A DNA stretch of 64,000 nt. Source: Hymenobacter translucens. GTDB lineage: Bacteria; Bacteroidota; Bacteroidia; Cytophagales; Hymenobacteraceae. Location: positions 62,001-126,000 of the forward strand of contig NZ_JAJERB010000011.1 in assembly GCF_020685205.1 (NCBI RefSeq), written 5' to 3'. The stretch's first letter is position 1. Every line of letters begins with the position of its first letter. The notes under the pieces are model-generated. The model saw only the letters and a list, made by a program, of their open reading frames with translations, was not told the DNA's origin and did not search any database. The translations under genes were made by a program, and so were the position numbers. This document shows positions 1 through 64,000 of the stretch, one piece after another.

Positions 1-1176
1 GTAGCTGCGCAGGCTGCGCTCGTCGAGCGAGTGGTAGCCGGCCAGCACAAGTCCTACCGTGGTGGCATACATGGGCGACTTCACCGCTTCGATCTTGCTT
101 TTACCCAGGTGCTCGTTGGGGTAGCCGATACGGGTGTCGAGGCCGGTTACGTACTCGGTGAGCTGTACCAGGTTCTGCAGCTGGGAGCCGCCGCCGGTCA
201 GCACGATGCCGGCCGCCAGCTTGTCGGCGTGGCCGGTGCGCTGAATCTCGGCGTACACCAGTTCGATGATTTCCTCCATCCGGGCCTCGATGATGTAGGC
301 CAGGTTTTTCAGGGAAATTTCCTTGGGCGCCCGGTCGCGCAGGCCGGGGATGCTTACGATTTCGTAGTCGGAGGCTTCCTCGGCAATGGCTTTGCCGAAC
401 TTCACCTTCAGCTGCTCGGCCTGGTTCTGCATCACCAGGCAGCCCTGCTTGATGTCGGAGGTCACGATGTTACCGCCGAAGGGCAGCACGGCCGCGTGGC
501 GGATGATGCCGTCCTTGAAGATGGCCAGGTCGGTGGTGCCGCCGCCAATGTCAATCAGCGCCACGCCGGCTTCCTTCTCCTCGTCGCTCAGCACCGACAT
601 CGAGGACGCCAACGGCTCCAGGATGAGGTTGTCGATTTCGAGGCCGGCCTTGGTCACGCACTTGTTGATGTTGTTGATAGCCGTGCTCTGGGCCGTGATG
701 ATGTGGAAGTTGCCTTCCAGGCGCACGCCGGCGTGGCCCACGGGCTCCATGATGCCTTCCTCGTAGTCCACCTTGTAGTCCTGGGGCATCACGTGGATGA
801 TTTCGGAGCCGGGCGGCGTGACGAGCCGGTACATGTCGTTGGTGAGGCGGTTTACATCCTCCACGGTGATTTCCGTTTCGGCGGAAGCGCGGGTGATGCT
901 GCCGTTGTGCTGCAGGCTGCGGATGTGCTGGCCGGCAATGCCCACGTTCACGACGCCGATGTTGATGCCCGACTGTTCTTCGGCCTGGCGAATGGCCTTG
1001 CGGATGGCATCCACGGTCTTGTCGATGTTGGACACAATGCCGCGCACGACGCCTTCCGACACAGCTTTGCCCATGCCCAGAATTTCGAGCTTGCCAAACT
1101 CGTTTTTACGCCCTACCAGGGCGCATATTTTAGTGGTACCTATGTCGAGGCCGACTACAATCTTCTCGTTGTGCAT
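1..1176 (-). CDS. ftsA: Cell division protein FtsA (3' end cut by window edge)
   Basis: Actin-like ATPase that tethers FtsZ to the inner membrane at the septum and recruits the divisome. The translation starts MHNEKIVVGLDIGTTK, with the phosphate-1 loop at residues 9-16, a second phosphate loop (DIGGGTTD) near residue 205 and the adenosine motif (LTGGGSQL) near residue 325; these are the three actin-fold signatures. The ATG at 1176 lies just before the first beta strand, as usual. The frame stays open to base 1 (392 codons), so the C-terminal region with the membrane-targeting helix lies outside the window. It follows ftsQ by 85 bp at the distal end of the dcw operon; ftsZ would be expected next. 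Confidence 0.96.
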   Translation of the reverse strand, partial: MHNEKIVVGLDIGTTKICALVGRKNEFGKLEILGMGKAVSEGVVRGIVSNIDKTVDAIRKAIRQAEEQSGINIGVVNVGIAGQHIRSLQHNGSITRASAETEITVEDVNRLTNDMYRLVTPPGSEIIHVMPQDYKVDYEEGIMEPVGHAGVRLEGNFHIITAQSTAINNINKCVTKAGLEIDNLILEPLASSMSVLSDEEKEAGVALIDIGGGTTDLAIFKDGIIRHAAVLPFGGNIVTSDIKQGCLVMQNQAEQLKVKFGKAIAEEASDYEIVSIPGLRDRAPKEISLKNLAYIIEARMEEIIELVYAEIQRTGHADKLAAGIVLTGGGSQLQNLVQLTEYVTGLDTRIGYPNEHLGKSKIEAVKSPMYATTVGLVLAGYHSLDERSLRSY

Positions 1177-1261
1177 GGAGGTCTGAGGGGCGAGTGGGTT
1201 GCGGTTGAGCGGTGTGTTTGCTTCAAAAACGCCGTTTTTAGACGTAAAAACGGGCCTGGGG

Positions 1262-2026
1262 TTATTCACAGATGATCTGGTCCTTGAATTCGACGTTGAC
1301 CCGGTGATAGGTGTCCCAGCCGAGAACCGGTGGAATTTGACGGTAAAATACCATCAGTTTCGCAAATTTCTCGGAAATATTATCAGGAAGGCCGAATTCT
1401 ATGCGTTGGTCGCCTACCTGTTGGGTAAACGAAACCTTGCCGTTGGGGGCAATAAAGAGCTCCGCCACCTGAGCCCGCCAGAACGGATGCTCGTCGATGT
1501 AGCGCAAAAGCTCGAGGTAGTGGCGGCCGGTGGAGTCCTGAAAAAACCGGGACTGCAGGGGCTGCCCGCCCAGGCGGGAGATGGGCACCACCCGGGCCGT
1601 AAACAGGGGTGACAGCGGCAGCTGCTGCCCTTCGGCGTCCAGGTAGGTGTCGAGGCGGGCGTCGGGGTGGGTAAGGCGGGCAATGGGGCGGTTCTGGCGC
1701 ACGTCGGCGTGGAGGTTGCCGGCCAGATCGCGGTACACCTGGGCGTCCTTCACGAAGCTATGGGCCCGGAGCCGCGCTTCCAGTGCCCGCAGATCGAGGT
1801 CGGCGGGGTGAGCACCCCGCAGGGGCTCCTGGCCATTGCGCGTGAGCAGTGCCCTCACTTCCTTTTCGCTGATGAAGTAGTTGTTGAACTCATTGCTGAT
1901 GGTGACGATGATGTCGCCCACGGGCCGGTCGGCCTGCCGTACGCCGGCAAACACCGCCAAGCCCGAGAGCAGCACAAGGCACCCGGTAGCGAAAATTAAG
2001 TTATTTACCTTACGCTTCAACTCCAT
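1262..2026 (-). CDS. ftsQ: Cell division protein FtsQ/DivIB
   Basis: Bitopic membrane protein of the FtsQBL divisome subcomplex. The 254-residue product has a short basic cytoplasmic N-terminus, one membrane span at about residues 9-28 and a periplasmic part whose first segment (about 37-105, from DIIVTISNEFNN) has the character of a POTRA domain, followed by the FtsQ domain to the end. Sequence of this family is weakly conserved, so the call also relies on its position between murC and ftsA. The ATG overlaps the 3' end of murC by 17 bp, consistent with translational coupling inside the dcw operon. Confidence 0.9.
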   Translation of the reverse strand: MELKRKVNNLIFATGCLVLLSGLAVFAGVRQADRPVGDIIVTISNEFNNYFISEKEVRALLTRNGQEPLRGAHPADLDLRALEARLRAHSFVKDAQVYRDLAGNLHADVRQNRPIARLTHPDARLDTYLDAEGQQLPLSPLFTARVVPISRLGGQPLQSRFFQDSTGRHYLELLRYIDEHPFWRAQVAELFIAPNGKVSFTQQVGDQRIEFGLPDNISEKFAKLMVFYRQIPPVLGWDTYHRVNVEFKDQIICE

Positions 2027-3428
2027 TCCAGCGAATATTTAAAATATTCTTTAAAAGTGGTACCAGCTGGTCGATGTCACCGGCCCCCACGGTTGCCAGA
2101 ACATCGAAATCCTGCTCATTTTCAGCACCCTCCAACACCTGCTGCCGGGTCTGCAACGATTTTTTTGGGGCCGTTATTTGGGACAAAATCAATTCCGACG
2201 TTACCCCTTCCAAAGGCAGCTCCCGGGCCGGGTAGATAGCCAGCAGAATCACCTCGTCGGCCAGGCTCAGGCTCTCGGCAAAACCGGGTGCAAAGTCGCG
2301 GGTGCGGGTGAACAGGTGGGGCTGAAACACGACCCGCAGGCGCTTGCCCAGGTACAGGGCGCGCAAGGAGCGTAGAAAGGCCTCAATCTCGCGCGGATGG
2401 TGGGCGTAGTCGTCGACGTACACCTTGTCCGGGGTCGTGAGGACGAACTCAAACCGGCGCTTCACGCCCCGGTAAGCCGCCACGGCGCCGCGCAGCGCCT
2501 CCTCCCCTACCTGCTCCAGCTGAGCCACGCAGGCGGCGGCCAACATGTTCTCGACGTTGTGAAAGCCCGGCACGGCCAGCTCCAGACCTGCAACCGTTCC
2601 CTGGGGACTGTGCAGATCAAACCGGAACTGGTGGCCCCGGGCCGTGATGCCATCGGCGTAGAGTTCGGGGCCCTGCGCGGCAGACAGCCCGTAGTGAACC
2701 ACCCGCACGCCGGGCCGCACCGCCGCGGCCACGCTCTGGTCAGCGGTGTGGTTGAGAATCAGCGTGCCACCGGGCCGGATCTGGCTTACAAACTGCCGGA
2801 ACGACTCCACGAGGCTTTCCTTGTCGCCATAGATGTCGAGGTGGTCGGCGTCGGTGCTCGTGACGATGGCAATATCCGGGTGCAAAGTCAGGAAGCTGCG
2901 GTCGTACTCATCGGCTTCCACCACGATGGGCGCATCGGGCTCGGTGCTCAGCAGCAGGTTGGAGCCCAGGTTTACGGCAATGCCGCCCAGAAATGCTGAG
3001 CAAGGCACGCCGGCGTGGTGCAGCAAGTGGGCGACCATCGACGAGGTCGTGGTTTTGCCGTGGGTGCCGGCCACGGCAATGGTGCGGTGCCCGGCCGTGA
3101 GCAAGCCCAGCACCTGGCTGCGCTTGCGGATGTCGTAGCCCTGCTCCCGCAGCCAGGCCCATTCCCGGTGGTCTTTCGGAATGGCCGGCGTGAGTACCAC
3201 CAGGGTCTGCGCCAGGTTTTCGCGCACCACAGCCGGAATCTGCTCAACCGCGTCGGCGTAGTGAATCACGATGCCCTCGGCCGTCAGGGCTTCGGTCAGG
3301 GGCGTAGCCGTCTTGTCGTAGCCGCTTACCTGGTGGCCGTTGGCCTGAAACCAGCGCGCCAGCGCCGACATGCCGATGCCGCCGATGCCGAGGAAGTAAA
3401 CGTAAGGAAATGCAGCTACGGGACTCAC
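2010..3428 (-). CDS. murC: UDP-N-acetylmuramate--L-alanine ligase
   Basis: Cytoplasmic Mur ligase that adds L-alanine to UDP-MurNAc, the first amino acid of the peptidoglycan stem. The 472-residue protein shows the N-terminal UDP-binding Rossmann loop GIGGIGMS (residues 14-21), the Mur ligase P-loop GTHGKTTT (121-128) and the central EADEYDRSF segment typical of MurC. Length is normal for the family. The only reasonable start is a GTG at 3428, since the Rossmann strand begins about 8 residues later. It sits between murG and ftsQ and overlaps ftsQ by 17 bp. Confidence 0.96.
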   Translation of the reverse strand: MSPVAAFPYVYFLGIGGIGMSALARWFQANGHQVSGYDKTATPLTEALTAEGIVIHYADAVEQIPAVVRENLAQTLVVLTPAIPKDHREWAWLREQGYDIRKRSQVLGLLTAGHRTIAVAGTHGKTTTSSMVAHLLHHAGVPCSAFLGGIAVNLGSNLLLSTEPDAPIVVEADEYDRSFLTLHPDIAIVTSTDADHLDIYGDKESLVESFRQFVSQIRPGGTLILNHTADQSVAAAVRPGVRVVHYGLSAAQGPELYADGITARGHQFRFDLHSPQGTVAGLELAVPGFHNVENMLAAACVAQLEQVGEEALRGAVAAYRGVKRRFEFVLTTPDKVYVDDYAHHPREIEAFLRSLRALYLGKRLRVVFQPHLFTRTRDFAPGFAESLSLADEVILLAIYPARELPLEGVTSELILSQITAPKKSLQTRQQVLEGAENEQDFDVLATVGAGDIDQLVPLLKNILNIRWNGVEA

Positions 3429-3494
3429 TGTTAATTAAGAATTAGTAATTAAGAATTAAAAATTGATCGGCCGATGCCGTCAATTCCTATGTGG
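3429..3494. repeat. AT-rich spacer with short AATTA-type repeats
   Basis: The 66-bp murG-murC spacer contains a strongly AT-rich tract (about 3430-3463) made of repeated TTAATTAAGAATT / GAATTAGTAATT units. It contrasts with the GC-rich genes on either side and resembles the inverted repeat beside xylA at 62,107-62,201. It may be a decayed copy of a dispersed repeat. No promoter or terminator is evident in it. Confidence 0.4.
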
Positions 3495-4625
3495 TCAGCT
3501 GTGGTCCATCAGGTGAATAAGCTCATCAACAATGGTGGCGGTGGCGTCGGGGTGGGCCAGGGCGCGCACGTTGGCGGCCAGCTGCTGCTGTCGGGGCAAA
3601 TCACTGAGCAAGGCAAGAGCGGCGGCGTAAAGCTGGGTTGGCGCCTCGGCGTCCGAGACGAGCAGGGCGGCCTGGCGCTGCACCAACGCCTGGGCGTTCT
3701 TGGTCTGGTGGTCTTCGGCCACGTTGGGGGAGGGCACCAGGATGCTGGGCTTGCCGGTCAGGCACAGCTCCGACACCGACAGCGCCCCGGCCCGGCTTAC
3801 CACCACGTCGGCGACGGCATAAGCCAGGTCCATGCGCTGCACAAACTCCCGGGCCTGCAGGCCATCCGCCGCGAAAGGCTTGATCTGCTCTACGGCCTGG
3901 GGGTAGTAAAGCTTGCCGGTTTGCCAGATCAGCTGCACCCCGGCGTCGCGCAGGCGGCCTAGGGCGGCAGCAGTGGCCTGGTTAAGCGTGCGGGCGCCCA
4001 GGCTGCCGCCAATCACGAGCAAGGTCTTCTTTTCGGCGGAGAGGCCAAAGTACTCCAGGGCTTCCGCGCGGCTGCCGCTGGCAATTTCGGTGCGCACGGG
4101 GTTGCCGGTCAGCACGAGGCGGTCGGCGGGAAAAAACTTCTCCATACCCTCGTAAGCCACGCAGATGCGGTCCACGCGGCGGCTGAGCAGCTTGTTGACC
4201 AGGCCGGCATAGGAGTTCTGCTCCTGAATCAGGGACGGAATGGCCCGGGATGTGGCGGCCAGCAGCACCGGGGCCGAAGCGTAGCCGCCCACGCCCACTA
4301 CGGCGTCGGGCCGGAACTGCTCAATCAGCTTGCCCGCGGCCCGCACCGAGCGGAACACCTTGACCGGAAACATGAGGTTCTGGGGCGTGAGCCGGCGCTG
4401 CAGCCCGCTGATGTCGAGGCCCACAATCTGGTAGCCGGCCTCGGGCACGCGGGTCATTTCCATCCGACCGTTGGCGCCCACAAACAGGATTTCGGCGTCG
4501 GGCTGGCGGCGGCGCAGCTCGTTGGCAATAGCCACCGCCGGAAAAATGTGCCCGCCCGTGCCCCCGCCACTGATGATGACGCGGTACGGGTGCGGAACGG
4601 CGCTACGGTTGAGGTGCTTGGACAC
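3495..4625 (-). CDS. murG: UDP-N-acetylglucosamine--LPS/lipid I GlcNAc transferase MurG
   Basis: Peripheral inner-membrane GT28 glycosyltransferase that adds GlcNAc to lipid I to make lipid II. The N-terminal glycine-rich loop SGGGTGGHIFPA directly follows the first strand (YRVII), and the second G-loop (IGGSLGART) lies mid-protein; the C-terminal half has the donor-binding segment with PSPNVAEDHQTKNA. The frame is open further upstream to a TTG at 4676, but a GTG at 4625 gives a 376-residue protein closer to the family norm (about 360) with a short leader, so that start is preferred. Located between ftsW and murC in the dcw operon. Confidence 0.93.
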   Translation of the reverse strand: MSKHLNRSAVPHPYRVIISGGGTGGHIFPAVAIANELRRRQPDAEILFVGANGRMEMTRVPEAGYQIVGLDISGLQRRLTPQNLMFPVKVFRSVRAAGKLIEQFRPDAVVGVGGYASAPVLLAATSRAIPSLIQEQNSYAGLVNKLLSRRVDRICVAYEGMEKFFPADRLVLTGNPVRTEIASGSRAEALEYFGLSAEKKTLLVIGGSLGARTLNQATAAALGRLRDAGVQLIWQTGKLYYPQAVEQIKPFAADGLQAREFVQRMDLAYAVADVVVSRAGALSVSELCLTGKPSILVPSPNVAEDHQTKNAQALVQRQAALLVSDAEAPTQLYAAALALLSDLPRQQQLAANVRALAHPDATATIVDELIHLMDHS

Positions 4626-4709
4626 TGAGAAGATGCTGAATAGATAACGCGGCCGAAATGAAAACTGGAAAAGCAAATTGTTGTGCTTTCCTTTTTTCCA
4701 CTGGTACCG

Positions 4710-5888
4710 CTAGGCGTAGGCCGATTTGCGGGGAATGCGGATGGTGTCTTCGGGCTCTCCGGTCATGGGGCGGATTTCATGCTCGCCCCGGCTTACGCTC
4801 AGGATAATACCGATGCTGATGCCGGTAAAGATCAGCGAGGTGCCGCCCATACTGAGCAGAGGCAGCGGCAGACCGGTAATCGGGCCCAGCCCCACGGCTA
4901 CGCCCATGTTGACCATGGCCTGCAAGACCAGACTAAAGCTCAGACCGGCCGATAGCAACCCGCCAAAAGCCCCGTAGCTGTTCATCACGGTTTTCAGGCC
5001 CCGGTAGAGAAAGGCCAGGTAGAGAAACAAAACAAAGCAGCCGCCGAGCATGCCGTACTCTTCCAGGATGATGGCGAAGATGAAGTCGGAGTACGGGTGG
5101 GGCAGAATGTTGCGCTCGGTGCTCTGCCCCGGCCCCTTGCCGGTAACGCCGCCGGTGGCAATGGCAATGTAGCTGTGCTCGAGCTGGAAGGGCACCGGCT
5201 TGCTCTTGTCGGTGAAATTCTCGATACGGGAAATAAAGGTTTTGCCGCGCTGGCCCGAGGCCAGGCCAATGCCGCCCACCACGGCCCCGATGGCTACCAT
5301 CACGGCCATCTGCTTGATGGGCACCCGGCCGATAAACATCAGCAGCAGGCAGGTGGCAAACAGCAGCAGGGCGGTGGAGGCGTTGGTCAGGATGATGAGC
5401 CCGCAGATAACGCCGATCCAGAGCATTACAGGTAGCAGCGTGGTTTTAAAGTCCTGCACGTGCTGCTGCCGGCGGCTGAGCATGCTGGCCAGGTGAGAAA
5501 TCAACGCCAGCTTGGCCAGGTCGGAGGGCTGGAAGGTCTGGTTGATAACCGGGATGGTCAGCCAGCGGGAAGCCTCGTTGATGGCGCCGCCCATAAAGAA
5601 GGTGAACAGCAGCAGCGGCACCGAAATCAGCAGGGCGTAGAGCGAGAGCCGGGAATAGTAGCGGTAGTCGATGCGGTGCGCCAGCCACATAAACGCCAGA
5701 CCCACGAAGATCAGGCCGGTGTGCTTGATCAGGAAGTACTCGGTGTTGCCGCCCATCTTCTTATAGGCCAGCGTACCGGTGGCGGAGTACACCACGGCAA
5801 TGGAAATGCCGGAGAACAGAATCACGATGCCCCACAGAATGGCATCCCCCTTCAGGTTTCGCTGCAGCCAGGTTTTGATTGGGTCCAT
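4710..5888 (-). CDS. ftsW: SEDS-family lipid II polymerase FtsW
   Basis: Polytopic inner-membrane glycosyltransferase of the SEDS family that polymerises lipid II at the septum with its cognate PBP (FtsI in this operon). The 392-residue protein has about ten hydrophobic helices, starting at residue 14 (DAILWGIVILFSGISI), and the family's conserved C-terminal stretch with GxxxGLPLPLLSMGGTS near residues 345-362. It begins with an ATG at 5888, 71 bp downstream of murD. RodA is the alternative SEDS protein, but the dcw location and the neighbouring ftsI favour FtsW. Confidence 0.95.
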   Translation of the reverse strand: MDPIKTWLQRNLKGDAILWGIVILFSGISIAVVYSATGTLAYKKMGGNTEYFLIKHTGLIFVGLAFMWLAHRIDYRYYSRLSLYALLISVPLLLFTFFMGGAINEASRWLTIPVINQTFQPSDLAKLALISHLASMLSRRQQHVQDFKTTLLPVMLWIGVICGLIILTNASTALLLFATCLLLMFIGRVPIKQMAVMVAIGAVVGGIGLASGQRGKTFISRIENFTDKSKPVPFQLEHSYIAIATGGVTGKGPGQSTERNILPHPYSDFIFAIILEEYGMLGGCFVLFLYLAFLYRGLKTVMNSYGAFGGLLSAGLSFSLVLQAMVNMGVAVGLGPITGLPLPLLSMGGTSLIFTGISIGIILSVSRGEHEIRPMTGEPEDTIRIPRKSAYA

Positions 5889-5959
5889 GCTTGGTTTAGA
5901 GCTTAGAGATGAGAGCTTGGAACTAAGGAAAGTGCGTGTGAAACAGGTGCCGGAACGAT

Positions 5960-7363
5960 CTACGCGCTTGGTTCCTGGCTCTCAGGTCTCAGTTCCTTTA
6001 CCGCCTCAGCGAATTGCCGGCCGCGGTCTTCGTAGTTCTTGAACAGGTCGAACGAAGCGCAGGCCGGGGACAGCAGCACCACGTCGCCGGACCGGGCCAG
6101 CTCCGCGGCGCGGCGCACCGCCTCGCGCACGTCCCGGGTTTCCTCGACGTGCGGCACGATTTCGCCGAAGCTGGCCTGCAGCTTGGCGTTGTCGACACCG
6201 AGGCAGATCAGCGCCTTTACTTTCTCCCGGGCCAGGGGCAGCAGCGTGGTGTAGTCGTTGCCCTTGTCGGTGCCGCCGGCAATCCAGACGATGGGAGCCT
6301 TCACGCCGTCGAGGGCGTACCAGGCGGCTTCCACGTTGGTCGCCTTGGAGTCGTTGATAAAGCGGGCGCCGCCGATTTCGCCGACGGGCTGGAGGCGGTG
6401 CTCGGCATTCTGAAAGGTGGGCAGGCCGGCTTCAATCTGCTCCACGGTCAGGCCCGCCACGCGGGCGGCCAGCACGGCGGCGGCTATGTTCTGGCGGTTG
6501 TGCAGCCCGATGAGCGGGGAGCCGGCAATGCTGATGGTTTCCTCGCCGTCATCCTGCACCTGCGGAATGTGCACGCGCAGCTCGGTCTCGGAGCGGTAGG
6601 ACGCGGCCGTGCGGGCGTCGGGGCGCTGGTGCAGGCTGAAGGGCAGGTCATTGGTATCGACGAACACCGATTGGTACTCGCGCTGAATCACCTTGTCGTC
6701 GGCGTTGTAGATAAAGTAGCTGCTGCTGTCGAGGTTGCGGGTGATGCGCAGCTTGGCCTGGGCGTATCTCTCCAGGGAGTAGTCGTAGCGGTCGAGGTGG
6801 TCGGGGGTGATGTTGAGCAGCATCGCCACCGTGGGCCGGAAGTCGTAGGAGTCGTCGAGCTGAAAAGAGCTCAGCTCCAGCACGTACCAGTCGTACTGGT
6901 CGTCAATCACCAGCTCGGCGAAGCTGTAGCCCACGTTGCCGCCCAGCCCGACCCTGTAGCCGGCTGCCTGGAGCAGGTGGTGGGTGAGCAGGGTGGTCGT
7001 GGTTTTGCCGTTGGTGCCGGTAATGGCGATGATACGGGCCTTGGTGTAGCGGCTGGCCAGGTCGATTTCCGAAATCACCCGGATGCCTTTTTCCCGCACG
7101 GCCTTCATCACGGCGGCCTTTTCCGGAATCCCGGGGCTTTTCACGATTTCTGAGGCGCTCAGAATCTCCTCCAGCGTGTGGGTGCCTTCCTCAAACCGGA
7201 TACCCGCCGCCATCAGCTTTTCGCGGTACTGGGGCTTGAGCGGGCCGCCGTCCGACACGAACACGTCGTAACCCTTGGCCTGGGCCAGCAGCGCCGCCCC
7301 TACCCCACTTTCGCCGGAGCCGAGCACAACCAACTTTTTTCCGGAACCTGCCTGCGTCGTCAT
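5960..7363 (-). CDS. murD: UDP-N-acetylmuramoyl-L-alanine--D-glutamate ligase
   Basis: Cytoplasmic Mur ligase that adds D-glutamate to UDP-MurNAc-L-Ala. The 467-residue protein has the N-terminal nucleotide-sugar loop (VLGSGESGVGAALLA, from residue 13), the ATP P-loop ITGTNGKTTTT near residue 114 and the ligase motif HRLQPVGEIGGARFINDSKAT typical of MurD in its C-terminal half. The ATG at 7363 is separated from the mraY stop codon by only three bases, so the two are certainly co-transcribed and probably co-translated. Confidence 0.96.
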   Translation of the reverse strand: MTTQAGSGKKLVVLGSGESGVGAALLAQAKGYDVFVSDGGPLKPQYREKLMAAGIRFEEGTHTLEEILSASEIVKSPGIPEKAAVMKAVREKGIRVISEIDLASRYTKARIIAITGTNGKTTTTLLTHHLLQAAGYRVGLGGNVGYSFAELVIDDQYDWYVLELSSFQLDDSYDFRPTVAMLLNITPDHLDRYDYSLERYAQAKLRITRNLDSSSYFIYNADDKVIQREYQSVFVDTNDLPFSLHQRPDARTAASYRSETELRVHIPQVQDDGEETISIAGSPLIGLHNRQNIAAAVLAARVAGLTVEQIEAGLPTFQNAEHRLQPVGEIGGARFINDSKATNVEAAWYALDGVKAPIVWIAGGTDKGNDYTTLLPLAREKVKALICLGVDNAKLQASFGEIVPHVEETRDVREAVRRAAELARSGDVVLLSPACASFDLFKNYEDRGRQFAEAVKELRPESQEPSA

Positions 7364-7366
7364 GGC

Positions 7367-8587
7367 TTAGCGGAGCTTAAGGGTAACGAGGGTGAAGATG
7401 GCCAGCATGATGCCCACAATCCAGAAGCGCGACACGATCTTGGACTCGTGGTAGCCGAGCTTCTGGTAGTGGTGGTGCAGGGGCGACATCCGCAGCAGGC
7501 GGCGGCCTTCGCCGTATTTGCGCTTGGTGTACTTAAAGTAGCTCACCTGCACCATCACCGAGAGGTTTTCAATCAGGAACACCCCGCAGAGCACCGGAAT
7601 CAGCAGCTCCTTGCGGATGATGAGGGCCAGCACGGCGATGATGCCGCCCAGCGCCAGGGAGCCGGTGTCGCCCATGAACACCTGGGCCGGGTAAGAGTTG
7701 TACCACAGAAAGCCGATGCAGGCTCCCACAAAGGCGGTACAGAAGATTACCAGCTCGCCCGAGTTCGGGATGAACATGATGTCGAGGTAGTCGGCCAGCA
7801 GGGCGTTGCCACTCACAAAGGCGAGAATAGCCAGCGTGACGCCGATGATGGCCGAGGTGCCGGCCGCCAGCCCGTCGAGGCCGTCGGTAAGGTTGGCCCC
7901 GTTGCTCACCGCCGTGATGATGACGATGACGATGGGAATGTAGAAGAAGGCGTAGTACTCGTTGAACACCGAGCCGGCCATGTCGAACAGGTCGCCATAG
8001 TTAATCTCGTTGTTTTTCATGAACGGCACCGTCGTAATCATCAGCTTCACATCCTGGTAGATGGTGCTGGCGTCCACGGCCGAGTAGGAGCCGTCGGGCA
8101 GCAGGTACTGGCGCACGGTCACGTCGTTGGAGATGAACAGCACCCAGCCCACGGTAATGCCCAGGCCTACCTGCCCCAGCACCTTGAAGCGTCCGCTCAG
8201 GCCCTCCTTGTTTTTCTGAAACACCTTGATGTAGTCGTCCAGAAAGCCGATCAGCCCCAGCCACACGGTGGAAAGCAGCATCAGCACGATGTAGGTGTTG
8301 TCGAGCTTGGCAAACAAAAGCACCGGCACGAGGATGGCCATCAGAATGATGAGGCCGCCCATGGTCGGGGTGCCCTTCTTCTCCAGCTGCCCCTGCAAAC
8401 CCAGGTCGCGCACGCTCTCCCCCACCTGCTTGCGCTGCAGCACCCGGATCAGCCGGCCGCCGAACAGCTGGGCAATGATGAGAGAGGTAATGACGGCCAT
8501 GGCCGCACGAAACGAAATAAACTGGAACACGCCCGCCCCTGGCAGGTGGTAATGCTTGTGCAGGTAATCAAAAAGGTAATAAAGCAT
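7367..8587 (-). CDS. mraY: Phospho-N-acetylmuramoyl-pentapeptide transferase MraY
   Basis: Integral membrane enzyme that moves phospho-MurNAc-pentapeptide from UDP onto undecaprenyl phosphate, giving lipid I. Visible family motifs are the Mg-binding GFLDDYIKV near residue 123, the [12 protein letters not shown] segment near residue 232 and the C-terminal PLHHHYQ histidine motif near residue 375. At 406 residues it is about 40 longer than the E. coli enzyme; the extra residues lie in a loop around residues 155-200 ([17 protein letters not shown]), which I recall as common in Bacteroidota MraY. The ATG is at 8587. Confidence 0.97.
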
Positions 8588-8698
8588 TGGTCGGGGCTAG
8601 GGGTGCGGTTTACTTCAAACAGCAAAGATTTTGAAATTTGGGTTGTGCTCAAACGTTGTGTTTCTGCGGATTTTGCAGTAGGCAGCGGCAGGTATGGG

Positions 8699-10186
8699 TC
8701 ATTTTCCGAGCAGCTCGTACATTTCCCGGAGCACCTGCTTGTCGTCGAACTCGGTGCGCACGCCGTTAATCTCCTGGTAGGTTTCGTGGCCCTTGCCGGC
8801 GACCAGCACAATGTCGCCGGGGCCGGCCAGCTCGCAGGCGGTTTTGATGGCCTCGCGCCGGTCGGGCACGGTTAGCACCTTGGCCTGGTCGCGCACCGGC
8901 ACGCCGGCCTGCATCTGGCTGAGAATCGCCAGCGGGTCCTCGAAGCGGGGGTTGTCGGAGGTGAGCACCACGCGGTCGGAGCCCTGGCAGGCCAGGCTGG
9001 CCATGACAGGGCGCTTGGCCGCGTCGCGGTTGCCGCCGCAGCCTACTACGGTAATTACCTGCTGCTCGGGCTGCCGGATCTGGGCAATGGTGCTCAGCAC
9101 GTTTTCCAGCGCGTCGGGCGTGTGGGCATAGTCCACGATGCCGGTGATGCGTGACTTCTCGGCTACGACCGGGTCAAACCGGCCGGGCGCCGAGGTCAGC
9201 CCCGACAGGATGGTCAGCGCCTCGGCGGCGTCTTCGCCCAGCAGCACCGCCGCGCCATACACAGCCAGCAGGTTGTAGGCGTTGAACACCCCGATCAGGC
9301 GAAACAGGATGTCGCGCCCGTCGATTTCGAGGTGCAGGCCGTGCACGGCGTTTTCCACGAGGCGGGCCCGGAAGGTGGCCGTGCTGCGCAGGGAGTAAGT
9401 TTCGCGCCGGGCGGCGGTGTTCTGCAGCATGACCGGGCCTCGCTTGTCGTCGGCGTTGGTGAGGGCAAATGCGCCCTTGGGCAAGGCATCAAAAAAGCCC
9501 TTCTTGGCTTTCAGGTAAGCGTCGAAGGTGCCGTGGTAGTCGAGGTGGTCGTGGGTGAGGTTGGTGAACAGCCCGCCGGCAAAGCGCAGCCCGGTTACCC
9601 GGTGCTGCACCACGGCGTGGGAGCTGACTTCCATAAACGCGTGGGTGCAGCCGGCCGCTACCATCTGGGCCAGCAGGGCGTTGAGGCGGATGGCGTCCGG
9701 CGTGGTATGCGTTGCCGGAATAACGGTCTCATCGATCTGGTTCTGCACCGTGCTGAGCAAACCTACATGGTAGCCCAGCTCCCTGAACAGCTTGTGCAGC
9801 AAGGTTACGCAGGTGGTTTTGCCGTTGGTGCCCGTTACGCCCACCAGCTTCAGGGCCCGCGACGGGTGTCCGTAAAAGGCGGCCGCCATGTAGGCCATGG
9901 CTTCGGCGCTGTCCTTGACCTGCACGTACGCCACACCGGCTTTGCGCTCGACGGGCAAATCCTCGCAGACCACGACGGCCGCGCCCAGCTCCTCGGCTTT
10001 GGCAATAAACTGGTGCCCGTCGGCCTGGACGCCGCGCAAGGCGAAGAACACCTGTCCCGGACCCGCCCGGCGGGAGTCCAGCGTCAGGCCGGCCACGGGT
10101 ACGTCGGTGGGGCCGTGCTGACTGAGCACGGTCACGTCGGCCAGCAGGGCAAAAAGCGGGGGCGTTATTTCTTTATCAGCGGACAA
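8699..10186 (-). CDS. murE: UDP-MurNAc-tripeptide synthetase MurE (meso-DAP type)
   Basis: Cytoplasmic Mur ligase adding the third amino acid to the peptidoglycan stem. The 495-residue protein carries the P-loop GVTGTNGKTT and, near residue 411, the motif DNPR, which in the family marks meso-diaminopimelate rather than lysine specificity. So the cell probably has a DAP-type wall. The best start is a TTG at 10,186, because the N-terminal MurE strand (LFALLADVTVL) begins ten residues later and no ATG or GTG fits. It lies between ftsI and mraY with about 110 bp of non-coding sequence before mraY. Confidence 0.95.
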   Translation of the reverse strand: MSADKEITPPLFALLADVTVLSQHGPTDVPVAGLTLDSRRAGPGQVFFALRGVQADGHQFIAKAEELGAAVVVCEDLPVERKAGVAYVQVKDSAEAMAYMAAAFYGHPSRALKLVGVTGTNGKTTCVTLLHKLFRELGYHVGLLSTVQNQIDETVIPATHTTPDAIRLNALLAQMVAAGCTHAFMEVSSHAVVQHRVTGLRFAGGLFTNLTHDHLDYHGTFDAYLKAKKGFFDALPKGAFALTNADDKRGPVMLQNTAARRETYSLRSTATFRARLVENAVHGLHLEIDGRDILFRLIGVFNAYNLLAVYGAAVLLGEDAAEALTILSGLTSAPGRFDPVVAEKSRITGIVDYAHTPDALENVLSTIAQIRQPEQQVITVVGCGGNRDAAKRPVMASLACQGSDRVVLTSDNPRFEDPLAILSQMQAGVPVRDQAKVLTVPDRREAIKTACELAGPGDIVLVAGKGHETYQEINGVRTEFDDKQVLREMYELLGK

Positions 10187-10244
10187 GGTTCAGAAACGTT
10201 AAAGCGGCAGGGCCGGAACAGAAATACAGAGGCTAAGCCGGAAA

Positions 10245-12614
10245 TCAGGCTTTGGCTTTTTTAGACTTGGCGGGCTCGGTGCGGGGCTTGGCCGGGGTTG
10301 TTACGGGCTGGCGGGCCACCGGCTTTTTGGTTTCCACCGCCGCGGGCTTGATGGGAGCCGGCTTACGGTTGGTCTTTACCACCACGGCCTTGCCGTGGGC
10401 CGGGTCGGGGTCGGCGGGGGTGAGCAGCTTGTTTTCAATCAGCTTGCTGGGCGCCGGCGCGGCCTGGGGGGCCGGGGCAGCCTGCGGAGCGCCAATCGGC
10501 TGGAGCTCCAGTAGCACGGTGGCCCCGCGGCGCAACGCCGAGCCGGCCGCCAGGGACTGACGGCGCACCCGGCCGGTACCCAGCGCCTTTACGCGCAGGC
10601 CGCGGTTTTCAAGCAAAAACAGGGCGTCGCGCAGCGTCATGCCCGCCACGTCGGGCACCTGCCCGCGCCGCACGGCATTGGGCTTCCAGGCGACCAGCCG
10701 CGCGCCGGAGTCCGACGTGGTTCGTACCCAATCTTCGCCCTGGGCCTGGGAGCTGGTTCCGACCCCGATCTTCTGGCACACCAGCGTCAGCTCGTCCTGC
10801 AGGCCGGCCTGCATCGTGGGAATCTTGGTTTTCGCACGCGGGGCCCGGGCCAGCAGGGGGCGCTGACTGGCGTTGTCGCGGGCCATGGCTTTGTCGGCCA
10901 CTTCGCGGAACACCGGGGCGGCCACGTCGGCGCCGTAGATCCGGCCGTTCTTGGGCGAGTCGACGACCACGATGCAGCTGTATTTGGGGTTGTTGGCCGG
11001 GAAATAGCCCACGAAGCTGGTCGAATACACCTTGGTGTACTGCCCGTTCTTGAACTTCCAGGCCGTGCCGGTTTTGCCGGCAATGGAGTAGTCGAGGGTG
11101 CGGATACCGCGGGCGGTGCCTTCACTTACCACGCCTTCCATCATGGCCTTTACTTTGGCCAGGGTTTCGTCGGAGCAGATTTTGGGAATCAGCACCTTGG
11201 CATCGTACTGCTCCACCACCTTGTCCACCTGACGGATTTCCTTGACGATGATGGGCTGCACCTTCACGCCGTTGTTGGCCACGGCATTGTAGAACGCCAG
11301 GGTCTGCAGGGGCGCCAGCTTCAGCTCGTAGCCGATGCTCATAGTGGTCAGCGAGGTGCGGCTCCAGCTGCGGTCGGTTGGGTCCTTCACGTAGGGCCGG
11401 GCCTCGCCCGACATATGAAAGCCCAGGGGCCGGTCGAGGCCGAATTTCTTGAGGTACTCGGCGTAGCGCTCCGGCTTCTGGTAGAAATGGTCGTTGATGA
11501 GCTTGGCCACCCCGATGTTCGACGACTTCTCGAACACCTGCTTTACCGAGATGCGCCCATAGGGGTGGGAGTCGGTTTTCACTGCCCCGCCAATCTTCAT
11601 CGAGCCGGTGCGGCCGGTGTTCACGGTGTCGTTAAGCGAGACTTCGGGGAACTCCTCGAACAGCGCCATCATCGAGGCCAGCTTGAAGGTAGAGCCGGGC
11701 TCGGTGCGGCCCTGGTCGGCAATGGCATAGTTGTAGTCCTCGCGGTACACGCCGTCGGCCACTTTGCCCAGGTTGGCTACCGCCTTGATTTCGCCGGTTT
11801 TCACTTCCATCAGAATCACGCAGCCATACTGGGCATTGTTATCGACGAGCGACTTGTACAACGCGTTTTCGGCCACGTCCTGGAGGTTGATGTCCAGGGT
11901 GGTTTTCACGTCGTAGCCGTCGAGGGGCTTTACCTCCGTCGCGTCGTAGATGGGCTTTACCACGCCGCCGGGCATGCGCTCAAACAGCGCTTCGCCGTCC
12001 TTGCCGGCCAGGTGGCGGTTAAAGCTGAACTCCAGACCCGCGCCGTTCTTGTCTTCGTTCACGAAGCCGATGGTACGCTGGGCCAAGCCGCCGAAGGGCC
12101 GGAACCGCTTGTCGACCTTCTCGAAGATGACGCCGCCCTTGTTTTTGCCGGCCCGAAAGATGGGCCACTGGGCCAGCTGTTTTTTCTCCTGGAAGTTGAT
12201 TTGCCGGGAGTTCAGCCGCAAGTAGCGCACCTGGGAGTTGGAGTTATGGGCGTTCTTGAGCTTGCGCAGGTACTCCTGCTTGCTTCGGTCGCCGAAAAAG
12301 CGCGAAAGCAGCAGCGCCAGAGAGTCGGCCTTGCTCTCAAACAGGGCATTGTTGACGACGGAAGGATCCCAGGCTACCCGGTAAAACGGCAGCGACGTGG
12401 CCATGATGCTTTCGTTGTCGGAGTAGATGTTGCCGCGGGTAGCAAACACCGGCTGGTACACGATGCGGCGCTCCTGCTCCAGGGCCCGCCACTTCTCCCC
12501 TTCCTTGAACTGAATACGGGTCACCTTCCAGACGATGGCGGCCGAAAACAGACATACGCCCAGGAAAGCCAGGCGGACGCGGGTAACAATAGACTTTTTA
12601 ACGCTTCCTTTCAT
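10245..12614 (-). CDS. ftsI: Septal transpeptidase FtsI (PBP3) with PASTA domain
   Basis: Class B penicillin-binding protein that cross-links septal peptidoglycan with FtsW. Order of parts in the 789 residues: short basic N-terminus, one membrane span at about 13-29, PBP dimerisation domain (about 55-220), transpeptidase domain with STFK (308-311), SSN (364-366) and KTGT (514-517), then one PASTA-like domain (about 650-707). The final 80 residues form a low-complexity Ala/Pro/Lys tail, probably disordered in the periplasm, which is not part of the usual family architecture. The ATG overlaps the ftsL stop region by 17 bp. All three catalytic motifs are intact. Confidence 0.96.
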   Translation of the reverse strand: MKGSVKKSIVTRVRLAFLGVCLFSAAIVWKVTRIQFKEGEKWRALEQERRIVYQPVFATRGNIYSDNESIMATSLPFYRVAWDPSVVNNALFESKADSLALLLSRFFGDRSKQEYLRKLKNAHNSNSQVRYLRLNSRQINFQEKKQLAQWPIFRAGKNKGGVIFEKVDKRFRPFGGLAQRTIGFVNEDKNGAGLEFSFNRHLAGKDGEALFERMPGGVVKPIYDATEVKPLDGYDVKTTLDINLQDVAENALYKSLVDNNAQYGCVILMEVKTGEIKAVANLGKVADGVYREDYNYAIADQGRTEPGSTFKLASMMALFEEFPEVSLNDTVNTGRTGSMKIGGAVKTDSHPYGRISVKQVFEKSSNIGVAKLINDHFYQKPERYAEYLKKFGLDRPLGFHMSGEARPYVKDPTDRSWSRTSLTTMSIGYELKLAPLQTLAFYNAVANNGVKVQPIIVKEIRQVDKVVEQYDAKVLIPKICSDETLAKVKAMMEGVVSEGTARGIRTLDYSIAGKTGTAWKFKNGQYTKVYSTSFVGYFPANNPKYSCIVVVDSPKNGRIYGADVAAPVFREVADKAMARDNASQRPLLARAPRAKTKIPTMQAGLQDELTLVCQKIGVGTSSQAQGEDWVRTTSDSGARLVAWKPNAVRRGQVPDVAGMTLRDALFLLENRGLRVKALGTGRVRRQSLAAGSALRRGATVLLELQPIGAPQAAPAPQAAPAPSKLIENKLLTPADPDPAHGKAVVVKTNRKPAPIKPAAVETKKPVARQPVTTPAKPRTEPAKSKKAKA

Positions 12615-13413
12615 CGCGGCGCGGAGCTGAATGGGTGGAAGTTGATGACTTGGCTGGTTTCTTGGCGGATTTTGCAGTCCGGGCGGCGGGCTTGGCTTTG
12701 GCGGCCGGCCTGGCGGCCTTCACGGGCGCCTTCTTCCGCCGGACGGCGGGGCGAGTTGCCACCCGGGCTTTCTGCTCTACTCCGGCCGGGCGGTTTACCA
12801 CGGCCTGGGCCACGGAGTCGATCTGGGGAGCCATGGCGGCGGAATCGGCCTTGGCCGCGGCAGCCACGGAATCGGCCGACAGCACCGGCAGTTGCTCCAG
12901 GGCGGCTTCGTCGAGGTGGCCGGCGGGCACGTTGATGCGGAACGGGGGCGAGGAGCTTTCCACCAGCCCGTAGGGTGCCACGCGGCGGGCCACCTCGCTT
13001 TGCTTGCTGGCCTCCATGTAGTCGGACTTGAGCGTGGTGTAGTCGGCGCGCAGGTCCTCGGTTTCCAGCTTAAGCTTCTGGATCGTGCGGTTCATGCGGT
13101 AGGCGTAGTGCGTATTGCCGATGTACACCAGGGTCAGAAACATTACGAACAGCAGGTGGGGCAGGTAGTGCACCGGCAGTCCTTCGCGGAACAGGCCGTC
13201 CATGCGCGTGAGGCGCTCGAGCAGGGTGAATACGCTCCAGGTGCTGCGGGGCCGCTCGGGCTCGGCCCGGCGCGGACGCGGGGCCGGCGCGGGCTCCGCT
13301 TCGGGTTCCGGCGCCACCACCGGCTCCGGGGCGGGGGCCGGCGGCACCACCTCCCGGGGCACATTGGCCCGGGGCGGAGCCGCGACGGTGGGTTTTACGG
13401 TGTTCAGAGCCAT
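12598..13413 (-). CDS. ftsL: FtsL-like divisome protein with extended tails
   Basis: Position between rsmH and ftsI, a single membrane span (about residues 83-99) and a following coiled-coil segment (about 105-145) identify this as the FtsL-type partner of FtsQ. It is 271 residues, more than twice the usual size. The cytoplasmic N-terminus (about 82 residues) is rich in Pro, Ala and Glu, and the last 75 residues are rich in Ala, Lys and Arg. The central part has no strong sequence signature, so the assignment is by topology and context. It overlaps ftsI by 17 bp. Confidence 0.78.
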   Translation of the reverse strand: MALNTVKPTVAAPPRANVPREVVPPAPAPEPVVAPEPEAEPAPAPRPRRAEPERPRSTWSVFTLLERLTRMDGLFREGLPVHYLPHLLFVMFLTLVYIGNTHYAYRMNRTIQKLKLETEDLRADYTTLKSDYMEASKQSEVARRVAPYGLVESSSPPFRINVPAGHLDEAALEQLPVLSADSVAAAAKADSAAMAPQIDSVAQAVVNRPAGVEQKARVATRPAVRRKKAPVKAARPAAKAKPAARTAKSAKKPAKSSTSTHSAPRRDERKR

Positions 13414-13468
13414 ATTTCTGTAAGAGCAAACGGGGCCGGCAGCCGTCAGGGCCGCCCGTCCCGGTTCT

Positions 13469-14407
13469 TCATCGTTGATTTTTTCCTTTGAATTCCGTGC
13501 GTACCGCCACCCGCAGCTTGGCGCTCCGGGCCCGGCTATTTTCAGCTACTTCCTCGGCCGAGGCTTCCACCGGCTTGCGGGTCAGCACCTCGAACGGGTT
13601 GTGGGCATGGCCGAATAAATCCGTTTCCACTTCCCCGAAGAATTTCCCCTTCGCCATGAAGTTCTTGACCAGCCGGTCTTCCAGCGAATGGTACGACATG
13701 ACCACGAGCCGGCCACCGGGGCGCAGCACCTCGGCCGTCTGCAGCAGCATCTCCTGCAGCGCCGCCATTTCATCGTTGACCTCGATGCGCAGGGCCTGAA
13801 ACACCTGGGCCAGGTACTTATTTTCCTTGCCCCGGGGCATGCAGGCGGCAATGGCCTTTTTCAGCTCCCCGATGGTGTTGATGGGCTGGCTGCGGCGGGC
13901 CTGCACCACGGCCGCGGCCAGGGTGCGGGCGTTGGTGACTTCGCCGTACATGCCGAAGATGCGGTGCAGCTCGGCTTCGGAGTACTCGGCCACGACCCCG
14001 GCGGCGGTCCGCTCGCCCTCGGGGTCCATGCGCATGTCGAGCGGCCCGTCGAATCGGGTAGAAAAGCCCCGCTCGGGGGTATCAAACTGGTGCGACGACA
14101 CGCCCAGGTCAGCCAGCAGGCCATCAACGGGCAGGGCGCCGTGCCGGGCCAGCTCCTGGTGCAGGTCGCGGAAGTTGGCCCGGATAAAGGTGAACTGGGG
14201 CCGCTCAAGGCGGCGGGCCTCCTGCTCGGCGTCGGCATCCTGGTCGAAGCTGTAGAGGTGGCCGGTCGTGAGCTGGTCGAGCAGCGGAGCCGAGTGCCCG
14301 CCCCCGCCAAAGGTCACGTCGACGTAGCGCCCGTCGGGGCACAGTTCCAGCGCCTCCAGGCACTGAGCCAGCATTACGGGCCGGTGGTAGGCTGCGGCGC
14401 TGCTCAT
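13469..14407 (-). CDS. rsmH: 16S rRNA (cytosine-1402-N4)-methyltransferase RsmH
   Basis: SAM-dependent methyltransferase (MraW) that modifies C1402 in the ribosomal P site. From the ATG at 14,407 it is 312 residues, starting MSSAAAYHRPVM, with the SAM-binding loop VTFGGGGHS near residue 35 and the ADLGVSSHQFD motif characteristic of the family near residue 103. The frame is open 42 codons upstream, but that part lies antisense-free inside mraZ and is not conserved. The chosen ATG overlaps the mraZ stop in the tetranucleotide ATGA, indicating translational coupling. Confidence 0.95.
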   Translation of the reverse strand: MSSAAAYHRPVMLAQCLEALELCPDGRYVDVTFGGGGHSAPLLDQLTTGHLYSFDQDADAEQEARRLERPQFTFIRANFRDLHQELARHGALPVDGLLADLGVSSHQFDTPERGFSTRFDGPLDMRMDPEGERTAAGVVAEYSEAELHRIFGMYGEVTNARTLAAAVVQARRSQPINTIGELKKAIAACMPRGKENKYLAQVFQALRIEVNDEMAALQEMLLQTAEVLRPGGRLVVMSYHSLEDRLVKNFMAKGKFFGEVETDLFGHAHNPFEVLTRKPVEASAEEVAENSRARSAKLRVAVRTEFKGKNQR

Positions 14408-14883
14408 GCGGCAAGCGGGCCGCTGACGCCAGCGGGCGTTTCGGTGGTGAGAAACTTCTGGGCCAGCTTCGAGAAGCGCTGCTGGTCCTTGATCAGGAAC
14501 TCCTCGTACTTCTCCGGCTCCCAGATTTCGCAACGGTTGCCCAAGCCCACGATAATGGCTTCCTTCTCAATGCCGGAGTAGCGCAGCATGGTGCGGGGCA
14601 GCATAAAGCGGCCGATGTTGTCGAGCTCTACTTCCGTCATGCCCCGGAAGAAGTTGCGCTGAAACTGCCGGTACTCCTCATTGAACTCGTCCAGCGCCAT
14701 CACCTTGTCGTGAATCACGCGCCAGGACTCCCGGGGGTACAGTACCAGGCAGGGCTCAAACCCGCGCACCAGCACGAGCTGGTTGCCGGAGGCCTCGGGC
14801 AGGTTCGCCTTCACCTTGGCCGGCAGCACCAGGCGCCCTTTCGGGTCCAGCTTGCATTCGTATTCGCCGGAGAGAAGGTTCAT
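14404..14883 (-). CDS. mraZ: Transcriptional regulator MraZ
   Basis: DNA-binding regulator at the head of the dcw operon; in studied bacteria it binds short direct repeats in its own promoter. The 159-residue protein starts MNLLSGEYECKLDPKGRL and contains two SpoVT/AbrB-type MraZ half-domains, each with a DxxGR element: LDPKGRLVLP near residue 12 and LDNIGRFMLP near residue 90. The open frame runs 25 codons further upstream, but the ATG at 14,883 is the family start and leaves room for the promoter at 14,915-14,944. Confidence 0.95.
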   Translation of the reverse strand: MNLLSGEYECKLDPKGRLVLPAKVKANLPEASGNQLVLVRGFEPCLVLYPRESWRVIHDKVMALDEFNEEYRQFQRNFFRGMTEVELDNIGRFMLPRTMLRYSGIEKEAIIVGLGNRCEIWEPEKYEEFLIKDQQRFSKLAQKFLTTETPAGVSGPLAA

Positions 14884-14914
14884 GAGCCAGGTGGGCACTA
14901 ATGAGGGATAATAG

Positions 14915-14944
14915 CAAAAGTACAGATTGCCCCCCAGAAAGCAA
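14915..14944 (-). promoter_or_regulatory. Bacteroidota-type promoter of the dcw operon
   Basis: On the minus strand the bases at 14,922-14,915 read TACTTTTG, an exact match to the Bacteroidota -7 consensus TAnnTTTG. Nineteen bases upstream (14,944-14,942) is TTG, matching the core of the -33 element. Transcription would start near 14,908, about 25 bases before the mraZ ATG. The match is by inspection only. Confidence 0.65.
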
Positions 14945-14967
14945 CCACGATTTACCATTTTCTACCA
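14944..14967 (-). promoter_or_regulatory. Likely MraZ operator: three TGGT repeats, 10-bp period
   Basis: On the minus strand TGGT occurs at 14,967-14,964, 14,957-14,954 and 14,947-14,944, that is, three direct repeats exactly one helical turn apart. MraZ in E. coli is known to bind TGGGN repeats with 5-bp spacers in front of its own gene. The array here touches the -33 element, a position suited to repression. The shift from TGGG to TGGT is a difference from the E. coli site. Confidence 0.6.
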
Positions 14968-15178
14968 CATTCCTAAAAGGCTCTTTCCAGCTTACCAGCG
15001 CATATTTAGTTTCGTTTGCCGCCCCCTGCTAAGGTTCTTAGCACAGACCTCTGTCCAGTTTTGTCAAAATGGCAGTCCTATTTCATGTTGCTATTCCCCT
15101 ACTGGTTCGTGGCGAAATTGCAGCTGTTGTTCGGGTCCAATATCCAACCGGTTTCTGCTGGTGCGACCGGAGAATCAC

Positions 15179-17995
15179 CTACTGCACCCGGGTCAGCCGC
15201 AGGTGGTCGAGCATGGCCTGGTTGATTTCGCCATTCATATTCTCGTTGGCCTCCTCCAGCTCAAGCGTGAGTACCTGAGTGCCCTTGGGCAAACTCACCA
15301 GAATCGGGTTGGTATAGCCCCAGTCCGACCATTCATCGACGCCGCGCTGGGGCAGCACCACGGTTCCGAGCAGCTGCTTTCCCCGGGCCAGCGTCCGGAT
15401 TGCGCATTTGTTGCTGGTGTTGATGGGGCCATTGCCGTTGGAGTAGCGGAAATCCAGGGCGTACAGGCCCTCGGCAGGCACCGTCACTTTCAGTCGGAGG
15501 GAGCGGTTTATGGTTTTACTGGTTTCCACAAAGCCCTGCCCGGAGTAGCCTTTGTATGGTTTTGTGGATTTGGGGGCCGCGGATTCAAGCTGCACATAGT
15601 GTTGGAACCGCTCAGCCTGAACGGGCAGCGGCTCCGAGGCAAAGCTTTCGAACCCGGACGCGTCCACGGCAATTACCTGGTACTCGGTATAAACCGCCGG
15701 GTTGGGTACTGCAAACCCGGGCTCGGTAGTGCGGGCCACGAACTGCCCGTTGCGCAGCACCTGATAGGCCCGGGCGCCTTCAACCGGCGTCCAGCTCAGC
15801 CGACCGGCCTCGTAGCGCACCGCCGGGCTCATGGGTGCTACGTGATGAACTACTTTATTTTGCGGAGCTGGCGCCGGCGCCTCATCGGCAAGCTCAATGC
15901 GGATGTTATGCGTGCCGGTGAGGGTAGCCGGTACGGTAGCATCAGCCAGGGGCTGACCATCGAGCGTGATGGTGCGGATTTTATGACCAAAACCTGTCAG
16001 CTCAATGGTCAGCACGGCTTGGCGGTACCGAAAGCCAGTCAGGCGGCGGGTACCCTGCAGGGCCTGGGGCACGAAGGGGCGAAACCGGAGCCCATCCGCG
16101 TCGAAGCCCATCCCGAACAAGCCTTTGTACACCAGCCCCAGCGTGCCCGACAGGCTCCACAGCATCACGCTGCTGTTTACCTGGGTGCCGGCAAAGTCAC
16201 CGTTGGAGGCCACGAAGTTCTCCTTGTTGGTGAGGAACAGAGCAGCGGGCCGGGCCACCGCCATCAGGCTTTCCAGAAAGGCCGTTTCGTTCCCAACTTT
16301 CGCGGCGGCCAGCCCCCAGTAGCTTTGCACGAAGGGCCACACGGCGTTGTTGTGGTAGGGCGGAATGCCCGGCGTCTGCGGATACACGCACGGAATGCCG
16401 TACTCCATCACGGGCGTGCGGGCCACCACGGTGCGGGCCCGGTCGGCATTGGCCACGCCAAACAGCACGGTCAGCGCCTCACCGAGTGCCTCTGAACGGG
16501 GAGAAGTATGTTGAAACACGCGGCCGTAGCGGTACTGGCCGTAGTAGCCTTTTTCTTCCAGCCATAGTTTCCCATTTATACCGGATTCGATCCGGACGGC
16601 TCGGTCACGGGCCAGGCTGGCTACGTTGGCATGGTTCAGCTTATCCGCCATCAGGGCTAATACCTGATTGCTTTGGTAATGTACGACGTTGGTGCCCAAG
16701 TTTTCTGAATGGTAGATGTCTACTGGCTGCATCCATTTCGGGTAGGTTTGCTCGCGCCAGTCCAGAAAAGATGACTCGCCCCGGACGAGATGAGTCAATC
16801 GGCCCACCGGGCTAAACGGGTTTGCCTCGCCTGGTTCCAAAAAATAAGACTGCACAAATGAAAGATAGCTATTGGGGTCGTAGGCGTTGCGCTCGTCGTC
16901 TTCAATCGACTTCCTGATAATCGGGTACGCCTTTTTCAGCCATTCCTCGTCGCCGGTGGTCAGGTAGATTTCCCAGGCGGCCACGGCCCAGATCATGCGG
17001 TCAGTGGAAACGGGGTAGGCACCGCCGGTGCCGGTGTCCTGGATGATGCGGCCGTCGGGCGTGACCTTGCGCAGCAGGCTGGTCTTGGCGACTTCGGGCT
17101 GCAGCACGGCCTGGCTTAGAATGATGCTGTAGCTGATGTCGCGGGTCCAGACCCCGGCCCACTCCTGCCCGGTTCGGAAGGTGCCATCAGGCTCCACGGC
17201 CCGCTTGGCTTCTTCCAGTGCCAGGTTGTAGAGGGCATCCAGCAGCGGGTGGTCTGACGTGTACTGCGGAAATGCCGATACGTCGAGGCTCTGCTTCCAC
17301 TGCCGGGCAATGGTTTTGGCGTCGGTGTGGGCGTTAAGGGTGATGGTGGTTTCGTAGATGCCGTTGCCATCGGGGTCCTTCAGCTCCAGCCCGGGCTTGT
17401 TGATCAGGTTGTCGAAGTCCCAGCTCAGCGGAGTGGTGTTGCCCGCCACGAACACGTGCCTGAGGTCGTCTTTGTAGAGTTTCTGCCCGTTGTAGAGCTG
17501 GTAAAAGCCTTGCTGCTGAAACGCCGCCAGCACCGGCCGCAGGTCGAGCCGGATCTTCAGCGGTGTATTGGGCGCCAGGTAGGTGTCGGCCGGTACCGGC
17601 GTGCGGTCCACGTACTGCTGCCCGAACACGATAACCGGGGTTTCCAGCGTCGCCCCGGCACTGGGCAAAGCCACGAATACATGGTCCTGGCCGGGCTGCA
17701 TTTCGTTGTCCTTGCCGTTGAGGCTGAACTTGAAGCTTACCTGCGGGCTCTGAAACGCATTGGCCGGGCTCTGGTAGTTTGATGTCAGCTCGGTGCGGGA
17801 CAAGGCCCGGGCTACGTGCCGGCCCTGTACTACGCTGTCGCGGTACACCGCGTAAGCGTCCGACTGCCAGATCAAAGGGGAAACACGACTCATAGGCGAA
17901 AAGCTAGCGGACACGGCCGGGGGACGGGTGCTCTGACAGGCCGGCAGTAGCAATTGCGCCCCGAGTGCGCCCACGATAAGACAAGCATGCTTCAT
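15179..17995 (-). CDS. Secreted six-hairpin glycoside hydrolase (lipoprotein)
   Basis: Large exported carbohydrate-active enzyme. From the ATG at 17,995 it has a lipoprotein signal ending in LLLPAC (Cys20), then a beta-rich N-terminal part (to about 230), an (alpha/alpha)6-barrel catalytic region (about 270-650) with WTRDISYSI and STDRMIWAVAAWE segments like those of GH63/amyloglucosidase-type six-hairpin enzymes, a fibronectin III-like module (about 745-830) and a C-terminal carbohydrate-binding-like beta domain. The family number and substrate cannot be assigned by eye. An in-frame start 24 codons upstream is possible but would bury the signal peptide. It stands alone, convergent with the dcw promoter region. 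Confidence 0.8.
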   Translation of the reverse strand: MKHACLIVGALGAQLLLPACQSTRPPAVSASFSPMSRVSPLIWQSDAYAVYRDSVVQGRHVARALSRTELTSNYQSPANAFQSPQVSFKFSLNGKDNEMQPGQDHVFVALPSAGATLETPVIVFGQQYVDRTPVPADTYLAPNTPLKIRLDLRPVLAAFQQQGFYQLYNGQKLYKDDLRHVFVAGNTTPLSWDFDNLINKPGLELKDPDGNGIYETTITLNAHTDAKTIARQWKQSLDVSAFPQYTSDHPLLDALYNLALEEAKRAVEPDGTFRTGQEWAGVWTRDISYSIILSQAVLQPEVAKTSLLRKVTPDGRIIQDTGTGGAYPVSTDRMIWAVAAWEIYLTTGDEEWLKKAYPIIRKSIEDDERNAYDPNSYLSFVQSYFLEPGEANPFSPVGRLTHLVRGESSFLDWREQTYPKWMQPVDIYHSENLGTNVVHYQSNQVLALMADKLNHANVASLARDRAVRIESGINGKLWLEEKGYYGQYRYGRVFQHTSPRSEALGEALTVLFGVANADRARTVVARTPVMEYGIPCVYPQTPGIPPYHNNAVWPFVQSYWGLAAAKVGNETAFLESLMAVARPAALFLTNKENFVASNGDFAGTQVNSSVMLWSLSGTLGLVYKGLFGMGFDADGLRFRPFVPQALQGTRRLTGFRYRQAVLTIELTGFGHKIRTITLDGQPLADATVPATLTGTHNIRIELADEAPAPAPQNKVVHHVAPMSPAVRYEAGRLSWTPVEGARAYQVLRNGQFVARTTEPGFAVPNPAVYTEYQVIAVDASGFESFASEPLPVQAERFQHYVQLESAAPKSTKPYKGYSGQGFVETSKTINRSLRLKVTVPAEGLYALDFRYSNGNGPINTSNKCAIRTLARGKQLLGTVVLPQRGVDEWSDWGYTNPILVSLPKGTQVLTLELEEANENMNGEINQAMLDHLRLTRVQ

Positions 17996-18267
17996 TGCCA
18001 CAAGAACCGAAATTTGGCCCGCATCCCAACGTGTGACCCAACTGCTAACAGGCAAAAAACTCCGCAACTAAAACCCGGGAGGACCGCTCCCGGCCTGCTC
18101 AACGTGCCGTTCTGCAGGCCCGTCGCAAGGAGGTTAGGTAACTGGGAACGACCCGCTCTGGGCCCGCGTTGATGATTTTGGCCCCGGCTGCCGGCATGGG
18201 CACAATTTTCTACCCCGCCGGCCGAAACCTGCACTGCCGCCGACCTTGCGCGGCGTATCTTTGCCCT
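17996..18267. other. Divergent intergenic region
   Basis: About 270 bp between the start of the secreted glycosidase (minus) and the start of the small Cys protein (plus). The only recognisable element is the -7 sequence at 18,256-18,263. I see no promoter match for the glycosidase and no RNA structure. Confidence 0.4.
18256..18263 (+). promoter_or_regulatory. -7 element TATCTTTG, almost touching the start codon
   Basis: TATCTTTG is an exact match to TAnnTTTG. It ends only four bases before the GTG at 18,268, so transcription from it would begin at or just inside the start codon, giving a leaderless or nearly leaderless mRNA. No good -33 TTTG is present at the usual distance, so this is tentative. 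Confidence 0.4.
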
Positions 18268-18714
18268 GTGAAACGTCCGTTCGCTCACCGTCTTTTCAGT
18301 GCCTGGCTGGCCTTGCTTGTCCTCACCGCCTCGGTGGGTCTGACGGTGCAGCGACATGCCTGTTACCTGAGCGGGCAGCAGACGGTAAGCGTCGTGCTGG
18401 CTCCGCAGCACCGCTGCCCCGCTCCTGCCGGAGTTTCCCCCGTCCAGTCGACGGCTGCGTTGGTAAAGAAAGCTAGCTCCTGCTGCGAGTTCCACGCGCA
18501 GCAGCACAAGCTTAGCGCCCATGCCGCGCCCGGTGCCCTCAAGTCTCTGCTACCCCCGCTCCTGCTGGGCTTGCCGGCCTCGTCCTGCTGGGCCGCCGCG
18601 GCCTTTCCAACTAAGGTGGCGGTAGCATCCGCCCCCGGGGTTTACGCTGCCTCGTTTCCCCCGCCCCGGGCGGGGCGGGCCCTGCTGATTTTTGTGGGTA
18701 CGCTGGTGGTGTAG
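18268..18714 (+). CDS. Small exported Cys-containing protein upstream of TonB receptor
   Basis: A 148-residue protein from a GTG start with an N-terminal hydrophobic segment (about residues 9-26, signal peptide or anchor). Conserved-looking cysteines lie at 32, 50, 72 and 73 (a CCEFH motif), followed by a His-rich KLSAH stretch and a second hydrophobic patch near residue 95. Such small Cys/His proteins are frequently found in front of copper-linked TonB receptors in Bacteroidota. I do not recognise a defined family. The frame extends 33 codons upstream to an ATG, but hydrophobicity begins just after the GTG. Confidence 0.6.
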   Translation: MKRPFAHRLFSAWLALLVLTASVGLTVQRHACYLSGQQTVSVVLAPQHRCPAPAGVSPVQSTAALVKKASSCCEFHAQQHKLSAHAAPGALKSLLPPLLLGLPASSCWAAAAFPTKVAVASAPGVYAASFPPPRAGRALLIFVGTLVV

Positions 18715-18737
18715 GCATTTCTGACGAATAGCCCCAC

Positions 18738-18771
18738 GGCCCCGGAATGCACTCCGGAGGCCGGACTTTTT
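18738..18771 (+). terminator. Hairpin with T-run between small Cys protein and TonB receptor
   Basis: GGCCCCGGA (18,738-18,746) can pair with TCCGG-A-GGCC (18,753-18,762) around a 6-base loop with one bulge, followed by GGACTTTTT. It has the form of an intrinsic terminator or attenuator between two co-directional genes. Confidence 0.55.
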
Positions 18772-18796
18772 CAGAAATTGCTTAACTTACCTTCCT

Positions 18797-21103
18797 ATGC
18801 ACCCTCTTTTTGGGCGCGGCCTGCCGGCGTTGCTGATTGCTTTTACCGCAACGCTGACGGCCGCCCTTGCCCAGTCCGATTTAACCCTCCCGGTCCGGGG
18901 CCAGGTCACCGATGCCGCTACGGCCTCTCCCCTGCCCGGCGCGGTGGTGCGCTGGCTTCCGGATGCCCCCGGCACCGCGGCTACCACCGATAACACCGGC
19001 AGTTTCCGCCTGCTGCGCCCCGCCCGGGCGGGCACCCACCGCGTCATCGTCAACTTTCTGGGCTACCGCCCCGATACGCTTACGGTCCCAGCCAGCAATG
19101 CGTACCTGCGGGTAGCCCTGCGCCGCAATGCGGAGCTGGGTGAAGTAAAGGTGGAAGGCCGGGCGCTGACTTTCTCCGCCCTGACGCCCGCCAACACCCA
19201 GGTTATCAGCAGCCGCGACCTGACCAAGTCGGCGTGCTGCAACCTGGCCGAAAGCTTCGAAACCAACGCTTCGGTGGAGGTTTCCACGACGGATGCCGTT
19301 TCGGGAGCCAAGCAGATTCAGCTGCTCGGGCTGGACGGCGCCTATTCCCTGCTTACCGTCGACAACCTGCCCGCCCTGCGGGGCCTGGCCACGCCCTACC
19401 GCCTCGGGTACCTGTCGGGCACCTGGATCGAGAGCATCGACATCATCAAGGGCATGGGCTCGGTCGTGAACGGCTACGAAAGCATTTCCGGGCAGGTAAA
19501 CGTGCGCCTCAAGGAGCCGGAAAAAGCGGAGCGGCTGCTGTTCAACGCGTATGGCAACGACCTGGGCAAATTCGACCTGAACCTCAACCTGGCCGCCCAG
19601 CCTACCAGTAAGCTCAGCACCATTCTGATGCTGCACGCCGACCACCTGGGCCGGCGCGTGGACCGCAACACCGACGGGTTCCTGGATCTGCCCCTGGCTA
19701 CCCAGTACAACGTGTTCAATAAGTGGAAGTACCTGTCGGGCACCGGTCTCGTCACGGAAGTCGGGCTGGGGGCCCTGCGCGAAACCCGGCAGGGCGGACA
19801 GGTCGGCTTCCGGCCCGAAGCGCCCGGCCTGTTCTACGGCACTACGCTGAGCACCGACCGCTACAATGGCTTCGCCAAAACCTCTTATACTTGGCCGGGC
19901 CGTCCCTATCAGAGCCTGGGGCTGCTGCTATCGGGCACCAGCCACGCTTTCAATTCGAAGTATGGCGCTCTGGTGTATAACGGAAGCCAGCGCACCGGCC
20001 TGACCACGCTGCTGTTCCAAAGCATCCTGGGTACTACGGCCCACACGTACCGCCTGGGGATTAGCTACTTGCACGACGACTACCGGGAGCTGTTTCGTAC
20101 GCCCCGTTACCTTACTGATACTGACGAAGACTACCGTCGGCGCACCCAGCGCAATCGGTTTGAGCGGGTGCCCGGAGCGTTTGCTGAGTACACTTACCAG
20201 AATGCCCGCAACCTGACAATCGTGAGCGGGCTGCGCTTCGACCAACACAACCTCTACGGCCTGGTGGTCACGCCCCGACTAAACGTAAAGTATGATTTCA
20301 CGCCTTCCACTATTTTGCGGGCGGCGGGCGGCAGCGGGTTCCGGGTGGCCAATCCCATTGCCGAAAACGTGGGCATGCTCGTCAGCGCCCGGGAGTTTGT
20401 AATTGGCGACAACGTCAACCACGCCGTCAGCCCCGAGCGGGCCTGGAACGTGGGCGGAAGCCTCACCCAGTACTTTATCCTGGCTGGCCGGCCGGCCACG
20501 TTTACGACTGATTACTACTACACCTGGTTCCGCAACCAGGTAGTGGCCGATTCCTACACCTCCCCGGACCAACTGCTCATCGCCGATCTGCAGCCCGGTG
20601 GTCGGTCGTTTTCGCACAGCTTCCAGGCTGAAGTGCAGGTGGAGCCGCTCAAGGGCCTGCAGGCCAAGGCGGCCTACAAGTACCTCGACGTGCGTGCCAC
20701 GTTCGACAATCAGCTGCTGCCCCGGGCCATGGTGGTGCCCCACCGGGTGTTTGCCAACCTGGGCTACGCTTCGGCGTTCGACAAGTGGCGGGCCGATTTG
20801 ACGATGCAGTGGTTTGGAGAGCGGCCCATGGGAGTGCACCCAGGCACCGAGGGCCACGAGCATGGCAGCGGGGCCGCTACTTTGCCCTACGCTCCCCGCT
20901 ACGCGTTGCTCAACACTCAGCTTACCCGGGCCTTTAAGCGGGTGGAAGTCTATGCCGGCGTCGAGAACCTGACCGATTACCGGCAGCCGGAACCCGTTAT
21001 CGGGGCATATGCTCCGTTCGGGCCCACTTTCGACGCCAGCATGGTATGGGGACCCACCTACGGCCGTCTGACCTACGCCGGCCTGCGCTTCCGGATTGAT
21101 TAA
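18797..21103 (+). CDS. TonB-dependent outer-membrane receptor, probably metal-linked
   Basis: Outer-membrane beta-barrel importer energised by TonB. The 768-residue protein has a signal peptide ending near ALAQS, a carboxypeptidase-regulatory-like domain (about 30-110, VRGQVTDAATASPLPGAVV) typical of Bacteroidota receptors, a plug domain (about 120-235, with the IESIDIIKGMGSV segment) and a barrel ending GLRFRID with a terminal acidic residue. The plug begins with a CCNLAESFETN motif, which I recall in receptors next to heavy-metal proteins. The genes on both sides carry Cys motifs, which supports copper or another soft metal as substrate; this is an inference. Confidence 0.88.
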   Translation: MHPLFGRGLPALLIAFTATLTAALAQSDLTLPVRGQVTDAATASPLPGAVVRWLPDAPGTAATTDNTGSFRLLRPARAGTHRVIVNFLGYRPDTLTVPASNAYLRVALRRNAELGEVKVEGRALTFSALTPANTQVISSRDLTKSACCNLAESFETNASVEVSTTDAVSGAKQIQLLGLDGAYSLLTVDNLPALRGLATPYRLGYLSGTWIESIDIIKGMGSVVNGYESISGQVNVRLKEPEKAERLLFNAYGNDLGKFDLNLNLAAQPTSKLSTILMLHADHLGRRVDRNTDGFLDLPLATQYNVFNKWKYLSGTGLVTEVGLGALRETRQGGQVGFRPEAPGLFYGTTLSTDRYNGFAKTSYTWPGRPYQSLGLLLSGTSHAFNSKYGALVYNGSQRTGLTTLLFQSILGTTAHTYRLGISYLHDDYRELFRTPRYLTDTDEDYRRRTQRNRFERVPGAFAEYTYQNARNLTIVSGLRFDQHNLYGLVVTPRLNVKYDFTPSTILRAAGGSGFRVANPIAENVGMLVSAREFVIGDNVNHAVSPERAWNVGGSLTQYFILAGRPATFTTDYYYTWFRNQVVADSYTSPDQLLIADLQPGGRSFSHSFQAEVQVEPLKGLQAKAAYKYLDVRATFDNQLLPRAMVVPHRVFANLGYASAFDKWRADLTMQWFGERPMGVHPGTEGHEHGSGAATLPYAPRYALLNTQLTRAFKRVEVYAGVENLTDYRQPEPVIGAYAPFGPTFDASMVWGPTYGRLTYAGLRFRID

Positions 21104-21226
21104 CTACCGTACACTGGCCGGAAAATTCAGCTTCCGCGGCGCAGAGCGGCACGATTCTTTCCCCGATATTTGTTTGGTTAACGTCTATCTTCCCTGTCTT
21201 TTTTCTTCCGCTTTAACTACTGACTG

Positions 21227-21601
21227 ATGAAATTGCTTTTTTCGCTTTTACTGAGCCTGTTGGCACTGACCAGCTTCCGGGCGCATGCCCAGGACAAGGC
21301 AAAAACCTCCGGTACGACCCAGCTGCAGGTAAAGACGTCCGCCGTGTGCGAGATGTGCAAAGCCCGGCTGGAAAAGGCTATGGCCTACGAGAAGGGAGTG
21401 CAGGCAGCGTCCTTGGACGTACCCACCCAGATGCTCACCATCACTTACCGTCCGGGAAAAACGGATGCTGGCAAGCTGCGCACCGCCGTCCGTCAGACTG
21501 GTTATGATGCCGACGACCAGCTCGCCGAGGCCCGGGCGTATGAGCGTCTGCCGGACTGCTGCAAAAAAACCAATGCCATCCATACTGACTCGGGGCACTA
21601 G
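21227..21601 (+). CDS. Periplasmic heavy-metal-associated (HMA) domain protein
   Basis: A 124-residue exported protein: signal peptide (cleavage near AHA-QD, residue 21), then one HMA ferredoxin-like domain. The metal-binding CxxC is at Cys41-Cys44 (AVCEMCKARLEK), and the domain ends with RQTGYDAD, as usual for HMA domains. An extra Cys pair (111-112) near the C-terminus could add a second metal site. It follows the TonB receptor by 123 bp and is closed by a strong terminator, so the two probably act together in metal uptake or sensing. The closest known relatives bind copper or mercury. Confidence 0.85.
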   Translation: MKLLFSLLLSLLALTSFRAHAQDKAKTSGTTQLQVKTSAVCEMCKARLEKAMAYEKGVQAASLDVPTQMLTITYRPGKTDAGKLRTAVRQTGYDADDQLAEARAYERLPDCCKKTNAIHTDSGH

Positions 21602-21623
21602 GGCCTAAGAACAGATCTCACGA

Positions 21624-21654
21624 AAAGCCCGGACATCCTGCCCGGGCTTTTTTT
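21624..21654 (+). terminator. Intrinsic terminator after HMA gene
   Basis: AAAGCCCGG (21,624-21,632) pairs perfectly with CCGGGCTTT (21,642-21,650) around a 9-base loop and is followed by more T residues. It ends the small protein / receptor / HMA transcription unit. Confidence 0.85.
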
Positions 21655-21869
21655 ATGCGCCCTACCACAAAACCAGCTACGCCTTCATTTTGCTATACCT
21701 CAAAGCTTTATCTACACCCAGCACCTAGCAAGCTGGAGCGTAATTGCTGCATACTTCATAAAAGAACAGGCTTTTACAGCTAACTTATTTAACATTTTAT
21801 GGTATATAGTTGAGCCAGGCATGGCTTGTAGCCGTGTTAAACAGGCGCAGTTTTTGCTCGATTTGCTTT

Positions 21870-22274
21870 ATGAAGATTACCTGCCTCCTGCTTGATGATG
21901 ACCCATTGGTGCTGGACCTGCTGCAGGCCTATGCAGTGATGAGTGACAAATTGGAAGTAAAGGGAGCCTTCACCGACCCGTTAGAAGCCTACCGCTATCT
22001 TTCCCAGAATCCGGTGCAGGTACTTTTCTCCGATGTTGCCATGCCCCATTTGAGCGGGCTGGACCTGATTCGCGCCCTGCGCCGCCCCCCGTTGGTGGTA
22101 CTGATGACCTCGTACCCGCAGTATGCCATGGAGGCTTTTAATCTGGATGTCATCGACTTCCTGCTGAAGCCTCTTTCCTATAACCGGTTCCTGCAGGCCG
22201 TTGCCAAAGTGCAGGATATGCTGCCAATGGCCACCGCGCTGGTAACGCCCTCTCCCCTCGTTCGGGTCAGCTAG
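21870..22274 (+). CDS. Stand-alone response-regulator receiver protein
   Basis: A 134-residue CheY-like receiver without any output domain. The acidic pair is at Asp10-Asp11, the phosphoacceptor at Asp55 (FSDVAMP), the switch Thr at 80 and the conserved Lys at 100 (FLLKPLS). The sequence style matches the receivers of LytTR-type regulators of Bacteroidota, but the protein stops where the LytTR DNA-binding domain would begin, and the next gene is on the other strand. ATG at 21,870 is chosen because the first strand (KITCLLLDDD) follows at once; the frame is open 20 codons more. No kinase is nearby. Confidence 0.82.
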   Translation: MKITCLLLDDDPLVLDLLQAYAVMSDKLEVKGAFTDPLEAYRYLSQNPVQVLFSDVAMPHLSGLDLIRALRRPPLVVLMTSYPQYAMEAFNLDVIDFLLKPLSYNRFLQAVAKVQDMLPMATALVTPSPLVRVS

Positions 22275-23041
22275 CTTTTTGAACTGACTTCACCGGCTTC
22301 CTTGGCTTGCCAGAGCCGCCACCAGGGCAGGTAGGGCTGGTCGTGGTGCTCGTAGTGATACCCGAAGAAGTAGCAACTCAGGAACGCCCATGCGTGGTGG
22401 CGCAGCTGGCTGCGGGATTTATGCGTGTTGGTCGGGGCATGGTCGCCCCGGTGTGGCAGGTAGGTGCCGAAGAAAAACAGCTGCACGGTAGCCAGTACGG
22501 CCGGAATCATCCAGAAGGCAATTACATTCTCGACCGGGAACAGCAGCTTAAGCCCGTTGTAGGTCAGGGCCATCAGCGCTACCTGCCACCACGTAACATA
22601 GTTCCAGGCAAAGCGCAGCAGCCAGGGCAGAAAGCCCGGGTGTCGTCCGTCGTGAAAGTCAGGGTCAGCCTCGGTGGCCACGTGGCGGTGGTGCTCGTGA
22701 TGCTTGGGAAAGAGCCGGCCGTACCAGTTAAAGGCAAACAGCAACGCTGCTACCGTGCCAATAGCCCGGTTCAGCCGCTTGTTGGTGCTCACCACCCCGT
22801 GCATCGCGTCGTGGGCCGTGATGAAGAGGCCGGTATAGAGGTGCATCTGCACCAGCGCCAGCAGGTAAGGCCAGGGGGTGCTCCATTGGGGACGGTAAAA
22901 GGCCAGCAGATACGTGAGCAGGGCGGCCCAGGCCACCATAATCAGCCCGGCAGCCAACACCCCGCGATACCCGATAGGCGCTGGCTTCACCTTGTACAAA
23001 GGCGCCGGGGCGGTGAGATGATGAGTGGCAGACGCGGGCAT
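22271..23041 (-). CDS. crtW: Beta-carotene ketolase CrtW (fatty-acid-desaturase-like)
   Basis: Membrane di-iron oxygenase that introduces the 4-keto group on beta-ionone rings. The 256-residue protein has four hydrophobic segments and the three His boxes HDAMH (77-81), HHEHH (114-118) and HYEHH (229-233). The segments FFGTYLPHRGDH and YEHHDQPYLPWWRL are the signature of CrtW rather than of ordinary lipid desaturases. It lies at the 3' end of the minus-strand carotenoid run with ispH, crtB and crtI. A general desaturase is the alternative, but the box spacing and the context make this unlikely. Confidence 0.88.
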   Translation of the reverse strand: MPASATHHLTAPAPLYKVKPAPIGYRGVLAAGLIMVAWAALLTYLLAFYRPQWSTPWPYLLALVQMHLYTGLFITAHDAMHGVVSTNKRLNRAIGTVAALLFAFNWYGRLFPKHHEHHRHVATEADPDFHDGRHPGFLPWLLRFAWNYVTWWQVALMALTYNGLKLLFPVENVIAFWMIPAVLATVQLFFFGTYLPHRGDHAPTNTHKSRSQLRHHAWAFLSCYFFGYHYEHHDQPYLPWWRLWQAKEAGEVSSKS

Positions 23042-23116
23042 AAGACAAAGCTACGGGAATGGGCAGGCATAGGGTGAGGTTGAAAAAATTACTCCCTCAT
23101 CATCTCCCTGTTTTAC

Positions 23117-23965
23117 CTAAAAGGCCAGCAGGGCATCCCGAACGTCTTCCATCAGCCACATCGGGGTGCTCGTGGCCCCGCAGATTCCGACCGACTGCCC
23201 GGGCTGAAACCATTCGGGCCGCAGTTCCTCCACTTTCGAAATAAAGTGGGTGTTCGGGTTGGTTTCCTTGCAGACCTGATAAAGCACTTTGCCATTGCTG
23301 CTCTTGGTGCCCGACACAAACACGATCTGGTCGAAGCCGGCGGCAAAGCGGCGCAGGTCCTTATCGCGGTTGCTGACCTGGCGGCAGATGGTATCATTGG
23401 CGTTTACCCCGTAGCCCCGCTGCTCCAGCTCATTCTTCACCCGGTAAAAGCTGCTGGTGCTTTTGGTGGTCTGGCTGTAGAGCGTGATGTTGGGTGGCAG
23501 TTCGTGCTGCAGCAGCTCATCCAGGCTTTCGAAGACGACAGCGTCGCCCCCGGTCTGTCCCAGCAGGCCCTGCACCTCGGCGTGGCCATGCTTGCCGTAG
23601 ATATACACCTTCTCCTGCCGGTCGTAGCTGGTTTTGATGCGGTTCTGCAGCTTGAGCACTACCGGACAGGAAGCATCAATCAGCGTCAGGTTGTGCCGCA
23701 TAGCCGTCTGGTAGGTGCAGGGCGGCTCGCCGTGCGCCCGGATCAGCACTTTTTCGTTGCGCAGCTGCTCGTAGGTGGCATAGTCGATAATGCGCAGGCC
23801 CCGCTGCTCGAGGCGCTGCACTTCTTCATCGTTGTGCACGATGTCGCCGAGGCAATACAGGTACTCCTCCTCATCGAGAATATCTTCGGCCATCTGAATG
23901 GCATAGATAACGCCAAAGCAGAAACCGGAGTTAGGGTCGATTTGAACGCTCAGGTGGTGCGGCAT
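23117..23965 (-). CDS. ispH: 4-hydroxy-3-methylbut-2-enyl diphosphate reductase
   Basis: Final [4Fe-4S] enzyme of the MEP isoprenoid pathway, making IPP and DMAPP. The 282-residue protein has the three cluster cysteines at 16 (SGFCFGV), 100 (DASCPVV) and 194 (DTICRQV), and the C-terminal GICGATSTP segment. Length is normal. Its place inside the carotenoid run suggests co-expression that raises precursor supply. The ATG at 23,965 is well placed before the first cluster loop. Confidence 0.95.
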   Translation of the reverse strand: MPHHLSVQIDPNSGFCFGVIYAIQMAEDILDEEEYLYCLGDIVHNDEEVQRLEQRGLRIIDYATYEQLRNEKVLIRAHGEPPCTYQTAMRHNLTLIDASCPVVLKLQNRIKTSYDRQEKVYIYGKHGHAEVQGLLGQTGGDAVVFESLDELLQHELPPNITLYSQTTKSTSSFYRVKNELEQRGYGVNANDTICRQVSNRDKDLRRFAAGFDQIVFVSGTKSSNGKVLYQVCKETNPNTHFISKVEELRPEWFQPGQSVGICGATSTPMWLMEDVRDALLAF

Positions 23966-24098
23966 AGCTCCATAACCACAGATACAAACAGAATGTTATC
24001 AGCCAGGTAGCTGAAAGTGGCTCAACAGTAGCGGTAGTCGCGCTTTAACCGGGAAGCTGGCCCGGCCGCCGGCAGTTCAACTCTAAAGAAGGACCCGG

Positions 24099-24611
24099 CT
24101 AGGGACGAATGTTCTTCAGCTGCTGGGCCTCGGGCTCCGAAACGTGGCCCCGGTCAACCATGAAGCCGCGCACCAGCCCAAACGACTCTGCGTCCATGCC
24201 CGACTGGGGGTGCTTGAGCAAGGTGTTGATCAGAAACTGACGATCCTGCTCTACGTGGGCACTGAGTCCCAGAAAGGCCGGCAGGTTACTTTCGACGCTC
24301 AGCCGCAGAAAGCGAACCTCGGCGTTGTCGGCATCGAGCTTTACCGCCTGATCGAACAGGCGGCTGGCGTTCTGCACGTAGGTAAGCTTGTTGAACATAG
24401 ACGCGTCCCGGGCCCGGATGGCTTCGGCCGCAGCCTTGTAGCCCAGCACCACCGGGTCGCGTTGGTCGTAGGCCGCCATTAGCTTGTAAAAGCTTTCCCC
24501 CGACTGCTTGTCGGTCGCGGCCTGCTGGTAGAGGCGACGGAGTTTGGCAACGGAGTAGGCGGTGGGGTCAGACACGAGAGTAGTAAGGAAGAGGAGGATA
24601 GTGAGCAGCAA
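24099..24611 (-). CDS. Unknown exported alpha-helical protein of the carotenoid operon
   Basis: A 170-residue protein starting at a TTG 18 bp after the crtB stop. It has an N-terminal signal-like segment (LLTILLFLTTLVSDP), after which it is helical with a TPR-like pattern: about residues 22-45, 50-65 and a block with AVKLDADNAEVRFLRLSVE near 93-110. I do not recognise a named family. Tight packing between crtB and ispH implies a role linked to carotenoid production or membrane delivery, but nothing in the sequence shows a reaction. Confidence 0.7.
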   Translation of the reverse strand: MLLTILLFLTTLVSDPTAYSVAKLRRLYQQAATDKQSGESFYKLMAAYDQRDPVVLGYKAAAEAIRARDASMFNKLTYVQNASRLFDQAVKLDADNAEVRFLRLSVESNLPAFLGLSAHVEQDRQFLINTLLKHPQSGMDAESFGLVRGFMVDRGHVSEPEAQQLKNIRP

Positions 24612-24629
24612 GTGGCGAGAGGTTCGTGG

Positions 24630-25472
24630 TCAGATAGCCCGTAGGCGATACCGGAAATACGAGCCTAGCAGCAGCAAAAGTTTCGTGTTGTCCGGCACCC
24701 GCACCCGCCCGCCGAGCACCGCGGCCGCCGGCAGCCCCCGGATTTTGTGAAATAGCTTGAGGTAATACACGTAGGCCAGATACACGCCCAGGCGGGCTGA
24801 GCGGGGCAGCTGCACGATGCCGGCGTAGCCCGCATCAAAATCGCGACGGATGTCGGCCTCGATACTGCGCTTCATGTCGTCGTCGAAGCTGGCGTAGTGC
24901 ACGCCGGGGAAGTACACCCGCCCCCGCTCTTCGTAGTCGGAGCGGATATCGCGCAGGAAATTAACTTTCTGAAACGCCGCGCCCAGCCGGCGGGCCGGCT
25001 CGCGCAGCCGGTCGAACAGGGCCTCGTCGCCGGCGCAGAAGATGCGCAGACACATCAGCCCGACTACCTCCGCCGACCCGTAGATGTACTCGTTGTAAAG
25101 TGACTGGTGGTAGCTGCGGTCTTCCAGGTCCATCTCCATACTACGCAGGAAGGCGTCGATAAACTCCCGGTCAATGCCGTACTGCCGCACCACCAGCTGA
25201 AAGGCGTGCAGCACCGGGCTCAGGCTCAGGCCGGTTTCCAGGGCCTCGTAGGTCTGGCGCTTGAAATCGGCGAACAGGGCGGCCCGGTCGTGGTTGTGGA
25301 ACGTGTCCACGATTTCGTCGGCCCAGCGCACAAAGCCATACACGGCGTACACGGGTTTGTGGTACCGCTCATCGAGGGTACGGATGCCCAGGGTAAAGGA
25401 CGTGCTGTAGCGCTTGGTAATCAGCTTGCTGCACGCCAGGCTGGTTTCATCGAACAGGGCTACATGGTCCAT
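24630..25472 (-). CDS. crtB: Phytoene synthase
   Basis: Condenses two geranylgeranyl diphosphates to phytoene, the first C40 step. The 280-residue protein has both Asp-rich substrate/Mg sites, DEIVD at 52-56 and DIRSD at 175-179, and the intervening YGSAEVVGLMCL helix of trans-isoprenyl synthases of the squalene/phytoene class. It follows crtI by about 93 bp on the same strand and is followed by the unknown 170-residue gene. Squalene synthase-like HpnC/HpnD are alternatives, but adjacency to crtI favours CrtB. Confidence 0.94.
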   Translation of the reverse strand: MDHVALFDETSLACSKLITKRYSTSFTLGIRTLDERYHKPVYAVYGFVRWADEIVDTFHNHDRAALFADFKRQTYEALETGLSLSPVLHAFQLVVRQYGIDREFIDAFLRSMEMDLEDRSYHQSLYNEYIYGSAEVVGLMCLRIFCAGDEALFDRLREPARRLGAAFQKVNFLRDIRSDYEERGRVYFPGVHYASFDDDMKRSIEADIRRDFDAGYAGIVQLPRSARLGVYLAYVYYLKLFHKIRGLPAAAVLGGRVRVPDNTKLLLLLGSYFRYRLRAI

Positions 25473-25565
25473 TTTTTCAATCGTTTGCGGTCAGGAACAC
25501 CGGCCGGGCTGGCCAGTTCACCGTTGCGCTTGGGTTTACACTTACCGCGGTTAGCACCGCAAGGT

Positions 25566-27053
25566 TTACTGCTTTTTCAGTTCCCGCATTACCTCGCCCG
25601 CCACTACCTGCCCGGAAATCAGCGAAGGTGGCACCCCGGGGCCGGGAACCGTGAGCTGACCGGTAAAATAGAGGTTACTGACTTTCTTGCTTTTCAGCGT
25701 GGGCTTGAGAATAGCCGTCTGACGCAGGGTGTTGGCCAGGCCGTAGGCATTGCCCTTGTAGCTGTGGTAGTCGGCTACGAAATCGCGGTGGGCGTAGCTG
25801 CGCTTGAACACCACCGCGTCGCGGATGCTCTGGCCGGTCAGGCGCTCCAGGCGGTCCATAATCAGATGATAGTACCGCTCCCGCACCTCCTCGGGGTCGT
25901 CGAGGCTGGGAGCCACGGGCACGAGCAGAAAAAGGTTTTCCATTCCGGCCGGGGCCACGCCGGGGTCGGTCTGCGAAGGCACGGAGGCGTAGAACAGCGG
26001 CTTGCTGGGCCACTGCGGCGCCTCGTAAATCTCCTGGGCGTGCACGCCAAAGTCCTCGTCGAAGAACAGGTTGTGGTGGCGCAGATTGGTGAGGCGCTTG
26101 TTGATGCCCAGATAGAATAGCAGCGACGACGGGGCCATGGTGCGGCTGTCCCAGTAGGCTTCGCTGTAGGTGCGGTGCTCGGGCCGCAGCAGGTGCTGCT
26201 CCACATGGTGATAGTCGGCGCCGGCCACTACCACGTCGGCCGGATGAAACCCGGTGGCCGTCTGCACGCCGGTGGCGCGGCCGTTTTCCACCCGGACCTG
26301 CTTGACCTCCTGGTTGTACAGGAACTGCACGCCCAGCTCCTCGGCCAGCTTTACCATGCCGGCTACAATCTGGTGCATGCCGCCCATCGGATACCAGGTG
26401 CCCAGGCTCAGATCGGCGTAGTTCATCAGCGAATACAGCGCGGGCGTATTCTGGGGAGTGGCGCCCAGAAACAGAATCGGAAACTCAATCAGCTGCAGCA
26501 GCTTGGGATGAGTGAAAAAGCGGCGCACGTGCTTGTGCATGCTTTGCAGCACGTCCATGCGCACCATGTCGAGCAGCAGCTTGAGGTCAGCAAACTCCAT
26601 GACCGAGCGGCTCGGGGCATATACCAAGCGGTTGATTCCCACCTCGTACTTATAGGCGGCCTGCTTGAGAAACTCGTCGAGGCGGGCGGCACTGCCGGGC
26701 TCGTAGTGCTCAAACAGCTGGCGCAACTCCTCCATCTTCGCGGGAATATTCACCGCGTCGTGTTCCCCGAACATCACCTGGTACGAGGGGTCGAGGCGCA
26801 CGAGCTCGTAGTAGTCGGCCACCTTCCGGCCGAACCGGGCGAAGTAGCGCTCAAATACGTCGGGCATCCAGTACCAGCTCGGGCCCATGTCGAAGGTAAA
26901 GCCCTCGGCCCGGAACAGCCGGGCCCGCCCGCCCGGGCCTTCGTTTTTCTCGAGCACCGTCACGTGGTGGCCCTGCTGGGCAAGGGTGGTGGCGGCGGCT
27001 AGGCCGGCGAAACCGGCGCCGATGACGATAATAGGGTGGGCTACTTGGCTCAA
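25566..27053 (-). CDS. crtI: Phytoene desaturase
   Basis: FAD-dependent desaturase that converts phytoene to lycopene. The 495-residue protein begins with the dinucleotide-binding loop GAGFAGLAA (12-20) and VLEKNEGPGGRA, and ends with the CrtI-type C-terminal FAD segment YFTGQLTVPGPGVPPSLISG. The best start is a TTG at 27,053, eleven residues before the Rossmann glycines; no ATG fits. Related CrtN/CrtO oxidases share the fold, but length and neighbours (crtB) fit CrtI. Confidence 0.94.
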   Translation of the reverse strand: MSQVAHPIIVIGAGFAGLAAATTLAQQGHHVTVLEKNEGPGGRARLFRAEGFTFDMGPSWYWMPDVFERYFARFGRKVADYYELVRLDPSYQVMFGEHDAVNIPAKMEELRQLFEHYEPGSAARLDEFLKQAAYKYEVGINRLVYAPSRSVMEFADLKLLLDMVRMDVLQSMHKHVRRFFTHPKLLQLIEFPILFLGATPQNTPALYSLMNYADLSLGTWYPMGGMHQIVAGMVKLAEELGVQFLYNQEVKQVRVENGRATGVQTATGFHPADVVVAGADYHHVEQHLLRPEHRTYSEAYWDSRTMAPSSLLFYLGINKRLTNLRHHNLFFDEDFGVHAQEIYEAPQWPSKPLFYASVPSQTDPGVAPAGMENLFLLVPVAPSLDDPEEVRERYYHLIMDRLERLTGQSIRDAVVFKRSYAHRDFVADYHSYKGNAYGLANTLRQTAILKPTLKSKKVSNLYFTGQLTVPGPGVPPSLISGQVVAGEVMRELKKQ

Positions 27054-27113
27054 ATGATACGTTGTTAATCCGGCTGCAAGCTACGCGAAGCCGGTCGGAG
27101 CGGCGAGGCCGGT

Positions 27114-27166
27114 AAAAAAAGGGGCCGCAAGCGGCGCAGCCTCGCGGCATCGTCCCTTACGGCCCC
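27114..27166 (-). terminator. Intrinsic terminator after the ECF sigma gene
   Basis: Read on the minus strand, GGGGCCG (27,166-27,160) pairs with CGGCCCC (27,127-27,121) over a GC-rich interior and is followed by seven T residues (27,120-27,114). It separates the sigma-factor transcript from crtI, so crtI probably has its own promoter. Confidence 0.7.
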
Positions 27167-27206
27167 TGTCACGCACCCGGGTGCAGGTTTACTCTCTCCC
27201 AGTAAC

Positions 27207-27722
27207 CTACTCGCCTGGTGCGTACACCTGCAATGCCTGCTTCAGCTCTTTGCGGGCAATGTGAATACGGTTCTTTACGGTCCCGATCGGGATGCGCAGC
27301 TTCTCGGCAATCTCCAGGTACTTGTAGCCGATGTAGTACATCATGAACGGCGTGCGGTAGTCCGCGCCGAGGCCGGCAATGGCCTCGTTGATGTCCGTTA
27401 CCACAAAGTCGCTGGTAGCCCCGTTGTGGGTGATGTAGTTTTCGTCGGTATTGAAGTACTGGAAATAGTCCGTACTGTCAATGTTGCTGTTACGCTTGGT
27501 AATCTTATTGTAGTTGTTGATAAAGGTATTGCGCATGATCGTGTACAACCATGCCTTCAGGTTGGTACCCGCCTTGAACTTGTCCTTGTTGAGCAACGCT
27601 TTTAATAAGGTTTCCTGCACCAGGTCCTTGGCATCGTCGGCGTCGCGGGTCAGGTTCATCGCCACGGGCTTTAGAGAGTAGGAAATCTGTTGCACTTGGT
27701 TGGTGAATTCCAGAGAGGTCAT
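27207..27722 (-). CDS. ECF-type RNA polymerase sigma factor
   Basis: Alternative sigma factor of the extracytoplasmic-function class. The 171-residue protein has region 2 at about residues 10-75 (DAKDLVQETLLKAL, then LKAWLYTIMRNTFIN) and region 4 at about 115-165 with the helix-turn-helix YLEIAEKLRIPIGTVKNRIH. No anti-sigma gene is adjacent. It lies between crtI and a B12-binding MerR regulator, so it is a good candidate for controlling carotenoid genes, in the manner of CarQ in Myxococcus; the link is by position only. Confidence 0.92.
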   Translation of the reverse strand: MTSLEFTNQVQQISYSLKPVAMNLTRDADDAKDLVQETLLKALLNKDKFKAGTNLKAWLYTIMRNTFINNYNKITKRNSNIDSTDYFQYFNTDENYITHNGATSDFVVTDINEAIAGLGADYRTPFMMYYIGYKYLEIAEKLRIPIGTVKNRIHIARKELKQALQVYAPGE

Positions 27723-27753
27723 ACTGTTTAGCTTTTCATGGCAGAAAGTTAAA

Positions 27754-27761
27754 CAAATATA
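27754..27761 (-). promoter_or_regulatory. -7 element of the ECF sigma gene
   Basis: The minus strand at 27,761-27,754 reads TATATTTG, an exact TAnnTTTG match, 32 bases before the sigma-factor ATG. A clear -33 element at 19-bp distance is absent, which could fit dependence on an activator or another sigma factor. Confidence 0.45.
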
Positions 27762-28010
27762 CGAGGAGAATTGAAAGTAGTACGCCCCGGAGGCAAAATA
27801 TTTACTTGTCTTTCTAGCGCCTATTTGTTGCGCAGCAAGGTAGTAAGCCCCTGATAACCAAGGGCCGTTTAAGCGGGATATTCGGCTTGTGGGTTGTTTT
27901 GACTGATGAAACGGCCAATAGGCTCGTTAAACCGCTGGATTTATCCGACCGGATTTCGTTACTTGCCGGGTCAGATTTGGACGAACCATTGAAATGGTAG
28001 GATGAGTACG

Positions 28011-28904
28011 CTACTCAGCCCCAACCTTCTCTTCGGCGAGCGTTAAAAAATCGGTCATCAGTCGGATGCGCCGGGCCCCGGAGGGAAGCACCAGGTCCTC
28101 CTGCTGAGCCAGCGGACCATACAGATAGAGCTTCGGCCCCGGACACAGCTGCGCCAGGTTGTTTACCCAGCTCTGCAGCTCACTGCGGTCCGGCTGGGCA
28201 GTCATAACGGTGCACAGCGCGTAGGGCTGGTACTGCTGGCAGATTTCCTGCATGCCCACCAGCGGCATATTCTGCCCCAGATACAGCACATGCTGCCCCC
28301 GGGCCCGCAGGGCGTAGTACATAAAGAGCAGCGCCAGCTCGTGCAGCTCCGCCTCGGGCAGAAACAGCACCCAGCGCCGGGCCGTTGCTGGCGCCACGGC
28401 CCGCAGGCTCTCGGTAGCGGCCAGCATCTTCTGACGCAGCAGGTTCGAGACGATGTGCTCGTGCACGGGCGTGATGCTGCCGGCCTGCCAGAGCAGGCCC
28501 ACGCGCTGCAAAAACGGGTAGGCAATGTTCAGCATGGCCGCCTCCAGACCCAGCTTGCCAATGGCTTTATCCAGCAGGTCGCTTAGCTGGGGCTCGTCCA
28601 TATCCAGCATGGCCGCGAGCAGGGCGCTTACCTGCCGGGCGTAGTCGTGCGGCTCGTCGTGGCAGGCCACCACGGCCTGGGCCAGTTCCTGTTCGGAAAG
28701 ACTGGCTACTTTGGAAATCCGGTGGCCACGCCCGCAGAGCAGGGCCACATTGAGCAGGCGGCGCAGATCGTCGTCGCAGTAAGTGCGGATGTTGGTGGCC
28801 GTACGCACGGGGCAGAGAATGCCGTAGCGCTGCTCCCACATCCGGATGGTATGCGCCTTCACCCCCGAAAGGTGCTCCAGGTCGCTGATTGAAAATTGTC
28901 CCAC
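28011..28904 (-). CDS. MerR-family regulator with B12-binding domain, CarH-like
   Basis: Likely light-responsive repressor of carotenoid genes. From a GTG at 28,904 the 297 residues comprise a MerR winged helix (about 5-72), a helical bundle (about 80-165) and a Rossmann-like cobalamin domain (about 176-290). The bundle has Trp139 followed after nine residues by Glu149-His150, the W-x9-EH motif that caps adenosylcobalamin in CarH. The cobalamin domain has His188 in an ExHEL motif, matching the lower axial ligand. These residues separate photoreceptor CarH/LitR proteins from B12-independent relatives. It is 22 bp downstream of crtZ and upstream of the ECF sigma gene. Confidence 0.88.
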   Translation of the reverse strand: MGQFSISDLEHLSGVKAHTIRMWEQRYGILCPVRTATNIRTYCDDDLRRLLNVALLCGRGHRISKVASLSEQELAQAVVACHDEPHDYARQVSALLAAMLDMDEPQLSDLLDKAIGKLGLEAAMLNIAYPFLQRVGLLWQAGSITPVHEHIVSNLLRQKMLAATESLRAVAPATARRWVLFLPEAELHELALLFMYYALRARGQHVLYLGQNMPLVGMQEICQQYQPYALCTVMTAQPDRSELQSWVNNLAQLCPGPKLYLYGPLAQQEDLVLPSGARRIRLMTDFLTLAEEKVGAE

Positions 28905-28926
28905 GTCGTCTCTCCTGCTCAGCTAA

Positions 28927-29415
28927 CTAGTTTTGAATGGTGGTCTGCCGCCGCGGGGCCGGGCGCCGCCGGGCCAGGGCAAAGTACTTGGCCGAAACCC
29001 AGAGCATGCCGAACTCTTCGCTCCCGTCGCGACCCGTCGTTTTGTGGTGCATCTTATGGGCCATGTTCAGGGCGCGCAGGTAGCTGTTACCGGATTTTCG
29101 CCAGAAGCGGAGGCGGCCGTGAATGAGTACGTCGTGCACGAAGAAATATACGGTGCCATAGGCAGCAATGCCAATGCCCAGCCAGTAGCGCCAGTCCTTG
29201 TCGTCGGAGCCGTAAATGATGAAGAGCATCGACAGCGTGCCGTAGAACAGAAAAAACAGGTCGTTGCGCTCGAAGTGGTGGGGATGGCGCACATGGTGAG
29301 ACCGGTGCAGAAACCAGAGCGGGCCGTGCAGCACGTACTTGTGCATAAACCAGGCGACGAACTCCATTCCCAGAAAAGTGGCCGTCGTTACGGCCACGGC
29401 TGCCAGTGGTGTCAT
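28927..29415 (-). CDS. crtZ: Beta-carotene hydroxylase CrtZ
   Basis: Membrane di-iron hydroxylase that adds the 3-OH group to beta-ionone rings. The 162-residue protein has the sterol-desaturase-type His clusters HKYVLH (25-30), HRSHH (37-41), HDVLIHGR (near 94) and HKMHH (near 120), with hydrophobic segments between them. Size and His spacing match bacterial CrtZ. With CrtW it would yield keto-hydroxy carotenoids such as astaxanthin- or flexixanthin-type pigments. It is the first gene of a minus-strand pair with the CarH-like regulator. Confidence 0.93.
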   Translation of the reverse strand: MTPLAAVAVTTATFLGMEFVAWFMHKYVLHGPLWFLHRSHHVRHPHHFERNDLFFLFYGTLSMLFIIYGSDDKDWRYWLGIGIAAYGTVYFFVHDVLIHGRLRFWRKSGNSYLRALNMAHKMHHKTTGRDGSEEFGMLWVSAKYFALARRRPAPRRQTTIQN

Positions 29416-29449
29416 GCGGTGCTAACCACGAGAATTGCTGGATGTTTAA

Positions 29450-29499
29450 GAAAAGCACGAAGGCTTCGGCCCCGGGCAAAGCTGCCGGCCCCGAAGCCT
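29450..29499 (-). terminator. Terminator between enoyl-CoA hydratase and crtZ
   Basis: On the minus strand, AGGCTTCGGGGCC (29,499-29,487) pairs with GGGGCCGAAGCCT (29,473-29,461) and is followed after a few bases by TTTT (29,456-29,453). It ends the enoyl-CoA hydratase transcript, so crtZ should start its own unit. Confidence 0.7.
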
Positions 29500-29516
29500 C
29501 CGTGGTGACGCGGGCC

Positions 29517-30326
29517 TTATACCCAGCTGATTTTCTCTTTGCTCAGAAAAGCGGCAATGCCCCGGCGGCAGTCCAGGGAGCCCCGGGCTTCGGCATTCAT
29601 GTGGGCCGCGTAGCGCAGGCTTTCCTCCAGGGGCATTTCCGGAACCCGGGCCAGCATCTCTTTGGTCACCTCCATGCTCTGGCCCGAATTCTCAGTGCAG
29701 AGGCGGCGGGCAAACTGGTACACGGTGTCCGCCAGCTCTTCTTTGGGTACCAGCTGGTTAACGAGCCCGAAGTCGGCGGCCTGCTGGGCGGTGATGATGT
29801 CGCCGGTAAGCAAGAGCTGCTTGGTACGGGCCTCCCCGATCTTGCGCAGCAGAAAGATGGAGACAATGGCCGGCAGGAACCCGATTTTCACCTCGGTGTA
29901 GCCAAACTTGGCCTCGGGCACGGCAAAGGCAAAGTCGCAGATGGTAGCCAGGCCGCAGCCCCCGGCCAGGGCATGCCCCTGCACCTGGGCAATGACCACC
30001 TTTTTCAGGGTGTAGATCTGGTGAAAAAGCTGCATCAGGTGGGTGGAGTCGGCCAGGTTGTCGGTGTAGCCGTAGCCCTGCAGCTCCTGGATGTAGGCCA
30101 GGTCGGCGCCGGCACAGAAGGCTGCACCCTCGGCCCGTAACACCAGGACTTTGCAGCCCTCGTCGTTTTCGGCAAACTCAAACGCCTGCTTCAGCTCCGA
30201 AACCATATCGTAGCTGAGGGCATTGCGCTTGTCGGGCCGGTCGAGCGTAACGTATCCGACGGCGTCCCGGCATTCGTAGCGGATATAACGCAGCGCTTCG
30301 AGTTCCTGAGTTGGCATATTGTCCAT
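29517..30326 (-). CDS. Enoyl-CoA hydratase/isomerase family protein
   Basis: Crotonase-fold enzyme of CoA-ester metabolism. From an ATG at 30,326 it is about 269 residues with the crotonase pattern: YVTLDRPDKRNALS near residue 25, the first oxyanion-hole segment GAAFCAGADLAYI near 70 and the second, HALAGGCGLATICDFA, near 118. Of the two usual catalytic glutamates, one can be placed in the TEVKIGFLPAIV helix. Reaction type (hydratase, isomerase or other) cannot be fixed. Upstream in-frame codons to 30,392 are possible but hydrophobic and non-conserved. Confidence 0.9.
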   Translation of the reverse strand: MDNMPTQELEALRYIRYECRDAVGYVTLDRPDKRNALSYDMVSELKQAFEFAENDEGCKVLVLRAEGAAFCAGADLAYIQELQGYGYTDNLADSTHLMQLFHQIYTLKKVVIAQVQGHALAGGCGLATICDFAFAVPEAKFGYTEVKIGFLPAIVSIFLLRKIGEARTKQLLLTGDIITAQQAADFGLVNQLVPKEELADTVYQFARRLCTENSGQSMEVTKEMLARVPEMPLEESLRYAAHMNAEARGSLDCRRGIAAFLSKEKISWV

Positions 30327-30454
30327 AATCTTCGTTGCTAGGCGGTAAGGTAGGCGGAGCGGTTGAAAAGGCAAGTATACCAATCTCAACAAAAACTAGG
30401 CGAAACCTACCTCTATATCGGCCCTCAGGTTACCAGGGTTGCTTACGCCGGTTC

Positions 30455-32680
30455 TTAGTCGTTCGGCCGGACTATATAAGCCCCCGCCATCGTTACATCA
30501 TGCGTTTGGAAACCAGCCGCTTGCAGCAGGGAGTCCTGGCGGTGCACGTACCACGACCGGCAGGAGGAATCAAACACGACAGAAGCTTTTTTACCGAACA
30601 CACCGGCTACTTCCGCAGGCGTCACGCGGGCATTGCGGCGCAGCACGATTACATCGACCGGGCTGGGCTGCCGGGCCAAGCTCAGTCGCGCACTGACAAA
30701 CGCGACCCGCAGGCCGCGCCACACGGCCAGGACGATTCCATCTTGGGTACGCAGGGCGGGGACCGGGGTGCCCCACCAGCCGGCCCGGTAGTCAACCTGC
30801 CGGCCTTCGCGCTGAATGATGCCCGGCAAAACCCGGTAGGTTCGCTCGGTTTCGCTGAGAGGCAGGGAGTCAACCATCACAATATCGGCCCGGGCTCCCT
30901 GCCAGAACCCGCACACGGACCGGCGCGGGATGCTGTAGACCACGAACTGCTCATCGGCGGTGAGCTGACGGGCCGCCCACACCCGGCTTCCCATCAGCAG
31001 GCCGAGGAGCGTACAGGCCGCGCCCAGCCAGGCTAGGTGCCGGGCAGCCAGAAAAGTAAGCAGGAGCAGGATGATGCCGAACAGCAGCCACGCCTGCGGA
31101 GCCGTCACGTGAATATCCTTAATTAACGCCCCGGGCATGGTCCGCCCGATCCAGAAAATGTACTCGTTGAACAGCCAGATCAGCTGTTCAAACAGCCAGG
31201 CCACCGCTTGGGGCAGGTAGTCGAGCCAGCTGGCGGCCGGAAGCACCAGCCCCAGCAACCCCACAACTCCCTTCACGACGAGCAACCCCAGCCCCACGTA
31301 CACGGCCCCCGACGAAATGGGCACGGCCACGAGGTTGGAAAACAGAAAGCTGAGCGGAAACTGATGAAAGTAGAACAGCCCGAGCGGGAACGTGGCAACC
31401 TGAGCGGCCAGTGACAGGGCCGTGGCCTGCCAGATCCAGTTCAGTACCCTGCTCCCCTGCTGCCAGCTCCAGCGCACGTACTGGGGCTGCCAGGGACCAG
31501 ACCGGGCGGCGGCCCATTCCGTGATATGAAGCCAGCTTGCAATCCGGGGCTGCAGGTAGACGATGCTGAGCACGGCCAGAAAGGACAGCTGGAAGCCCAC
31601 GTCGGCGACGAGGTAGGGGTCGTAGCAGAGCAGCACGAAAGCTGCCACGGCCAGGGTATTGTACATCGGGCTGTGCCGCCCCGTAGCCCGGGCCACGATA
31701 ATAAAGCTAAACATCACGGCCGCCCGCAGCACTGAGGGGGAAAGGCCGGTCAGAAAGGCGTAGGTCCAGATAACGGCCAGCCCCACTCCGGCCGACCAGT
31801 ACCGAAAGCCCGGCACCCGGCCAAACAGCCGGCGCAGCAAAGCCGTTATCAGCGTAAACAGCAAGCCGACCTGCAGCCCGGAAACGGCCATGATGTGGGT
31901 AGTGCCGGTGTTGGCGTAGGCCTGCTTGGTTTCAGGATCTACCTCATCCTTGATACCCAGCACCAGGGCTGAGGCCAGGGCATACTCCCGCTTCTGCCGC
32001 ACGTAGCGCCGAAAAACGCCTTCCAGCTGCCGGGCGGCCCGCATGCTGACGGCCACGGCCAAGCTGGGCGGACGAAAGCCGATGCGGCGGTACTGGTCGG
32101 GGTGGATGAACTGCTGATGGTAGATCTGGTGGTAGCTCAGGTAGCGGCGGTAGTCGAACTCCCCGGGGTTGAGCGGGGCTTTGGCCGGCGCCGGCGCGCC
32201 GCGAACCAGCCAGACGTCCCCGTACCGGGGCGGGGCCAAAGCCGGGTCGCGGGGAATGGAAACCCGGATGCCACCAATGGCCTCCATCCAGCGCCCCCGC
32301 ACCCGGACCGCCGACACCCGCACGGTGGTAGCATACGTTGCCGGGCGGCTTACCGTGTAGTCGTTCACCACGGCCTGATAGAACTCCACCTCCTGGCCAA
32401 AGCGGCCAAGGTGGTTAGGCAGCCGCGACTCGGTGGCGTGCTGGGTAAGGGCGAGGCCAGCGCCGAACACGGTCAGCAGCGCCAGCAGACCGGCCGCGTC
32501 GGTGGCGCCCGGTCCCGGGCGGCGGCTGGCCCAGAGCTGCACGCCGCCGTAAAGCAAAACCAGCCCCAGCAGGGCGGGCAGCAGCTCGGGCAGCGGACTA
32601 AGGTACAGGTGCGCCATGATGCCGGCCATCAGCGCCAGTACCAGACGCACAAACGGATAGGAAGCCCACGGTATCAGCAT
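30455..32680 (-). CDS. comEC: ComEC/Rec2-family DNA uptake channel protein
   Basis: Inner-membrane channel for single-stranded DNA during natural transformation. The 741-residue protein has N-terminal membrane helices, a DUF4131-like soluble part (about 90-215) and the polytopic Competence domain (about 230-530) with HIMAVSGLQVGLLF. The last 150 residues are soluble but lack the HxHxDH metal motif of the beta-lactamase-like domain found in Gram-positive ComEC, so the nuclease-like part seems absent or degenerate. It stands alone. Start ATG at 32,680. Confidence 0.9.
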   Translation of the reverse strand: MLIPWASYPFVRLVLALMAGIMAHLYLSPLPELLPALLGLVLLYGGVQLWASRRPGPGATDAAGLLALLTVFGAGLALTQHATESRLPNHLGRFGQEVEFYQAVVNDYTVSRPATYATTVRVSAVRVRGRWMEAIGGIRVSIPRDPALAPPRYGDVWLVRGAPAPAKAPLNPGEFDYRRYLSYHQIYHQQFIHPDQYRRIGFRPPSLAVAVSMRAARQLEGVFRRYVRQKREYALASALVLGIKDEVDPETKQAYANTGTTHIMAVSGLQVGLLFTLITALLRRLFGRVPGFRYWSAGVGLAVIWTYAFLTGLSPSVLRAAVMFSFIIVARATGRHSPMYNTLAVAAFVLLCYDPYLVADVGFQLSFLAVLSIVYLQPRIASWLHITEWAAARSGPWQPQYVRWSWQQGSRVLNWIWQATALSLAAQVATFPLGLFYFHQFPLSFLFSNLVAVPISSGAVYVGLGLLVVKGVVGLLGLVLPAASWLDYLPQAVAWLFEQLIWLFNEYIFWIGRTMPGALIKDIHVTAPQAWLLFGIILLLLTFLAARHLAWLGAACTLLGLLMGSRVWAARQLTADEQFVVYSIPRRSVCGFWQGARADIVMVDSLPLSETERTYRVLPGIIQREGRQVDYRAGWWGTPVPALRTQDGIVLAVWRGLRVAFVSARLSLARQPSPVDVIVLRRNARVTPAEVAGVFGKKASVVFDSSCRSWYVHRQDSLLQAAGFQTHDVTMAGAYIVRPND

Positions 32681-32778
32681 GGCACGAGCAATAAAAAAAT
32701 AGAAATAACTGCCTAATGGCCGCTGGAGGCGGGAATAATCTAACGACGGGGGTAAGCTGCAAATAATTCAGCAGGAAT

Positions 32779-32818
32779 AAAACAGCCCCCCCACCCGGTC
32801 GGATGAGGAGGCTATTTT
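32779..32818 (-). terminator. Terminator downstream of the GNAT gene
   Basis: On the minus strand AAAATAGCC (32,818-32,810) pairs with GGCTGTTTT (32,787-32,779) with one T-G wobble, followed by further A/T. It lies 27 bp after the GNAT stop codon. Confidence 0.55.
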
Positions 32819-32844
32819 GGGGCTTGTAACCCGGGGCGAAAAGC

Positions 32845-33291
32845 TTAGCCTACCAAACCGGCCTGCCAGGCCATAGGGAAATGCTCGATATCACACTCGG
32901 TAAACTGCTCCCCTACTTTCACGAAGCCGTGCCGCTCGTAAAAGCGCACCGCGCGCAGCTGGGCGTGCAGGTACACATAGGCATTGGGAAAAGCCGCCTG
33001 CACGTCGTTGAGGACCCGGTGCAGCAGGGCAGTGCCCACGCCGTGGTTGCGGTACTCGTCCAGCACGGCAAACCGCTCCAGCTTCACGCCTTTGTCGGTG
33101 GGACGCCAGCGGGCCGCACCGCAGGGCGTGCCATCCTCGGCCCGGGCCAGGTAGTGGCGGGCGTCGGTGCGGTCGTGCTCGTCGTACTCGGCATCCACGG
33201 GTACGCCCTGCTCGCCTACGAACACCGTTTCACGGATGGTAAACGCAGCGTCGAGGTCGCGCAGGTCGGTAACGGCTTGGGCAGATATCAT
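32845..33291 (-). CDS. GNAT-family N-acetyltransferase
   Basis: Acetyl-CoA-dependent acyltransferase of unknown substrate. The 148-residue protein shows the GNAT core: the beta4 strand LERFAVLDEYRNHGVGTALL with the pyrophosphate-binding RNHGVG loop near residue 84, and the late VYLHAQLRAVRFYERHGFVKVG segment near 105-125. The family resembles ElaA/YkwB-type acetyltransferases. It is flanked by ComEC and PhoH, which gives no functional hint. ATG at 33,291. Confidence 0.9.
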   Translation of the reverse strand: MISAQAVTDLRDLDAAFTIRETVFVGEQGVPVDAEYDEHDRTDARHYLARAEDGTPCGAARWRPTDKGVKLERFAVLDEYRNHGVGTALLHRVLNDVQAAFPNAYVYLHAQLRAVRFYERHGFVKVGEQFTECDIEHFPMAWQAGLVG

Positions 33292-33336
33292 TTGTTAAGC
33301 TGATAGCTAATGGCTGGTGGCTATTAGGCTTTTTCG

Positions 33337-33439
33337 GTTATTCTGAGGCGAAGCAGAAGGACCTTAGCAGAAGCAGAACGAGAGATTTCACACTTTTGTC
33401 CAGCCCGGACAAAGTCCTTCGCGGGGCTCAGGATGACAA
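33337..33439. repeat. MITE-like dispersed repeat with imperfect terminal inverted repeats
   Basis: The left end (33,337-33,365, GTTATTCTGAGGCGAAGC...) and the right end (33,411-33,439, ...GGGGCTCAGGATGACAA) are imperfect inverted copies: both read T-ATYCTGAG-nnn-GAAGGAC inward. The interior includes a perfect 7-bp stem TTTGTCC / GGACAAA (33,395-33,401 / 33,407-33,413) with a 5-base loop. The form is that of small non-autonomous repeats with CATCCTGAG ends, which I recall as abundant in Hymenobacter-like genomes. It lies in the PhoH-GNAT spacer (33,292-33,543), which holds nothing else clear. Confidence 0.6.
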
Positions 33440-33543
33440 TTACAGAAGTGGCAGAATCTGGAAGAACCTACCCGAAAATTCAGGGTTAATCGGTCAGAAA
33501 AGGGCAAAAAGCTATTAGCTAATTGTTGATAGCCAACAGCCTC

Positions 33544-34614
33544 TTACAGCTGCTGCTCCTGGTTGACGGGCAGGCCGGCAGAATCGTCATCGTCGCGGCG
33601 TTGATCGGGGTGCTGCCGGGCCATGCGGACGGGCCGGTCGGCCTGCTCGCGCTGCTGATTGACGTCGAACCGGTCGTAGGCAATGACGATTTCCTTCACG
33701 AGGCGGTGACGAACCACGTCGTCGGCCGTCATTTCCACAAACCCGATGCCGCGCACGTCCTTGAGAATATCCAGGGCCTGCATCAGTCCTGACTTCTGCT
33801 TGGTGGGCAGGTCGATCTGGCTCCGGTCGCCGTTCACCATCACCTTGGCCGAAGGACCCATGCGGGTGAGGAACATCTTCAGCTGGGAAGGCGTAGTATT
33901 CTGGGCTTCATCGAGCAGTACAAACGCATTGTTGAGCGTGCGGCCGCGCATGTAGGCCAGGGGCGCAATTTCAATGATCTTGTTTTCCTGGTAGAATTTC
34001 AGCTTTTCGGCCGGAATCATGTCTTCCAGGGCATCGTAGATCGGGCGCAGGTAGGGGTCTACCTTCTCCTTCATGTCGCCGGGCAGGAAACCCAGGCTTT
34101 CGCCGGCCTCTACCACGGGGCGGGAGATGATGATCTTCTTGACCTCTTTGTTTTTGAGAGCCCGCACGGCCAACGCTACCGAAATATAGGTTTTGCCGGT
34201 ACCGGCCGGCCCGAGGGCAAAGACCAGGTCGTTTTTCATCACCGCGTCCACCAGCTTCTGCTGGTTGGGCGTCTTGGCTTTGATTACGCCGCCCTTGGCC
34301 CCGAACACGATAACGTCGGCCGGGGAAGTCAGGGCCATGCTGCGCTCTTCCTGCTCGTCGTCGGCGGCGGAGAGGTACTGGTTGACGGTTTTATCGGTGA
34401 TCTGTCCGAACTGGTGGTAGTGCTCGATGAGCGAGGACAGAATTTCGTTGATGCGGGCGATTACGGGGGTTTGCCCCTGAATCTTTATCTCGTTGCCGCG
34501 TGAAATAATCTTGCTACCGGGGAAAGCCGCCGCTAACTGGCGGATATTCTGGTTGTCGGGTCCCAGGAAGTCAATCAGGGACACGTTTTCGAGCGTGATG
34601 ATTTTCTCGACCAA
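33544..34614 (-). CDS. phoH: PhoH-family P-loop protein
   Basis: Cytoplasmic ATPase of the PhoH/PhoL class, related to RNA metabolism and stress in other bacteria. The 356-residue protein has an N-terminal small domain (about 1-105, IKIQGQTPVIARINEIL) and the helicase-like ATPase core with Walker A ALGPAGTGKTYIS near residue 136 and Walker B FVLLDEAQN near 236. The last 35 residues are charged and probably disordered. The start is a TTG at 34,614; no ATG lies near the expected N-terminus. Confidence 0.93.
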   Translation of the reverse strand: MVEKIITLENVSLIDFLGPDNQNIRQLAAAFPGSKIISRGNEIKIQGQTPVIARINEILSSLIEHYHQFGQITDKTVNQYLSAADDEQEERSMALTSPADVIVFGAKGGVIKAKTPNQQKLVDAVMKNDLVFALGPAGTGKTYISVALAVRALKNKEVKKIIISRPVVEAGESLGFLPGDMKEKVDPYLRPIYDALEDMIPAEKLKFYQENKIIEIAPLAYMRGRTLNNAFVLLDEAQNTTPSQLKMFLTRMGPSAKVMVNGDRSQIDLPTKQKSGLMQALDILKDVRGIGFVEMTADDVVRHRLVKEIVIAYDRFDVNQQREQADRPVRMARQHPDQRRDDDDSAGLPVNQEQQL

Positions 34615-34681
34615 GCTGTAGTTTTTAACTAGGATGGATTGAAAAAGGAGCTGCCGGGCGCGGCAGGTCGGCCAAATCGCC

Positions 34682-34689
34682 TACTTTTG
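34682..34689 (+). promoter_or_regulatory. -7 element before the SAM hydrolase-type gene
   Basis: TACTTTTG is an exact TAnnTTTG match 50 bases before the ATG at 34,740. No good -33 sequence at the standard spacing is seen. Confidence 0.4.
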
Positions 34690-34739
34690 CCGCCTTGCCA
34701 GGCATTAAACAATATTACGAAGAACTGAGGATTTCAGAC

Positions 34740-35513
34740 ATGGCGCTGATTACGTTTCTGTCCGATTTCGGCTACCGCGACCATTACGTAGCGGCCGTTA
34801 AGGCACGGATTCTACAATTAGCGCCTGCCCAGGCCATGCTGGACATCACGCACGGCATCGAACCCTTCAACATCGCCCACGCCCTGCACGTGCTCGGTGC
34901 CGTGTACGCCGACTTTCCCCTCGGCACGGTGCACCTGATCGGGGTCAACGACCTGGGCAGCCCCAAGGGCAACTGGCACGCGGCCCGGTTTCAGGGTCAT
35001 TACTTTGTAGCCGCCGACAACGGTATCCTGGCGTTGCTCACCGATGGCCGCCCCGATGAGCTGGTGACGCTAACGAGCCCTGAGCCCACGCCCTCCCCTA
35101 CCCGCGACATTCTGGCCCCGGCCGCGGTACAGCTGGCCGCCGGCAAGCCGCTGGCCGACCTGGGAACGGCTACGACGGAGCTGTATCAGCTGCTTAACCG
35201 GCAGGTGCGCCTGCAGGACCACCGCATCACCGGTCACGTGGTGCACGTCGACCACTACGGCAACCTGGTTACCGACATCAGCCGCACGGCCGTCGAGGTG
35301 GTTGGCCACGGCCGGCCGTTTACCATCCACTTCGCCCGCGAAACCGTGCGCGACATCCTGCCCCACTATCAGTCGGCGGACCCGGGCGAGGCCGTGTGCA
35401 TCTTCAACAGCCAGCAGATGCTGTGCATCGGCGTGAATCAGGGTCATGCTTCCGAGCTGCTCGGCCTGCACTTCGACTCGCAGGTGGATATCCGTTTCCC
35501 GGCCGATAATTGA
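34740..35513 (+). CDS. SAM hydroxide adenosyltransferase (DUF62 family)
   Basis: Enzyme of the fluorinase/chlorinase fold; most bacterial members hydrolyse S-adenosylmethionine to adenosine and methionine. The 257-residue protein starts MALITFLSDFGYRDHYV, the N-terminal family signature with the conserved Asp in SDFG; further family segments are DITHGIEPF near residue 38 and HVVHVDHYGNLVTDI near 165. The latter DHYGN is part of the active site with the conserved Asp-Arg-His water-activating set. ATG at 34,740 is chosen over an in-frame codon 15 residues upstream. Confidence 0.92.
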   Translation: MALITFLSDFGYRDHYVAAVKARILQLAPAQAMLDITHGIEPFNIAHALHVLGAVYADFPLGTVHLIGVNDLGSPKGNWHAARFQGHYFVAADNGILALLTDGRPDELVTLTSPEPTPSPTRDILAPAAVQLAAGKPLADLGTATTELYQLLNRQVRLQDHRITGHVVHVDHYGNLVTDISRTAVEVVGHGRPFTIHFARETVRDILPHYQSADPGEAVCIFNSQQMLCIGVNQGHASELLGLHFDSQVDIRFPADN

Positions 35514-35711
35514 TTTGCCGCCGGCTGTTGGCTTGTCCAGTTTCGCTTCTGTTCTTGCGGAGCCGGTAGAGACGGGCACCCTGCTGCTGGGACTGCTGCA
35601 GACCTCAAAATAGCCATTCTGATGCTTGAAACAGGGATTTTCATGTCATTTATATATTATGTTAAATAACAACAGCCAACCTGCCACTTCCCTTTTCACC
35701 TTGCCTGCCCT

Positions 35712-36020
35712 ATGTTAATTCGTGTTGTGCGCATGACGTTTGCCCCGGACCGGGTAGCGGATTTCCTGACAATCTTTCGCGACTCCCAGGACCAGATCCG
35801 GCAGATGCCCGGCTGCCGCCACCTAGAGCTGTGGCAGGATGCTGCTAACCTGAACATCTACTGCACCTACAGCCATTGGGACTCCGTGGAGGCGCTGAAC
35901 GCCTACCGGGGCTCAGAGCTGTTTGGGCACGTGTGGCCGGCTACCAAAGCGTTGTTCAGCGCCCCGGTGCAGGCGTTTTCCGTGCACCAGGTAGCCCCCT
36001 CTCCCAACCCGGCTCCGTAA
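35712..36020 (+). CDS. Antibiotic biosynthesis monooxygenase (ABM)-domain protein
   Basis: A 102-residue protein with one dimeric alpha/beta-barrel ABM domain: MLIRVVRMTFAPDRVADFL strand-helix, MPGCRHLELWQD middle strand and TYSHWDSVEALNAYRGSELF. Relatives include quinol monooxygenases and heme-degrading proteins; the substrate is unknown. The C-terminal ten residues are Pro-rich. It precedes hscB by 8 bp and is likely co-transcribed with it. Confidence 0.85.
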   Translation: MLIRVVRMTFAPDRVADFLTIFRDSQDQIRQMPGCRHLELWQDAANLNIYCTYSHWDSVEALNAYRGSELFGHVWPATKALFSAPVQAFSVHQVAPSPNPAP

Positions 36021-36028
36021 ACCCCGTT

Positions 36029-36565
36029 ATGCAACCCGACTACTTTGAATTCTACGGCCTGCCGGAAGGCTTCCGGCCCGACGAAAAAGCGCTGAAGGCC
36101 AAATACTACGCTCTGAGCCGCGAGTACCACCCCGACTTTCATGCCACGGCCCCGGCGGAGCGGCAGCAGGAGATTCTGCAGCTCGCCACGCTTAATACCA
36201 ACGCTTACCGTACCCTGTCCAGCCCCGACCTGCGCATGGCTTACATCCTGGGCCAGCACGGGCTTTTGGAGGAAGGCCAGCAGGAGCTGCCCAAAGACTT
36301 TCTGATGGAGGTTATGGACCTGAACGAGCAGCTGATGGAGCTGGAGTTTGAACCCGATGCGGAGGCCGTCGCCCGGGTCGAAAATGAGGTTAACGCCCTG
36401 TCCTCTACGCTCGACGCGGGTATCGAGCCGGTGCTGGCCGGCTACGAGGGCCTGCCGCCCGACGTGCGGCCCCAGGCCCTGGAGCAGATCCGTACGTATT
36501 ACCTGAAACGGCGGTATCTGTTGCGTATCCGCGAAAGTCTGGCTAAGTTTGCCACCCGCTCCTGA
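36029..36565 (+). CDS. hscB: Fe-S cluster assembly co-chaperone HscB
   Basis: J-domain protein that recruits HscA to the IscU scaffold. From the ATG at 36,029 it is 178 residues: a J-domain (about 1-75) with the HPD motif in REYHPDFH (residues 35-37 region) and a C-terminal helical HSCB oligomerisation domain (about 90-175) containing KDFLMEVMDLNEQLMELE. Length is normal. The rest of the isc system is not in the window; here hscB pairs with the small ABM gene and stands before tRNA-Leu. Confidence 0.92.
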   Translation: MQPDYFEFYGLPEGFRPDEKALKAKYYALSREYHPDFHATAPAERQQEILQLATLNTNAYRTLSSPDLRMAYILGQHGLLEEGQQELPKDFLMEVMDLNEQLMELEFEPDAEAVARVENEVNALSSTLDAGIEPVLAGYEGLPPDVRPQALEQIRTYYLKRRYLLRIRESLAKFATRS

Positions 36566-36583
36566 CGCACCGGGAGTGGAAAA

Positions 36584-36665
36584 GCCCGGATGGCGGAACC
36601 GGTAGACGCGTCGGTCTCAAACACCGATACCGCAAGGTGTGCCGGTTCGACTCCGGCTCCGGGTA
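36584..36665 (+). tRNA. tRNA-Leu (anticodon CAA)
   Basis: An 82-base cloverleaf can be drawn by eye: acceptor GCCCGGA with TCCGGGT (one G-U at the end), anticodon stem TCGGT / ACCGA enclosing CTCAAAC with anticodon CAA, a long class II variable arm (TACCGCAAGGTGT region) and T arm GCCGG-TTCGACT-CCGGC. The discriminator base is A and CCA is not encoded. It reads UUG leucine codons. Class II Leu tRNAs are common integration sites, and an island follows directly. Confidence 0.92.
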
Positions 36666-36677
36666 CGATTAACAGCT

Positions 36678-36732
36678 GAATGCCAGAAAAAGGGCCTTTT
36701 TGTAGAGATACAAGGCCTTTTTTCTGGCATTC
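36678..36732 (+). terminator. Long hairpin directly after tRNA-Leu
   Basis: The 21-base arm 36,678-36,698 pairs with 36,712-36,732 with a single G-U wobble, leaving a 13-base loop. The arms contain GGCCTTTTTT-type sequence, so it can serve as a terminator for the tRNA in one direction. Its length is unusual for a simple terminator. Confidence 0.65.
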
Positions 36733-36780
36733 CTGCTTACCAATTGCTACCAGTGCTTGTCCTTTGTTTAGTTATTCCCA

Positions 36781-36927
36781 ATGGGTGCCAACGCTAAGAT
36801 TCAAGTTCGGCCAGAGGTAAGGAAGGATAGCATCAGTCAGGTGCGTATGCAAGTGGTGGATCGGGAGGTAGTTCCCATTCGTCTGAAAGCCACTTTTTCC
36901 GCGCTGCTGGAAGACTATACAGAGTAA
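36781..36927 (+). pseudogene. Short ORF resembling an integrase N-terminus
   Basis: ATG to TAA encodes 48 residues (MGANAKIQVRPEVRKDSI..., ending LLEDYTE). The RKD...VRMQVVDREVVPI pattern is like the arm-binding N-terminal region of Bacteroidota tyrosine recombinases, which typically sit next to the tRNA into which they integrate. If so, it is a remnant lacking the core-binding and catalytic domains. It is closed by its own terminator, so it may also be a small functional gene. The family match is a weak recollection. Confidence 0.4.
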
Positions 36928-36930
36928 TGT

Positions 36931-36965
36931 AAAAGGCCCCGACGTGATAAACTGGGGCCTTTTTT
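36931..36965 (+). terminator. Terminator after the integrase-like ORF
   Basis: AAAGGCCCC (36,932-36,940) pairs perfectly with GGGGCCTTT (36,954-36,962) around a 13-base loop, followed by TTT. It starts four bases after the ORF stop. Confidence 0.8.
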
Positions 36966-37239
36966 CATACAGGTGATGCTTGGAGCCAACTACCCTACCT
37001 CACTTGCTTACGCTTGAACTATGGCCCCGCGGCATGGGAGCTGTGCTGCCCGCGCAGCCAGATTGAAAGTATATACACTTTTCGTGTTTCCATAGTCTAT
37101 CCTGAAGCAGAACAGGTTTTACAGGAGCACTTTCTAAAACCTAGGAGTTCTCGATTGTTCATTCGTATTTTTAAATTCCTAATGCCAATCGGGGCTTTCG
37201 GAACTTCAATTCCACCTATATCTTCTTCCTAATTGGCCT

Positions 37240-38802
37240 ATGGCAGCTTTGCTTCCTGGTTATGAGTACGATATCTTCATCAGCTACCGGCATAACGATA
37301 ACCGTTTTGACGGCTGGGTTACCGAGCTTGTCACTCGCTTGCAGGAAGAACTAGCAGCTACGATCAAAGAGCGCCTGTCCATCTACTTCGACCGTAACCC
37401 TGGGGATGGATTGGGCGAAACGCATTTGGTAGATGAGAGCCTGGCAGACAAGGTTAAAGCGCTGATTCTGATTCCGATTATCTCCCAGACCTATTGTGAT
37501 ACGGAGCGGTTTTCGTGGAAGCATGAGTTTCTACCTTTTCTACAAAATGCCCGCACCGATGGTCTGGGCTTAAACATCCGGTTGCCTAGTGGCAACGTAG
37601 GTGGCCGGGTGCTGCCCTTGCGCATTCATAACCTGGATCTGGAGGATGTCAGGTTGTTGGAGCAAGCTCTGGGCGGCTACTTGCGGACGATTGATTTTGT
37701 TTACCAAGAGCAAGGCGTGAACCGCCCACTGCGATTGAAGGACGACGAGTTTCCGAACCGTCAGGGCAACTTGCTTTACCGCAATCAAATCAACAAGGTG
37801 GCAAATGCCATCAAGGAACTGGTTGCCGGGATAAAGCAACAAAGTCAGGCTCCTGCACCCCTGGTTCACACCACGCCTTCCTCCTTACCAACTACACCAG
37901 TCCCCCTGCCGCCGCCTTCGGCGCCAAGCGGGCCCGTCGTCTTTCTGGCTTGGACGTCAAAAGAGTTGGCTGCCCGTCGCGATGAGCTTGCCCTGGTATG
38001 CAGTAAAGCAGGGCTGCAGGTAACGCCCAACACTGATTGCCCGCTAGACGAGGATGAATACCGGCAACGCACCCGGGATGCCCTGGCATCGGCTACTTGC
38101 TCCGTGCACTTACTGGGCAACGAGTTTGGGCGGCGATTTGAGGACGATGAGGACTGCTCATTTCCCATGTTTGCCTATCAAGAAGCGCGGCGTCAGGTAG
38201 CCGCTCAGCCCGGGTTCCGGCAGTTTGTGTGGTATTGCCCGGACGAGAGCCTGGCCGTAAAGCCAGCTCAGCAGGCGTTTGTGACCAACATCCGCAACGA
38301 GCTAACGGAGCGCTGTACGTTTACCAGTGCTCTTAACGCCATGCAACTGGTAGAGGACCTGCGGAGCACTCTTACCCAGCCCGCTGCCTCGCCGCCAGCA
38401 GTGGAAAAGGACACGGATATTTTCTTTGTCTTCAACCAGCTGGATAGCGAAGCGGCCAATGCCATTACCGATCGGCTCGGTGAAGAAATTCCGTTAGAGC
38501 TCCTCACGATAGAACCTGACAGCGAAGACCTCTACAAGCAGATTACGGTAGAGAATATTCCCCGCAGCAAGCTAGCAGTGGTATACTTTAAATACAGCGC
38601 CGACTGGGCCCTGCCTTTTGTGAAACAGGTCTGGCGCTCAGTGGGCGGAGCCGGCTCTACAACGCCCATTCTATTTGTGGGAGAGGACGAGCCAGCTCTT
38701 AATCGGCTACGGCTCTTTAAAGCCCCCCGAGTTATTTCCTCCATTCAGAGCCACCAGAGCGTGAGTGAGGAAGTGCGCCGCATTTTTCAGCAAATCCCAT
38801 AA
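37240..38802 (+). CDS. Multi-TIR-domain protein
   Basis: A 520-residue soluble protein. Domain 1 (about 8-195) is a clear bacterial TIR domain: YDIFISYRHNDN (10-21), box with SLADKVKALILIPIISQTYCD (67-87), and FSWKHEF with Trp93 and Glu96 in the place of the NAD-hydrolase catalytic Glu. A Pro-rich linker (204-230) follows. Domain 2 (about 232-375; VVFLAWTSKELAARRDEL, then CSVHLLGNEFG) and domain 3 (about 392-515; DIFFVFNQLDSEAA, then LAVVYFKYSADWALPF) have TIR-like strand patterns but lack the Trp/Glu pair. It ends 9 bp before the STAND NTPase gene. Likely role: effector or signalling partner of that NTPase, by inference. Confidence 0.85.
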   Translation: MAALLPGYEYDIFISYRHNDNRFDGWVTELVTRLQEELAATIKERLSIYFDRNPGDGLGETHLVDESLADKVKALILIPIISQTYCDTERFSWKHEFLPFLQNARTDGLGLNIRLPSGNVGGRVLPLRIHNLDLEDVRLLEQALGGYLRTIDFVYQEQGVNRPLRLKDDEFPNRQGNLLYRNQINKVANAIKELVAGIKQQSQAPAPLVHTTPSSLPTTPVPLPPPSAPSGPVVFLAWTSKELAARRDELALVCSKAGLQVTPNTDCPLDEDEYRQRTRDALASATCSVHLLGNEFGRRFEDDEDCSFPMFAYQEARRQVAAQPGFRQFVWYCPDESLAVKPAQQAFVTNIRNELTERCTFTSALNAMQLVEDLRSTLTQPAASPPAVEKDTDIFFVFNQLDSEAANAITDRLGEEIPLELLTIEPDSEDLYKQITVENIPRSKLAVVYFKYSADWALPFVKQVWRSVGGAGSTTPILFVGEDEPALNRLRLFKAPRVISSIQSHQSVSEEVRRIFQQIP

Positions 38803-38811
38803 TTACCGTCA

Positions 38812-41800
38812 ATGGCTGCTGCCGCTGATTTCCTTTTCCCCGGCTCCCAGGAGCCTATATGTCCGTATCCGGGCTTACGCACCTTCACGGAAGAAGAGTC
38901 CATCTATTTTCGAGGCCGGGAAAGCCACGTTAGCAAGTGCTTAAGGCTGCTGGCCCAGGAGCACTTTGTGATGGTGACGGGGGCCTCCGGCGACGGTAAA
39001 TCGTCGCTCGTATTTGCGGGTATGCTTCCCGAAATTCGGGCCGGCTTCTTTCGGGCCAAGTACAGCAACTGGGTGGTAGCTACCTTCCGGCCGGAGCGTA
39101 ACCCACTGCGCAACCTGGCTCACACCTTAACCCAGGCTTTGCGCCTGGAAAACGGCACGGCCGCCGTGGAAACGGAGTTGAGCCAAGGCTTTTCGGCTTT
39201 GGTACAACTTTACCAGGCCTCCTCGCTTTGTCCTCCCGCAGCAGCAAGGGCTACCTCAGAGGAACAGCGCCGGCATCAGCACGAAGCGGCCAACCTGCTG
39301 CTGGTGGTTGATCAGTTTGAGGAATTCTTCACGAATGCGGAGAACTACGACGGCAACACGGCTAACACCGCCGCGCAGACGGTCGTGAACCTACTCATCG
39401 AGACGACGCGGCTGGCCCGACAGCAGGGACTACCGATTTACATCCTGTGCACTATGCGCTCAGACTATGTGGGCCAGTGCGCAGAGTTTCGGGGTCTGAT
39501 TGAGCTGATTGGGGAAAGCCAGTATTTTGTTCCCCGCCTGCTTCGCCACGAGTTTGTGGAGGTTATAAAGGAGCCCGCCTTGCTTAGCGGCAACCGCATC
39601 AGTGAGCGGCTGGTACAGCGCCTACTGTATGATATTCAGGATGGGCAGGATCAGCTGCCGGTGCTGCAGCACGCCCTGTATCAGATCTGGGTAGCCGCCG
39701 ACTGCGGGCGGCAGGAAATGGATTTGCGCCATTACGCCCAGGTAGGCGGCATGGCGCTGGAGGAGCTGCCTACGGCTGACCAGGCGGAAATGCGGGTTTG
39801 GCTGGCTGAGCAAGATGAGCAGCAGCGCCAGCTGCTGCAACAGCGACCGTCCCTGCACAATGTGCTGGATGCGCATGCCAACAAGCTATACTATGGCGCC
39901 GCGGGGGACTACAATAGACGACACCCCCGAACGCCCATCAGCGAGGCTACGGCCCAACGCGTACTGGAAACTACTTTCCGCTGCTTAACCCGACTGGACG
40001 CCAACCGGGTTGTGCGTAACCGGATGACCGGGGCCGAAGTCACTGCTATTATCAACGACCCCGCACTGCCTTGGCCGGTGGTCTGCCAGATCCTTATGCC
40101 TTTCCGCCGTCTGGGCAATACCTTCATCTACCCCTTTCTGACGGAGGCGGATGAGGAAAGTACCGCGTTGCCCGCCGAAACGGTTTTGGACATCACCCAC
40201 GAAAGCCTGATCCGCAACTGGACCCGGCTTACGGAATGGGCCCATGACGAGGCCAAGCAGGTTACTACTTTCCAGGAAGTACAAGCGCAGGCGCTGCGGT
40301 GGCAGGAGAATGAGCGTAGCGCCGGATTTCTGCTACCGATTGGGCTTTACACTCACTTTGCTTCCTGGTTTGCACGCAAGCAGCCCAGCGTTGGATGGCT
40401 GGCGCATTATGTAGGGGTAGAAAGTGGAGAAGTAACCCGTTCCCAAGTGGCCGAAGAGCGGCTCCAGGGTTTGCGCCGATTCTTAGAGGTAAGCCGGCGA
40501 AAGCTGCGCTTTCCACTGTTTCTGGAGCGGTACGGTGTGGGTAAAATCATAGGCTTTGTAGCCCTACTAATAACCGTACTGGCTCTGATATTTGGTTACA
40601 ACTACTGGCGGGTACGTCAGCCCGATTACGTTGCTTATCAGGCTGTTCAGGATCACCTGCCGGATCTGACATCCCGGTATATTACAACAGAGCAGAAAGC
40701 AGATTTTGTTATTGGTATCGATAGGCTTCAATCATTTTTATACAAGCCTCTATTCAGCTTTCACTCTCAGCAAGAATACCAGTTTATTAATGTATTGGAC
40801 AATTTACACGATGATACATTGGCTATTGACATTGAGCTGGATATGATGAAAAAGCTTATTACGACCGATGCGGATGGATTGCCAGTTATTAATCCAATGG
40901 CAAAGGCCGTAACACTGGATATTCATAAGCGAATCCAGCAATTTGCTCCGGCTACTGCCCCGCTTGATAGATGGAGAGAGATGAGTTTACGTGTCAGCAT
41001 TTTCATCAATGGATGTGAATTTTACACCACACATACACCCGACTCAACTGTCACAAGCCTTCGTGGTCAATACATAAAATGGATTAATCACTATGTCCAA
41101 AAAGAAATAAATTCTAATGAACTTACGAAGCCAGACCCAATCACGTTCGGCTATTGTCTAAGAACTCTTATAAGCAAAACCGATTCTACTGTTTCCTTAA
41201 ATTACCTAGAGCAGATAAATCCATTTGCATCATCGTCAAGCTATAACCGTTTTAAGCATTTTTTTCCAAGGAGAGGAGTAGTTAAATTTTCCCTTGATTC
41301 ACAGATTGGTCATAGTGGAGGGTATATGGCCTCTGCTATTATCTGCATTGCCTTGCGGGATGAGCAAGGATTTATACAATCCCTCGATTCAATCAAGTCA
41401 AATTCAGTAGCTCTTAGATACAAAGACAGCCACTTTGCCATTCCTTATCTGGTTAAATACAATTCTATTAATAACGAAAATTTAACAGACATTATTCAGC
41501 GTATCGCTGATTTATCCGACACAGATTTCTATACATCGTATAGCATATTACTCTATAAGCTTATATCCATAAGCACATCTAAAAATGTATTTTATGTAAC
41601 AACAAAGGAATGGGATGGGCTTGTTTACGCAGAAAATGTAAATACTGACCTCTACACCGCTACATCAACGCTAAATCACGAAAAAACTTGGTCAGCCTGT
41701 TTGTCGTTTGCTAATCATTCAGCTGGATTAGGTTCTGTATTCACAAACGAATTGGCCAAACATGACACTGAAATTAGCGAGCAATTTATCAAAGCGTTTA

Positions 41801-42993
41801 CATATAAGATAAACTCTATCTACTTAGCTAACTCAAGAAACAATATTGAAAGAGCAGATTCCATGTGGAATGCCCACATGAACATTATAAATTATTATCA
41901 TATGTCATTTGCTAATTATACTATTAGCCAACATTTAAATATGGATGGCACGAAAGGTTACCCAAATGGCAAAGAGCATGTTAACGCATTTGATTTTCTT
42001 TTGACCACTCGTCCACCCGTGACAAAATATTACGATGGCACACTAACCCTTGACTACAATTTTTATATTAAACAAAACAACAAATATAAAAGCATGTTGA
42101 ATTACTACATGCAAGCTACTACTGTATATGATAGCATAGCTAGTTTAGAAACAACATTACCGGGAAAGATGTGCACTCCTTTGATTTTTGATAATTATTT
42201 TTATTTCGCCTTACATACCGACAGATGGTCTAAGCCTGACACAGCCACCTTATATCAAATAGCAAAATTTAACGATCAGAATCAAGCTTTTTTAAAGCTA
42301 AATAAGCTAGCATATTATTCAAACACCATTCCTAATAATTCTGTCGTTCAACGATTAGTGAATACCATAGCGCGGAACAAAGTAATTCGATCTAAAAGCA
42401 TACATGGGCAAGCCATACGACTATTGTTATCAGACTTAGCAGTTAAATACGCTAAGCACAACCATTATGATCAACTTCAGTACTTTATTGATCCATTACC
42501 GGAAGCCATAAAACGACTCACTTATCTCAGAGTGTATGAGACTGCGCTATTTAACCATCACACTTCTGAAAAAACCAGCTTCAATAAATTTTTGTCTTCA
42601 TACATACAAGAGTATGAAAATAAGCCTGAAATGGTAGCTAGCTCTATTATAGGGCTTTTCAGTGCTAAGTGGTCTCAGAGCGATAGCACTCAGGGTGCGC
42701 AGGAAGCCTTCTTGCAGCAGACTATCAAGGAGGGTTCCTCTCGAATCGCCAGATTAGATTATTTGATAGCTGGGCGGGTCCTTGGAGGCAACTCTTATCA
42801 AGCATATCAGGAAATCCCTACTTATTTGCCCTCGAATAATGTTTTAGCGTTGATTAATACTTTGCTTCATGCTAACGCAGCTCAGGTTCTTTTGCACGCT
42901 AGTCAGCAGGAGCAGCTCTATTGGAAGGTTTATCAAGAAGATATGCTTACAGGCTGGCATGACTATAGCGGAAGTGTGAAGGCTGATTTGTAA
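38812..42993 (+). CDS. STAND-type NTPase (nSTAND1-like) with membrane segment and AT-rich C-terminal half
   Basis: A 1393-residue ATPase switch protein. The N-terminal CPYPGLRTFTEEESIYFRGRE (17-37) and the following NTPase are typical of the nSTAND1 group: Walker A GASGDGKS (57-64), Walker B LLLVVDQFEEFF (162-173, Asp167), and the winged-helix segment TVLDITHESLIRNW (457-470). One membrane helix is at about 578-597. Residues about 610-1393 show no family I recognise and are rich in Asn, Tyr, Ser and Ile; the DNA there (from about 40,660) is much more AT-rich than the first half. The C-terminal half may act as sensor. The gene follows the TIR gene by 9 bp and is surely co-transcribed. Confidence 0.85.
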   Translation: MAAAADFLFPGSQEPICPYPGLRTFTEEESIYFRGRESHVSKCLRLLAQEHFVMVTGASGDGKSSLVFAGMLPEIRAGFFRAKYSNWVVATFRPERNPLRNLAHTLTQALRLENGTAAVETELSQGFSALVQLYQASSLCPPAAARATSEEQRRHQHEAANLLLVVDQFEEFFTNAENYDGNTANTAAQTVVNLLIETTRLARQQGLPIYILCTMRSDYVGQCAEFRGLIELIGESQYFVPRLLRHEFVEVIKEPALLSGNRISERLVQRLLYDIQDGQDQLPVLQHALYQIWVAADCGRQEMDLRHYAQVGGMALEELPTADQAEMRVWLAEQDEQQRQLLQQRPSLHNVLDAHANKLYYGAAGDYNRRHPRTPISEATAQRVLETTFRCLTRLDANRVVRNRMTGAEVTAIINDPALPWPVVCQILMPFRRLGNTFIYPFLTEADEESTALPAETVLDITHESLIRNWTRLTEWAHDEAKQVTTFQEVQAQALRWQENERSAGFLLPIGLYTHFASWFARKQPSVGWLAHYVGVESGEVTRSQVAEERLQGLRRFLEVSRRKLRFPLFLERYGVGKIIGFVALLITVLALIFGYNYWRVRQPDYVAYQAVQDHLPDLTSRYITTEQKADFVIGIDRLQSFLYKPLFSFHSQQEYQFINVLDNLHDDTLAIDIELDMMKKLITTDADGLPVINPMAKAVTLDIHKRIQQFAPATAPLDRWREMSLRVSIFINGCEFYTTHTPDSTVTSLRGQYIKWINHYVQKEINSNELTKPDPITFGYCLRTLISKTDSTVSLNYLEQINPFASSSSYNRFKHFFPRRGVVKFSLDSQIGHSGGYMASAIICIALRDEQGFIQSLDSIKSNSVALRYKDSHFAIPYLVKYNSINNENLTDIIQRIADLSDTDFYTSYSILLYKLISISTSKNVFYVTTKEWDGLVYAENVNTDLYTATSTLNHEKTWSACLSFANHSAGLGSVFTNELAKHDTEISEQFIKAFTYKINSIYLANSRNNIERADSMWNAHMNIINYYHMSFANYTISQHLNMDGTKGYPNGKEHVNAFDFLLTTRPPVTKYYDGTLTLDYNFYIKQNNKYKSMLNYYMQATTVYDSIASLETTLPGKMCTPLIFDNYFYFALHTDRWSKPDTATLYQIAKFNDQNQAFLKLNKLAYYSNTIPNNSVVQRLVNTIARNKVIRSKSIHGQAIRLLLSDLAVKYAKHNHYDQLQYFIDPLPEAIKRLTYLRVYETALFNHHTSEKTSFNKFLSSYIQEYENKPEMVASSIIGLFSAKWSQSDSTQGAQEAFLQQTIKEGSSRIARLDYLIAGRVLGGNSYQAYQEIPTYLPSNNVLALINTLLHANAAQVLLHASQQEQLYWKVYQEDMLTGWHDYSGSVKADL

Positions 42994-43078
42994 CCCCAGT
43001 TTTTACTTGGCTTACCCCAAATTCATCAACTCACCTTCACCCGAACCACATGTAGTGTTGCCAAGTACAACAGAGGAG

Positions 43079-43987
43079 CTAGCTCAGCCGCTGCGTTTCC
43101 CAATCTTTGGTTTGGGATAAAAGTATCTCTTCCACTTGCTGAACATACGGCCGGAAGCTACTGCCGGTGGGTGCTTCTTCACGCTCGTGGAAATTGCGCA
43201 GGTGCTGTTCCATCTGCTGATAGCGATTGATCAGGTACTCGACGTTTTCCACTTCAATGTACGCCTTGGTTAAGCCGATTGCGGAAATCAGGATAACGAA
43301 CAGGTTAAACTCCTGCAGTACCTCCGAAAGGGGGTAAAAGATGTCGATTGCGCGTACCCCGGCCCAAGATACAGCAATAAGCAAAAGGGTAATCACCAGC
43401 ACCTTATGTTGACGAAGGCGCTGGGAAAGACGCTGAACCCGGCTGGTGAAGTAGCCATACTGCTCGTGGACGCGGTTGAGCTGATACAAGTGCGCCTGCT
43501 GCTCAGGGGGCAGGTGCTGGAACATGGGCTTTTGCCGTGCTAAGTCGTCCTGAGCAATAAGGGGCACATACTCACTCGCCACATCGTCGGCGAGCAGCAA
43601 CTCCTGAAAGCGCTGCCACTGATCGGCCGAGTAGACGGTTGGACTGCTGGCCGGGCCAATATCAAAAAGGAAAAACCAAGCTTCACTTTTCAGCCGCTCA
43701 GCCTTGGCTCTCAGACGCGTCCAGTACCCAAAACGGGATTTGTGCCTGATGTGGTAGAATATCTCATACAGGGCCCCCACCATGCTGATCAGGATGACAA
43801 AAAGCTTCACGTAAGGATGCCACTTTACCTCCAGAAGCCGCGGGCTAAGGTCTTTGAGTTCGGCCAGCAGGCCTATTACTCCCAGAACCAACAAGGAACG
43901 AACGTAGGAAAACCGCCACGCCCGTTGTGCCTGGTTGGCAGCAGTATCAAGGGCATGAAAGAGAGGGACATGGTGCTCGGGGATCAT
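43079..43987 (-). CDS. Four-TM SLATT/DUF4231-like membrane protein
   Basis: A 302-residue protein with two pairs of membrane helices, about 29-46 with 59-77 and 196-214 with 227-244, each pair followed by a charged amphipathic helix. The second helix of each pair repeats the phrase FVILIS, which suggests an internal duplication. Paired-TM proteins next to SLOG domains are the hallmark of SLATT effectors, thought to form membrane pores. The start is the ATG at 43,987, which overlaps the stop of the SLOG gene as ATGA; an upstream in-frame start at 44,140 lies wholly inside that gene. Convergent with the STAND gene. Confidence 0.72.
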   Translation of the reverse strand: MIPEHHVPLFHALDTAANQAQRAWRFSYVRSLLVLGVIGLLAELKDLSPRLLEVKWHPYVKLFVILISMVGALYEIFYHIRHKSRFGYWTRLRAKAERLKSEAWFFLFDIGPASSPTVYSADQWQRFQELLLADDVASEYVPLIAQDDLARQKPMFQHLPPEQQAHLYQLNRVHEQYGYFTSRVQRLSQRLRQHKVLVITLLLIAVSWAGVRAIDIFYPLSEVLQEFNLFVILISAIGLTKAYIEVENVEYLINRYQQMEQHLRNFHEREEAPTGSSFRPYVQQVEEILLSQTKDWETQRLS

Positions 43988-44565
43988 ACGATAGGCAATG
44001 AAAAAGGCCCCAACTGGTGAACCGGGATGAGTTGCGCGCTCAGAGACGTTAAAAAGTGAAAGCTCCCCCCTGGAGTAAGCTCCTGGCTGGACTGTATAAA
44101 AGCTAGCGCTTGTAGCGATGTGCGCTGGTCTTGCGCCCACTGTTGGGCAACCTGAAGCATCGCAGCGTTGCAGTCGGCGAACTGATCGGCGTCAGGCTGA
44201 TACTGGTGGGCTGAAACTTGGGTAAGGTGCTTAGCCTCTACCAGCGCACGTACAAAGTAGGCTTCCCAAGGAGTGTCGTCATCAACTGCCTTGGGATAGT
44301 TTACCGACTCTTGCAGAAAGTCTGCCATGGCGAAGGGCAGAAACACGTGTAAGGGAATATTTCGGCGAAGGCATTCCTCGGTGACTAGCAAGTCGAAGCC
44401 AGCCGCCAAGCTACCTACGGCCGCCTGGATAGCCTGCTCCTGACTTAACTGATCCAGCAAGTCGCTGAGCTCACGCTGCACGGCTGGGACCAGCGCAACG
44501 GGAAAACGGGGTGTAGGGCGGTTTTGCCAGTCGATCCGATGCCCTGTAAAAAGAATAATGCTCAT
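43984..44565 (-). CDS. SLOG-domain nucleotide-sensing protein
   Basis: A 193-residue soluble protein with a Rossmann-like SLOG fold: strand-loop ILFTGHRID (4-12), the glycine-containing GSLAAGFDLLVTEECL (51-66) and IPLHVFLPFAMADFLQESV (70-88). This set matches the SLOG group that binds nucleotides or nucleotide-derived signals in predicted defence systems. The C-terminal third is helical. It is the first gene of a two-gene unit; its TGA overlaps the ATG of the SLATT-like gene, so ligand sensor and membrane effector would be made in matched amounts. ATG at 44,565. Confidence 0.78.
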   Translation of the reverse strand: MSIILFTGHRIDWQNRPTPRFPVALVPAVQRELSDLLDQLSQEQAIQAAVGSLAAGFDLLVTEECLRRNIPLHVFLPFAMADFLQESVNYPKAVDDDTPWEAYFVRALVEAKHLTQVSAHQYQPDADQFADCNAAMLQVAQQWAQDQRTSLQALAFIQSSQELTPGGSFHFLTSLSAQLIPVHQLGPFSLPIV

Positions 44566-44786
44566 CCAAGACCTTGCACGCAGCTAAACGAAGCGCGGAC
44601 GCTAAAATGCTTACCAGAATCAGTACTGCAAGCTAGCAACTGTGGTGAGGTTATAGCGCCGGCAAACGTGAAAATACAGCCTTAACATAACCGGTATGTA
44701 CATTTTGAGCTACCAGGTAGAGCCGGCAGCTCGAGGTGTGCATCCTTATGTGGGCCAACCACTGTAAGCAAGCCCAATGAGTGGCA

Positions 44787-44798
44787 GTAATCGATTAC
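44787..44798. repeat. 12-bp perfect palindrome
   Basis: GTAATCGATTAC is fully self-complementary. It could be a binding site for a dimeric protein; no function is evident. Confidence 0.5.
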
Positions 44799-44820
44799 CG
44801 AGGGAGACGGGATAAAGGAG

Positions 44821-44859
44821 CATGAGTTGAGCCACTTACGCGGGCCGTTGTAACTCATG
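44821..44859. repeat. Inverted repeat, 8-bp arms
   Basis: CATGAGTT (44,821-44,828) is repeated in inverse as AACTCATG (44,852-44,859) with 23 bases between them. The spacing is wide for a terminator. Confidence 0.45.
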
Positions 44860-44902
44860 ACCTGAGTAGCAGATCGGCCGGGAGAGCAGCTGTGGCTGAA
44901 AG

Positions 44903-44927
44903 AGATCTGAACATGAAATTCAGATCT
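44903..44927. repeat. Inverted repeat, 9-bp arms
   Basis: AGATCTGAA (44,903-44,911) and TTCAGATCT (44,919-44,927) are perfect inverse copies around the 7-base loop CATGAAA. Without a T-run it does not look like a terminator. It may be an operator, a recombination site or an RNA hairpin. Confidence 0.55.
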
Positions 44928-44994
44928 AACTATTAAGCAGAAGCCCTAAAACGCTGCACTCCGCAGGTCTCAGGGCGTTTGCTTTAAAATAAGG

Positions 44995-46035
44995 TTACCG
45001 CACTCTAAACTGGTAGCTCGTAGTCGAGCGCAGCACTTCGCCTGGCTGCAGAATAGTGCTTGGGAACCCAGGCTGATTGGGCGAGTCGGGGAAGTGCTGG
45101 GTTTCGAGGCAAAAGCCGGCGTGCTTGCCGTACACCCGGCCGCCCTGGCCAGTAAGTGTGCCGTCGAGGAAGTTACCGGTGTAGCATTGCACCCCGGGCT
45201 GGTCGGTGAAGACGTCCATCACCCGGCCCGAAACCGGCTCGTAAACCGTAGCTGCCCCTTCAGTCCCGCCGGTCAAAACCCAGTTGTGGTCGTAGCCGCC
45301 CTCGACCTGCGCGATACGCTCCCCGATGGCGTGGGGCGTGGTGAAGTCGAACGGGGTGCCGGCGACGGGGCGCAACTCCCCGGTGGGAATCAGCGTGTCG
45401 CCCACGACGGTGTAGCGGTCGGCGCGCAGGGTTAGCTCGTGGGCGAGTATGTCGGGGCCCGGGCCGAGGTTGAAGTAGCTGTGATTGGTGAGGTTGACGG
45501 GTGTCGGCCGGTCGGTGGTGGCGGTATAGTCGATGCGCAGGGCGTTGTCGGCAGTGAGGGTATACACGACGGTCACGCGCAGAGTGCCCGGGTAGCCCTC
45601 CTCGCCGTCGGGGCTTTGGTAGGTCAGCTTGAGGGTAGCGCCATCAGCTGAAGTACCGGGCTCAGCCTTCCAGATCACCTTGTCAAAGCCCTTTAGTCCG
45701 CCATGGAGGTGATTCGGGCCATTATTGGTTGCCAGCGTGTACACTTTCCCATTCAGTTCGAAACGCCCGCCCCGGATCCGGTTGCCGTAACGGCCAATCA
45801 GAGCCCCGAAGTAAGGCCCGGACCTTAGATAAGCCGGGCTCTGGTAGCCGGCCACGCTGTCGAAGCCCAGCACGACGTCGGCCAGTACGCCGTGGCGGTC
45901 GGGCACGAGCAGGCTGGTCACGGTGCCGCCATAATCGGTAATGGACGCCTGCAGGCCGTGGGCGTTGGTCAGGGTGAACAGCTGCGCGGCGGCCCCGTCC
46001 AGGGTAGTGCCAAAGGGAGCGGAAATCGGATTCAT
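44995..46035 (-). CDS. galM: Aldose 1-epimerase (galactose mutarotase)
   Basis: Interconverts alpha and beta anomers of aldoses. From the ATG at 46,035 the 346-residue protein has the family's catalytic residues in order: the substrate-binding IGRYGNRIRGGRF near residue 78, His in NHLHGGLKGFDK near 105, His in NLTNHSYFNL near 177, and the catalytic Glu in GFCLETQHFPDSPN near 310. The open frame extends 350 codons upstream across the LacI gene; that part is a shadow. It is divergent from the LacI-family gene and shares its control region. Confidence 0.94.
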   Translation of the reverse strand: MNPISAPFGTTLDGAAAQLFTLTNAHGLQASITDYGGTVTSLLVPDRHGVLADVVLGFDSVAGYQSPAYLRSGPYFGALIGRYGNRIRGGRFELNGKVYTLATNNGPNHLHGGLKGFDKVIWKAEPGTSADGATLKLTYQSPDGEEGYPGTLRVTVVYTLTADNALRIDYTATTDRPTPVNLTNHSYFNLGPGPDILAHELTLRADRYTVVGDTLIPTGELRPVAGTPFDFTTPHAIGERIAQVEGGYDHNWVLTGGTEGAATVYEPVSGRVMDVFTDQPGVQCYTGNFLDGTLTGQGGRVYGKHAGFCLETQHFPDSPNQPGFPSTILQPGEVLRSTTSYQFRVR

Positions 46036-46135
46036 GCGGAAAGGTGGGAAAGCGGTGGCAGTTCGGCAACTATACTTGATTCCACTGGTCCGGGGTTTAG
46101 CGAATAGCAGCGGCCGGCTAGGTTTACGACCCGGC

Positions 46136-46154
46136 TTACACAATATTTGTGTAA
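46136..46154. promoter_or_regulatory. 19-bp palindromic operator candidate for the LacI-family regulator
   Basis: TTACACAATATTTGTGTAA has perfect 8-bp arms (TTACACAA / TTGTGTAA) around TAT. It lies 17 bp before the regulator's ATG and 100 bp before the divergent galM ATG, the usual place for an autoregulatory LacI-type operator. Typical LacI sites are even palindromes with a central CG, so the odd centre is a deviation. Confidence 0.6.
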
Positions 46155-46170
46155 CCTTATCCGAGCTCCG

Positions 46171-47286
46171 ATGCCCTCTTCCGCCCGCAAAAAAGCCGCG
46201 CCCGACAAAGCTGCCAGCCCGGTTTCGATGTCTGATCTGGCCAAGGAGCTGGGCGTTTCGGTCACCACCATCTCCCGGGCCCTGAGCGACCATTTCAGCA
46301 TCGGTCCGGCTACCAAGAAGCGGGTGCTGCAGCTGGCCAAAAAGCGCAACTACCAGCCCAACCACCTGGCGGCGGCTCTGCGCAAAGGCAAAAGCAAGCT
46401 CATCGGCGTGATTGTCCCCCACATCTACGGCAGCTTTTTCCCGGCCGTCACCCACGGCATCGAGCGGGCCGCCAGCAAAGCCGGCTACAGCGTGATTCTG
46501 TGCCAGTCGCACGAGGACGTCGAACTGGAGCGCCAGTGCCTCGAAACCCTTATCGGGGCCCAGGTAGAGGGAATTCTGGTGTCGCTGGCCCGGACTGCCC
46601 AGGACCTGCGCCACTTTCAGAAAGTGCAGCAGCGCGGTACCCCGCTCGTGTTTTTCGACCGGATCCTGGAAAATGCCGCCGTCAACGCCGTGGTGCTCGA
46701 CGACCGCAAAGGCGGCTACGTGACCACCAGGCACCTGCTGGAGCAGGGCTGCCGCCGCATTGCCCACTTTGCCGGCCCCCAGCAGCTGAACATCTACCGC
46801 AACCGTCGCCAGGGCTACCTCGATGCGCTTGAGGAATACGGCGTACCGGCAAATGAAGAACTGATCGTGTACTGCGACATGACCCTGGAAGACGGACAGC
46901 AAGGCATGAAGCAGCTGCTCAGCCTGCGCACGCCGCCCGACGCCGTGTTTGCCGCCGGTGACTTCACGGCCATGGGCGCGCTGCACACCATCCGCGACCA
47001 GCTGCTGCAGGTACCCCAGGACATTGCCCTGGCCGGTTTCAGCAACGAGGCCTTCACTTACCTGCTGGAGCCCCGGATTACGTCCGTCAACCAAAAAGGC
47101 GACCAGATGGGCCAGGCCGTGATTCAGCTCCTGCTCGACGTAGTAAACCAGCAGCCCGGGCAGCCCCTGCAGCAGGTGGTGCTGGAGCCCGAGCTGCTGG
47201 TGCGTACCTCGTCTCTGGCCGGCCGCGAGCCAGCCGCTCCAAAGGCCAAGCCAGCCTCCCGAAAGCCCGCGGCCGGGCGGAAGTGA
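46171..47286 (+). CDS. LacI-family transcriptional regulator
   Basis: Sugar-responsive DNA-binding protein. From the ATG at 46,171 the 371 residues have a basic lead of about 18, the LacI helix-turn-helix MSDLAKELGVSVTTISRALS (20-39) with hinge helix NHLAAALRKGKSKLIGVIVP, and a periplasmic-binding-protein-like effector domain (about 75-350) with SFFPAVTHGIERAA and GFSNEAFTYLLEPRITSV. The last 20 residues form a Lys/Ala/Pro tail. A TTG 24 bases upstream lies inside the palindrome and is not favoured. Effector sugar unknown; galM is the nearest target. Confidence 0.94.
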   Translation: MPSSARKKAAPDKAASPVSMSDLAKELGVSVTTISRALSDHFSIGPATKKRVLQLAKKRNYQPNHLAAALRKGKSKLIGVIVPHIYGSFFPAVTHGIERAASKAGYSVILCQSHEDVELERQCLETLIGAQVEGILVSLARTAQDLRHFQKVQQRGTPLVFFDRILENAAVNAVVLDDRKGGYVTTRHLLEQGCRRIAHFAGPQQLNIYRNRRQGYLDALEEYGVPANEELIVYCDMTLEDGQQGMKQLLSLRTPPDAVFAAGDFTAMGALHTIRDQLLQVPQDIALAGFSNEAFTYLLEPRITSVNQKGDQMGQAVIQLLLDVVNQQPGQPLQQVVLEPELLVRTSSLAGREPAAPKAKPASRKPAAGRK

Positions 47287-47354
47287 GTTTCCTCAGAACT
47301 GCGTGCGTTGCTGCGTCCGCCGGCAGCCCCGGCCAGGCCGGGTAGAAAAAGCAA

Positions 47355-47398
47355 AGTGCCGCAGCCGGGCTGAAGCCTGACTGCGGCACTGAAAAAAC
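47355..47398. terminator. Bidirectional terminator between lacI-type gene and tal-pgi
   Basis: AGTGCCGCAG (47,355-47,364) pairs perfectly with CTGCGGCACT (47,381-47,390) around 16 bases. A-rich sequence lies on both sides (GAAAAAA at 47,391-47,397 and AGAAAAA at about 47,344-47,350), so the hairpin can end the minus-strand tal-pgi transcript and possibly the plus-strand one. Confidence 0.75.
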
Positions 47399-47413
47399 GC
47401 ACTTTTTGCCAGG

Positions 47414-50257
47414 CTAGGCCTGGGCAGCCGCCAGCGGAGCTGACTGCAGCGCTGTCAGCACGGTGCGCAGGCCCTGTTCGGCGTCGGTACCGAGGTGGAT
47501 GCGCAGGGTGCGACGGTTGTAGTCGTGGAGGGCCTGCAGGTCGCCGGCCGCCTGAGCGTTCTTGAACGTACCGAACGTGTACGAGCGGCCCGGCAGCGGC
47601 AGATCCTGGGGATGGTCGACGGTGAACTGCACGAACAGCCCTTTGTCGGGGCCGCCTTTGTGGTACTGGCCGGTGGAGTGCAGAAAGCGCGGACCGTAGC
47701 CGGACGTGGTAGCCAGCTGCAGCTGCTCCTGCACCTGGGTACGCAGCTCGGCCAGGCCCCGGTTCAGCTCGTCGGACTCGTTCAGGTATGCCTGAATGTT
47801 GAGGAAGTCACCGGGGCGGGCCTGGGCAAAGAAGTTCTGGATTACCTCGGCCGCGCTGCCGCCCGCAACGGCGCTGTAGTAGGCCACGCCGTTTTCCGTC
47901 ACCTTGGGCGCGTCGCCCTGGGGCAGGCTGCCCTGCTCCTGCACCACCTTCATCAGGCGGTCGGTGGCGGTTTTGGCGGCCTGCACGTTGGGCTGGTCGA
48001 AGGGGTTGATTTCGAGCACGGCGCTGGCAACGGCCGTGGCTACTTCCCAGCGGAAGAACTCGGCGCCCAGATCCAGGGGCTCGTCCATCAGAATGCGGAT
48101 GATCGGGTGACCGGCGGCTTCGAGAGCGGCGAGCCTGGTCTGGTTTTCCGAATCGGCATCGTTCTGGTAGCCTACGTACACGAACACGCGGTCCTGGCCG
48201 TAGACGGCCGGTTCCCGGGCGGGCTCCCCGGCAATGGGCAGGATGCCTTTGCCTTCCTTGCCGGTGCTTTCGGCAATGAGCTGCTCAAGCCAGAGGCCCA
48301 GGTCGCTGAGCGACTCGGGCACGATGAGGGTGAGCTTGTCGCGGTCTTGCTGGGCCAGCACGCCCAGGGCCACACCCAGCTCCAGGCCGGGCTTCTGCTC
48401 TACGCTGCCGTAGGCGCCGTTGGCGCGCATCATGCGGATGGCGCGCTCCAGGATTTCACCGATATTGAGGCCGTAGAGCGCGGCGGGCACCAGGCCGAAG
48501 TACGACAGGGCCGAGAAGCGTCCGCCCACCTCGGCGAAGTTCAGGAAGATGCGGCGGTAGCCCTGCTCGGTAGCCGAGGTCACGAACTTGGAGCCCGGGT
48601 CGGTAATAGCCACGAAGTTTTCGCCGGCCTTGTCGCCCTTGATCTGCCGGAGCCGGTCGTAGAAATAGTCGCCGAAGGCCAGGGGCTCAGCGGTAGTGCC
48701 GGATTTGCTGGCCACGATGAACAGCGTTTCGGCCAGGGGCACCGACTCCTCGATCTGACGCACGGTGCCGGGGTCCGTCGTGTCGAGCACCGACATCGGC
48801 AGGCCGTTCGGGCCCATCGGGAGCGAGGACTTGAACACGATGGGCGCCATTGTGCTGCCGCCCATGCCCATCACCACCACGTGCCTGAAGCCGGCGGCCT
48901 TCACATCATTGACGAACTGCTCGATTTCGGGCACGGCGCCGACCATCGTCTCAGCCACGCGCAGCCAGCCCATAAAGGAGCGGATGCTCTGCTGGCCTTC
49001 CGCGTCCTGCACCCACAGATCAGCCTGCTTGTTCCAGAAACCGGCGGTGAAGTTCTTCCCATTCAGCTCCTGAATCTTGGCGTCGACGGCCGCCTGGTAG
49101 CGGCCCAGGTTCATCGTGGCGGGAGCTACCGTGGTGTCGAGCGAGGCTACCCGCTTTTTCTCGATGGATTCCATCAGCTTGCCGAAGGGCTCGTTGAATT
49201 TCTTGGCTCCGTCTACTTCCAGGAAGTTGGTTTGCTCTTCCAGGCTGATGCCCAGTTCAGGCAGGCGGCGCAACACTTCGGCGGCTTTATCCAGGCCTTC
49301 TTCAAGGCGGCTGGCGGGCCTGCCTTTGGCGCGGAAGATGTCGAGCGTTTCCACCGGCACGGTGTTCACCGTTTTCGGCCCGATCAGGTTCTCGACGTAC
49401 TTCAGGTCGTCGTACCTGGGGTTTTTGTTGCCGGTGCTGGCCCACAGCAGACGCTGCGTCTCGGCACCCTTGGCTTGGAGGGCTTCCCAGCGGGGGCTGC
49501 TGAAAATTTCCTTGTAGATCTGATAGGCCTGCTTGGCGCTGGCCAGCGCCACCTCCCCTACCATCGACTGAGCCAGCTCACCTTTTTCACCCCCTTCGGC
49601 GGCAATCTTTTCCAGCATCGGGTCAATCAGCACGTCGATGCGGCTGAGAAAGAAGCTGGCGACGGAGTCGATGCGGGTGATGGGGAGGCCGGCTTTTACG
49701 CGGTCTTCGAGGCCCGCCAGGAAAGCTTCGGCCACGAGGCGGTAGCGCTCCAGCCCAAAAATCAGGGTCACGTTGACGTTGATGCCCTCGGCAATCAGGC
49801 GGCGGATGGCGGGCAGGCCCTCGAGCGTGGCGGGCACCTTGATCATCACGTTGGGTCGGTCGACGGTCTGCCAGAAGCGGATGCCTTCCTCAATGGTGCC
49901 CTCGGTGTCGTTGACCAGGGCCGGCGACACTTCCAGGCTCACGTAGCCGTCACTGGCGTTATCGGCGCTGTCGTAGAGCGGGCGGAACAGGTCGCAGGCG
50001 TGCTGCACGTCGGCCACGGCCAGGGCGGTGTAGATTTCGTCGGTGGATTTGCCCTGCAGCGCCAGGCTGCGGATGGCCGAGTCGTAGTCGGTGCTGCCGC
50101 CGATGGCCTTTTCGAAGATGGCCGGGTTGGACGTAACGCCACGCAGGGCTTCGTCGGAAATGCGGCGCTGCAGCTCGCCGTTGGTCAGGATTTGGCGGCG
50201 GATGAAGTCCAGCCAGATGCTTTGGTCGAATTGACGAATGTCAACTAATGGGTTCAT
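47414..50257 (-). CDS. tal-pgi: Bifunctional transaldolase / glucose-6-phosphate isomerase
   Basis: Fusion enzyme joining the pentose phosphate pathway to glycolysis. From the ATG at 50,257 the 947 residues comprise a transaldolase barrel (about 1-370) with the Schiff-base region PNVMIKVPATLEGLPAIRRL near residue 125, and a phosphoglucose isomerase part (about 385-940) with MGMGGSTMAPIVFK near 460 and the VASKSGTTAEPLAF segment near 522. Such fusions are known in several bacterial groups. The frame extends 26 codons upstream with no conservation. It is downstream of the GH2 gene on the same strand, separated by 214 bp. Confidence 0.94.
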   Translation of the reverse strand: MNPLVDIRQFDQSIWLDFIRRQILTNGELQRRISDEALRGVTSNPAIFEKAIGGSTDYDSAIRSLALQGKSTDEIYTALAVADVQHACDLFRPLYDSADNASDGYVSLEVSPALVNDTEGTIEEGIRFWQTVDRPNVMIKVPATLEGLPAIRRLIAEGINVNVTLIFGLERYRLVAEAFLAGLEDRVKAGLPITRIDSVASFFLSRIDVLIDPMLEKIAAEGGEKGELAQSMVGEVALASAKQAYQIYKEIFSSPRWEALQAKGAETQRLLWASTGNKNPRYDDLKYVENLIGPKTVNTVPVETLDIFRAKGRPASRLEEGLDKAAEVLRRLPELGISLEEQTNFLEVDGAKKFNEPFGKLMESIEKKRVASLDTTVAPATMNLGRYQAAVDAKIQELNGKNFTAGFWNKQADLWVQDAEGQQSIRSFMGWLRVAETMVGAVPEIEQFVNDVKAAGFRHVVVMGMGGSTMAPIVFKSSLPMGPNGLPMSVLDTTDPGTVRQIEESVPLAETLFIVASKSGTTAEPLAFGDYFYDRLRQIKGDKAGENFVAITDPGSKFVTSATEQGYRRIFLNFAEVGGRFSALSYFGLVPAALYGLNIGEILERAIRMMRANGAYGSVEQKPGLELGVALGVLAQQDRDKLTLIVPESLSDLGLWLEQLIAESTGKEGKGILPIAGEPAREPAVYGQDRVFVYVGYQNDADSENQTRLAALEAAGHPIIRILMDEPLDLGAEFFRWEVATAVASAVLEINPFDQPNVQAAKTATDRLMKVVQEQGSLPQGDAPKVTENGVAYYSAVAGGSAAEVIQNFFAQARPGDFLNIQAYLNESDELNRGLAELRTQVQEQLQLATTSGYGPRFLHSTGQYHKGGPDKGLFVQFTVDHPQDLPLPGRSYTFGTFKNAQAAGDLQALHDYNRRTLRIHLGTDAEQGLRTVLTALQSAPLAAAQA

Positions 50258-50471
50258 AGACGTGCGGTTAAACAAAAAGGCCGGAGCTTCCGGAAGGTGA
50301 CGTTCGCGCCAGGCTGGCGGGGCCGCTTCTCCCACGAAAAACCATCGGCAAGGATGCGGAGTGGGGCAATGAGGCGGCCAAAATACGGCATTCCTTCGGT
50401 ACGCAGCACCCGGGTCGCGAATTCCCGGCCGAGCTCAACGGTGAACTCAGCGTGTCGGAACCGGGACAAGC
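50258..50471. other. Spacer between GH2 gene and tal-pgi
   Basis: A 214-bp spacer. On the minus strand CCGGA-AGC-TCCGG (50,293-50,281) followed by CCTTTTT (to 50,273) could be a weak terminator, but it lies only 15 bp before the tal-pgi ATG, so it may instead affect translation. No exact TAnnTTTG is seen. Confidence 0.35.
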
Positions 50472-53400
50472 CTATTCCCGGCCCGCGTAGCGCAGCATGT
50501 TCAGCAGCAGCTGCTGCCCTACCAGGTTGGCCTTATTTTTCCCGGAGGTGTTGAAGGTCTTCATGGCCTCGTTTTCGCCGTCGCCCTCGGCCCGCCTGCC
50601 GGTGTTCACGTCCCGGATGCAGGCAAAGATGTCGAGGGTGGACAGGATGATGCGGCCCCGGCCGTGGGGCACTACGCTCAGCGCCGAGTACACCTCCTTT
50701 TTATGGTCCGACACGCAGCCCACCACGGTTTCGCCGTTGAACAGGCGCAGACCGGCGCGGCTGCGGTTGTAGGTGGCAAAGCACTGGTATTCCCAGTTGA
50801 ACACGCAGCTCTGGGGCAGGCTGTCGAACAGCGGGTGGGCTTTCACGAAGTAGTTGCCCCCGTACCACGAGGTGCCCAGCTCCTTGAGGCCGCGGTAGTC
50901 GGCTACTTCCTTGCGGCCCAGGTGGGTAGCCCACTTGTCGGTGTTGCCGACCACGATGAGCGTGTTGCCCTCATTCACCCACTCCAGAATCTCGGTTACG
51001 AGCGGGTTGCCGGTCTGCTGGGGATTGAAGGCGCCCACCAGCAGGTACCGGCCTTCGGGCCGCCCCGACTTAAAGTCTTTAAAGGCCTTGACGCCGACTG
51101 ACTTCAGATAAGCACCCAGCACCCCGCTGGTATCGGCCACCATGCCCTGAGCCGGAATGCCGGCCGTGTTCAGCTGCAAAGCCAGCATCGTGTCGTCGCC
51201 GGAGGCTACGGTTTTACTTCCGCTCAGCAGCTCGGCCGTGACCCGGGTGTAGCCCGTACTGCGGGGCACCACCCTCAGCCCGGCTTTCAGCAGCTCGCCG
51301 TACCTGGTGCCGCCCGTTACCTTCACCGGCACGTTCCGGCTGAATACAACCTGGCCTTTTTCGTCGGTGGCCTTCACCAGCAGCGTGTACTTCCCTTTCA
51401 GATTCGCCTCGTTCACGATAAACAGGTCCACGGTAGACGTGTCGCCCCCGCCCAGAACCTTGCGGGTCATTTTCACGGCCACGTAGAGCGGGCGGTTGTA
51501 GCGGGCAATCAGGTCCACGTCGCCCTTGGGGTTGCGGTAGTTGTCGACGATGCCGGAGTGGTTTTCCAGCATCATGCTTTCCCAGCCGTTCACTGCGTAG
51601 CCATCCGTGACGTTGTTGATCCGGATATTCTCGATGGCCCGGCCCTGGTAGTAGAACGCCACGTTGCCCATGGCTTTGGTCAGCGCGTCCACCGTGGGAA
51701 ACGCCTTATTGAACCCGTCGTGGGTTTTCAGGAACTGGTCGTAGGCATCGTACCACTGCAGGTAGCTGGCCGTTTCCCAGCCGATGTCTTTGCCCGTTTT
51801 CAGGATCTCGTTGCGGATCAGCTCCAGCCGGGGCGGAGTGCCAATGGCCCCTTCCTCGCCGTAGTAGATGATTTCGTCCTGGTGGTCGGTGTAGCGCAGG
51901 TAGTTTTTCGGATTGGAGTACAGGTTGTCGTGGTAGGTGCCCGGACCGCCGGCGTGGTGCTGGTCAAACCAGCCGTAATCTTTGAAATCATTGCTGTAGG
52001 GCAGCAGGTGGAGCTTAAAGCGCGGGTTGGGCTTGAGCGTGGGGTCGCCGTTGGAAGAGTTGTAGGTGAGCAGGCGGCTGTTGTCGAGCTGATGAGCGGC
52101 CAGCATCTGCCGGCGGTCCTCGTCCTGGGGCGGGGCGCCCCGCTCGTTGTGAAAGTTGTAGATAACCAGGCTCGGGTGGCTTCGGTCGCGCCGGATCATG
52201 CGCAGCACCTTTTCGGTGCGGGTGGCGAAATAGAAGTCGGTCTGCTTTTTTCCGAGCGTGTCGGTGGGGTTGAACTTGTCGGCCGGGTAGGAGTTGCCGC
52301 CCGGCTCCTCGAAGTACAGCAAACCCAGTTCATCGGCGTAGTCGAGCACGTTGGTCTGGCCAATGGTGCGGTGGAAGTTGAGCATGTTCAGCCCCAGCGC
52401 CTTGGCCGTTGCTACCTGCCTGCGCGCCAGCTCATCGGTGGGCGCAATGCCGTTGACGGGCCAGAAGCCCCAGGAAATCGAGGTGCGCAGCACGATGCGC
52501 TGCCCATTCAGGAAAAACTGCCGGTCCTTGCCCGCCACGTCGCGGATTTCAAACCAGCGAAAGCCAAACCGCCGGGCCAGCGCGTCGGTGCCGCCGTTGG
52601 CTCCGCGCCAGGTGGCGGTGAGGACGTACAGGTTGGGCTGCTCCACGCTCCACAGCTTCGCGTCTTTCAGCGCGACGGTCATTTTCTGCACGGTGCGGCC
52701 CGCGGCCAGCCTGCTCACCGTCTGCTCCCGGGTAAACACGACCTTGCCGCTGCTTTTTTCCGCCACTTCGTAGCGCAGGGTACCGCCCGCATCGGCCGGC
52801 GTCCGGTTTTCCAGGGTCACTTCCACGTCGACTTCGCGCAGGGCGGGTTTGTTCTTGACGAACACGTCCTGCACGAACACCGGGTCAGTGGCGACCAGCT
52901 TTACCCGCCCGGTGATGCCGCCGAAGCCGTGGGTGGGAATGGTGCGGTACGAGCCCCACATAAAGTTCTGGGAGTCGCGCCAGTCGAAGTTGCCGTTAGG
53001 GTCGGTGATGCGCACGGCCACCTCGTTGGGGGCGCCATAGGTTACGTACCTGCTGATGTCGACCTCAAACGGGGTGCTGTTGACCAGGTCGTAGCCCACA
53101 AGCTGACGGTTGACAAAGATTTCGGCCCGGAACCGCACGCTCTCGAACTGCAGCGTTACGCGCCGGCCCTTCAGCGCGGCGGGCACGTCGAGCCGGGTGC
53201 TGAACCACGACACACCGAGGTAGTTGCCGCTCAGCCCGAACGCGTTGCCGTTATGGCCCCAGTAGTACTGCTCCACCGTAGCGGGCAGGTGCACGGTCTG
53301 CGCGTTGGCGCCATTCAGGGCGTCCCAGCCGCCGGTGGGCGGACGCACGGGCAGCTGGGCTACGTCTACCGGGGACAGGTAAAGCTTGTCGGTCACCCAG

Positions 53401-53549
53401 CGGGCCGCGGGATCGAGCCACAGCTTCCAGTCCTGGTTGGACAAGTCCTGCTCGATGCGCCCGGAACCGGTCTGGGTCCGGCTTTGAAAGCTACAGCCCA
53501 GTAAAAGCAGCAGAACAAGGATAGGGCGGCAGGAAGCGGATTTCAGCAC
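50472..53549 (-). CDS. Secreted glycoside hydrolase family 2 (beta-galactosidase/glucuronidase-like lipoprotein)
   Basis: Exported exo-glycosidase. From a GTG at 53,549 the 1025 residues have a lipoprotein signal ending LLLLGC (Cys19), a sugar-binding jelly roll (about 60-220, with VSWFSTRLDVPAALKGRRVTL), an immunoglobulin-like domain (about 225-330) and the TIM barrel (about 335-650). The acid/base Glu fits VIYNFHNERG near residue 459, and a second Glu in YYGEEGAIG near 570 is a nucleophile candidate. About 300 further residues end in a glutamine-amidotransferase-like segment. Substrate not determinable. It follows pectinesterase by 21 bp. Confidence 0.87.
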   Translation of the reverse strand: MLKSASCRPILVLLLLLGCSFQSRTQTGSGRIEQDLSNQDWKLWLDPAARWVTDKLYLSPVDVAQLPVRPPTGGWDALNGANAQTVHLPATVEQYYWGHNGNAFGLSGNYLGVSWFSTRLDVPAALKGRRVTLQFESVRFRAEIFVNRQLVGYDLVNSTPFEVDISRYVTYGAPNEVAVRITDPNGNFDWRDSQNFMWGSYRTIPTHGFGGITGRVKLVATDPVFVQDVFVKNKPALREVDVEVTLENRTPADAGGTLRYEVAEKSSGKVVFTREQTVSRLAAGRTVQKMTVALKDAKLWSVEQPNLYVLTATWRGANGGTDALARRFGFRWFEIRDVAGKDRQFFLNGQRIVLRTSISWGFWPVNGIAPTDELARRQVATAKALGLNMLNFHRTIGQTNVLDYADELGLLYFEEPGGNSYPADKFNPTDTLGKKQTDFYFATRTEKVLRMIRRDRSHPSLVIYNFHNERGAPPQDEDRRQMLAAHQLDNSRLLTYNSSNGDPTLKPNPRFKLHLLPYSNDFKDYGWFDQHHAGGPGTYHDNLYSNPKNYLRYTDHQDEIIYYGEEGAIGTPPRLELIRNEILKTGKDIGWETASYLQWYDAYDQFLKTHDGFNKAFPTVDALTKAMGNVAFYYQGRAIENIRINNVTDGYAVNGWESMMLENHSGIVDNYRNPKGDVDLIARYNRPLYVAVKMTRKVLGGGDTSTVDLFIVNEANLKGKYTLLVKATDEKGQVVFSRNVPVKVTGGTRYGELLKAGLRVVPRSTGYTRVTAELLSGSKTVASGDDTMLALQLNTAGIPAQGMVADTSGVLGAYLKSVGVKAFKDFKSGRPEGRYLLVGAFNPQQTGNPLVTEILEWVNEGNTLIVVGNTDKWATHLGRKEVADYRGLKELGTSWYGGNYFVKAHPLFDSLPQSCVFNWEYQCFATYNRSRAGLRLFNGETVVGCVSDHKKEVYSALSVVPHGRGRIILSTLDIFACIRDVNTGRRAEGDGENEAMKTFNTSGKNKANLVGQQLLLNMLRYAGRE

Positions 53550-53570
53550 GAAAAGAAAGTACAGGGTGAG

Positions 53571-54575
53571 CTAGTTCAGGCCGGGGGTCCAGGGCGCGGT
53601 GCCGCGGAAGATGTTGGCGAGGGTGTACTTTCTGGCCTCCCGGGCCGGGAGCTGCCGGCTCCACCGGGCCCGCTCCCGGGTGCCGGCGCCCGGTCCGGTC
53701 GACTTAAACTCGGCGTAAAAGGCGGTTTTCTCGTTGTCGGCACTGCGCCAGTTGTCCCAGCCCACGGGCGTGATGTGGGCGCCCAGCTCGCAGTTGAGAA
53801 AAACGGTGCGGGCGTGGGGGCGCCAGGGCCGGCCCAGGTACACCTTTTTGGCCGTGGGGTCGGCGGTGAGTTTGCAGTTTAGAAACACCAACCCATAGGC
53901 CTGCCGGGGCGTGGTGGAGGCGGCCGTGATGTAGGAGTCGGATTTGCTGTGGATGGTGCAGCCTTCAAACACGGCCGTGCTGGCCCCGAAGATGAAGTCG
54001 GTGGTGCCTTCGATATAGCAGTCCTTGTAGTACTGCCGGCTGTTTTCGATGGCCAGGAACAGCGTGTCCTGGTTGCCCAGCATGCGGCAGTTGCGGAAGA
54101 TGGCCCGGTCGCCTTCCACGTGCAGCGCCACGGCCTGCCCTACCCGGCCGGCGGAATTTTCGAACGTGATGTTCTCGGCCGTGAAGTCATTGCCCTGCAC
54201 CCGTACCGTGGACGAGGAGTAGGTCGTGTGCTTTTCGGCGTCGCCGGAAAAGTCGCCGAAGGTGATAACCACTCCGTCCCGGCTTTCGCCGAGCAGGGTA
54301 ATGTGGGTTTTCTGCGACGGAATCAGCAGCTTTTCGCGGTAGGTGCCGTTCTTGATGAAGATGGTGGCCGTAACCTGCATAAAGTCGCGCACCGCCATTA
54401 CCGCCTCCTGGATAGTGCGGTAGTCGCCCGAGCCATCCGCCGCCACGGTCAGCCGCACGGCCTGGTTAAACGAAGGCGCAGAGACGGTAGGCTTGGCCGG
54501 CGGGGAAGTCTGAGCGTGCAGGGCCGGGCCGGAGAGCAGCAAGGCCGAGGTCAGCAGAACAAAGCGAGAAAGCAT
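53571..54575 (-). CDS. Secreted pectinesterase (CE8)
   Basis: Removes methyl esters from homogalacturonan. The 334-residue protein has a signal peptide (cleavage near LHAQT) and a right-handed beta-helix with all CE8 motifs: GSGDYRTIQEAV near residue 50, QAVALHVEGDRAIF with the catalytic Gln, GNQDTLF with the first catalytic Asp, TDFIFG with the second, and YLGRPWRPHARTVF with the catalytic Arg. Length is normal. It is in one minus-strand unit with the acetylesterase upstream (33 bp) and the GH2 gene downstream (21 bp). Confidence 0.94.
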   Translation of the reverse strand: MLSRFVLLTSALLLSGPALHAQTSPPAKPTVSAPSFNQAVRLTVAADGSGDYRTIQEAVMAVRDFMQVTATIFIKNGTYREKLLIPSQKTHITLLGESRDGVVITFGDFSGDAEKHTTYSSSTVRVQGNDFTAENITFENSAGRVGQAVALHVEGDRAIFRNCRMLGNQDTLFLAIENSRQYYKDCYIEGTTDFIFGASTAVFEGCTIHSKSDSYITAASTTPRQAYGLVFLNCKLTADPTAKKVYLGRPWRPHARTVFLNCELGAHITPVGWDNWRSADNEKTAFYAEFKSTGPGAGTRERARWSRQLPAREARKYTLANIFRGTAPWTPGLN

Positions 54576-54608
54576 CAGCAGCGGAATATCAGGGGAGAAA
54601 AGCCACGC

Positions 54609-55400
54609 CTAGCGGGCCTGGGGGTCGACGGCGACTTTCACCTCACGCTTCACGATACGGTCGGCCAGCTCCAGCTTGAGCGTGCGCACATCGGCCAGCA
54701 CCAGCTGGGCCATTTTGCGGGCGCCCAGCTCGTTGAAGTGGGTGTTGTCGTCGCGCCCGGCGGGGTAGTTGGGATGCTCGCCGGGCACAAGCTGGTTGAA
54801 CAGCAGCCTGGAGTTCTCCACTCCGAACTGTTGAAGCAGCGCCTGGCTGGTCTGGTCGAGGTCGATAAGGGGCACCTGCTGGTCTTTGGCCACGTTGCGC
54901 ACAATGGCGGAGTACACGTTGTGGGTGCCCTCGACTTTGCCGGCAGCATCGAACTTACGGCGGGCCACCGGCGTCAGCAGCACCGGAAACGCCTTTTTCA
55001 ACCGGGTTTCGGTGACGAAGCGCATCAGGTTGGCCCGGAATTCCGCCTCGGTGGAGTAGCTTTTCTTGGTGGGCACCTCGTCGTTGTGGCCGAACTGAAT
55101 GAAGACGTAGTCGCCGGGCCTGAGGTCGTTGGCCACGGGCTGCCAGCGATTCTCGGCTAGGAAGCTTTTGGTGCTGCGCCCGTTCTGGGCGCGGTTGTCG
55201 ATGGTCACCGTCTCATCAAAGAAATAGCGAAACGGCGTGCCCCAGCCGGTTTCGGGAAAGGCTTTTTCCTGCTTGTCGGCCATGGTAGAGTCGCCGATCA
55301 GGTACACCCTGATCCGGGCGGGCGGGGCCGGGGCAAAGGCCAGCAGCGCCAGCAGCCCCAGGGCCCAGGTGGTTTTCAGAAGTCGGGAAACGGAGCGCAT
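54609..55400 (-). CDS. Rhamnogalacturonan acetylesterase (SGNH/CE12)
   Basis: Removes acetyl groups from pectin side regions. The 263-residue protein has a signal peptide (about 1-28) and the SGNH hydrolase blocks: GDSTMADK with nucleophile Ser near residue 38, NGRST with Gly near 78, QFGHNDE with Asn near 107 and DNTHFNELGA with the catalytic Asp/His near 225. The WGTPFRYFFDE segment is typical of rhamnogalacturonan acetylesterases. First gene of the acetylesterase-pectinesterase-GH2 unit. Confidence 0.92.
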   Translation of the reverse strand: MRSVSRLLKTTWALGLLALLAFAPAPPARIRVYLIGDSTMADKQEKAFPETGWGTPFRYFFDETVTIDNRAQNGRSTKSFLAENRWQPVANDLRPGDYVFIQFGHNDEVPTKKSYSTEAEFRANLMRFVTETRLKKAFPVLLTPVARRKFDAAGKVEGTHNVYSAIVRNVAKDQQVPLIDLDQTSQALLQQFGVENSRLLFNQLVPGEHPNYPAGRDDNTHFNELGARKMAQLVLADVRTLKLELADRIVKREVKVAVDPQAR

Positions 55401-55517
55401 ACGGTGAGACGGGAAATGAAAGCAAACGAATCAATCAGCCAAGCAGCAAATCAACCGATTGTGTAGATGGAAAGGGCAGCTGCCAAGGCTGCTAGGCAGC
55501 CAAGTACGGGCTATTTT

Positions 55518-55525
55518 CAAACCTA
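55518..55525 (-). promoter_or_regulatory. -7 element before the acetylesterase unit
   Basis: The minus strand reads TAGGTTTG at 55,525-55,518, an exact TAnnTTTG match in the 187-bp spacer between the SDR gene and the acetylesterase. Transcription would start about 110 bases before the ATG at 55,400. A -33 TTTG is not at the standard spacing (one begins 28 bp upstream), so confidence is low. Confidence 0.35.
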
Positions 55526-55587
55526 GAAATGCCGGCCTGGCGGAATAGTTATGCAAACGATGCCGGGAACGTTGACGACGAGCCGCC

Positions 55588-56376
55588 TCAGGCGCCGGCC
55601 AGGGCCCGGTCGAGGTGAACGTAGCCCCCATCCACGTGCACGAGCTGCCCGGTGGTATGGCTGGAGCAGGCCGAAAGCAGAAATGCCACCGTGTTGCCGA
55701 TTTCCTCCGGTGTGGTCATGCGGTTTTCCAGCGGAATCCGGCTGGTGATTTCGCGGAGCTTTTCCCCGGGGCTGGGCAGGGTCTGAATCCAGGACTCGTA
55801 CTGCGGGGTCCAGCTTTCGGCCACCACCACGGCATTCACGCGGATGCCGTACTTGAGCAGCTCCACGGCCCACTCCCGGGTGAGGGCATTGCGGGCGCCG
55901 TTGGCGGCGGCGTAGGCGGAGGTGTTGCCCTGCCCGGTTTCGGCGGTTTTGGAGGTGATGTTGACGATGGCGCCCCGGCTTTTCTTGAGCTCCGGCAGGG
56001 CGTGGTGGGCCAGCAGGTAGTAGTGCACCACGTTGCGGTGCAGCGAAGCCATAAACCGGGCGTAGTCGCCGTGCTCCAGCCCCACCCCGTCATTCACCCC
56101 GGCATTGTTGACCAGCCCGTCGAGGCGCCCGAACTGCGCTACCACGGCCTGCACGGCCGATTCGCAGGCAGCCGGGTCGCTCAGCTCGGCGGCAAACTGC
56201 CAGCTCCGGCCGCCGGATGCTGCCAGCGCCGCCACGGTGGCGAGGTTGTCGGCTTCGGTGCGGCCGATGATAACCGGAATGGCGCCCTCGGCGGCCAGCA
56301 CCCGGCAAATTCCTTCCCCGATGCCCTTGGCGCCGCCGGTTACGAGTATGACTTGGTCGCGGAGCAGTAAATCCAT
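55588..56376 (-). CDS. SDR-family oxidoreductase, probable L-fucose dehydrogenase, with Lys-to-Asn change
   Basis: Short-chain dehydrogenase of 262 residues, likely oxidising L-fucose (or a similar 6-deoxy sugar) to its lactone. It has the cofactor loop TGGAKGIG (13-20), NNAG (90-93), Ser142 in NITSK and Tyr155 in SAYAAANGA. The position of the usual catalytic Lys (YxxxK) is Asn159; I checked the codon, which reads AAC. The function is inferred from the downstream lactonase, hydrolase and FucP genes. The gene begins 3 bp after the lactonase stop, so they are co-expressed. Confidence 0.82.
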   Translation of the reverse strand: MDLLLRDQVILVTGGAKGIGEGICRVLAAEGAIPVIIGRTEADNLATVAALAASGGRSWQFAAELSDPAACESAVQAVVAQFGRLDGLVNNAGVNDGVGLEHGDYARFMASLHRNVVHYYLLAHHALPELKKSRGAIVNITSKTAETGQGNTSAYAAANGARNALTREWAVELLKYGIRVNAVVVAESWTPQYESWIQTLPSPGEKLREITSRIPLENRMTTPEEIGNTVAFLLSACSSHTTGQLVHVDGGYVHLDRALAGA

Positions 56377-56379
56377 AGG

Positions 56380-57210
56380 TCAGAGGTTGTAGAAGTCAAC
56401 GGCATTGCCGCCCCAGAACCGGGCCTGCTCGGCGGCAGAAAAGGAGGAAAGATAGTCGGCCACCAGTGCATGCACCTGGCCGTAGTCGCCCGCCACGGTG
56501 CAGACTGGCCAGTCGGAGCCGAACAGCAGGCGGCGGGGTCCGAAGGCTTCGAACGCGGCGTCGAGGTAAGGCCGGAAGTCGCCGGGCTGCCAAACCGCCC
56601 AGTCGGCCTCCGTTACCAGGCCCGACACCTTGCAAAACACATTTTCGTGGGCGGCCAGCTTCCCTAGCTCCTGCCGCCAGGGCTCAAGCGTACCGGCCTT
56701 AATGAAGGGCTTGGCGAGGTGGTCGAGCACAAAGGGCTGGTCGGGAAACGCGGCGGCCAGCTCGGCGGCGTAGGGTAGCTGATCGGGCAGGATGAGCAGG
56801 TCGAAGGTGAAGCTATGCCGGGTCAAGACCCCGATGCCGCGCCGGAAGGCCGGGGTCAGCAGCAGGGCCCGGTCGGCCTCGCTCTGCAGCACGTGGCGAA
56901 AGCCCTTCAGCTTAGTTGAATGCGCGTAGTGCCCGAGCCGCTCCGCCACGTTTTCAGCCTGCAGATCGGTCCAGCCCACCACGCCCCGGATAAAGTCGTG
57001 CTGCCCGGCCAGGCTTAGCAGAAAGTCGGTTTCCGCTTCCGCCTGACTGGCCTGCACGGCCACGCAGCCGTCGAGGCCGTGCTGCTGCAGCAGGGGCCTC
57101 AGATCGGCCGGCAGGAAGTCGCGGCGGATGGCGGCCATATCGTTGGTTATCCAGGCGTCGCGCACCGGCTCAAAAACCCAGAAGTGCTGGTGAGCGTCAA
57201 TGCGGAGCAT
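56380..57210 (-). CDS. Amidohydrolase-2 family sugar lactonase
   Basis: Metal-dependent TIM-barrel hydrolase of 276 residues. The N-terminus RIDAHQHFWVFEP with HxH at residues 7-9 and LFGSDWPVCTVAGDY near residue 228 with the catalytic Asp match L-fucono/L-rhamnono-lactonases. It would open the lactone formed by the neighbouring SDR. The start codon overlaps the FAH-hydrolase gene by 14 bp, and the stop is 3 bp before the SDR gene, so all three are translated in concert. Confidence 0.88.
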   Translation of the reverse strand: MLRIDAHQHFWVFEPVRDAWITNDMAAIRRDFLPADLRPLLQQHGLDGCVAVQASQAEAETDFLLSLAGQHDFIRGVVGWTDLQAENVAERLGHYAHSTKLKGFRHVLQSEADRALLLTPAFRRGIGVLTRHSFTFDLLILPDQLPYAAELAAAFPDQPFVLDHLAKPFIKAGTLEPWRQELGKLAAHENVFCKVSGLVTEADWAVWQPGDFRPYLDAAFEAFGPRRLLFGSDWPVCTVAGDYGQVHALVADYLSSFSAAEQARFWGGNAVDFYNL

Positions 57211-58054
57211 AGGCTTTCAGCTCTTGCCGGGCCGAGCCCAGCCCGTCGATGCCCAGCTCTACCACGTCGCCGGGCTTCAGGTACACCGGTGGGTTCAGGC
57301 CCAGCCCCACGCCGGCGGGCGTGCCGGTGGAGATAATGTCACCGGGCAGCAGGGTCATAAACCGGCTGATGTAGCTGATCAGAAAGGGAATGCGGAAGAT
57401 CAGGTTGGCGGTGGTGCCATCCTGCATGTTCTGCCCGTTCACCGTCAGCCACAGCCGCAGGTTGTCGACGTCCGGAATCTCGTCGGGCGTGGCCAGGAAA
57501 GGGCCGATGGGCGCGAAGGTGTCGCAGCCCTTGCCCTTGTCCCAGGTGCCGCTGCGCTCCAGCTGAAACTCCCGCTCCGACACGTCGTTGTGCAGGGCGT
57601 AGCCGGCCACGTAGCCGGCCGCGTCGGCTTCCTCTACGTAGGACGCGCGCTGGCCGATGATGACGGCCAGCTCGACTTCCCAGTCGGTTTTCACCGAGTC
57701 GCGGGGAATGATGATGTCGTCGTTCGGGCCCGCCAGCGCGGTGGTCGACTTGAGAAACAGCACCGGCTCGGGTGGGGGCGTGGCGCCGGTTTCGCGGGCG
57801 TGGTCGGCATAGTTGAGCCCTACGCACACAATCTTGGACGGTCGGGCCGTGGGCGGGCCCAGCCGCGTACCGTTGGGCACCCGGGGCACCCGGCCTTCGT
57901 TCTGGCGCAGAAACTCCGCCAGCCGGGTCAGGCCGTCGGTGGCAAAAAAGCTTTCGGTGTAGTCCTCGCCGAAAGCCGAGACGTCGTAGTGCTGGTCGTG
58001 AAGAATAACGCCCGGGCTTTCCTGGCCGGGCGGGCCGAAGCGGATGAGTTTCAT
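57197..58054 (-). CDS. Fumarylacetoacetate hydrolase-family protein (2,4-diketo-3-deoxy-fuconate hydrolase candidate)
   Basis: Cleaves a C-C bond in a 2,4-diketo acid. The 285-residue protein has the FAH core from about residue 75: PSKIVCVGLNYADHA, EPVLFLKSTTALAGPNDDIIIP, the metal-binding DWEVELAVIIG near 125, and the late STGTPAGVGLGL near 245. In the non-phosphorylative fucose pathway a member of this family yields pyruvate and lactate. It lies between the SDR (129 bp upstream) and the lactonase (14-bp overlap). Confidence 0.88.
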   Translation of the reverse strand: MKLIRFGPPGQESPGVILHDQHYDVSAFGEDYTESFFATDGLTRLAEFLRQNEGRVPRVPNGTRLGPPTARPSKIVCVGLNYADHARETGATPPPEPVLFLKSTTALAGPNDDIIIPRDSVKTDWEVELAVIIGQRASYVEEADAAGYVAGYALHNDVSEREFQLERSGTWDKGKGCDTFAPIGPFLATPDEIPDVDNLRLWLTVNGQNMQDGTTANLIFRIPFLISYISRFMTLLPGDIISTGTPAGVGLGLNPPVYLKPGDVVELGIDGLGSARQELKAYAPH

Positions 58055-58183
58055 GGATTGTTATGAGTTGATTGTTATCTGTTGATGGCTGATTGATAGT
58101 GGCTGGGCTTATCAGCAGGTACTGCGATGCGCAACGCCAGGCTTGTGTGAGCAGCAATAAATAATCACCAATCAACTTCTTCC

Positions 58184-58948
58184 TCAGCTGTTCAGCTTGA
58201 TAAACCCGCCATCGAGCGGGTAGTCGCAGCCGGTGACGAAGCCGGCCTCGTCGGAGCACAGGAACAGGGCCAGGGCGGCCACTTCGTCGGGGGTGCCCAT
58301 GCGGCCGATCGGCTGGCTTTGGGAAAGCCGGGCAAAGGTTTCGGCTTCCTGACCAGGGTAGTTTTTGGCAATGAAGCCGTCGACGAACGGGGTGTGCACC
58401 CGGGCCGGGGAAATGCTGTTGCAGCGGATGTTGTGGGCCAGGTAGTCACGGGCCACCGACAGGGTCATGGCGAAGATGGCGCCCTTGCTCATGGAGTACG
58501 CCAGGCGGTCGGTGAGGCCGACGTGGGCGGCAATGGAGGCCATGTTGACAATGGCGCCCCCGCCGTTGGCTTTCAGCAAAGGCACCGCCGCGAACAGGCA
58601 GTTGTAGGCGCCCTTCACGTTTACCTGGTACACCCGCTCGAAGTCGGCCTCGGAGGTATTCTCCACGTTGCCCACGTGCGCAATGCCGGCGTTGTTGATG
58701 AGAATATCCAGCGTACCGATGCCGGTAAATACGTCGAGCACGGCTTCCTGCTGGCTGATGTCGGCGGGGTGGGCAAAGGCCTGTCCCCCACCCTCCCGGA
58801 TTTCCGCCACGACGTCCTCGCCGGCAGTCCTGTTCAGCTCGATAAGGTGCACCTGGGCGCCCTGGCGGGCAAACAGCAGGGCCAGGGCCCGGCCGATGCC
58901 GCTGCCCCCGCCGGTAATGACGGCTTTTTTTCCGAGTAAGCTGAACAT
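58184..58948 (-). CDS. SDR-family oxidoreductase, 2-keto-3-deoxy-L-fuconate dehydrogenase candidate
   Basis: Short-chain dehydrogenase of 254 residues from the ATG at 58,948. Cofactor loop TGGGSGIG (near 12-19), NNAG near residue 85, Ser in NMASIAAHVG near 133 and YSMSK with intact Tyr/Lys near 148-152; C-terminus CDYPLDGGFIKLNS. Unlike the other SDR of this cluster, its YxxxK motif is complete. The pairing with the FAH hydrolase fits the oxidation of 2-keto-3-deoxy-fuconate to the 2,4-diketo acid. The frame is open 42 codons upstream into the fucP end, with no conservation. Confidence 0.85.
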   Translation of the reverse strand: MFSLLGKKAVITGGGSGIGRALALLFARQGAQVHLIELNRTAGEDVVAEIREGGGQAFAHPADISQQEAVLDVFTGIGTLDILINNAGIAHVGNVENTSEADFERVYQVNVKGAYNCLFAAVPLLKANGGGAIVNMASIAAHVGLTDRLAYSMSKGAIFAMTLSVARDYLAHNIRCNSISPARVHTPFVDGFIAKNYPGQEAETFARLSQSQPIGRMGTPDEVAALALFLCSDEAGFVTGCDYPLDGGFIKLNS

Positions 58949-58989
58949 AAGGTTAACGCAACAAGTGAAGACGGTGATATCAGGAAAAA

Positions 58990-60246
58990 CTAGTGCGCTA
59001 CGGCCAGCTCCGGCACGGCCGCGGGATGAGCTTTCAGGTTGCGAAGGGCAAACAGCAGCACGGCTCCAAAGCAAAAGCCCGGCACCACGTAGGCCGTCTG
59101 GATGGAGGTGGCGTCGGAAAGCCAGCCCATCAGCAGCGGAAAGACGGCCCCGCCCACGATGGCCATAATCACGAAGGAAGAGCCCTGCTTGGTGTTGGCG
59201 CCCAGCCCGCGGATGCTCAGGGAGAAAATAGTCGGGAACATGATGGACATAAAGAACTCCACCCCAATCAGCGCATACACCGAGAACATGCCCGGCAGCA
59301 GCACCGCCAGTCCGATCAGCACCACGTTAGCCAGGCTGTAAAAAGCCAGCAGGCGGGCCGCCGGCACGTAGCGCAGCAGCAGCGTGCCCAGGAAGCGCCC
59401 GGCCATAAAGCCCAGCAGCGCCCCCGACAAATAATAGGCCGCCAGCTTTTCGTCGAGGCCCGCCACGCGGCCGGCAAACCGGATAAAGAAGCTGCTCACG
59501 CACACCTGGGCGCCCACGTAGAAAAACTGCGCCGCCACGCCCAGCCACAGGTTTTTCTCGTGCAGCAGGGAGCCCGCCCGGCCGGTAGTTTCGGCCGCCT
59601 CAATCTCCGGCAGCCGGGTACGCCAGAGCAGCAGGGCCACCAGCAGCACCACGGCCCCAATCACCAGGTAGGGCACCTGCACGGCCGCGGCTTCCTGGTC
59701 GAGGTAGGCGGTAAGCTCCCCGGCCGGCATGGCGGCCTCTTCAGTGGCGGAAAGCGTGCGGCCCGACAAAATAAACGCGCCGCCGAGCAGGGGCGCCAGC
59801 GTGGCGGCCAAGCCGTTGAACGACTGCGCAAAGTTGATGCGCTGGGCTGCTCCAGCCGGGTTGCCCAGCACGGTGATGTAGGGGTTGGCGGCCGTTTCGA
59901 GAAACGTCAGGCCGCTGGCAATGATGAATAAAGCCGCCAGGAAGAAGCCGTAGGAGCGCGCCGCGGCCGCCGGGTAAAACAGCAGGGCGCCGGCAGCAAA
60001 CAGCAGAAGCCCGAGCAGAATACCGCCCTTGTAGCCGTAGCGCTTCATGAACAGCCCCGCCGGCAACGCCAGCAGAAAGTACGCCACGTAGGAAGCCGAG
60101 TCAATCAGGGCCGACTGGGCGTCGGTGAGCTGGCAGGCTTTCTTGAGGTGGGGAATCAGGATCGGGTTCAGGTTGAGGGCAAAGCCCCAGAGAAAGAACA
60201 GGCAGGTGATCAGGCCAACGGCGTAGACGGGTTTGCGGGCAGACAT
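58990..60246 (-). CDS. fucP: L-fucose:H+ symporter-type MFS transporter
   Basis: Inner-membrane sugar importer. The 418-residue protein has twelve predicted helices. FucP-family features are the N-terminal LFFLWGFALNLNPILIPHLKKA, the SASYVAYFLLALPAGLFMKR loop with its basic cap, LETAANPYITVLG near residue 118 and the C-terminal SDATSIQTAYVVP. Members carry L-fucose, galactose or other sugars; the gene cluster favours fucose. It is followed after 41 bp by the SDR gene and preceded by a terminator-like hairpin. Confidence 0.9.
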   Translation of the reverse strand: MSARKPVYAVGLITCLFFLWGFALNLNPILIPHLKKACQLTDAQSALIDSASYVAYFLLALPAGLFMKRYGYKGGILLGLLLFAAGALLFYPAAAARSYGFFLAALFIIASGLTFLETAANPYITVLGNPAGAAQRINFAQSFNGLAATLAPLLGGAFILSGRTLSATEEAAMPAGELTAYLDQEAAAVQVPYLVIGAVVLLVALLLWRTRLPEIEAAETTGRAGSLLHEKNLWLGVAAQFFYVGAQVCVSSFFIRFAGRVAGLDEKLAAYYLSGALLGFMAGRFLGTLLLRYVPAARLLAFYSLANVVLIGLAVLLPGMFSVYALIGVEFFMSIMFPTIFSLSIRGLGANTKQGSSFVIMAIVGGAVFPLLMGWLSDATSIQTAYVVPGFCFGAVLLFALRNLKAHPAAVPELAVAH

Positions 60247-60288
60247 GGGCGGGCGAGGTCAGAGGCGGAACAACCAGAGCCCGGCCAA

Positions 60289-60324
60289 CAAAAAAGCGTC
60301 GGGCTCCCTGCGGATACCCGACGC
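60289..60324 (-). terminator. Terminator between the SSS symporter and fucP
   Basis: On the minus strand GCGTCGGG (60,324-60,317) pairs perfectly with CCCGACGC (60,303-60,296) around 13 bases and is followed by six T residues (60,295-60,290). It implies that fucP is mostly expressed from a separate promoter or by read-through. Confidence 0.75.
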
Positions 60325-60413
60325 GCTGGATTTCCCGGAAAAGCGGAGCCGGCGGCAGGCACTGCAACCTGGCTTTTTCCCGGCGGCCTACCTACCTGTA
60401 CCCTCCTGCCGGC

Positions 60414-62099
60414 TTACCAGTAAATCGTGTAGAGCGCCGTCACGATAACGGCTACGGCCATAGCGCCAATAGCAAAGCCCCGGGTGGTCTTAAACATGGT
60501 GCGGTCTATTTCCAGGCCGTTGGTTTTCACGCCCCGCGCATTTTCCAGCAGGCTGATGAGGGCCATCACCAGCACGCACACTACGAAGACGATGCCCATC
60601 CGGTCCAGGAAGGGTATTTCGTAGACGCCTGCCTCATTCCGGACGGCAAAGCCCACCGGGGCCAGAAACGAGAGGTCCATCAGGCCCGGCAGGAACTTGA
60701 GTAGTACCGAGAGCAGAAAACCGCCGATGGTAGCAAACAGGGCCGCATTGGAGGTCGTCTTCTTCCAGAAGAAGCCCAGGATAAACATGGCGAAGATGCC
60801 CGGCGACACAAACCCGGTGTACTCCTGAATGTACTGGAAGCCCCCCTTTTTGTCGATGCCCAGGAATGGGGCAATCAGCACACCCAGGATCATGGCTACC
60901 ACCACGGCAATCTTGCCCACCACAACCATTTTCTTCTCGGAGGCGGCCGGGTTCATTACCTTCTTGTAGATGTCGAGGGTGAAGATCGTGGCAATGGAGT
61001 TGGCTTTACCGGCCAGGGAAGCAACCACGGCGGCGGTAAGGGCGGCAAACGAGAGGCCCTTCAGGCCGATCGGCAGGATGTTGAGCAACACCGGATAGGC
61101 GCGGTCGGGGTTTAGGTTGGCGCCCTCGCCAAATTCGGTTGCTCCAAACACGTCGGCTTTGAACAGCACATAGGCGGCAATGCCGGGCAGCACCACAATT
61201 ACAGGCATCAGCAGCTTCAGGAAGGCGGCAAACAAGATACCGGCCCGGGCGGTGGGCAGGTCGGCGCCGAGGGCCCGCTGGGTGATGTACTGGTTGCAAC
61301 CCCAGTAGTTCAGGTTCACAATCCACATGCCGCCGAGCAGCACGGTGAGGCCGGGCAGGTCCAGGTAGTTGGGGTTGTCGCGGTTGAAGATCATGTGGAA
61401 ATGGTCCCCGGCCTGGCTGGTGAGCTGCTGAAAGCCGGCCACCACGCCGCTTTGCCCGTAGTGCTCCGCCACCAGGTTCAGGGCCAGGTACGTCGTCGCC
61501 AGGCCACCCAGAATCAGGAAGAACACCTGAATCACGTCGGTGAAGCCAATCACCTTCATGCCGCCCAGGGTGATGACGATGGCAAAGGCCGCCAGCGCGT
61601 ACATGCAGAAGCTTAGGTTCAGGCCCGAGATGCTGCTCACGGCAATGGCGCCCAGGTACAGAATCGAGGTCAGGTTCACGACCACGTACAGCATCAGCCA
61701 GAAGACGGCCATAATCATGGCCACGGTGCCGTTGTAGCGCTGACTCAGAAACTGGGGCATCGTGAAGATGTGGTTCTTCAGGTACACCGGAATAAAGAAC
61801 ACCGCCACGATAATCAGCGTCATGGCCGCCATCCACTCGTAGGTGGCAATGGCCAGCCCCATCTTAAAGCCCGAGCCCGACATGCCCACGAACTGCTCGG
61901 CCGAGATGTTGGAAGCAATGAGGGAGGAGCCGATGGCCCACCACGTCAGCGACCCTTCGGCCAGGAAGTAGTCCTTGGAGTCGCCGTCTACGGTGCCGTC
62001 GTGGCCGGTTTTGCGCCGGTACACCCAAATGCCGTACCCCGATACGATGATGAAGTAGATAAAGAAAACGACGTAGTCGAGCGTGGCGAGCTGGTGCAT
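60414..62099 (-). CDS. Sodium/sugar symporter (SSS family)
   Basis: Inner-membrane Na+-coupled importer of 561 residues with about 14 helices and an extended intracellular loop. SSS signatures are the SNISAEQFVGMSGSGFKMG segment near residue 62, GGMKVIGFTDVIQV near 168 and the late SLAGKANSIATIFTLDIY near 365. The vSGLT group takes up galactose, glucose or xylose; directly downstream of xylA, xylose is a sensible guess. Ends in YTIYW with the terminator before fucP. Confidence 0.91.
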   Translation of the reverse strand: MHQLATLDYVVFFIYFIIVSGYGIWVYRRKTGHDGTVDGDSKDYFLAEGSLTWWAIGSSLIASNISAEQFVGMSGSGFKMGLAIATYEWMAAMTLIIVAVFFIPVYLKNHIFTMPQFLSQRYNGTVAMIMAVFWLMLYVVVNLTSILYLGAIAVSSISGLNLSFCMYALAAFAIVITLGGMKVIGFTDVIQVFFLILGGLATTYLALNLVAEHYGQSGVVAGFQQLTSQAGDHFHMIFNRDNPNYLDLPGLTVLLGGMWIVNLNYWGCNQYITQRALGADLPTARAGILFAAFLKLLMPVIVVLPGIAAYVLFKADVFGATEFGEGANLNPDRAYPVLLNILPIGLKGLSFAALTAAVVASLAGKANSIATIFTLDIYKKVMNPAASEKKMVVVGKIAVVVAMILGVLIAPFLGIDKKGGFQYIQEYTGFVSPGIFAMFILGFFWKKTTSNAALFATIGGFLLSVLLKFLPGLMDLSFLAPVGFAVRNEAGVYEIPFLDRMGIVFVVCVLVMALISLLENARGVKTNGLEIDRTMFKTTRGFAIGAMAVAVIVTALYTIYW

Positions 62100-62106
62100 T
62101 TTTTGG

Positions 62107-62201
62107 AATTAGTAATTAGTAATTGATACTGAAGAATTGATGTCCAACGACCAGCGTAGCCCTTGAAGCAATTATTAATTCTTCATTACTAATTACTAAT
62201 T
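62107..62201. repeat. AT-rich inverted repeat between xylA and the symporter gene
   Basis: The 17-base arm 62,107-62,123 is a perfect inverse copy of 62,185-62,201; an inner pair GAAGAATT (62,131-62,138) / AATTCTTC (62,177-62,184) extends it, interrupted by 7 extra bases on the left. The right arm supplies the xylA stop codon. The form is MITE-like, or it is a long stem in the xylA mRNA; its sequence resembles the tract at 3,430-3,463. Confidence 0.6.
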
Positions 62202-63531
62202 AGATAAAGCGGTTGATGAGGTTTTCGAGATACTCCTGTTTGCCGCTGCGGACGGCGGGTTCCCCGTTTTCCAGGGCGTAAGCTCGCAAATCTTGTAATG
62301 AAAGCAGCCCTTTTTCGAACTCTTGTCCCTTGCCGGAATCAAACGAGGCATACCGCTGCCGGCGGATCTGCTGGTAATCAGACTTCTGGAGGATGCTGTC
62401 AGCCGTCACCAAAGCCCGGGCGAAGAGGTCCATGCCGCCCACGTGGGCGTAGAACAGATCCTGCGGGTCGGTAGAGTTACGCCGGATCTTGGCGTCGAAG
62501 TTCACGCCCCCACCCTGCAGCCCCCCGGCTTCCAGAATGATGAGCATGGCCTCGGTCAGCTCGTTGATGTCGTTGGGAAACTGGTCGGTGTCCCAGCCGT
62601 TCTGGTAGTCGCCGCGGTTGGCGTCGACGGAGCCGAGCAGGCCCGCGTCGGCCGCTACCTGCAGCTCGTGCTGGAAGGTGTGGCCGGCCAGGGTGGCGTG
62701 GTTTACTTCCAGGTTCAGCTTGAAGTCGTCGAGCAGGTCGTACTGGCGCAGAAAGCCCAGCACGGTGGCCGCGTCGAAGTCGTACTGGTGCTTGCTGGGC
62801 TCGGCCGGCTTGGGCTCGATAAAGAAGTTGCCCTTGAAGCCCTGCTGGCGGGCGTAGTCGCGGGCCGTGTGCAGGAAGCGGGCCAGGTGCTCCTGCTCCC
62901 GCTTCATGTTCGTATTGAGCAAACTCATGTAGCCTTCGCGCCCGCCCCAGAACACGTAGTTTTCGCCGCCGAGGGCAATGGTGGCGTCGAGGGCCGCCTT
63001 CACCTGGGCCGCGCCGTGCGTCAGCACGTGGAAGTCGGGGTTGGTAGCCGCGCCGTTCATGTAGCGGCGGTGGGAAAACAGGTTCGCCGTGCCCCAAAGC
63101 AGCTTTACGCCGCTGGCAGCCTGCTTTTCCCGGGCGTAGTCGACCAGCGCCTGCAGGCGCCGCTCGTTTTCCACGATGTCATTGCCGTAGTCGACCACGT
63201 CCACGTCGTGAAAGCAGTAGTAGGGCAGGCTGAGCTTGGTCAGGAACTCGAAGGCGGCGTCCATCTTGTCTTTGGCCCGCTCGATGGGGTCGGCTTTCAC
63301 GTCCCACGAAAACGCGTGGGTGGCTCCGCCGAAGGGGTCGGCCCCGTTGCCGTTAAAGGAATGCCAGTAAGCCCCGGCAAAGCGCAGGTGCTCCTTCATG
63401 GTCTTGCCGGCTACTACCTGGTTTTCGTCGTACCAGCGGAACGCCAGCGGGTTGTCGGATTCGCGGCCTTCAAACGTGATCCGGCCGATGCCTTTGAAAA
63501 ATTCCTGGTCGCCTAAAACGAGGTTTGCCAT
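62200..63531 (-). CDS. xylA: Xylose isomerase
   Basis: Converts D-xylose to D-xylulose. From the ATG at 63,531 the 443-residue protein has the class II XylA layout: [20 protein letters not shown] at the start, catalytic His/Asp in [13 protein letters not shown] near residue 100, [20 protein letters not shown] near 187, [16 protein letters not shown] with metal-binding Glu near 232, and the late metal-site segment [15 protein letters not shown] near 336. An open frame 24 codons upstream is not conserved. It follows xylB by 86 bp. Confidence 0.97.
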
Positions 63532-63617
63532 GGGTCGTGAGATTAGGATGGGGTAAACGTGGGAGTGGCGGCCGGGCCTGAATGGTTCCTGATGACCGCA
63601 CACTGATTCTGGAAGGA

Positions 63618-64000
63618 TTAGTGGGTTTCTGCCGCTGGCAGCCGGACGCTGGCGGCTTGCTGAAGCTGCTGGTCGAGCAGGGTTTTCCAGTGCTGGTACA
63701 CCGGCTCGTAGACTTCGGTAAGGCGGGGCTCGATCAGGCGTAGCGGGGCCTTTGGGGCAAAGGCTTCTCGGGGCGAGGCGTACACCTGCCGGCCAATGCC
63801 GGCGCCCAGGGCCGCGCCCACGCTGCCGTCGTTTTCGTGAAGCTCCACCGGCACATGGGTGGCGTTTACAAACGCCTCCGCGAACAGGTTGCTCTGAAAC
63901 AGGTTGGCCCGGCCGGCCCGGATAACGCTCGGGTGCAGGCCGTTTTCGCGCATAATGTCGAGGCCGTAGCGGAAGGCGAAGGCAATGCCTTCCTGCACGC
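63618..64000 (-). CDS. xylB: Xylulokinase (C-terminal part, cut by window edge)
   Basis: The frame is open to the end of the window; about 127 codons are visible. The visible part is the end of a FGGY-family sugar kinase: the helix [14 protein letters not shown], the strand [19 protein letters not shown] and the nucleotide-site segment [12 protein letters not shown]. The neighbouring xylA makes xylulokinase the best call, although other FGGY kinases look alike here. The last 40 residues are Ala/Gln-rich. Confidence 0.88.

What the first reader, a model, noticed from the sequence alone, without database searches (positions are those of the whole stretch)
38812..42993. STAND NTPase with a sharp compositional break after its membrane helix
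The first ~610 residues (NTPase, winged helix, TM) are encoded by GC-rich DNA like the rest of the chromosome. From about 40,660 to the stop the DNA becomes strongly AT-rich and the protein is rich in Asn, Ile, Tyr and Ser with no family I recognise. This points to a chimera in which the sensor part was acquired from a low-GC source or evolves very fast. STAND proteins of immune systems are known to swap C-terminal sensors while keeping the ATPase.
Basis: partly seen in the sequence, partly recalled or inferred. Interest (0 to 1): 0.66.

Follow-up and report, generated by a model that had tools for sequence, protein, structure and literature searches.

The report
TIR-linked membrane STAND with AT-rich sensor
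A Hymenobacter genome carries an immune-like gene pair, a TIR enzyme and a membrane-spanning STAND receptor, in which the fast-changing sensor half of the receptor is written in much more AT-rich DNA than its surroundings.

Summary
The compositional break is real. GC3 falls from 0.68 to 0.37 at codon 574/575, beside the membrane helix (residues 576-594). It is the largest step among 86 ORFs sampled from this genome. The reading "unrelated, swapped-in sensor" is only partly right: the AT-rich half aligns end to end with the 14 full-length Hymenobacter-family homologs. It is the fast-evolving half of one protein family (22-26% identity against 61-67% for the first half), and the strong AT shift is nearly private to this copy. 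The gene is the second of a conserved operon: a TIR/DUF4062-like protein plus a single-pass nSTAND1 protein with a predicted extracytoplasmic alpha-solenoid. Outside Hymenobacter the operon carries two tandem STAND genes (31 of 36 loci). The gene beyond the STAND 3' end varies: SLATT with a SLOG-like gene here and in two relatives, LSDAT-SLATT, patatin phospholipase or a secreted beta-propeller in others. One H. ruricola pair shows exchange of the C-terminal half together with that gene. I read this as an uncharacterised TIR-STAND conflict system with an exchangeable sensor. Import of the AT-rich sensor is slightly favoured over drift in place, but no donor was found. No function has been tested.

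The parts
36584..36666 (+). tRNA-Leu (CAA) at the left edge of the island
   Evidence: ARAGORN; DNA synteny with 7 of 7 relatives compared (of 18 with the marker gene) runs to the tRNA 3' end, in one 9 bases past it, and not into the island; composition changepoint at 36,661. No second copy of the tRNA 3' end in the window.
37240..38802 (+). TIR protein, 520 aa: first TIR domain (W93, E96), DUF4062-like middle domain, third Rossmann-like domain
   Evidence: Pfam TIR_2 E 3e-4 and DUF4062 E 0.019, both below cut-off here; of 3 relatives tested TIR_2 is over cut-off in L064 and L042, DUF4062 in L064 and L101; model hits TIR structures among others; E96 and W93 invariant in 47 of 47
38812..40536 (+). 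STAND protein, first part: nSTAND1 NTPase (match 18-504) and the region up to the membrane helix, GC-rich, conserved
   Evidence: Pfam nSTAND1 E 1.8e-70; 61-67% identity to 14 homologs
40537..40593 (+). membrane helix, residues 576-594, with the compositional break just before it (codon 574/575)
   Evidence: hydropathy 2.61, 6 K/R before and 2 after; changepoint; hydrophobic segment at this place in 72 of 72 genes and 24 of 25 (L034 is below the 1.6 cut-off)
40594..42993 (+). STAND protein, AT-rich fast-evolving C-terminal half, predicted alpha-solenoid sensor, extracytoplasmic by the positive-inside rule
   Evidence: GC 0.38, GC3 0.37; alignment A1; AlphaFold2 pTM 0.75, mean pLDDT 72, nearly all helical
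43079..43990 (-). SLATT_1 two-TM effector gene, convergent (start uncertain; ORF open to 44140)
   Evidence: Pfam SLATT_1 E 9e-12 for the longer ORF; NCBIfam SLATT_1 just over its cut-off (42.8 against 41 bits); 64% to L026, 37% to L031
43984..44565 (-). SLOG-like gene paired with SLATT
   Evidence: no Pfam or NCBIfam match; the name rests on a recalled GHR motif and pairing with SLATT; a local profile also hits genes downstream of STAND-B in relatives, two of which (L064, L065) Pfam calls TPR-S

Best explanation
The gene encodes the receptor of a TIR-STAND conflict (probably anti-phage) system carried on a small island at tRNA-Leu. Anatomy shown by sequence: a TIR protein, then an nSTAND1 protein with one membrane helix and a fast-evolving helical C-terminal half, then a convergent SLATT plus SLOG-like pair. 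Inferred working: the C-terminal solenoid, outside the inner membrane, meets a trigger; the cytoplasmic NTPase part oligomerises and gathers the TIR protein; the TIR consumes NAD or makes an ADP-ribose-type messenger; death follows by NAD loss and/or an opened SLATT membrane effector. The AT-rich stretch is the sensor half. Most likely it came into this lineage by recombination from a low-GC relative of the same protein family (about 0.5), less likely by AT drift in place (about 0.35).
For: Operon: TIR stop 38802, STAND start 38812; the TIR gene accompanies the STAND gene in 17 of 20 fetched family loci (L026-L042; not in the three distant NTPase matches L043-L045) and, with two STAND genes, in 31 of 36 loci outside Hymenobacter. 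TIR E96/W93 invariant 47 of 47. Hydrophobic helix at the same place in 72 of 72 genes and 24 of 25; in 25 of 25 the net charge is higher before it than after it. C-part identity 22-26% against 61-67% for the N-part. Trees: the C-part pairs window with L026 (100/99) and rejects L026+L031 (p 0.004), while the N-part and TIR join L026+L031 and reject window+L026 (p 0.003, 0.002). L041 shares TIR end and N-part with L035 of the same genome, but its C-part with L061 (p 5e-6 against L041+L035) and its downstream gene with L032/L033/L034 (patatin, 80-85%). A SLATT, LSDAT-SLATT or patatin gene lies in the fetched stretch of 15 of 18 loci (window and L026-L042; not L030, L038, L040). Codon use of the C-part is that of an AT-rich genome (AGA 0.36 and CGC 0.00 of Arg; host 0.01 and 0.51). 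No correlation of GC3 drop with divergence.
Against: No functional test. No donor of the AT-rich part was found. C-parts are lower in GC3 than N-parts in 12 of 14 Hymenobacter and 49 of 58 other genes, so a mild AT shift is general, and L041 falls to GC3 0.48 at its end while its C-part relative L061 stays at 0.73: AT drift in place can happen. The tree conflict that involves the window rests on long branches (2.78 and 1.46) and is not supported over residues 1001-1393 (p 0.17). PADLOC finds none of the core proteins, and 87 flank ORFs of 16 loci gave fewer PADLOC families (33) than 87 ORFs sampled from this genome (64), so a defence-island setting is not shown. The window's neighbour SLOG-like gene has no family match, and SLATT is only 37% alike to that of L031.
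Confidence: 0.55

Rival explanations
1. The same system, but the AT-rich stretch arose in place: a fast-evolving sensor under weak synonymous constraint drifted to AT through the general AT-biased mutation of bacteria, without import.
For: Mild GC3 drop in C-parts of most family members (12 of 14 and 49 of 58); gradient in L041 stronger than in its C-part relative L061; window C-part still nearest to L026 of the same family; the 501-600 bin has intermediate GC3 (0.53).
Against: Best fit is one step (two segments) rather than three (a smooth gradient was not fitted); GC3 drop does not follow divergence (Spearman 0.26, p 0.35; 0.09 without the window); L031, also divergent in its C-part (mean 34% identity), shows almost no drop (-0.02).
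Confidence: 0.35
2. The C-terminal half is an unrelated sensor module joined to a GC-rich NTPase.
For: Sharp break at the domain boundary; no Pfam family over its cut-off in the C-part.
Against: End-to-end alignment with the 14 full-length homologs, with invariant residues throughout; a profile of the C-parts finds only same-family genomes in two broader draws (4 of 390 and 1 of 395).
Confidence: 0.03
3. The pair is a stress or damage sensor of the cell envelope rather than anti-phage immunity.
For: Predicted extracytoplasmic sensor; six loci have a secreted beta-propeller gene beside the STAND gene (T9SS tail by Pfam in five, the sixth, L039, in pieces by similarity); no excess of defence genes in flanks.
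Against: Patchy: 18 of 204 family genomes, this one included, match P0001, three of them only in the NTPase part; island at tRNA and a plasmid copy; rapid sensor change with broken copies in L038, L039, L042; one copy beside Cas genes.
Confidence: 0.2

Closest known systems
nSTAND1 conflict systems (Burroughs/Aravind; PMC8195603 and PMC7159879, passages seen)
   Same: nSTAND1 NTPase with variable C-terminal part, effector encoded in trans (TIR), SLATT/SLOG neighbours
   Different: Described STAND forms seen in the passages carry FGS or similar domains or death-like adaptor domains; here a membrane helix splits the NTPase from an alpha-solenoid, and no adaptor domain showed in Pfam
Thoeris (recalled) and TIR-SLATT pairs (PMC9503650, passages seen)
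   Same: TIR enzyme next to SLOG/SLATT-type genes, which fits an ADP-ribose-type messenger
   Different: A STAND receptor is part of the operon; the SLOG assignment in this window is weak (no Pfam match)
Swarozyc (DUF4062 NADase; PMC13174449, abstract, section 4 part 1 and passages seen)
   Same: DUF4062-like domain in the TIR protein
   Different: Swarozyc senses the phage portal with its own auxiliary domain; here the likely sensor is a separate STAND protein, and the best-placed Glu of the DUF4062-like domain (E315) is kept in only 36 of 47
Avs / AVAST STAND systems (recalled)
   Same: STAND NTPase with helical C-terminal sensor
   Different: No fused N-terminal effector, membrane helix present, no PADLOC match
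DGR-diversified STAND targets (PMC10907252, passages seen)
   Same: STAND proteins, sometimes paired, one with a predicted periplasmic sensor
   Different: No reverse transcriptase and no second copy of the sensor DNA found in this draft genome; no C-terminal lectin family

Membership tests
nSTAND1 NTPase | nSTAND1 profile over the NTPase region | tested here: met
   PF20703 E 1.8e-70, residues 18-504
TIR NADase | TIR fold with the catalytic Glu | tested here: met
   TIR_2 below cut-off in the window (21.7 of 28 bits), over it in 2 of 3 relatives tested; TIR structures among fold hits, not at the top; E96 47 of 47 (that E96 is the catalytic Glu rests on a recalled motif)
TIR NADase | NAD-consuming activity | not testable with these tools
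   needs a bench assay
Swarozyc (DUF4062) | DUF4062 NADase domain with conserved Glu | tested here: inconclusive
   DUF4062 over cut-off in 2 of 3 relatives tested, below in the window; E315 in 36 of 47; its equivalence to KpSwz E97 is not established
Swarozyc (DUF4062) | DUF4062 protein with its own C-terminal HTH-type auxiliary sensor | tested here: not met
   a TIR domain stands in front, and no HTH family matched the TIR proteins scanned
Avs | effector fused to the N-terminus of the STAND protein; PADLOC Avs profile | tested here: not met
   NTPase match begins at residue 18; no PADLOC match
Thoeris | TIR plus an effector whose SLOG or similar domain is activated by its product | tested here: inconclusive
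   SLATT met; SLOG-like gene without Pfam match here; LSDAT (SLOG) confirmed by Pfam near L037, L042, L061; activation not tested
DGR target | reverse transcriptase and template repeat in the genome | tested here: not met
   RVT_1 absent (control rings in 3 of 14 genomes) and C-part DNA found once; genome is a draft of 28 contigs

The most novel reading that the evidence does not exclude
A bacterial counterpart of a Toll-like receptor: a STAND protein that senses outside the inner membrane, signals through an NTPase inside to a TIR enzyme in trans, which makes a messenger for a swappable membrane or lipid-cutting effector; and the sensor half travels between lineages together with that effector gene, crossing GC boundaries.
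Probability: 0.22. Interest if true: 0.82.

Novelty: new variant of a known kind. Interest (0 to 1): 0.6.

Why it matters
STAND and TIR proteins link bacterial and animal or plant immunity, but the characterised bacterial STAND receptors that I recall sense inside the cell. A Bacteroidota operon, found in several families, with a conserved membrane helix between NTPase and sensor makes sensing from outside the inner membrane testable. The family is also a natural experiment in receptor change: against the window the TIR protein keeps 53-75% and the NTPase half 61-67%, while the sensor keeps 22-26%; the patatin genes of four relatives keep 78-85%, though SLATT (35-64%) and the SLOG-like gene (37-49%) change more. 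In one clear case a sensor half was exchanged together with the neighbouring gene. The composition break shows that a plain GC3 scan can point at the variable part of such a receptor.

Tried and rejected
Unrelated sensor module: rejected by full-length alignment. DGR diversification or silent cassettes in the same genome: no RT, no second copy. Flanking attachment repeat: no copy of the tRNA 3' end at the right side; only short chance-like repeats. Low-GC donor: not found with the C-part profile in 390 genomes drawn from the order and 395 from the phylum (draws that include same-family genomes; matches only in the same family, 4 and 1; the search scored at most two candidates per genome in the rows shown and did not report the weak relatives that STAND-B genes are, so its reach is limited), in plasmids (one hit, the H. 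tibetensis plasmid copy, 24%), in viral contigs with either profile, nor in own genome. Drift tied to divergence: no correlation. Positive selection: NG86 dN/dS is below 1 in both parts of four pairs, higher in the C-part in three of four; dS is above 1 in three of the eight values, so these are rough. Defence-island enrichment: not seen (33 against 64 PADLOC families; the control contigs are partly plasmid-like and carry CBASS-like hits). A switch of cassettes in H. ruricola (G077) was considered: one TIR 5' half and two 3' continuations meet at an identical 77-mer, but this is equally what an assembly gap would leave. My first idea that the L041 exchange breaks at the membrane helix was wrong: identity switches partner between about residues 280 and 400. 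My first claim that the window C-part is abnormally divergent was softened: window/L026 is at or somewhat below L026/L031 in most bins. The C-part model gives no significant fold match (best Foldseek E 8e-3).
Full report
The observation. The 1393-aa ORF at 38812-42993 is intact. GC3 is 0.68 up to codon 574 and 0.37 after it; two segments fit better than one or three, and fourfold-degenerate sites show the same (0.70 to 0.32). In 382 kb of this 4.96-Mb genome, window included, the gene has the largest within-gene GC3 step of 86 ORFs of at least 400 aa. Codon use after the break is that of an AT-rich genome (Arg AGA 0.36, CGC 0.00; host genes 0.01, 0.51). The membrane helix is residues 576-594, so the break lies at the domain boundary. 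The first half and the neighbours are mildly below host GC3 too, so the AT-rich half sits inside an island of intermediate composition.

The island. A tRNA-Leu (36584-36666) marks the left edge. DNA synteny with the 7 relatives compared (the best 7 of 18 with the marker gene) runs to the tRNA 3' end, in one of them 9 bases past it, and not into the island; in L188 one match resumes far beyond it, at window 46356. No attachment repeat was found. The island holds the TIR gene, the STAND gene, and a convergent SLATT gene with a SLOG-like partner. The SLOG-like name rests on a recalled motif and on pairing; Pfam gives no match.

The family. In 204 genomes of the same family, 18 (this one included) have a match to the protein, three of them only in the NTPase part. 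Fourteen loci plus the window have a full-length gene; L061, found, was added for trees. L038 and L042 are truncated, L039 is split, and L043-L045 match only in the NTPase region; these were left out of the alignments. In the multiple alignment the 14 align end to end with the window protein; single BLASTP alignments of L034 and L041 stopped at residues 1268 and 927. Mean pairwise identity per 50-residue bin is 0.62-0.85 over residues 1-500, about 0.5 over 501-650 and 0.26-0.50 after that. To the window, the C-part is 22-26% identical and the N-part 61-67%. The strong AT shift is private to the window copy: the other C-parts have GC3 0.53-0.90, with a gradient down to 0.48 at the end of L041. 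A mild fall is general: GC3 is lower in the C-part in 12 of 14 Hymenobacter and 49 of 58 other genes, mean -0.08 and -0.04, window -0.31.

Wider distribution. A GTDB-wide scan with the TIR protein gave 79 loci (best 80 kept of 218 relatives). In 31 of 36 non-Hymenobacter loci that match beyond the first TIR domain (L063-L094, L098, L100-L102; records named Cyclobacteriaceae, Chitinophagaceae, Balneolaceae and others) the TIR gene is followed by two tandem nSTAND1 genes, about 1350 aa each where complete; the other five, three with one and two with none, are cut by contig ends. L103-L130 match mostly the first TIR domain (to residue 198-324) and show no such STAND gene. Hymenobacter keeps one STAND gene; a profile of its C-part finds mainly the second paralog, weakly. 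PADLOC recognises neither the TIR nor the STAND proteins tested, and NCBIfam has no family for them above its cut-off.

Anatomy. The TIR protein has a first TIR domain with invariant W93 and E96 (47 of 47), a DUF4062-like domain whose best-placed Glu (E315) is kept in 36 of 47, and a third Rossmann-like domain with invariant P459 where a TIR would have its Glu, by my reading of the motif. Foldseek hits of its model include TIR domains, though the top hits are other alpha/beta enzymes and pTM is 0.41. DUF4062 has been shown to be a TIR-like NADase acting in anti-phage defence (PMC13174449, a preprint; abstract, section 4 part 1 and passages read). The STAND protein has a hydrophobic helix at the same place in 72 of 72 genes and in 24 of 25 of an overlapping set; L034 falls below the 1.6 cut-off, and L061 has a second weak peak at 411-429. 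In 25 of 25 the net charge is higher before it than after it, which puts the C-terminal half outside the inner membrane by the positive-inside rule. The C-part model is nearly all helical (pTM 0.75, mean pLDDT 72) with no significant PDB match.

Exchange. L041 and L035 lie in one genome (H. ruricola). Their TIR ends are 89% and their STAND first halves 85% identical in DNA, but the L041 C-part groups with L061 (100/100), and L041+L035 is rejected there (p 5e-6); in the N-part L041+L061 is rejected (p 0.01). Identity switches partner between about residues 280 and 400. The gene downstream differs too: LSDAT-SLATT at L035 (68% to L037), patatin at L041 (80-85% to L032, L033, L034). So the sensor half and the next gene seem to have moved together; but L061, the nearest C-part, does not have patatin next to it. 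Labels of the downstream gene need 5 changes on the C-tree, the minimum for six labels, and 6 on the N-tree; the difference is this one case. For the window, C-part and N-part/TIR trees conflict, but long branches may cause it, and residues 1001-1393 alone do not support it.

The neighbouring gene. Window, L026, L031: SLATT plus SLOG-like, convergent. L035, L037: LSDAT-SLATT, convergent. L032, L033, L034, L041: patatin, same strand. L027-L030, L036, and in pieces L039: a secreted DUF5122 beta-propeller protein (T9SS tail seen in the first five), convergent, with LSDAT-SLATT beyond it in L027, L029 and (a partial match at the edge) L036. L028 and L039 have SLATT divergent upstream. L042 has LSDAT-SLATT upstream of its TIR gene. 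L030, L038 and L040 show none of the SLATT or patatin genes; L061 has LSDAT-SLATT on the TIR side. Among the 31 two-STAND loci, a local profile finds SLOG-like genes in five and SLATT in three, many loci ending soon after the second STAND gene; Pfam calls two of the former TPR-S and confirms the three SLATT. SLATT has been predicted to be an ADP-ribose-derivative-regulated membrane effector, with TIR-SLATT pairs in phages (PMC9503650, passages).

Mechanism. Shown: gene order, domains, conserved residues, hydrophobic helix, fast C-part, variable neighbour. Inferred: extracytoplasmic sensing, NTPase oligomerisation, TIR activation in trans, messenger or NAD loss, effector opening. The AT-rich sensor is either imported (about 0.5) or drifted in place (about 0.35). 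Points for import: step shape, full codon-usage change, no link of GC3 drop with divergence. Points for drift: general mild fall, the L041 gradient, no donor found. The defence reading rests on families and patchiness; a direct test of neighbourhood enrichment failed (33 PADLOC families in 87 flank ORFs against 64 in 87 ORFs of this genome).

Prior work. Searches of the library for nSTAND1 with TIR, STAND C-terminal sensors, DUF4062 with TIR and STAND, STAND with transmembrane and periplasmic, Hymenobacter defence, membrane-anchored NLR, SLATT with SLOG and TIR, and Thoeris with patatin listed no paper whose title, abstract start or read passages describe this operon; the papers listed were mostly not read, and the library lacks most subscription journals. 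PMC10907252 predicts one STAND-linked sensor to be periplasmic (passages), so the idea of outside sensing has a precedent.

Noticed in passing
L097 end, L096 start, L099 start (G077 contigs C8, C10, C29): In H. ruricola one TIR 5' half and two different TIR 3' halves meet at an identical 77-mer; either an assembly junction with a lost fourth contig or a rearranging locus.
   Followed up: partly
L042:1-8985: A truncated copy of the system lies beside what read as Cas genes in the translations; PADLOC Cas1b and Cas7b profiles each match one of the 87 flank ORFs, the member not being named.
   Followed up: no
L038:8921-10984, L039:7860-12253, L042:8985-10382: STAND genes broken by truncation or frame change while the TIR gene stays open.
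   Followed up: partly
L027:6738-10757, L028:3719-7744, L029:12325-15741, L030:12485-15991, L036:1815-8945: A secreted DUF5122 beta-propeller protein with T9SS tail is convergent to the STAND gene; pairwise identities about 37-51%. Possible partner of an extracytoplasmic sensor.
   Followed up: partly
L147:7565-8506: AT-rich gene for a repeat protein (leucine-rich-like by eye) next to a transposase-like gene on a contig with a ParA-like gene; another AT-rich spot of the sampled genome.
   Followed up: no
L148-L160 (own genome sample): PADLOC profiles for CBASS-type cyclase and NucC, E1-E2, JAB and type II methyltransferase ring in the sampled ORFs.
   Followed up: no
L031:15536-15608, L034:14294-14664, L037:12473-12545: tRNA-Arg, tmRNA and tRNA-Glu genes lie within about 2 kb upstream of the TIR gene in three of 17 other loci scanned.
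   Followed up: no
   Followed up: no
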